Shown here one piece after another: positions 1-24,719 of a stretch of DNA of 24,719 bases (position 1 is the first letter of the stretch; each line of letters begins with the position of its first letter). The stretch spans positions 1 through 24,719 of the forward strand of contig JAQMWT010000649.1 of NCBI GenBank assembly GCA_029834535.1, given 5' to 3'. A model generated the notes under the pieces. That model did no database searches. It was not told where the DNA came from and was given only the letters and a program-made list of their open reading frames with translations. Both the position numbers and the translations under genes were made by a program. Source of the DNA: Chrysophaeum taylorii. Lineage: Eukaryota; Sar; Pelagophyceae; Pelagomonadales; Pelagomonadaceae.

Positions 1-583
1 CGAGCCTCGGAAACGCGACCGGAGCATCGCATGCCGGCGTTTTACGTTCGGGATTCTTTCGGGGTTCTGGCGCGCGCAAAAATGCGACGCGATTTCGCCT
101 TTTTGCGCGCGAACTCTTCGGTACGCACGCGCGATGCTGCCGGCGTCTTCGTCGCCGCTGCGACCGGCCACCGAAATCGAGAAGGGCTTGCCGCGCTCGC
201 GTCTGCGGTCAAAGCCCGCTTCCACGGCTACGACCTCGATCTTCCGACGGGCCGTCCTCGAGAACGCGCGAGAGGCGAACGAGACTCGACCGTCGACCTC
301 GGTGGATCGAACATCGTTTCACCTTCGTACGATGCGTGCCTCCGGCTTCGTCGCCGCTGCGAGCCGGCCACCGACGTCGCGACCGGCGGTAGCGGACTCG
401 CCCGCGGGTTGACGTCCCAGTCGACAACCCGAAAAAAAACTCGGCGGCTCGCTCGACGCGGCGGCGCTCCGCGCCGGGGGGCCGGGCCGGCGCTTCGATA
501 GCCGAGGTCGACGCGTCCGCCAGCGCTTCGATACGATGCGTGCCGGCGTCTTCGTCGCCGCTGCGAGCGGCCACCGCCGTCGC

Positions 584-643
584 GGACTCGGACTCGGACT
601 CGCCCGCGGACTCGGACTCGCCCGCGGACTCGGACTCGCCCGC
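584..643. repeat. 18-bp minisatellite, three units
   Basis: Unit GGACTCGGACTCGCCCGC; the first copy carries an extra GGACTC hexamer. In one + frame it reads as an Asp-Ser-Asp-Ser-Pro-Ala repeat, but there is no support for expression. Confidence 0.85.
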
Positions 644-1380
644 GGTGTCCAGTCGACCAAGCCGAACCTAAAAGTCCGCGGCGCGGCGCGCCGGCGCTCG
701 ACGCGTCTGCCAGCGCTTCGATACGATGCGTGCCGGCGTTCGTCGCCGCTTCGATACGATGCGTGCCGGCGTCTTCATCGCCGCTGCGAGCGGCCACCGC
801 CTTCGCGACCGCGGCCTCGGACTCTACGAGCGCGCCGCGCGCCCGCGCGCCGACGACCGGCCGCGCGCCCGCGCGCGTCCACCACGACCGCCCGTGGCCA
901 TCGGCCATCGCCCACGGAGACGAAGACCTCTCCGCTCGCGTCTACGGCGAAGCCCGCTTCCGCGGCCACGCCTCGCTCTTCCCGCTGCGGCCGTCCTCGC
1001 CGCGAGAACCTCTGGACCGTCGACCGCGACGGCGCGTCCGCTATCTATGGATTATGCGCGACGCCCTCCTTCTCACTACGCCCGCCGCCACCCCGGCGCC
1101 TATTGTCTATAATGAAATACTCCATTAAACAAAGCGGCCATCCGCCATCTCATAGTCCATCTCATAGTCCATCCGCAAAAACGCAAAGCCGAAAATTAAC
1201 ACAGGCATAACGCTAACCCCCAGAACGGTTCGCGCAACGGAAAGGAAGGAAAAGGGTACCCACCCTAACCCAAGAACGAAAAATGCGCAGAAATCTTCAA
1301 GAACCGAAAAGACAGAATTTCCACGGCGTCGCGACTTCGGTTTTTCGTCGGCTCCCGAGACGCGGCGGCGGTCGAGGCGG

Positions 1381-1470
1381 TGGGGGGTCCGGGGGGGTCC
1401 CCCGGCGGGGGGGTTGGGGGGGAGAGCCCCCCAATTGCCGGGGGGGTTGGGGGGGTTGGCCCCCGAGAAA
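1381..1470. repeat. G-rich hairpin run closing island 1
   Basis: A cluster of G6-G7 runs paired with nearby C5-C6 runs (for example GGGGGGAGAGCCCCCC), able to form stacked hairpins or G-quadruplexes. Equivalent runs close every island at 3418-3520, 5942-6029, 7566-7668 and 10557-10642, and 23411-23500 in reverse complement. Confidence 0.8.
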
Positions 1471-1502
1471 AAGGCCGAAAAAAACCCGACTTGGCCTTAC
1501 TA

Positions 1503-1894
1503 GTCCACAATAATTAATTGGGAAACGTGTGTCAGTCAGTGAGAGAACATTACCGGACTCTACTTTCTGTTCTTTTCCCTATGTATGCTCGAAACGGCCC
1601 GACAAAATCTGCGTTTTGTGAAGCCGATTTATTTCAAAACGCTTCACCCGCGGCCTACTTTCTGTTCTTTTGGTAATGTATGCGCCAAAAGCTGTCCTCT
1701 TTATAAAATGTTTTCTTCTTGGAGTGCACGAGAGTGTTGTAGTATTGGAGAGACCGTAGAAGTTTGAGCGAGAATCTGGGTGGTTGCGCTACGTACGTCT
1801 CGAGTTCGGATCCTGTTGGTCGTAAAAAATCGAAAGTAATTCGAAGAAAAAAACCCTTACCCTTTTTCCTTTTTTTTTGGCTATTTGCTACACA
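1503..1894 (+). repeat. AT-rich linker 1 (hairpin and B-box modules)
   Basis: The linker starts at GTCCACAATAATTAATTGGG. It holds two copies of a TACTTTCTGTTCTTT...ATGTATGC motif, a hairpin at 1611-1642, a TATAAAATG box, a shortened tRNA-like module with one B-box-like motif (GTTCGGATCC near 1805), and an A/T-rich tail leading into the next island at AACCCTCGGCCGATC. No coding sequence is recognisable. Confidence 0.75.
1611..1642. repeat. Conserved hairpin, linker 1
   Basis: Perfect 8-bp arms GCGTTTTG and CAAAACGC around a 16-base loop. The same hairpin recurs at 3668-3699, 8921-8952, 12850-12881 and 21192-21223. Its preservation in each full linker suggests a structural role or simply recent copying. 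Confidence 0.8.
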
Positions 1895-3557
1895 AACCCT
1901 CGGCCGATCTTTTTTGAAGTAAGGTTGACGCGTGCGACGGCGATGGAGCCTTCGCCCGGCAAACGGGACGACGCGCTCGAGCCAGGGACGCGAGCCTCGA
2001 CGCCGGCATGGCATGCCGGGGGGCTCCATCTTTTCTTTCGGGGTTCTTTCGGGCTTCTGGCGCGCGCAAAAATGCGACGCGATTTCGCCTTTTTTGCGCG
2101 CGAACTCTTCGGTACGCGCGATGCTGCCCGGCGTCTTCGTCGCCGCTGCGACCGGCCACCGAAATCGACAACGGCTTGCCGCGCTCGCGTCTGCGGTCAA
2201 AGCCCGCTTCCACGGCTACGACTCGCTCTTCCGACGGGCCGTCCTCGAGAACGCGCGCGACCGAACGAGACTCGACCGTCGACTCGGTGGATCGACCATC
2301 GTTTCACCTTCGTTACGATGCGTGCCGGCGGCTTCGTCGCCGCTGCGAGCGGCCACCGCCGTCGCGACCGCGGACTCGGACTCGCCCGCGGGTTGACGTC
2401 CAGTCGACCAACCCGAATAAAAACTCGGCGGCGCGCTCGACGGGCGGCGCGGAGCGCCGCCGGGCCCGGAGCTTCGATACGATGCGTGCCGGCGTCTTCG
2501 TCGCCGCTGCGAGCGGCCACCGCCGTCCCGACCGCGGCCTCGGACTCTCCCCCGCGGGCGACAACGGCTCGCCGTAAAGTCGCGGCCGGCGTCGACGAAG
2601 GCCGCGACGACGTCGCCGGCGCGACGAGTCTTCGAGCTCGACGCGTCTGCTACCGCGATTTCGGCTTGGTCGACGGTGGTCGCGCGACGTCCTGGGACTC
2701 GCCGCCTCCGCTTTGCCTTCTACGACAGACGCCCCGTCGTCGCCGCGACCGGTGCGCCTACGCGCCGACGACCCGCCCGCGCGCGTCCACGACGACCGCC
2801 CGTGGCCGCGGTCTGGCCATCGCCGAGGGAACGGAGCCCGCATCCACCGCCACGCCTCGCTCTTCGCGCGGGTCGTCCTCGACCCGAACCCCGCTCGACC
2901 GTCGACCGCGACGGGACGTCCGCTATCTACGTCTAGACCATCGGCCACCGTCGGCCACACGGATAAATCTCCGTCGTGCTCCTTCGAAACCCACGCCCTG
3001 TCAACTCCAACGGTGCGCGCTCCATTCTCCACCGCCTCATCCCTGTCTACCTCCTCCAACTCGCACCATGGATATTAATAAAAGACTACTACACCCTTTA
3101 TTCCCAAGGCCTAAAACTCCCCAATGGGGAGTCCGCCTCCTCCACCCCGAGCCTGTTGTCTCCTCCCACAGGATCCCACGGCAAAGAAAGAGAATAAAAC
3201 GGGCGTGTGGTCGGCGGCCACGTCCACCGCGTCGCGGCACGCAAAGCCGAAAATAACACACGCATAAGCCTTACCGCAGAAGCCACACGCTCTACCATAA
3301 ACCCTCATAACGGATCTCAACATGTTCAAGAACCGAAAATGACGAAAAAAAACCGTTGCCACGGCGTGCGACGGCGTTTTTGGTCGGCACCCGCGTCCGT
3401 GCGCGCCAGCAGAGGCCCGGGGGGCTTGGGGGGGCGTGGGGGGTCCGGGGGTGTCCCCCGGCGGGGGGTTTGGGGGGCAGAGCCCCCCAATTCCCGGGGG
3501 GTTCGGGGGGCTTGCCCCCCGAGAAAAAGGCCGAAAAAACCCGACTTGGCCTTACTA
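1895..3557 (+). repeat. Array unit 2, type II GC-rich island
   Basis: The island begins at AACCCTCGGCCGATC, passes TGAAGTAAGG and the leader ending in GGCATGGCATGCCGGGGGGC (the type II marker), then two copies of the GATACGATGCG block. Its 3' half (about 2600-3300) differs from units 1 and 3. That half includes an AT-richer stretch (3060-3330) and ends in the G-rich hairpin run. The closest relative is unit 4 (6312-7703). Long reading frames overlap on both strands, all Arg/Pro/Ala-rich and without known domains. Confidence 0.8.
3418..3520. repeat. G-rich hairpin run closing island 2
   Basis: Contains CCGGGGGTGTCCCCCGG, GGGGGGCAGAGCCCCCC and GGGGGGCTTGCCCCCC, three clear short inverted repeats in a row. 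Confidence 0.8.
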
Positions 3558-3960
3558 GTCCACAATAATTAATTGGGAAACGTGTGTCAGTCAGTGAGAG
3601 ACAGATTAACGGAACTCTACTTTCTGTTCGAAGCCCTATGTATGCTCGAAACGGCCACACAAAATCTGCGTTTTGTAAAGCCGATTTATTTCAAAACGCT
3701 TCACTCGCGGCCTACTTTCTGTTCTTTGCTAAATGTATGCGCCAAAAGCATTAATGTTTATAAAATGTTTTGTTCTTGCTATCTACGGCGAGCCTTGTAG
3801 TATCGGAGAGACCGTAGAAGTTTGAGCGAGAATCTGGGTAGTTGCTGTACGTACGTCTCGAGTTCGGATCCTGTTAGTATTTCGAAGGAGAAAACCCTTA
3901 GTCGTGAGTATTTCGAAGAAGGAAACCCGTAGTATTCGTTGAAAAGAAAACCCTGTCGGA
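3558..3960 (+). repeat. AT-rich linker 2
   Basis: Same order as linker 1: two TACTTTCTGTTC motifs, the conserved hairpin (3668-3699), TATAAAATG, and a B-box-like GTTCGGATCC near 3861. Then come three short degenerate repeats of a GTATTTCGAAGAAGGAAACCC-like motif up to about 3950. Confidence 0.7.
3668..3699. repeat. Conserved hairpin, linker 2
   Basis: GCGTTTTG and CAAAACGC arms around a 16-base loop, same as in linker 1. Confidence 0.8.
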
Positions 3961-4232
3961 TGGTCGATTTCTATGCTGGCTGTATGCTGGCGTAGTCGTA
4001 GATCGCGAGTATTTCGAGGAAGAAAACCCTAACCTTCCGTCTTCGCCCCCCGGCCATGCACCGTCCCACAGCGAACGTTCCGGCTGCCAACCGGCACGCC
4101 CGGGAGGCGAATAGGTGCCAACCTACGCCGGGAGGGCGGATGGCCCTCGCAAGGCTCAGGATTCGTGAGGCACCGTCCTCCATCGCCCGCAGTCAGCGAT
4201 CAGGGTAAGGTTGTAGTCGTAAAAAAATTTTT
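3961..4232. other. Unique insert between units 2 and 3
   Basis: This moderately GC-rich stretch has no other copy in the window. It contains an imperfect direct repeat of about 31 bp, starting TGCCAACC at 4085 and again at 4116. Both copies run on into a CGGGAGG(G)CG motif that could fold with flanking GC blocks. I recognise no RNA family and no protein. It may be a fragment of another repeat or a small structured RNA. It is followed by a run of A and T and the TGAAGTAAGG start of unit 3, which lacks the usual CTCGGCCGATC lead-in. Confidence 0.4.
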
Positions 4233-4997
4233 TTGAAGTAAGGTTGTCGCGTGCGACGGCGATGGAGCCTTCGCCCGGCAAACGGGACGACGCGCTCGAG
4301 CCAGGGACGCTACGCGAGCCTCGACGCCGGCATCGCATGCCGGCGTTTTACGTTCGGGGTTCTTTCGGGGTTCTGGCGCGCGCAAAAATGCGACGCGATT
4401 TCGCCTTTTTTCGCGCGAACTCTTCGGTACGCGCGCGATGCTGCCCGGCGTCTTCGTCGCCGCTGCGACCGGCCACCGAAATCGACAACGGCTTGCCGCG
4501 CTCGCGTCTGCGGTCAAAGCCCGCTTCCACGGCTACGACTCGATCTTCCGACGGGCCGTCCTCGAGAACGCGCGCGACCGAACGAGACTCGACCGTCGAC
4601 TCGGTGGATCGACCACCGTTTAACCTTCGATACGATGCGTGCCGCCGGCTTCGTCGCCGCTGCGAGCGGCCATCGACGTCGCGACCGCGGTATCGGACTC
4701 GCCCGCGGGTTGACGTCCAGTCGACAAACCCGAAAAAAAACTCGGCGCGGCTCGCTCGACGGGCGGCGCTCCGCGCCGCCGGGCAGCGCTTCGATACGAT
4801 GCGTGTCGGCGTCTTCGTCGCCGCCGTCGCGACCGCCGCCGTCGCGACCGCGGCCTCGGACTCTCCGCGGGTTGACGTCCAGTCGACCAACCCGAAATAA
4901 AAACTCGACGGCGCGTCGAGCTCGACGCGTGCGCCAGCGCTTCGATACGATGCGTGCCGGCGTCTTCGTCGCCGCTGCGAGCGGCCACCGCCGTCGC

Positions 4998-5057
4998 GGA
5001 CTCGGACTCGGACTCGCCCGCGGACTCGGACTCGCCCGCGGACTCGGACTTCCCCGC
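4998..5057. repeat. 18-bp minisatellite, second locus
   Basis: Three units of GGACTCGGACTCGCCCGC, the last altered (CTTCCCCGC ending). It is the same array as at 584-643 in the paired type I unit. Confidence 0.85.
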
Positions 5058-5941
5058 GGTGTCCAGTCGACCAACCCGAATAAAAACTCCGCGGCGCGGC
5101 GCGCCGGCGCTCGACGCGTCTGCCAGCGCTTCGATACGATGCGTGCCGGCGTCTTCGTCGCCGCTGCGAGCGGCCACCGCCGTCGCGACCGCGGCCTCGG
5201 ACTCTCCCCCGCCGGCGACAACGGCTCGCCGTAAAGTCGCGGCCTTCGTCGACGCGTCGTCGACCTCGACGCGTCTGCGACATCGATTTCGCTTTTGTCG
5301 ACGGTGGTCGCGCCACGTCCTGGGACTGGCCGCGCTCTGGCCATCGCAAGCCTCGCGTCCTACTGCTGGAACGCCTACGGATCCAAGACCAGGAACAACG
5401 CGGCGACGAGCGCGCCGCGCGCGCCCGCGCCGACGACCGGCCGCGCGCCCGCGCGCGTCCACCACGACCGCCCGTGGCCATCGGCCATCGCCCACGGAGA
5501 CGAAGACCTCCCCGCTCGCGTCTACGGCGAAGCCCGCTTCCGCGGCCACGCCTCGCTCTTCCCGCTGCGGCCGTCCTCGCCGCGAGAACCTCTGGACCGT
5601 CGACCGCGACGGCGCGTCCGCTATCTATGGATTATGCGCGACGCCCTCCTTCTCACTACGCCCGCCGCCACCCCGGCGCCTATTGTCTATAATGAAATAC
5701 TCCATTAAACAAAGCGGCCATCCGCCATCTCATAGTCCATCCGCAAAAAACGCAAAGCCGAAAATAAACAGGCATAACGCTAACCCCAGAACGCTTCGCG
5801 CAACGGAAAGGAAGGAAAACGGTACACACCCTAACCCAAGAACGAAAAATTACGCGGAAATCTTCAAGAACCGAAAAGACAGAATTTCCACGGCGTGCGA
5901 CAGCGTTTTTCGTCGGCTCCCGAGACGCGGCGGCCGTCGAG

Positions 5942-6029
5942 GCGGTGGGGGTCCGGGGGTGTCCCCCGGCGGGGGGTTTGGGGGGCAGAGCCCCCCAATT
6001 CCCGGGGGGTTCGGGGGGCTTGCCCCCCG
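5942..6029. repeat. G-rich hairpin run closing island 3
   Basis: Same series of short inverted repeats as in unit 2, including GGGGGGCAGAGCCCCCC and GGGGGGCTTGCCCCCC. Confidence 0.8.
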
Positions 6030-6066
6030 AGAAAAAGCCCGAAAAAAACCCGACTTGGCCTTACTA

Positions 6067-6311
6067 GTCCACAATAATTAATTGGGAAACGTCAGTGTGT
6101 CCGTCACAGAACTCTAACGGAACTCTACTTTCTGTTCTTTTCCCTATGTATGCTCGAAACGGCCCGACAAAATCTGCGTTTTTGAACGGAACTCTACTTT
6201 CTTTTCGAACGAGCATGTATGCTCGAAACGGGCCGACATTTTTGAACGGAACTCTACTTTCTGTTCGAACGAGCATGTATGATCGAAACGGGCCGACAAA
6301 ATCTGCGTTTT
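6067..6311 (+). repeat. Linker 3 with a threefold 60-68 bp tandem repeat
   Basis: After GTCCACAATAATTAATTGGG the motif AACGGAACTCTACTTTCT ... GTATGCTCGAAACGGGCCGACA occurs three times in a row (starting near 6117, 6185 and 6245). The hairpin, TATA and B-box parts present in other linkers are missing. It then runs directly into unit 4 at AACCCTCGG. Confidence 0.8.
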
Positions 6312-7703
6312 AACCCTCGGCCGATCTTTATGGAAGTAAGGTTGTCGCGTGCGACGGCGATGGAGCCTTCGCCCGGCAAACGGGACGACGCGCTCGAGCC
6401 AGGGACGCTACGCGAGCCTCGACGCCGGCATGGCATGCCGGGGGGCTCCATCTTTTCTTTCGGGGTTCTTTCGGGCTTCTGGCGCGCGCAAAAATGCGAC
6501 GCGATTTCGCCTTTTTTCGCGCGAACTCTTCGGTACGCGCGATGCGCGCGATGCTGCCCGGCGTCTTCGTCGCCGCTGCGACCGGCCACCGAAATCGACA
6601 ACGGCTTGCCGCGCGCGCGTGACTCGCTCTTCCGACGGGACGTCCTCGAGAACGCGCGAGACCGAACGAGACGCGACGGTCGACTCGGTGGATCGACCAC
6701 CGTTTGACCTTCGTTACGATGCGTGCCGGCGGCTTCGTCGCCGCGAGCGCCCACCGCCGTCGCGACCGCGGACTCGGACTCGCCCGCGGGGTTCTGGCGC
6801 GCGCAAAAATGCGACGCGATTTCGCCTTTTTTGCGCGCGAACTCTTCGGTACGCACGCGCGCGATGCGTGCCAGCGCCTTCGTCGCCGCTGCGACCGGCC
6901 ACCGAAATCGAGAAGGGCTTGCCGCGCTCGCGTCTGCGGTCGAAGCCCGCTTCCACGGCTACGACTCGATCTTCCGACGGGCCGTCCTCGAGAACGCGCG
7001 CGACCGAACGAGACTCGACCGTCGACTCGGTGGATCGACCACCGTTTAACCTTCGTTACGATGCGTGCCGCCGGCTTCGTCGCCGCTGCGAGCGGCCACC
7101 GCCGTCGCGACCGCGGACTCGGACTCGCCCGCGGGTTGACGTCCAGACGACCAACCCGAAAAAAAACTCCGCGGCTCGCTCGACGGGCGGCGCTTCGATA
7201 CGATGCGTGCCGGCGTCTTCGTCGCCGCTGCGAGCGGCCACCGCCGTCGCGACCGCGGCCTCGGACTCTCCCCCGGCCGGCGTCGACGAAGGCCGCGACG
7301 ACGTCGCCGGCGCGACGAGTCTTCGAGCTCGACGCGTCTGCTACCGCGATTTCGGCTTGGTCGACGGTGGTCGCGCGACGTCCTGGGACTCGCCGCCTCC
7401 GCTTTGCCTTCTACGACAGACGCCCCGTCGTCGCCGCGACCGGTGCGCCTACGCGCCGACGACCCGCCCGCGCGCCCGCGCGCGTCCACGACGACCGCCC
7501 GTGCCGCGGTCTGGCCATCGCCGAGGGAACGGAGCCCGCACCCGAGTCGGTGCGCGCCAGCAGAGGCCCGGGAGGCCCTGGGGGGGGGCCTGGGGGTCCG
7601 GGGGTGTCCCCGGCGGGGGGTTTGGGGGGCAGAGCCCCCCAGCCGGGGGGTTCGGAGGGCTTGCCCCGAGAAAAGGACGGGAAAACCCGACTTGGCTTTA
7701 CTA
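6312..7703 (+). repeat. Array unit 4, type II GC-rich island (rearranged)
   Basis: The type II marker is as in unit 2. An internal duplication repeats the block beginning TTCTGGCGCGCGCAAAAATG (6477 and again 6791). An internal deletion relative to unit 2 removes the AT-richer 3' stretch, joining ...GGAGCCCGCA directly to CCCGAGTCGGTGCGCGCC. It ends in the G-rich hairpin run. No recognisable coding content. Confidence 0.8.
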
Positions 7704-8040
7704 GCCACAATAGTTAATTGGGAAACGTGTCAGTGAGTCACTCTATTTCAAAACGCTTCACCGGCGACCTACTTTCTGTTCTTTGCTAATGTATGTGCCA
7801 AAAGCGTTGCTATTTATAAAATGTTTTCTTCTTGGCATCAGTGAGAGCGTTGTAGTATGGGAGAGAGCGAAGAAGTTTGAGCGAGAATCTGGGGAGGGTG
7901 CGGTACGTACGTCTCGAGTTCGGATCCTGGTGGTCGATTTGTATGCTGAGTGTAGCCTGGGGAGTGTGGGTGAAGACGATTTTCGGGTATGTGGTGCGCC
8001 TAGGTCCCTGGTATCGAGTTCGAATCCCGTTTTTACCCAT
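7704..8040 (+). repeat. Linker 4 with complete B-box module
   Basis: A shortened hairpin half (CAAAACGC near 7748), one TACTTTCTGTTC motif, a TATAAAATG box near 7816, then the long form of the tRNA-like module up to about 8037. Confidence 0.7.
7846..8038 (+). other. tRNA-like or SINE-like module with two B-box motifs
   Basis: Two matches to the RNA polymerase III internal B box (GTTCGANTCC type) lie 100 bp apart: GTTCGGATCC at 7918-7927 and GTTCGAATCC at 8018-8027. A weak A-box-like TAGTATGGGAG lies near 7853. Possible 7-base end pairing (TGGGTGA with TTACCCA) flanks the second motif, but the T-stem has mismatches and I cannot fold a proper cloverleaf. It is more likely a tRNA-derived SINE fragment or tRNA relic than a working tRNA. 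The module recurs at 9036-9224 and 12966-13143, and at 20930-21108 in reverse complement. Confidence 0.35.
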
Positions 8041-8313
8041 TTGTTTGACTCTGTAGAGTAAAGGGTCAACGCTGATTTTTACTGTTCTCTAAGTTAGAAC
8101 CCAGTCCGGTACTGGTAGAGAAACGTCCTCCGAAAGACATCGATCTCGATCGACGTCTCGGACAAAGACCCAGGATTTCCAGGTAAGAGCAATCTCCTGA
8201 AGTTCCTGGAGTTTCCAAGACCGTAGTCAAGTCTCATCGCTTGCTACTGGTGAAAAAGTGTGAAAAAGTATGAAAGCAACCAACAACAGCGCGCAAAACG
8301 CAACCCCGAAAAC
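8041..8313. other. Leader of the gag-like insert, non-coding
   Basis: Sequence unrelated to the array, with mid GC content. It could be the 5' untranslated leader of the retroelement whose gag-like frame follows. A TGGTAGAG near 8114 resembles a tRNA-Met primer binding site, but no LTR is visible before it, so this is weak. Confidence 0.3.
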
Positions 8314-8826
8314 ATGGCGACTCACGACCCACAAGCCCCGAGTCTGGAATCAGCGACGCAATTCGCTACACCAATTGAGCTCCAAGCTCTCTGGCAACAG
8401 CTCCTAGATGATTTCTCTAATCGGATCGACACTGTTTTTGCTAATCTCAGAGCCAAACACGCTGCCGAACATGCTGCGCTCGCCGCAAGAACCGAAGCTC
8501 AAGACGAGCAACTCGACCAGGACGAGCAACTTGAACAAGCTTCTCCACCAGCCGTTCATACGGCAACCCCCCTCAAGCAAACTTCTCACGAAGTCGCGAC
8601 CCAAGACCCGATCATCTCGATGGTCACCCCCCCTCCTGCTGTTCGACACGTTCTCGAACATGGCCAACGCCCACCTTCTGCCGTCCACCCCACAGGATGT
8701 CAAACATCCCACGGCAAAGCCTCGGACCCCACTGCCTTCCCTCCGGACCCAGGCATAGCCAGGTTACTCCACAACCTGGCGCACCCCACATTCCCGAGGA
8801 CACTCCACCTTGTCCACAATAATTAA
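8314..8826 (+). CDS. Gag-like N-terminal fragment (putative LTR retrotransposon)
   Basis: This 170-residue frame begins at the ATG in AACATGGCG; an in-frame GTG lies upstream at 8260. Composition and third-position use differ from the surrounding array. Residues about 20-85 are hydrophilic and heptad-like (LQALWQQLLDDF, then Ala/Glu/Gln-rich), suggesting a coiled coil. The rest is Pro/His/Thr-rich. No zinc knuckle or protease follows. The frame runs into the linker boundary: its last residues (VHNN and stop) are encoded by CCACAATAATTAA, which belongs to the next repeat. It is therefore a 3'-truncated, chimeric reading frame. The gag identity is inferred from general character (N-terminal coiled coil, then Pro-rich) and not from a diagnostic motif; it could be a fragment of an unrelated gene. 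Confidence 0.4.
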   Translation: MATHDPQAPSLESATQFATPIELQALWQQLLDDFSNRIDTVFANLRAKHAAEHAALAARTEAQDEQLDQDEQLEQASPPAVHTATPLKQTSHEVATQDPIISMVTPPPAVRHVLEHGQRPPSAVHPTGCQTSHGKASDPTAFPPDPGIARLLHNLAHPTFPRTLHLVHNN

Positions 8827-9338
8827 TTGGGAAACGTCAGTGTGTCCGTGACAACACATTACCGGGCCTATACTTTCTGTTCTTATCCCTATGTATGCTC
8901 GAAACGGCCCGACAAAATCTGCGTTTTGTAAAGCCGATTTATTTCAAAACGCTTCACCCGCGGCCTACTTTCTGTTCTTTCGCTAATGTATGCGCCAAAA
9001 GTGTTGCTATTTATAAAATGTTTTCTTCATGGCATCAGCGAGAGCCGTGTAGTATCGGAGAGACCGAAGAAGTGTGAGCGAGAATCTGGGGTGGTTGCGT
9101 TGCGTACGTCTCGAGTTCGGATCCTGTTGGTCGATTTGCATGCTGAGTGTAGCCTGGGGAGTGTGGGTGACGACGATTTTCGGGTATGTGGGGCGCCTAG
9201 GTCTCTGGTTTCGAGTTCGAATCCCGTAGTAAATTGGACGCTGGTAGTCGTAAAAATCGAGAGTATTTCGAAGAAGAAAACCCTTAGTATTTCTAAAGAG
9301 AAAATCCTTACCCTTCTTCCTCTTTTTTTGCTATGCAA
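8812..9338 (+). repeat. Linker 5 (complete: hairpin, TATA, B-box module, AT tail)
   Basis: The most complete linker. It starts GTCCACAATAATTAATTGGG, carries the hairpin at 8921-8952, TATAAAATG near 9013, the two-B-box module, and the GTATTTCGAAGAAG tail running to AACCCTCGG at 9339. Confidence 0.75.
9036..9224 (+). other. tRNA-like or SINE-like module, linker 5
   Basis: B-box-like motifs GTTCGGATCC (9115-9124) and GTTCGAATCC (9215-9224) with the same spacing as in linker 4. This copy shows the unbroken sequence CTGGTTTCGAGTTCGAATCC, which is the empty site of the copia insertion at 13143/13144. Confidence 0.35.
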
Positions 9339-10678
9339 AACCCTCGGCCGATCTTTTTTGAAGTAAGGTTGACGCGTGCGACGGCGATGGAGCCTTCGCC
9401 CGGCAAACGGGACGACGCGCTCGAGCCAGGGACGCTACGCGAGCCTCGACGCCGGCATGGCATCGCATGCCGGGGTTTTTCTTTTTTGATGTTCTTTCGG
9501 GGTTCTGGCGCGCGCAAAAATGCGACGCGATTTCGCCTTTATTCCGCGCGAACTCTTCGGTACCGCGCGATGCGTGCCGGCGTCTTCGTCGCCGCTGCGA
9601 CCGGCCACCGAAATCGAGAACGGCTTGCCGCGCTCGCGTCTGCGGTCAAAGCCCGCTTCCACGGCTACGACTCGCTCTTCCGACGGGACGTCCTCGAGAA
9701 CGCGCGCGACCGAACGAGACTCGATTGTCGACTCGGTGGATCGACCACCGTTTGACCTTCGATACGATGCGTGCCGCCGGCTTCGTCGCCGCTGCGAGCG
9801 GCCACCGCCGTCGCGACCGCGGACTCGGACTCGCCCGCGGGTTGACGTCCAGTCGACCAACCCGAAAAAAAACTCCGCGGCGCGGCGCGCCGCCGATCGT
9901 CGAGCTCGACGCGTCCGCCAGCGCTTCGATACGATGCGTACCGGCGTCTTCGTCGCCGCTGCGAGCGGCCACCGCCGCACGCGGCGACGACCGCGACGAG
10001 CGCGCCGCGCGCCGACACGCCGACGACCGGCCGCGCGCCCGCGCGCGTCCACGACGACCGCCCGTGGCCGCGCTCTGGCCATCGCCGACGGAGACGAAGA
10101 CCTCCCCGCTCGCGTCTACGGCGAAGCCCGCTTCCACGGCCACGCCTCGCTCTTCCCGCTGCGGCCGTTCTCGCCGCGAGAACCTCTGGGCCGTCGACCG
10201 CGACGGCGCGTCCGCTATCTATGGATTATGCGCCACGCCCTCCTTCTCACTACGCCCGCCGCCACCCCACCCCGGCGCCTACACCAAAAATATTGTCTAT
10301 AAGGAAATACTCCAATAAAGAAAGCGGCCATCCGCCATCACATAATCCATCCGCAAAAAACGTAAAGCCGAAAATAAACAGGCATAACGCTAACCCCCAG
10401 AACGCTTCTCGCAACGGAAAGCAAGGAAAACGGTACACACCCTAACCCAAGAACGAAAAATTGCGCAGAAATCTTCGAGAACCGATAAGACTGAATTTCC
10501 ACGGCGTGCGACGGCGTTTTTGGTCGGCTCCCGAGACGCGACGGCCCTCGAGGCGGTGGGGGGTCCGGGGGTGTCCCCCGGCGGGGGGTTTGGAGGGCTC
10601 TGCCCCCCAATTCCCGGGGGGGTCGGGGGGCTTGCCCCCCGAGAAAAAGGCCGGAAAAAACCCGACTTGGCCTTACTA
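9339..10678 (+). repeat. Array unit 5 GC-rich island
   Basis: The leader variant (CATGGCATCGCATGCCGGGG then a T-rich run) differs from types I and II. The 3' half follows type I. Two GATACGATGCG blocks are present (near 9764 and 9927). It ends with the hairpin run at 10557-10642 and CTTACTAGTCCACAATAAT. Confidence 0.8.
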
Positions 10679-10707
10679 GTCCACAATAATCCACAACAAG
10701 TGCAGGC

Positions 10708-11037
10708 CAGTAAGTTCACCTAGTCCCAATCTCTAACCCCAGTAAGTTCACCTGGTCCCAGTAAGTTCACCTGGTCAGTAAGTTCACCTAGTCCAAATCT
10801 CTAACCCCAGTAAGTTCGGCGTAAACCCACTCGTGCTCACACCACTCCTTCGAGCTCGTCGCTCTCGCCTCCGCCAATCTAAGCTGCTTTGATCCGCACA
10901 CGCCGCTAACCTTTGAGTTTACTCTAAAAACCCCAGTAAGTTCACCTGGTCCCAGTAAGTTCACCTGGTCACTATATTCACCTAGTCCCAATCTCAAACC
11001 CCAGTAAGTTCACCTGGTCCCAGTAAGTTCACCTACA
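10708..11037 (-). repeat. Iteron-like array AGTAAGTTCACCT, unit 1
   Basis: Eight exact copies of AGTAAGTTCACCT (+ strand reading) and two altered copies, mostly in the context CCAGTAAGTTCACCTGGTC, in two clusters around a unique 130-bp core (about 10810-10930). CCAG...CTGG at its edges makes each copy a weak palindrome. Confidence 0.8.
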
Positions 11038-11640
11038 GTGCGCGTAGACGCCGGGAGGGGGCTTATCGGTATTGCGCAGCACGTGTGGAGTAGGGTGGAG
11101 TCGTCGACCAGAAGAGGATATCCTCGGGTTGCCGATCGACAGAGAGCCACGTAGAGCTGGACGTGGCAGAAGACGGGCTTCGCCAAGAGGACGCCGACCT
11201 CGCGGGGCGTCTGGCCCTGGCTCTTGGTGATCGTTTGGCGTCGGCGGGCCTTAAGGGATACAGGTTGGAGGAGCCTCGGTGACAACGACACGATCGATCA
11301 TGTATCTGGTACCGTTGCAGTGGCCGTGCGACGGGTCGAGGTTGCGAAGACTTTAAGCTCGCGATCAAAGTCAGCATGCCGTTGGTTGTCAGGGAGTTCA
11401 AAACTCGACTGTAAAGAGCGAGGCGTCGTCTTCCGACCCAACCTAGTCGGCCGAAAAGAACTCCGACGCCTCGTCTCCGGGAAAAAAGGCCGCGGTCATG
11501 CGCGCGTTGTCAGCATCGACAACATCGTTTCGACGGGGCGTGAGAATGGCGCGCTGAAAGAGCCGCCGCGGGTCGTGGGAACAGTCTGCGAGGTCGCCGT
11601 AGACGGCTTGGAGGATCAATGCCTGCCTGGCTCGCGGGCC
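11038..11640 (-). pseudogene. Helitron Pif1-like helicase, C-terminal fragment
   Basis: Read in the - direction, conceptual frames give ILxPRxNDVVDADNARM, then FLNSLTTNGM, then TKSQGQTPREVGVLL and FCHVQLYVALCRSAT. These match the C-terminal half of Helitron/Pif1 superfamily 1B helicases: the new-nucleotide-binding block, then the motif V/VI region, where the family usually has KSQGQT and VFSHGQLYVALSR. The block normally encoding the LKxGxPVMLLRN and NGTR segments is missing or destroyed, and frames shift several times. The N-terminal Walker motifs and the HUH endonuclease are absent. Ser in the final SR has become Cys. It is not functional as a helicase. Confidence 0.7.
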
Positions 11641-12069
11641 TACCTGATCCTTACCCTAAATCGAGGGACAGACAGACAAACATCTGTCGATTAGTAGTTA
11701 GGATAATTAACAAGTGAAGGCCAGTAAGTTCACCTACTCCCAATCTCTAACCCCAGTAAGTTCACCTGGTCCCAGTAAGTTTCTCGAATTTTTTTGAATA
11801 AGTAAGTTCACCTAGTCCAAATCTCTAACCCCAGTAAGTTCGGCGCAAACCCACTCGTGCTCACACCCCACTCCTTCGAGCTCGTCGCTCTCGCCTCCGC
11901 CAATCTAAGCTGCCTTGATCCGCGCACGCCGCTAACCTTTGAGTTTACTCTAAAACCCCCAGTAAGTTCATCTGGTCCCAGTAAGTTCACCTGGTCACTA
12001 AGTTCACCTATTAATTCCCATCTCAAACCCCAGTAAGTTCACCTGGTCCCAGTAAGTTCACCTACAGTG

Positions 12070-12670
12070 CGCGTGTAGACGCCGGGAGGGGGCTTATCGG
12101 TATTGCGCAGCACGTGTGGGGTAGTGTGGAGTCGTCGACTCAGAAGAGCATATTCTCGGGGTTGCCGATCGACAGAGAGCCACGTAGAGCTGGACGTGGC
12201 AGAAGACGGGCTTGCGGGCAAGAGGACGCCGACCTCGCGGGGCGTCTGGCCCTGGCTCTTGTTGATCGTTTGGCGTAGGCGGGCCTTAAGGGATACAGGT
12301 TGGAGGAGCCTCGGTGACAACGACACGATCGATCATGTATCTGGTACCGTTGCAGTGGCCGTGCGACGGGTCGAGGTTGCGAAGACTTTAAGCTCGCGAT
12401 CAAAGTCAGCATGCCGTTGGTTGTCCATGAGTTCAAAACTCGACTGTAAAGAGCGAGGCGTCGTCTTCCGACCCAACCTAGTCGGCCGAAAAGAACTCCG
12501 ACGCCTCGTCTTCGGGAAAAAAGGCCGCGGTCATGCGCGCGTTGTCAGCATCGACAACATCGTTTCGACGGGGCGTGAGAATGGCGCGCTGAAAGAGCCG
12601 CCGCGGGTCGTGGAAATAGTCTGCGAGGTCGCCGTAGACGGCTTGGAGGATCACTGTCTGGCTCGCGCCT
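12070..12670 (-). pseudogene. Helitron helicase C-terminal fragment, second copy
   Basis: Same fragment as in unit 1, with INKSQGQTPREVGVLL and a frameshifted PVF.H.QLYVALC block. It ends just before the iteron array. It differs from unit 1 by small changes (for example CCATGAG for CAGGGAG) and is equally decayed. Confidence 0.65.
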
Positions 12671-12692
12671 ACCTGATCCTTACCCTAAATCG

Positions 12693-12736
12693 AGGGACAA
12701 ACAGACAAACAAACAAACAGACAGACAGACAAACAT
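12693..12736. repeat. (GACA)n/(AACA)n microsatellite
   Basis: A short tetranucleotide run near the 5' end of Helitron-like unit 2. It is longer here than in unit 1 (11668-11682), and its counterpart lies at about 21338-21385 in the right arm. Confidence 0.8.
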
Positions 12737-12756
12737 CTGTCGATTAGTAGTTAGGA

Positions 12757-13143
12757 TTGGGAAAACGTGAGTGTGTCCGTGAGGAAACATTACCGGCCCT
12801 ATACTTTCTGTTTTCGAGAATGTATGCTCGAAACGGGCCGACAAAATCTGCGTTTTGTAAAGCCGATTTATTTCAAAACGCTTCACCCGCGGCCTACTTT
12901 CTGTTCTTTCGCTAATGTATGCGCCAAAAGCGTTGCTGTTTATAAAATGTTTTCTCCTTGGCATCTGTGAGAGCCTTGTAGTATGGGAGAGAGCGAAGAA
13001 GTTTGAGAGAGAATCTGGGGAGGTTGCGTTGCGTACGTCTCGAGTTCGGATCCTGTTGGTCGATTTGTATGCTGAGTGTAGCCTGGGGAGTGGTGGGTGA
13101 CGACGATTTTCTGGTATGTGGTGCGCCTAGGTCCCTGGTTTCG
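12757..13143 (+). repeat. Linker 6, interrupted by Helitrons and copia
   Basis: Hairpin at 12850-12881, TATAAAATG near 12943, first B-box-like motif near 13041, then CCTAGGTCCCTGGTTTCG, where the copia LTR begins. The second B box of the module is not found on the far side because the copia copy is truncated by the inverted junction. Confidence 0.75.
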
Positions 13144-13239
13144 TGTGAGGAAGCTATGACACTTACCCCTGCACCACGTATCCAGTATCCTTACGTCTTT
13201 CTCTTATCGCTAGTCTAACGCCTCATTCCATTCGTAACA
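13144..13239 (+). repeat. copia 5' LTR, + copy
   Basis: 96 bp, TGTGAGGAAGC...CGTAACA, with TG...CA ends. It is identical base for base to the LTRs at 16915-17010 and 20834-20929 in reverse complement. Very short for a copia LTR. Confidence 0.9.
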
Positions 13240-13254
13240 TGGTAGCAGGTGCAG
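13240..13254 (+). promoter_or_regulatory. Putative primer binding site
   Basis: TGGTAGCAGGTGCAG follows the LTR directly. TGGTA matches the 3' end of initiator methionine tRNA, the usual copia primer. Confidence 0.6.
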
Positions 13255-13349
13255 CGTTCGTTCGTTTCGATCGAACCTGCGCTTGACTTCACGGCGACTC
13301 CTCATCGGCTTCAGTTCATTACTACGTGTTCGGTTCGTTATCGTTTATC

Positions 13350-13805
13350 ATGTCCTCGATCGAAATTAAGGATAGCAAGCTATCGCAAAAACTCGATGCT
13401 TTCAGTGGTGAGCGACATCTTTTTCACCAATGGACCCGGCGCCTTGAAAACATGATCATTTCCACCGGTGATCGCATTATCTTGACCACTGACACTTGGA
13501 CTAGCATTTCCGCCTCTGGCTGCTCTGAAGAAGAATTTGGTCTCAAGCAGCAACGCTGGTACAGTGCACTCTTCATGGCGCTACCAATGCATGATACTGA
13601 TCGTGCGGATATCCGTGAAAACCGCGATATGAACTTCACGCGGCTTTACAAGCGCATTACTGATGTTTACATGGGTCATGGAGATCGTCTCGCTCAGTCT
13701 GCAATTGCTTCACTGCATTCCTTGGTGTGCAACAATATCGATGAACTTGAGTCTTTTCTTAACAAGTTCATCACTGGTGTTCAAGTTGCTCGGCATTGTA
13801 CCTGA
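13350..13805 (+). CDS. gag: copia gag-like N-terminal region
   Basis: 151 residues from ATG at 13350 to TGA at 13803. The early segment (WTRRLENMI, then LYKRITDVYMGHGDRLAQSAIASLHSL, then ELESFLNKF) has the helical look of copia Gag (UBN2-type), where a substrate-like fold precedes an RNA-binding tail. No CCHC zinc knuckle follows; the downstream sequence is frameshifted and Pro/Ser-rich. It is the better copy of gag: the mirrored copy in the right arm has lost the first 50 or so codons, including this start. Identity is supported mainly by position between primer binding site and integrase. Confidence 0.55.
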   Translation: MSSIEIKDSKLSQKLDAFSGERHLFHQWTRRLENMIISTGDRIILTTDTWTSISASGCSEEEFGLKQQRWYSALFMALPMHDTDRADIRENRDMNFTRLYKRITDVYMGHGDRLAQSAIASLHSLVCNNIDELESFLNKFITGVQVARHCT

Positions 13806-14084
13806 TCCGACGCACCCTCGAGTGTGTCCTCGCATTTGACTACGTGCATCGTGCTTTAAGCCTTACTGGCTTTGTTTTATCGTCTCGCGTTTCGTACCGA
13901 TGAATGTGGTTGTACCCTTGAGAAGCTCAACAACAACCAATTTCGATGGCATGCACAACTACTTCCGCCGCTCTATCCGCCGCGTCGTCAGCCACCAGAC
14001 TCTTCCAAGCTGATGCAAGCACATCAACAACCCCATCCCACGGAAGCCCCTCGTTTTTTTGTTTTTAGCTCCCATTGCACAGGC

Positions 14085-14285
14085 GCCTCGTTCTGTATTT
14101 TCCGCTATTCGTTGCTCAACCCTCGTTCTGTATTTTCACCTCGTCGTTGCTCCACCCTCATTCTGTATTCTCCCTCGTCGTTGCTCCTCCTCGTTCTGTA
14201 TTTCGCCTATTCGTTGCTCCACTCCCCGTTGTGCATTTTCAGCTATTCGTCGATCCACTCCTCGTTGTGCTTGTCGGTTTTGGTA
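14085..14285 (+). repeat. Degenerate 33-36 bp tandem repeat inside copia
   Basis: About five or six copies of a CTCGTTCTGTATTTTC...GTTGCTCCAC unit. The mirrored copy (about 19985-20200) has the same repeats but with longer C runs. In one frame it encodes an RSVFS-RRCST-like repeat. It fills the region where protease and the integrase core would be expected. Confidence 0.75.
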
Positions 14286-14429
14286 AAACCAGCGAATCAC
14301 ATTCCATCGCGCATCTCACCTGCCACAACTAAGCCGTGCCGGTCAATTTTTCGCGTGCGCAGTTTTCGTGCTTCCTATGTGGTTGGATCGCTCATCTTCG
14401 GGATCCTGGACAGACGCTTCTTTGCTGTG

Positions 14430-14960
14430 TGATTTGTGGTTCTCCTTCACGCACTTTTTCGCCGCTTTTCTGACCTTAAAATTCGGTTTTGCTATCGACG
14501 TGAATTCCGTGCTCAGCACCCGCGACGCTATCTGCAATGTTCTTACGTGCCACTGCGACGCTATCTGCAAGCTATCTGCGACGTTCTTACGTGCCACAAC
14601 TGTTTTGCCACTGTCGCCAACTTCTACCGCAGTCTATTCGAGTATGACGAGCGAAGCTCGCGTCCACCTGATTTTTGGCGTTGGGCCATGGAAACGGCTG
14701 ACTTCATCTCTGAGCGTATGCCAAATGCCTCTAATCCTGGATATATGACGCCATATGAAATGCTACATGAAACACTCCCGCGTGTCGATTTTCTTCGTGT
14801 TTGGGGCTGTCCTGCTGCAATTCTTACTGGCGACAAATGGCCTACCAAAGCTATAACCGGTATCTTCATTGGGTATCCCTCTGCAGGCCCTGGATACCGC
14901 ATATTGCTTCAACGCCCCACAGGTCCTGTCATCCACACCTCGATTGATGTTGTTTTTGAC
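14430..14960 (+). pseudogene. copia integrase, C-terminal part (+ copy)
   Basis: The frame gives FWRWAMETADFISERMPN, then TPYEMLHETLPRVDFLRVWGC, KAITGIFIGYPSAGPGYRIL. This is the characteristic copia integrase stretch after the catalytic core (WxxAxxxAxxLxNRxP, TPYExL, LRVFGC, GYS). The upstream DDE core and HHCC zinc finger are not found. Instead 14520-14600 holds a short tandem duplication (CGACGCTATCTGCAA... twice). This copy cannot supply integrase activity. Confidence 0.8.
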
Positions 14961-15059
14961 GAAAATTTCGCTCTGCGTAAGTCACTGTCCGCTCAACCCC
15001 TTCCTCCGTCTCTAGTGGATTCTCGTTTTCCTGACTTGTTTATTACGACCCTCGTTTAT

Positions 15060-15545
15060 CTTCGGCCGTGGCCCCAATGTCTTCTGTTTTTGATGCTCCG
15101 GAGCCGCCTTATCGGGACTGATCACCCCTGAACAACTCAACCGTCACTGAAACACTGTTACCGGACAATACGAAACGTGCACCATTACGTCGTGCCAAAC
15201 GGGGCCGACCGCGCAAAGTCGACCAACGCGCGTTACAACAACCAACAAACTTTTTTTACGGGCCATTCTGTTTCATCCTGTCACAATGTCGATACGGGCC
15301 ATTCTGTTTCCTCCTGTCACGATGTTGATTCTGTTTCCTCTGTCGCTTCTGTTTCCCCCTGTAACTCTTTGTATGTCTCTTCTGTTAGCTTTCGTTTGTT
15401 AGTTCATTATGTCTTCCTTCACCTTTGTTTAGCTAACACCCTTGTTGATCCCCATGCACACGTTTATTACTCTGCTTCCGAAGAAATTTCACAATATTCC
15501 CACCTTGACGAAAACACTATTACTTCCGCCATTTACGTGAAGCTT
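15060..15545 (+). pseudogene. copia integrase-RT linker (+ copy)
   Basis: Frame-broken counterpart of the linker at 18731-19204. It contains a 36-bp direct duplication (GGGCCATTCTGTTTC ... at 15261 and 15297). One frame still carries the basic AKRGRPRKVD segment. Confidence 0.55.
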
Positions 15546-16845
15546 TGCTCCGACCATCCTGAGCGTCTGGCTGGTTGCAAGCCATCGCTAAAGAATGCAG
15601 CTCTCTTGGTCAGCTTGGTTGCTGGGATGTTATTCGCCTTCCGGTCGACGTTTTCTGGCAACATTTGTACCCTCAAGGGATCCTCGCAAGAAGTATGACT
15701 CTGGCCGCTTCAAATCGTACAAGGCTCGCCTCGTGTCCGCGGTTACACCCAGGTTCACGGCATTGATTATCATGACACCTACTCACCGGTTGCCAACATC
15801 GTCACGATCCGTTTCGTTCTAACCTTTGTCGCTGTTCATGACTGGGATTTGCACAAGTTGGATGTCAGCTCGCTTTTATTCAAGCTCCCATTGACGAAGA
15901 CATCTATGTCTGGCCACACGAAGGTCATGCTCCTCGCCAACCCACTGATGTTTCCAAAATCGTTACAAGCTCCGTCGCTCTTGGTATGGTTGCAAACAAG
16001 CTTGTCGTAGTTATTGGCTTTATTTGGAACGCTTCCTTCTCAATGATTGTGGATTCGTCCGCGGATCTGGTGACACTTGCCATTACAAGCTCGTGCTCAA
16101 TTCTACCGTCCTTCTACGTCTCGTTCTGGTCGTTGATGATCTTCTTGTGGCGCACCCTCGTCATTGCATTGGCCATTACCAAGCTTTTTCCTCCGTTTCC
16201 GCGCTTTCACTGACGTCAATGAACTTGACTCTCATCTTACGTTGGTCTTCGCATTACCCCCCGCGTGATCGCCTCGGAGAACCCTCACTCTTGACCAATC
16301 CCATCTATCCTGGAAATCACTTACGAACATCGCTTCATCAACAGTAAAACCGAACTCACCCCCGCCCCCAAAGGTCTTCATCTTTCTGCGGATGATTGTC
16401 CTACATCCTGGTTTCCAGATCACATTTTCATGGCACGCATCCCTTTTCGCGTATTGTTGGCTGTGTCATCTTCATTTCCATCATGACTCGCCCTGATAGA
16501 CTTGGCCGTCCAATCAGGTTGCGCGTTTTTCCCCAAATTCCTGGTAAACCCCACTGGCACGCTGTATCCACACCTGGCGTTTATATCAACGGTAATCAGG
16601 ATCTTGCCCTTATTCTTGACGCGATTCTACTCTTCATATCTGTGGTTATTTTCCGATTGCTCCAGCTGGGCGAAGACTTCTGATGACGCCACTCTACACT
16701 GGTTTTTTGTTTTCCCTTGCTGGCTCTATGATAGCCTACTGCATCACGCTACGCAGTACCTCCTCGCCGCTCTGTTCTTTTTGAAGACTGAATTGCTCGC
16801 TCTTACGCTGTATGTGAGCTCTCTTGGCTTCTCAAATTGAGCTTG
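15530..16845 (+). pseudogene. pol: copia reverse transcriptase-RNase H (+ copy), heavily frameshifted
   Basis: Collinear with the right-arm copy at 17353-18740, but broken into fragments of under 115 residues by one-base losses (for example GACCATCC against GACCAATCC, GTCTGG against GTCCTGG, CCTCGTGTC against CCTCGTTGTC). Fragments of the finger region, the VDD active-site strand and RNase H are still readable in different frames. The RNase H end is lost at 16917. Confidence 0.8.
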
Positions 16846-16914
16846 ATCTCCCTCGTCACACGGTCCTACCCAATGATGTTGATAATAGACCCCCGTCACC
16901 AAGTTCGTCCTCAA

Positions 16915-17010
16915 TGTTACGAATGGAATGAGGCGTTAGACTAGCGATAAGAGAAAGACGTAAGGATACTGGATACGTGGTGCAGGGGTAAGTGTCATAG
17001 CTTCCTCACA
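16915..17010 (-). repeat. copia 3' LTR, - copy
   Basis: 96 bp, TGTTACGAATGG...TTCCTCACA on the + strand. Identical to the 5' LTR at 20834-20929. Confidence 0.9.
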
Positions 17011-17105
17011 CAGGTGCTGGAAAAGAAGAAAAGGAAAAAGGGGTAAGTGAGGTCCTCACACAGGTGCTGGAAAAAGAAAGAAAAAGGGTAAGTGAGACGC
17101 TCACA
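17004..17105 (-). repeat. Duplicated 50-bp segment and pyrimidine tract next to 3' LTR
   Basis: Two tandem copies of CCTCACACAGGTGCTGG...AAGGGGTAAGTGAG. In the element's sense they read as a long C/T tract followed by CCAGCACCTG, so the purine-rich second-strand primer expected just before a 3' LTR is absent. Confidence 0.75.
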
Positions 17106-17277
17106 GAGGAGAAGCTTTGAGGAAGACGTCACAGAGGCATTGTGGCAAGAAAACAGCAGAGATCAGGGCGAAGATCACGAAGTGAGGTAAAGAGCACGAA
17201 GCCGGAGGAAGGAAGGAGCTTCCGTACTGCGGGTGAAAATGTCGCTAAGATTGTGAAGGCGGGGTATGTGTTTGAGA
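17011..17277. other. Untranslated 3' region of - strand copia
   Basis: Purine-rich on the + strand, with no coding signal. It is the only long stretch of the copia element that has no mirror in the left arm, together with the LTR and the end of RNase H. Confidence 0.6.
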
Positions 17278-17769
17278 TCAAATGATGTGGTTGCGATGAT
17301 ATTCGGCGGTACTGTAAAAGCGAATGTCAATATGGCGGGTGCGCCGTGTGAGACATTGGAGACGGACTTGGGTGACGGTGGTGCTATTATCAACATACAT
17401 TGGGACCGTGTGACGAGGGAGATCAAAGTCATCAAAAAGTTTGAGAAGCCAAGAGAGCTCAGCAGTAGCAGCGTAAAGAGCGAGCAATTCAGCTTCAAAA
17501 GAAGAGCGAGCAAGTAAGTACTGCGAGCGGGAGCAGTAGGCTATCATAGAGCCAGCAAGGAGAAAACAAAAACCAGTTGTAGAGTGGCGGTCATCAGGGT
17601 CGTCGGCCCAGCTGGAGTCGGAATAACCACAGAGACGAAGGGTAGAATCGCGACCAAGAATAAGGGCAAGATCCTGAGAACCGTTGAGATAACGCAGAGT
17701 GTGGGATAAAGCGTGCCAGTGGGGTTTACCAGGATTGTGGGAAAACGCGCACACTGATTGACGGACCAA
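17278..17769 (-). pseudogene. copia RNase H (- copy)
   Basis: 163 codons open. The motifs LRYLNGSQDLALIL, GYSDSSWADDPDDRHSTTGFC, SQYLLARSSFEAELLAL and YVDNST follow the copia RNase H pattern, in which the family shows GYsDaDWAgd..RkSTsG, SStEAEYxAL and cDNxs. The catalytic acidic residues (Asp in YSD, Glu in FEAE, Asp in VDN) are present. It lies in a different frame from the reverse transcriptase, with the switch near 17745, so one frameshift separates the two domains. Confidence 0.85.
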
Positions 17770-18701
17770 GTGATATCAGGGCGAGTCATGATGGAGATGA
17801 AGAGGACACAGCCAACAATACGGCGAAAAGGGATGCGTGCCATGAAGATGTGATCTGGAGAACCAGGAGCAGGACAATCAGCCGCAGAAAGATGAAGACC
17901 TTTGGGAGCGGGAGTGAGTTCGGGTTTACTGTTGATGAAGCGATGTTCGGTAAGGATTTCACGGATAGCATGGGATTGGTCAAGAGTGAGGGTTCTCCGA
18001 GGGCGATCACGCGTAATGCGAAGACCAACGTAAGAGGTGAGATCAAGTTCATTGACGTCAGTGAAAGCGCGGAAACGGAGGAAAAAGGCTTGGTAATGGC
18101 CAATGCAATGACGAGGGTGCGCCACAAGAAGATCATCAACGACCAAAACGAGACGGAGGACGACGGTAGAATTGAGCACGAGCTTGTAATGGCAAGTGTC
18201 ACCAGATCCGCGGACGAAGCCACAATCATTGAGAAGGAAGCGTTCCAAATAAAGCCACCAATTACGACAAGCTTGTTTGCAACCATACCAAGAGCGACGG
18301 AGCTTGTAAACGATTTTGGAACCATCGGTGGGTTGGCGAGGAGCATAGCCTTCGGGTGGCCAGACATAGATGTCTTCGTCAATGGGAGCTTGAATAAAAG
18401 CGGAGCTGACATCCAACTTGTGCAAATCCCAGTCATGAACAGCGACAAAGGTTAGAAAGAAACGGATCGTGACGATGTTGGCAACCGGTGAGTAGGTGTC
18501 ATGATAATCAATGCCGTGAACCTGGGTGTAACCGCGGACAACGAGGCGAGCCTTGTACGATTTGAAGCGGCCAGAGTCATACTTCTTGCGGAGGATCCAC
18601 TTGAGGGTACAAATGTTGCCAGAAAACGTCGAAGGAAGGCGAATAACATCCCAGCAACCAAGCTGACCAAGAGAGCTGTATTCTTTAGCGATGGCTTGCA
18701 A
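17544..18701 (-). pseudogene. pol: copia reverse transcriptase (- copy), best preserved gene of the window
   Basis: 385 codons open. The N-terminal KARLVVRGYTQVHGIDYHDT and YSPVANIVTIR, then LHKLDVSSAFIQAPIDEDIY, VWPPEGY, RRSWYGCKQACRNWW, LVVDDLLVAHPR, GLRITRD and MTRPDITW follow the copia RVT_2 domain in order. The active-site motif is VVDD where copia usually has YVDD; the two aspartates remain. The last 65 or so codons are a frameshifted version of the RNase H entry. Upstream, one frame break separates it from the linker at 18731. RNA-dependent DNA polymerase for element replication is the family role; this copy could be active only if the frame breaks are sequencing errors. Confidence 0.9.
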
Positions 18702-18730
18702 CCAGCCAGGACGCTCAGGATTGGTCGGAG

Positions 18731-19204
18731 CTAAAGCTTCACGTAAATGGGTGGAAGTAATAGTGTTTCGTCAAGGTCTGAATACTGAGACATTTCTTCG
18801 GAAGCAGAGTAATAAACGTGTGCATGGGGATCAACAAGGGTGTTAGCTAAACAAAGGGGAAGGAAGACATAATGAACTAACAAACGAAAGCTAACAGAAG
18901 AGACATACAAAGAGTTACAGGGGGAAACAGAAGCGACAGAGGAAACAGAATCAACATCGTGACAGGAGGAAACAGAATGGCCCGTATCGACATTGTGACA
19001 GGATGAAACAGAATGGCCCGTAAAAAAGTTTGTTGGTTGTTGTAACGCGCGTTGGTCGACTTTGCGCGGTCGGCCCCGTTTGGCACGACGTAATGGTGCA
19101 CGTTTCGTATTGTCCGGTAACAGTGTATTCAGTGACGGTTGAGTTGTTTCAGGGGTGATCAGTCCCGATAAGGCCGGCTCCGGAGCATCAAAAACAGAAG
19201 ACAT
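18731..19204 (-). pseudogene. copia integrase-RT linker with AT-hook-like segment
   Basis: 157 codons open, between integrase and reverse transcriptase. RRAKRGRPRKVDQR contains the GRP core of an AT-hook with basic flanks, and could equally serve as a nuclear localisation signal at the integrase C terminus. It is followed by the duplicated TGHSVSSCHNVD/TGHSVSSCHDVD segment and a Ser/Val-rich stretch. A frame break separates it from the integrase part on one side and the reverse transcriptase on the other. Confidence 0.65.
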
Positions 19205-19265
19205 GGGGCCACGGCCGAAGATAAACGAGGGTCGTAATAAAACAAGTCAGGAAAACGAGAATCCA

Positions 19266-19913
19266 CTAGAGACGGAGGAAGGGGTTGAGTGGACAGTGAC
19301 TTACGCAGAGCGAAATTTTCGTCAAAAACAACATCAATCGAGGTGTGGATGACAGGACCTGTGGGCGTTGAAGCAATATGCGATATCCAGGGCCTGCAGA
19401 GGGATACCCAATGAAGATACCGGTTATAGCTTTGGTAGGCCATTTGTCGCCAGTAAGAATTGCAGCAGGACAGCCCCAAACACGAAGAAAATCGACACGC
19501 GGGAGTGTTTCATGTAGCATTTCATATGGCGTCATATATCCAGGATTAGAGGCATTTGGCATACGCTCAGAGATGAAGTCAGCCGTTTCCATGGCCCAAC
19601 GCCAAAAATCAGGTGGACGCGAGCTTCGCTCGTCATACTCGAATAGACTGCGGTAGAAGTTGGCGACAGTGGCAAAACAGTTGTGGCACGTAAGAACGTC
19701 GCAGATAGCTTGCAGATAGCGTCGCAGTGGCACGTAAGAACATTGCAGATAGCGTCGCGGGTGCTGAGCACGGAATTCACGTCGATAGCAAAACCGAATT
19801 TTAAAGGTCAGAAAAGCGGCGAAAAAGTGCGTGAAGGAGAACCACAAATCACACAGCAAAGAAGCGTCTGTCCAGGATCCCGAAGATGAGCGATCCAACC
19901 ACATAGGAAGCAC
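19266..19913 (-). pseudogene. copia integrase, C-terminal part (- copy)
   Basis: 215 codons open. The diagnostic block WRWAMETADFISERMPN, TPYEMLHETLPRVDFLRVWGCPA, GIFIGYPSAGPGYRIL occupies the second half. The first 90 or so residues (Phe/Leu-rich, with a duplicated RRYLQ segment) do not resemble an integrase core and lack the HHCC finger and DDE triad. The catalytic part of integrase is therefore missing and the element would depend on integrase from another source. Confidence 0.8.
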
Positions 19914-20478
19914 GAAAACTGCGCACGCGAAAAATTGACAGGCACGGCTTAGTTGTGGCAGGTGAAATGCGCGATGGAACGTGATTCGCTGGTTTTACCA
20001 AAACCGACAAGCACAACGAGGAGTGGATCGACGAATAGCTGAAAATGCACAACGGGGAGTGGAGCAACGAATAGGCGAAATACAGAACGAGAAGGGGAGC
20101 AACGACGAGGGGAGAATACAGAATGAGGGGTGGAGCAACGACGAGGTGAAAATACAGAACGAGGGGTTGAGCAACGAATAGCGGAAAATACAGAACGAGG
20201 CGCCTGTGCAATGGGAGCTAAAAACAAAAACGAGGGGCTTCCGTGGGATGGGGTTGTTGATGTGCTTGCATCAGCTTGGAAGAGTCTGGTGGCTGACGAC
20301 GCGGCGGATAGCGCGGCGGAAGTAGTTGTGCATGCCATCGAAATTGGTTGTTGTTGAACTTCTCAAGGGTACAACCACATTCATCGGTACGAAACGCGAG
20401 ACGATAAAACAAAGCCAGTAAGGCTTGAAGCACGATGCACGTAGTCAAATGCGAGGACACACTCGAGGGTGCGTCGGA

Positions 20479-20775
20479 TCAGGTACAATGCCGAGCAACT
20501 TGAACACCAGTGATGAACTTGTTAAGAAAAGACTCAAGTTCATCGATATTGTTGCACACCAAGGAATGCAGTGAAGCAATTGCAGACTGAGCGAGACGAT
20601 CTCCATGACCCATGTAAACATCAGTAATGCGCTTGTAAAGCCGCGTGAAGTTCATATCGCGGTTTTCACGGATATCCGCACGATCAGTATCATGCATTGG
20701 TAGCGCCATGAAGAGTGCACTGTATCAGCGTTGCTGCTTAAGACCAAGTTCTTCTTCAGAGCAGCCAAAGGCGGA
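20479..20775 (-). pseudogene. gag: copia gag-like region lacking its start (- copy)
   Basis: 76 codons (20479-20709) match the C-terminal half of the left-arm gag frame exactly in the readable part (LYKRITDVYMGHGDRLAQ). Just upstream the sequence jumps from GCATTTCCGCC to CTGCGCTTGACTTC, deleting about 212 bp that hold the start codon and first 50 residues. Confidence 0.75.
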
Positions 20776-20818
20776 AATGCTTGAAGTCAAGCGCAGGTTC
20801 GATCGAAACGAACGAACG

Positions 20819-20833
20819 CTGCACCTGCTACCA
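20819..20833 (-). promoter_or_regulatory. Putative primer binding site (- copy)
   Basis: CTGCACCTGCTACCA on the + strand, i.e. TGGTAGCAGG in element sense, directly next to the 5' LTR. Confidence 0.6.
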
Positions 20834-20929
20834 TGTTACGAATGGAATGAGGCGTTAGACTAGCGATAAGAGAAAGACGTAAGGATACTGGATACGTGGT
20901 GCAGGGGTAAGTGTCATAGCTTCCTCACA
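20834..20929 (-). repeat. copia 5' LTR, - copy
   Basis: 96 bp, identical to the other two LTRs. Its outer edge is fused to the tRNA-like module at CACGAAACCAGGG. Confidence 0.9.
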
Positions 20930-21317
20930 CGAAACCAGGGACCTAGGCGCACCACATACCAGAAAATCGTCGTCACCCACACTCCCCAGGCTACACTCAG
21001 CATACAAATCGACCAACAGGATCTGAACTCAAGACGTACGCAACACAACCACCCTAGATTCTCGCTCAAACTTCTTCGCTCTCTCCGATACTACAAGGCT
21101 CGCCGCAGATGGCAAGAAGAAAACATTTTATAAACAGCAACGCTTTTGGCGCATACATTAGCGAAAGAACAGAAAGTAGGCCGCGGGTGAAGCGTTTTGA
21201 AATAAATCGGCTTTACAAAACGCAGATTTTGTCGGCCCGTTTCGAGCATACATTCTCGAAAGAACAGAAAGTATAGGGCCGGTAATGTTTCCTCACGGAC
21301 AGACTCACGTTTCCCAA
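20930..21317 (-). repeat. Linker 6 mirrored
   Basis: Reverse complement of 12757-13143 with B-box-like, TATA and hairpin (21192-21223) parts, ending at CCCAA where the first Helitron-like unit starts. Confidence 0.8.
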
Positions 21318-21409
21318 TCCTAACTACTAATCGACAGATGTTTGTCTCTCTGTCTGTTTGTTTGTTTGTCTGTTTGTCCCTCGATTTAGGGTAAGGATCA
21401 GGTAGGCGC

Positions 21410-22000
21410 GCGAGCCAGGCAGTGATCCTCCAAGCCGTCTACGGCGACCTCGCAGACTGTTTCCACGACCCGCGGCGGCTCTTTCAGCGCGCCATTCTCA
21501 CGCCCCGTCGAAACGATGTTGTCGATGCTGACAACGCGCGCATGACCGCGGCCTTTTTTCCGGAGACGAGGCGTCGGAGTTCTTTCGGCCGACTAGGTTG
21601 GGTCGGAAGACGACGCCTCGCTCTTTACAGTCGAGTTTTGAACTCCCTGACAACCAACGGCATGCTGACTTTGATCGCGAGCTTAAAGTCTTCGCAACCT
21701 CGACCCGTCGCACGGCCACTGCAACGGTACCAGATACATGATCGATCGTGTCGTTGTCACCGAGGCTCCTCCAACCTGTATCCCTTAAGGCCCGCCTACG
21801 CCAAACGATCAACAAGAGCCAGGGCCAGACGCCCCGCGAGGTCGGCGTCCTCTTGCCCAAGCCCGTCTTCTGCCACGTCCAGCTCTACGTGGCTCTCTGT
21901 CGATCGGCAACCCCGAGGATATGCTCTTCTGAGTCGACGACTCCACCCTACCCACACGTGCTGCGCAATACCGATAAGCCCTCCCGGCGTCTACACGCGC
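21410..22000 (+). pseudogene. Helitron helicase C-terminal fragment (right arm, unit 2)
   Basis: Best frame for the first half: LQAVYGDLADCFHDPRRLFQRAILTPR and NDVVDADNARMTAAF, a clear match to the Helitron helicase segment that in the family reads yxdxxylxeRaILxPxNxxVdxiN. Later frames hold INKSQGQTPREVGVLLPKPVF and QLYVALCRSATP, the motif V/VI region. At least two frame changes occur, and the piece between FLNSL and INKSQGQ is too short. The N-terminal ATPase motifs and Rep domain are not in the window. Confidence 0.75.
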
Positions 22001-22009
22001 ACTGTAAGT

Positions 22010-22350
22010 GAACTTACTGGGACCAGGTGAACTTACTGGGGTTTGAGGTTGGGATTAGGGATTAGGTGAACTTAGTGACCAGGTGAACTTACTGGGACCA
22101 TGTGAACTTACTGGCGTTTTAGAGTAAACTCAAAGTTAGCGGCGTGCGCGGATCAAAGCAGCTTAGATTGGCGGAGGCGAGAGCGACGAGCTCGAAGGAG
22201 TGGGGTGAGCACGAGTGGGTTTACGCCGAACTTACTGGGGTTAGAGATTTGGACTAGGTGAACTTACTTATTCATTGTCGAGAAACCTACTGGGACCAGG
22301 TGAACTTACTGGGGTTAGAGATTGGGAGTAGGTGAACTTACTGGCCTGCA
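22010..22350 (+). repeat. Iteron-like array, right arm unit 2
   Basis: Repeated AGGTGAACTTACTGG motifs in two clusters around the same unique core (AAAGTTAGCGGCGTGCGCGG region). One copy is altered to ACCATGTGAACTTACTGG. Confidence 0.8.
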
Positions 22351-22361
22351 CTTGTTAATTA

Positions 22362-23365
22362 TCCTAACTACTAATCGACAGATGTTTGTCTGTCTGTCCC
22401 TCGATTTAGGGTAAGGATCAGGTAGGCCCGCGAGCCAGGCAGGCAGTGATCCTCCAAGCCGTCTACGGCGACCTCGCAGACTATTTCCACGACCCGCGGC
22501 GGCTCTTTCAGCGCGCCATTCTCACGCCCCGTCGAAACGATGTTGTCGATGCTGACAACGCGCGCATGACCGCGGCCTTTCCCGGAGACGAGGCGTCGGA
22601 GTTCTTTTCGGCCGACTAGGTTGGGTCGGAAGACGACGCCTCGCTCTTTACAGTCGAGTTTTGAACTCCCTGACAACCAACGGCATGCTGACTTTGATCG
22701 CGAGCTTAAAGTCTTCGCAACCTCGACCCGTCGCACGGCCACTGCAACGGTACCAGATACATGATCGATCGTGTCGTTGTCACCGAGGCTCCTCCAACCT
22801 GTATCCTTAAGGCCCGCCGACGCCAAACGATCACCAAGAGCCAGGGCCAGACGCCCCGCGAGGTCGGCGTCCTCTGGCCAAGCCCGTCTTCTGCCACGTC
22901 CAGCTCTACGTGGCTCTCTGTCGATCGGCAACCCCGAGGATAGCCTCTTCTGGTCGACGACTCCACCCTACCTCACACGTGCTCCGCAATACCGATATGC
23001 CCCTCCCGGCGTCTACACGCGCACTGTAGGTGAACTTACTGGGACCAGGTGAACTTACTGGGGTTTGAGATTGGGACTAGGTGAATATAGTGACCAGGTG
23101 AACTTACTGGGACCAGGTGAACTTACTGGGGTTTTTAGAGTAAACTCAAAGGTTAGCGGCGTGTGCGGATCAAAGCAGCTTAGATTGGCGGAGGCGAGAG
23201 CGACGAGCTCGAAGGAGTGGTGTGAGCACGAGTGGGTTTACGCCGAACTTACTGGGGTTAGAGATTTGGACTAGGTGAACTTACTGACCAGGTGAACTTA
23301 CTGGGACCAGGTGAACTTACTGGGGTTAGAGATTGGGACTAGGTGAACTTACTGGCCTGCACTTG
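22362..23365 (+). mobile_element. Helitron-like unit 1, right arm
   Basis: Mirror of 10697-11703; starts TCCTAACTACTAATCG directly after TTAATTA and ends CACTTG, then TTGTGGATTATGGGGACTAG of the island flank. Confidence 0.65.
22440..23020 (+). pseudogene. Helitron helicase C-terminal fragment (right arm, unit 1)
   Basis: Same fragment as 21410-22000, with TITKSQGQTPREVGVL followed by a frameshift and an altered QLYVALC block. The Thr-Lys-Ser variant (ITKSQG) also marks left unit 1, confirming that unit order is mirrored. Confidence 0.7.
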
Positions 23366-24719
23366 TTGTGGATTATGGGGACTAGTGGCAAGTCGGGTTT
23401 TTTACGGATTCCCTGGGGGGGCAAGCCCCGACCCCCCGGGAAATTGAGGGGGAGAGCCCTCGCCACAAACCACCCGCGGGGGGCACCCCCGGAACCCCAC
23501 CAACTCGAGGGGCCGTCGCGTCTCGAGGAGCCGACCAAAAACACGCAGTCGCACGCCGTGGAAATCGGGTTTTATCGGTTCTTGAAGATTGTCTGCGTAA
23601 TTTTGCGTTCTTGGTTAGGTGTGTAAGGTTTCCTTCCTTCGTTGCGCGAAGCGTTCTGGGGGTTAGCGTTATGCCTGTTTATTTTCGGCTTTGCATTTTT
23701 GGGGATGGAACTATGTGATGGCGGATGGCCGCTTTCTTAATTGGAGTATTTTTCCCTATAGAAATAAAATTTTTGGTGTAGGGCGGCCGGGGTGGCGGCG
23801 GGGCGTGTGAGAAGGACGGGCGTGGCGCGTAATCCATAGATAGCGGACGCGCCGTCGCGGTCGACGGTCCAGAGGTTCTCGCGGCGAGGACGGCCGCTGC
23901 GGGAAGAGCGAGGCGTGGACGCGGAAAAGGGCGTTTCGCCGTAGACCGCGAGCGGGGAGGTCTTCGCGTCTCCGTCGGCGATGGCCAGAGCGCGGCCACG
24001 GGCGGTCGTCGTGGACGCGCGCGGGCGCGCGGCGGGCGGCGGAGGCGTCGGCGCGCGCGCGCTCGTCGCGGTCGTCGCCGCGTGCGGCCGTGCCGACTCG
24101 CAGCGGCGCCGAAGGGGACGCCGGTGCGCCTCGAATCGAAGGCGCTGGCGCGCACGCGTCGAGCTCGACGAATCGCGACGGCGCGCCGCGCGCGGCGATT
24201 TTTTTTCGGGTTGGTCGACTGGCGTTTTCTACCGCAGGGGAGAGAGTCCGAGTCCGCGGTCGCGACGGCGGTGGCCGCTCACGGCGACGAAGCCGGCGGC
24301 ACGCATAGTATCGAAGCGTGTCGCGACACGGCGGCGCGATAACAGCGCCGACATCTCGAGTCTCGTTCGGTCGCGCGCGTTCTCGAGGACGTCCCGTCGG
24401 AAGAGCGAGTCGTAGCCGTGGAAGCGGGCTTTGACCGCAGACGCGAGCGCGGCAAGCCGTTCTCGATTTCGGTGCCGGTCGCAGCGGCGACGACGCCGGG
24501 ACGCATCGCGCGGTACCGAAGAGTTCGCGCGGAAAAAGGCGAAATCGCGTCGCATTTTTGCGCGCAGAACCCGAAAGAACATCGAAAAAGAAAACCCCGG
24601 CATGCGATGCCATGCCGGCGTCGAGGCTCGCGGCGTCGGCTCGAGCGCGTCGTCCCGTTTGCCGGGCGAAGGCTCCATCGCCGTCGCGTCAACCTTACTT
24701 CAAAGATCGGCCGAGGGTT
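23366..24719 (-). repeat. Array unit 5 mirrored, cut by window end
   Basis: Reverse complement of 9339-10690, with the hairpin run at 23411-23500, the AT-richer tail around 23580-23800, and the leader with CATGGCATCGCATGCCGGGG. It carries more small deletions and substitutions than the rest of the arm. Long frames on both strands are again without domains. Confidence 0.8.

Follow-up and report, generated by a model that had tools for sequence, protein, structure and literature searches.

We found that contig C649 carries a giant inverted repeat, and that this palindrome is very probably (a probability of roughly 0.86) absent from the organism's genome, being an assembly artefact with a false join. 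The window, that is, the whole stretch of DNA that we analysed, is the entire contig of 24,719 b, one of 697 contigs in a 70.8-Mb assembly. Most likely, one locus, with its GC-rich repeat, paired repeats and copia element, appears twice in this contig in opposite orientations. The judgement is based on read-like differences between the arms, complementary noise in the two arms, a junction at an LTR edge and a second case on contig C386.

BLAST and a global alignment confirmed the inverted repeat as sequence, with a match between the arms far beyond chance. The initial annotation had described arms of about 7.4-7.6 kb around a 435-bp spacer, and the lengths that we obtained agree with this description. 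The features are as follows.

9339-16917, + strand, 7579 b: left arm, containing flank repeats plus a truncated copia element
16918-17352, - strand, 435 b: spacer between the arms, the 3' end of the right copia, with nearly all of its 3' LTR included
17353-24719, - strand, 7367 b: right arm, the reverse complement of the left arm
13143-16917, + strand: left copia, with its 5' LTR at about 13143-13239 and its 3' end short by 435 b
16914-20930, - strand: right copia, with both LTR outer edges present and without 211 b near its 5' end
13292-13502, + strand: the 211-b stretch, found in the left arm only; among the 44 other matches listed for 13100-13700, 39 span it at full length
16910-16922, no strand: junction, where the left arm meets the outer edge of the copia 3' LTR (about 16914-16915), with a common TGT at 16915-16917

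The contig end, which had been proposed as a check on positions near 24719, falls exactly there, at the final base of the right arm. The left arm has sequence beyond it; the right arm has no independent outer flank, because the contig ends inside the arm. In an arm-versus-arm BLAST the match fell into two blocks with 93.6% and 95.4% identity, and the one large interruption between them was the 211 b of the left arm. Besides the copia element, each arm holds a GC-rich repeat unit, two paired 1-kb repeats and one more repeat. The 1-kb repeats, at 10695-11682 and 11709-12711, are 94% alike, and the pair earlier named a Helitron pair is real as a repeat pair. Helitrons are recognized by a Rep/helicase protein or by defined TC/CTRR ends. 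The two open reading frames scanned from the 1-kb units had no Pfam match, and Helitron is only a tentative label for the pair. An Rfam search of the window returned nothing at the gathering score.

A Pfam scan revealed a copia-type reverse transcriptase in the arms (RVT_2, PF07727, E 3.1e-37), and we take the element to be a Ty1/copia LTR retrotransposon. It resembles this class in its reverse transcriptase, in LTRs of about 97 b and in a 5-b target duplication, the last seen at the C300 copy. Boundaries were set by comparison with two full-length copies, C300 and C454. The copia in the arms differs from both in being shorter overall and in having an internal stretch that they lack and that is present at many other places. 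The right copia has LTRs at both ends (about 20833-20930 and 16914-17010). Set against these boundaries, the spacer is not foreign and is recognizable as the copia piece missing from the left arm. Beyond its LTR edges, the right copia is flanked by TTTCG on one side and TTGAG on the other; as these 5-b sequences are unequal, there is no target duplication marking a simple insertion.

The two arms appear to share a unique origin. Positions 12600-13160, covering the flank and the start of the 5' LTR, had a full-length match only at the two arms among 40 scored of 2348 candidates, and an exact 20-base string from the 5' flank and LTR start occurred only at these two places in the 70.8-Mb assembly. 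This string bears out the statement of the initial annotation that the copia insertion point is identical in both arms, and its uniqueness excludes two independent sets of insertions, as had been argued. If the join is false, the true 3' flank of the copia would be expected elsewhere, unless it was not assembled. An exact search for the LTR edge followed by TTTCG, the expected true right flank, gave one match, C145:101719. The copy there shares about 97.5% identity with the right arm and shows a rearrangement of its own; it is probably a different copia element and is unconvincing as the true right flank.

Next, we analysed the differences between the arms. A gap-tolerant global alignment had 7704 columns, of which 7090 were identical, with 152 substitutions and 186 gaps (96 in the left arm and 90 in the right), a balance that depends on the gap costs chosen. 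Single-base gaps numbered 140 of the 186, and four gaps, counted among the 90 of the right arm, were pieces of the 211-b gap. With MAFFT at ordinary gap costs the divergence had appeared substitution-rich (325 substitutions and 97 gaps) and was first read as mutation near a break. That reading was dropped because site votes showed many sites to be supported by the family on both sides, as compensating pairs of small indels, and the gap-tolerant scoring reversed the balance. Control pairs of copia copies, scored in the same gap-tolerant way with end gaps free, had a median of 46:9, and the 152:186 of the palindrome arms does not conform to this pattern of ordinary mutation. The divergence was uneven, low in 10839-15338 and high at both arm ends. 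The middle, at about 10839-15300, held 46 substitutions, which leaned toward transitions (25 of 46), and 48 gaps, of which 41 were of 1-2 bases and 31 were homopolymeric. By this comparison the differences between the arms are read-like small indels and not mutation-like, most clearly in the copia and less so in the outer flank.

Other copies of the repeats in the arms then served as the yardstick for the noise in each arm, judged from the contig sequences and not from reads or depth. For the 1.5 kb of copia that borders the junction, 14 distinct other copies were the references, giving 91 pairs. These ordinary copies differed from each other by a median of 46 substitutions and 9 indels (indel range 0-31). 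Against the same 14 copies, the right arm had a median of 27.5 substitutions and 5 indels (range 2-19), and the left arm had 55 substitutions and 71 indels (range 67-82). The identity of the left arm fell toward the junction from 0.944 through 0.919 and 0.873 to 0.837, while that of the right arm was steady at 0.970-0.985. The initial annotation had taken the single-base gaps as favouring an artefact, and the strong excess of them in the bad part of the left arm, relative to other copia copies, upholds this view. Two noisy ends were delimited.

15301-16917, + strand: noisy inner end of the left arm, with small indels increasing toward the junction
23400-24719, - strand: contig-terminal end of the right arm, also noisy

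A contig-wide profile was computed in 300-b windows, with windows lacking references left blank; its reference sets, like those of the tests on inverted pairs described below, may include overlapping loci. In the right arm, the windows from 23401 onward had 10-37 small deletions and 14-36 small insertions per kb. The corresponding values for left-arm windows starting at 9301-10501 were 0-7 and 0-7, with one exception of 14 and 11. The two arms are noisy in complementary places: sequence quality in the left arm worsens toward the junction, where the right arm is clean, and that in the right arm worsens toward the contig end, where the left arm is cleaner. Indel-rich windows also occurred elsewhere, at 6601, 7201, 7501 and 11551 (2-5 references) and at 1501 (13 references), and the first 450 b of the contig had 7-10 deletions and 11-20 insertions per kb. 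Since the references for such windows are few or distant, it is the copia comparison, with its many close references, that carries the argument, and the outer-end comparison is weaker evidence.

These patterns suggest how the contig may have arisen. The assembler would have placed a strand-switched copy after the copia, either through a fold-back chimeric read or through a misjoin at a repeat boundary. Reads used for correction would then have been assigned to whichever arm fitted better: those with the left flank would choose the left arm, and those with the true 3' end of the copia would choose the right arm, so that the tail of the left copia and the outer flank in the right arm would have stayed uncorrected. 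With one read set shared between two copies of one locus, each arm is expected to be bad at one end, with the other arm better there. Whether both arms stem from one molecule or each from a different haplotype, the join would be false. Given the 211-b deletion in the right arm, the two arms seem to derive from different molecules and not from two passes over a single one; a false joining of two haplotypes or of two cells would fit this difference. The proposal that one molecule was read through both strands is no more than a candidate explanation; a misjoin at a repeat edge suits the junction at least as well. Some observations point against an artefact, namely the private 211-b deletion, of which random read error is an unlikely source, the lean toward transitions, and the unconvincing true right flank.

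Similar structures have been reported in long-read data. Fold-back artefact reads are documented for both nanopore and PacBio sequencing, where they are reported to tangle assembly graphs and to give false variant calls (PMC12870357). As in such reads, the second half here is the reverse complement of the first, within the same contig. Here, by contrast, the structure is seen only in a finished contig, with its junction at an LTR edge and 435 b unpaired, which makes a pure strand turn only a candidate. Whole-genome amplification is reported to yield palindromic chimeras in long reads (PMC6218980); the likeness lies in long artificial inverted repeats that harm assembly, although the DNA behind C649 may not have been amplified. 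True inverted duplicates are reported to impair nanopore base calling after the junction has gone through the pore (PMC7229812). C649 shares with them the inverted arms, base-calling errors and missed bases, but it is noisy before the junction and clean just after it, and this clean sequence makes it a poor fit to the pattern as described there.

The analysis was extended to other contigs. Among the copia copies that were taken up as loci, to which the comparison of contig ends was confined, contigs C373, C396 and C386 also end at copia LTR edges, C373 and C396 exactly so. C386, examined over 117000-130006, contains two opposed copia copies, the second of which reaches the contig end.

C386, 117551-122829 and 124830-130006: arms of an inverted repeat, 96.5% identical, around a spacer of 2,000 b

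Between these arms there are 36 substitutions against 92 indels, of which 79 span 1-2 bases; in 78 of the 92 the gap lies in the arm extending to the contig end. A repeat family has its edge at the fold (124830): 14 of the 17 other matches listed there stop at query 1433 (124831), and three continue to 1461. In four other inverted copia pairs the substitutions and indels between arms were 152:38 (C202), 43:18 (C113), 13:5 (C389) and 24:18 (C688). Tested as an assembly-wide sign, the noise of inverted pairs failed on these four, with C202 dominated by substitutions and the rest mixed, and only C386 matched clearly. By this balance C202 is probably a genuine old pair.

An alternative is that the contig records a true inverted (fold-back) duplication, through end fusion or template switching, for instance, with copies that compete for reads and are poorly polished as a result. 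The length of both arms and the private 211-b deletion of the right arm would suit such an event, an exact-pattern search of the assembly placed the ordinary right flank convincingly on no contig, and other inverted copia pairs do exist, one of them with clearly substitution-type divergence. Real inverted duplicates are also reported to degrade nanopore base calls (PMC7229812). However, that degradation is expected after the junction has passed the pore, which is where the sequence of C649 is at its best. At a real junction covered to normal depth, both sides should be clean, since crossing reads would polish the left side as well; yet the worst copia sequence of the arm lies on the left, and the right side is clean. 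The second case, on C386, is likewise at a contig end and dominated by indels. We therefore regard a true duplication at this locus as unlikely. A broader version, in which real fold-back inverted duplications arise time and again in this genome at repeat edges, with copia LTRs as their bounds (C649 and C386), perhaps at chromosome ends, with the noise due to poor assembly, seems quite unlikely.

A nested insertion would also involve a real second element: the right copia would be a true insertion within the left copia, in inverted orientation and at about 16914, and the false continuation would be limited to 20931-24719. A junction at an LTR terminus is what integration leaves behind, and close inverted pairs of the same copia occur elsewhere. 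Against this, the left copia is noisy right up to the junction, the right copia has the same 5' flank as the left, and its unequal 5-b flanks do not indicate insertion, although a false flank would hide a duplication; we consider this scenario improbable. The initial annotation had further offered a genuine duplication partly homogenised by gene conversion, prompted by the uneven divergence, low in the centre of the arms and high at both ends. Unconverted old sequence should resemble ordinary copies, which differ mostly by substitutions, but it is the left arm alone that deviates from the family at the copia end, mainly by small indels, and the outer end repeats this pattern with the arms exchanged, if less cleanly. 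With small indels, complementary arms and noise growing toward the junction in the copia, gene conversion as the source of the uneven divergence was not borne out and is extremely improbable.

Under the preferred reading of an assembly artefact, and until reads confirm it, the right arm should be taken neither as sequence nor as a second copia insertion, and it should not be cited as evidence for a palindrome. Its signature is the combination of complementary indel noise relative to other repeat copies, a contig end within an arm and a fold at a repeat edge. This signature can be computed from contigs alone, and it pointed to the second case on C386 without raw reads. The locus is otherwise ordinary and serves as a warning about such contig ends.

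General duplication of haplotigs was not evident from the family of the RNA polymerase large subunit, the one family examined for it. This domain had full-length or nearly full-length matches in C171, C373, C317 and C697, and C171, C373 and C317 were not near-identical to each other (best DNA matches of 70-89% over 35-250 b). C25 and C521 had matches at parallel coordinates, suggesting that the assembly may contain some redundancy. The LTR-edge junction, the 211 b missing from the right arm and the similar end on at least one other contig are points that the initial annotation had not mentioned.

Besides C649, the same assembly holds a second inverted repeat at a contig end, in contig C386 (positions 117551-130006; loci L079, L080 and L081). 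Its arms of 5.3 and 5.2 kb are separated by a 2,000-b spacer, and comparison of one arm with the other revealed that they differ mostly by indels. We also found that an edge of the copia LTR forms the exact terminus of three contigs, lying at the end of C373 and C386 and at the start of C396.

The copia retrotransposon carried by the C649 arms was also detected in tail-to-tail pairs in other contigs of the assembly, as follows.

Tail-to-tail copia pairs and the approximate gap between their 3' LTR edges
C113 (L052): roughly 40 b
C202 (L053): roughly 0 b
C48 (L024): roughly 185 b, by extrapolation
C664 (L013): roughly 185 b, by extrapolation

The second arm of the C202 pair shows divergence of the substitution type and is therefore probably real. 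Target preference may account for the tail-to-tail arrangement. A rearranged copia copy was found in contig C145 (L021, about 103491): its 3' region adjoins a piece of the gag region that runs the opposite way.

Within the window, an internal copia stretch (13797-14660 and 14086-14266) contains a 35-b tandem array. This stretch is missing from both full-length copies compared, C300 and C454, and is carried by many other contigs, whole or in parts. Elsewhere in the window, the Pfam scan of a 190-aa ORF (8254-8826) gave no match; the surrounding stretch has relatives at some 40 places.

Contig C697 (103,599 b) has RNA polymerase large-subunit matches at each end, both on the same strand, and we therefore take it to be, possibly, a circular plastid-like genome. 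Contigs C25 and C521 were matched by the same queries at nearly parallel coordinates and with equal rounded identity; judging by these matches, they are possibly redundant or haplotype contigs.
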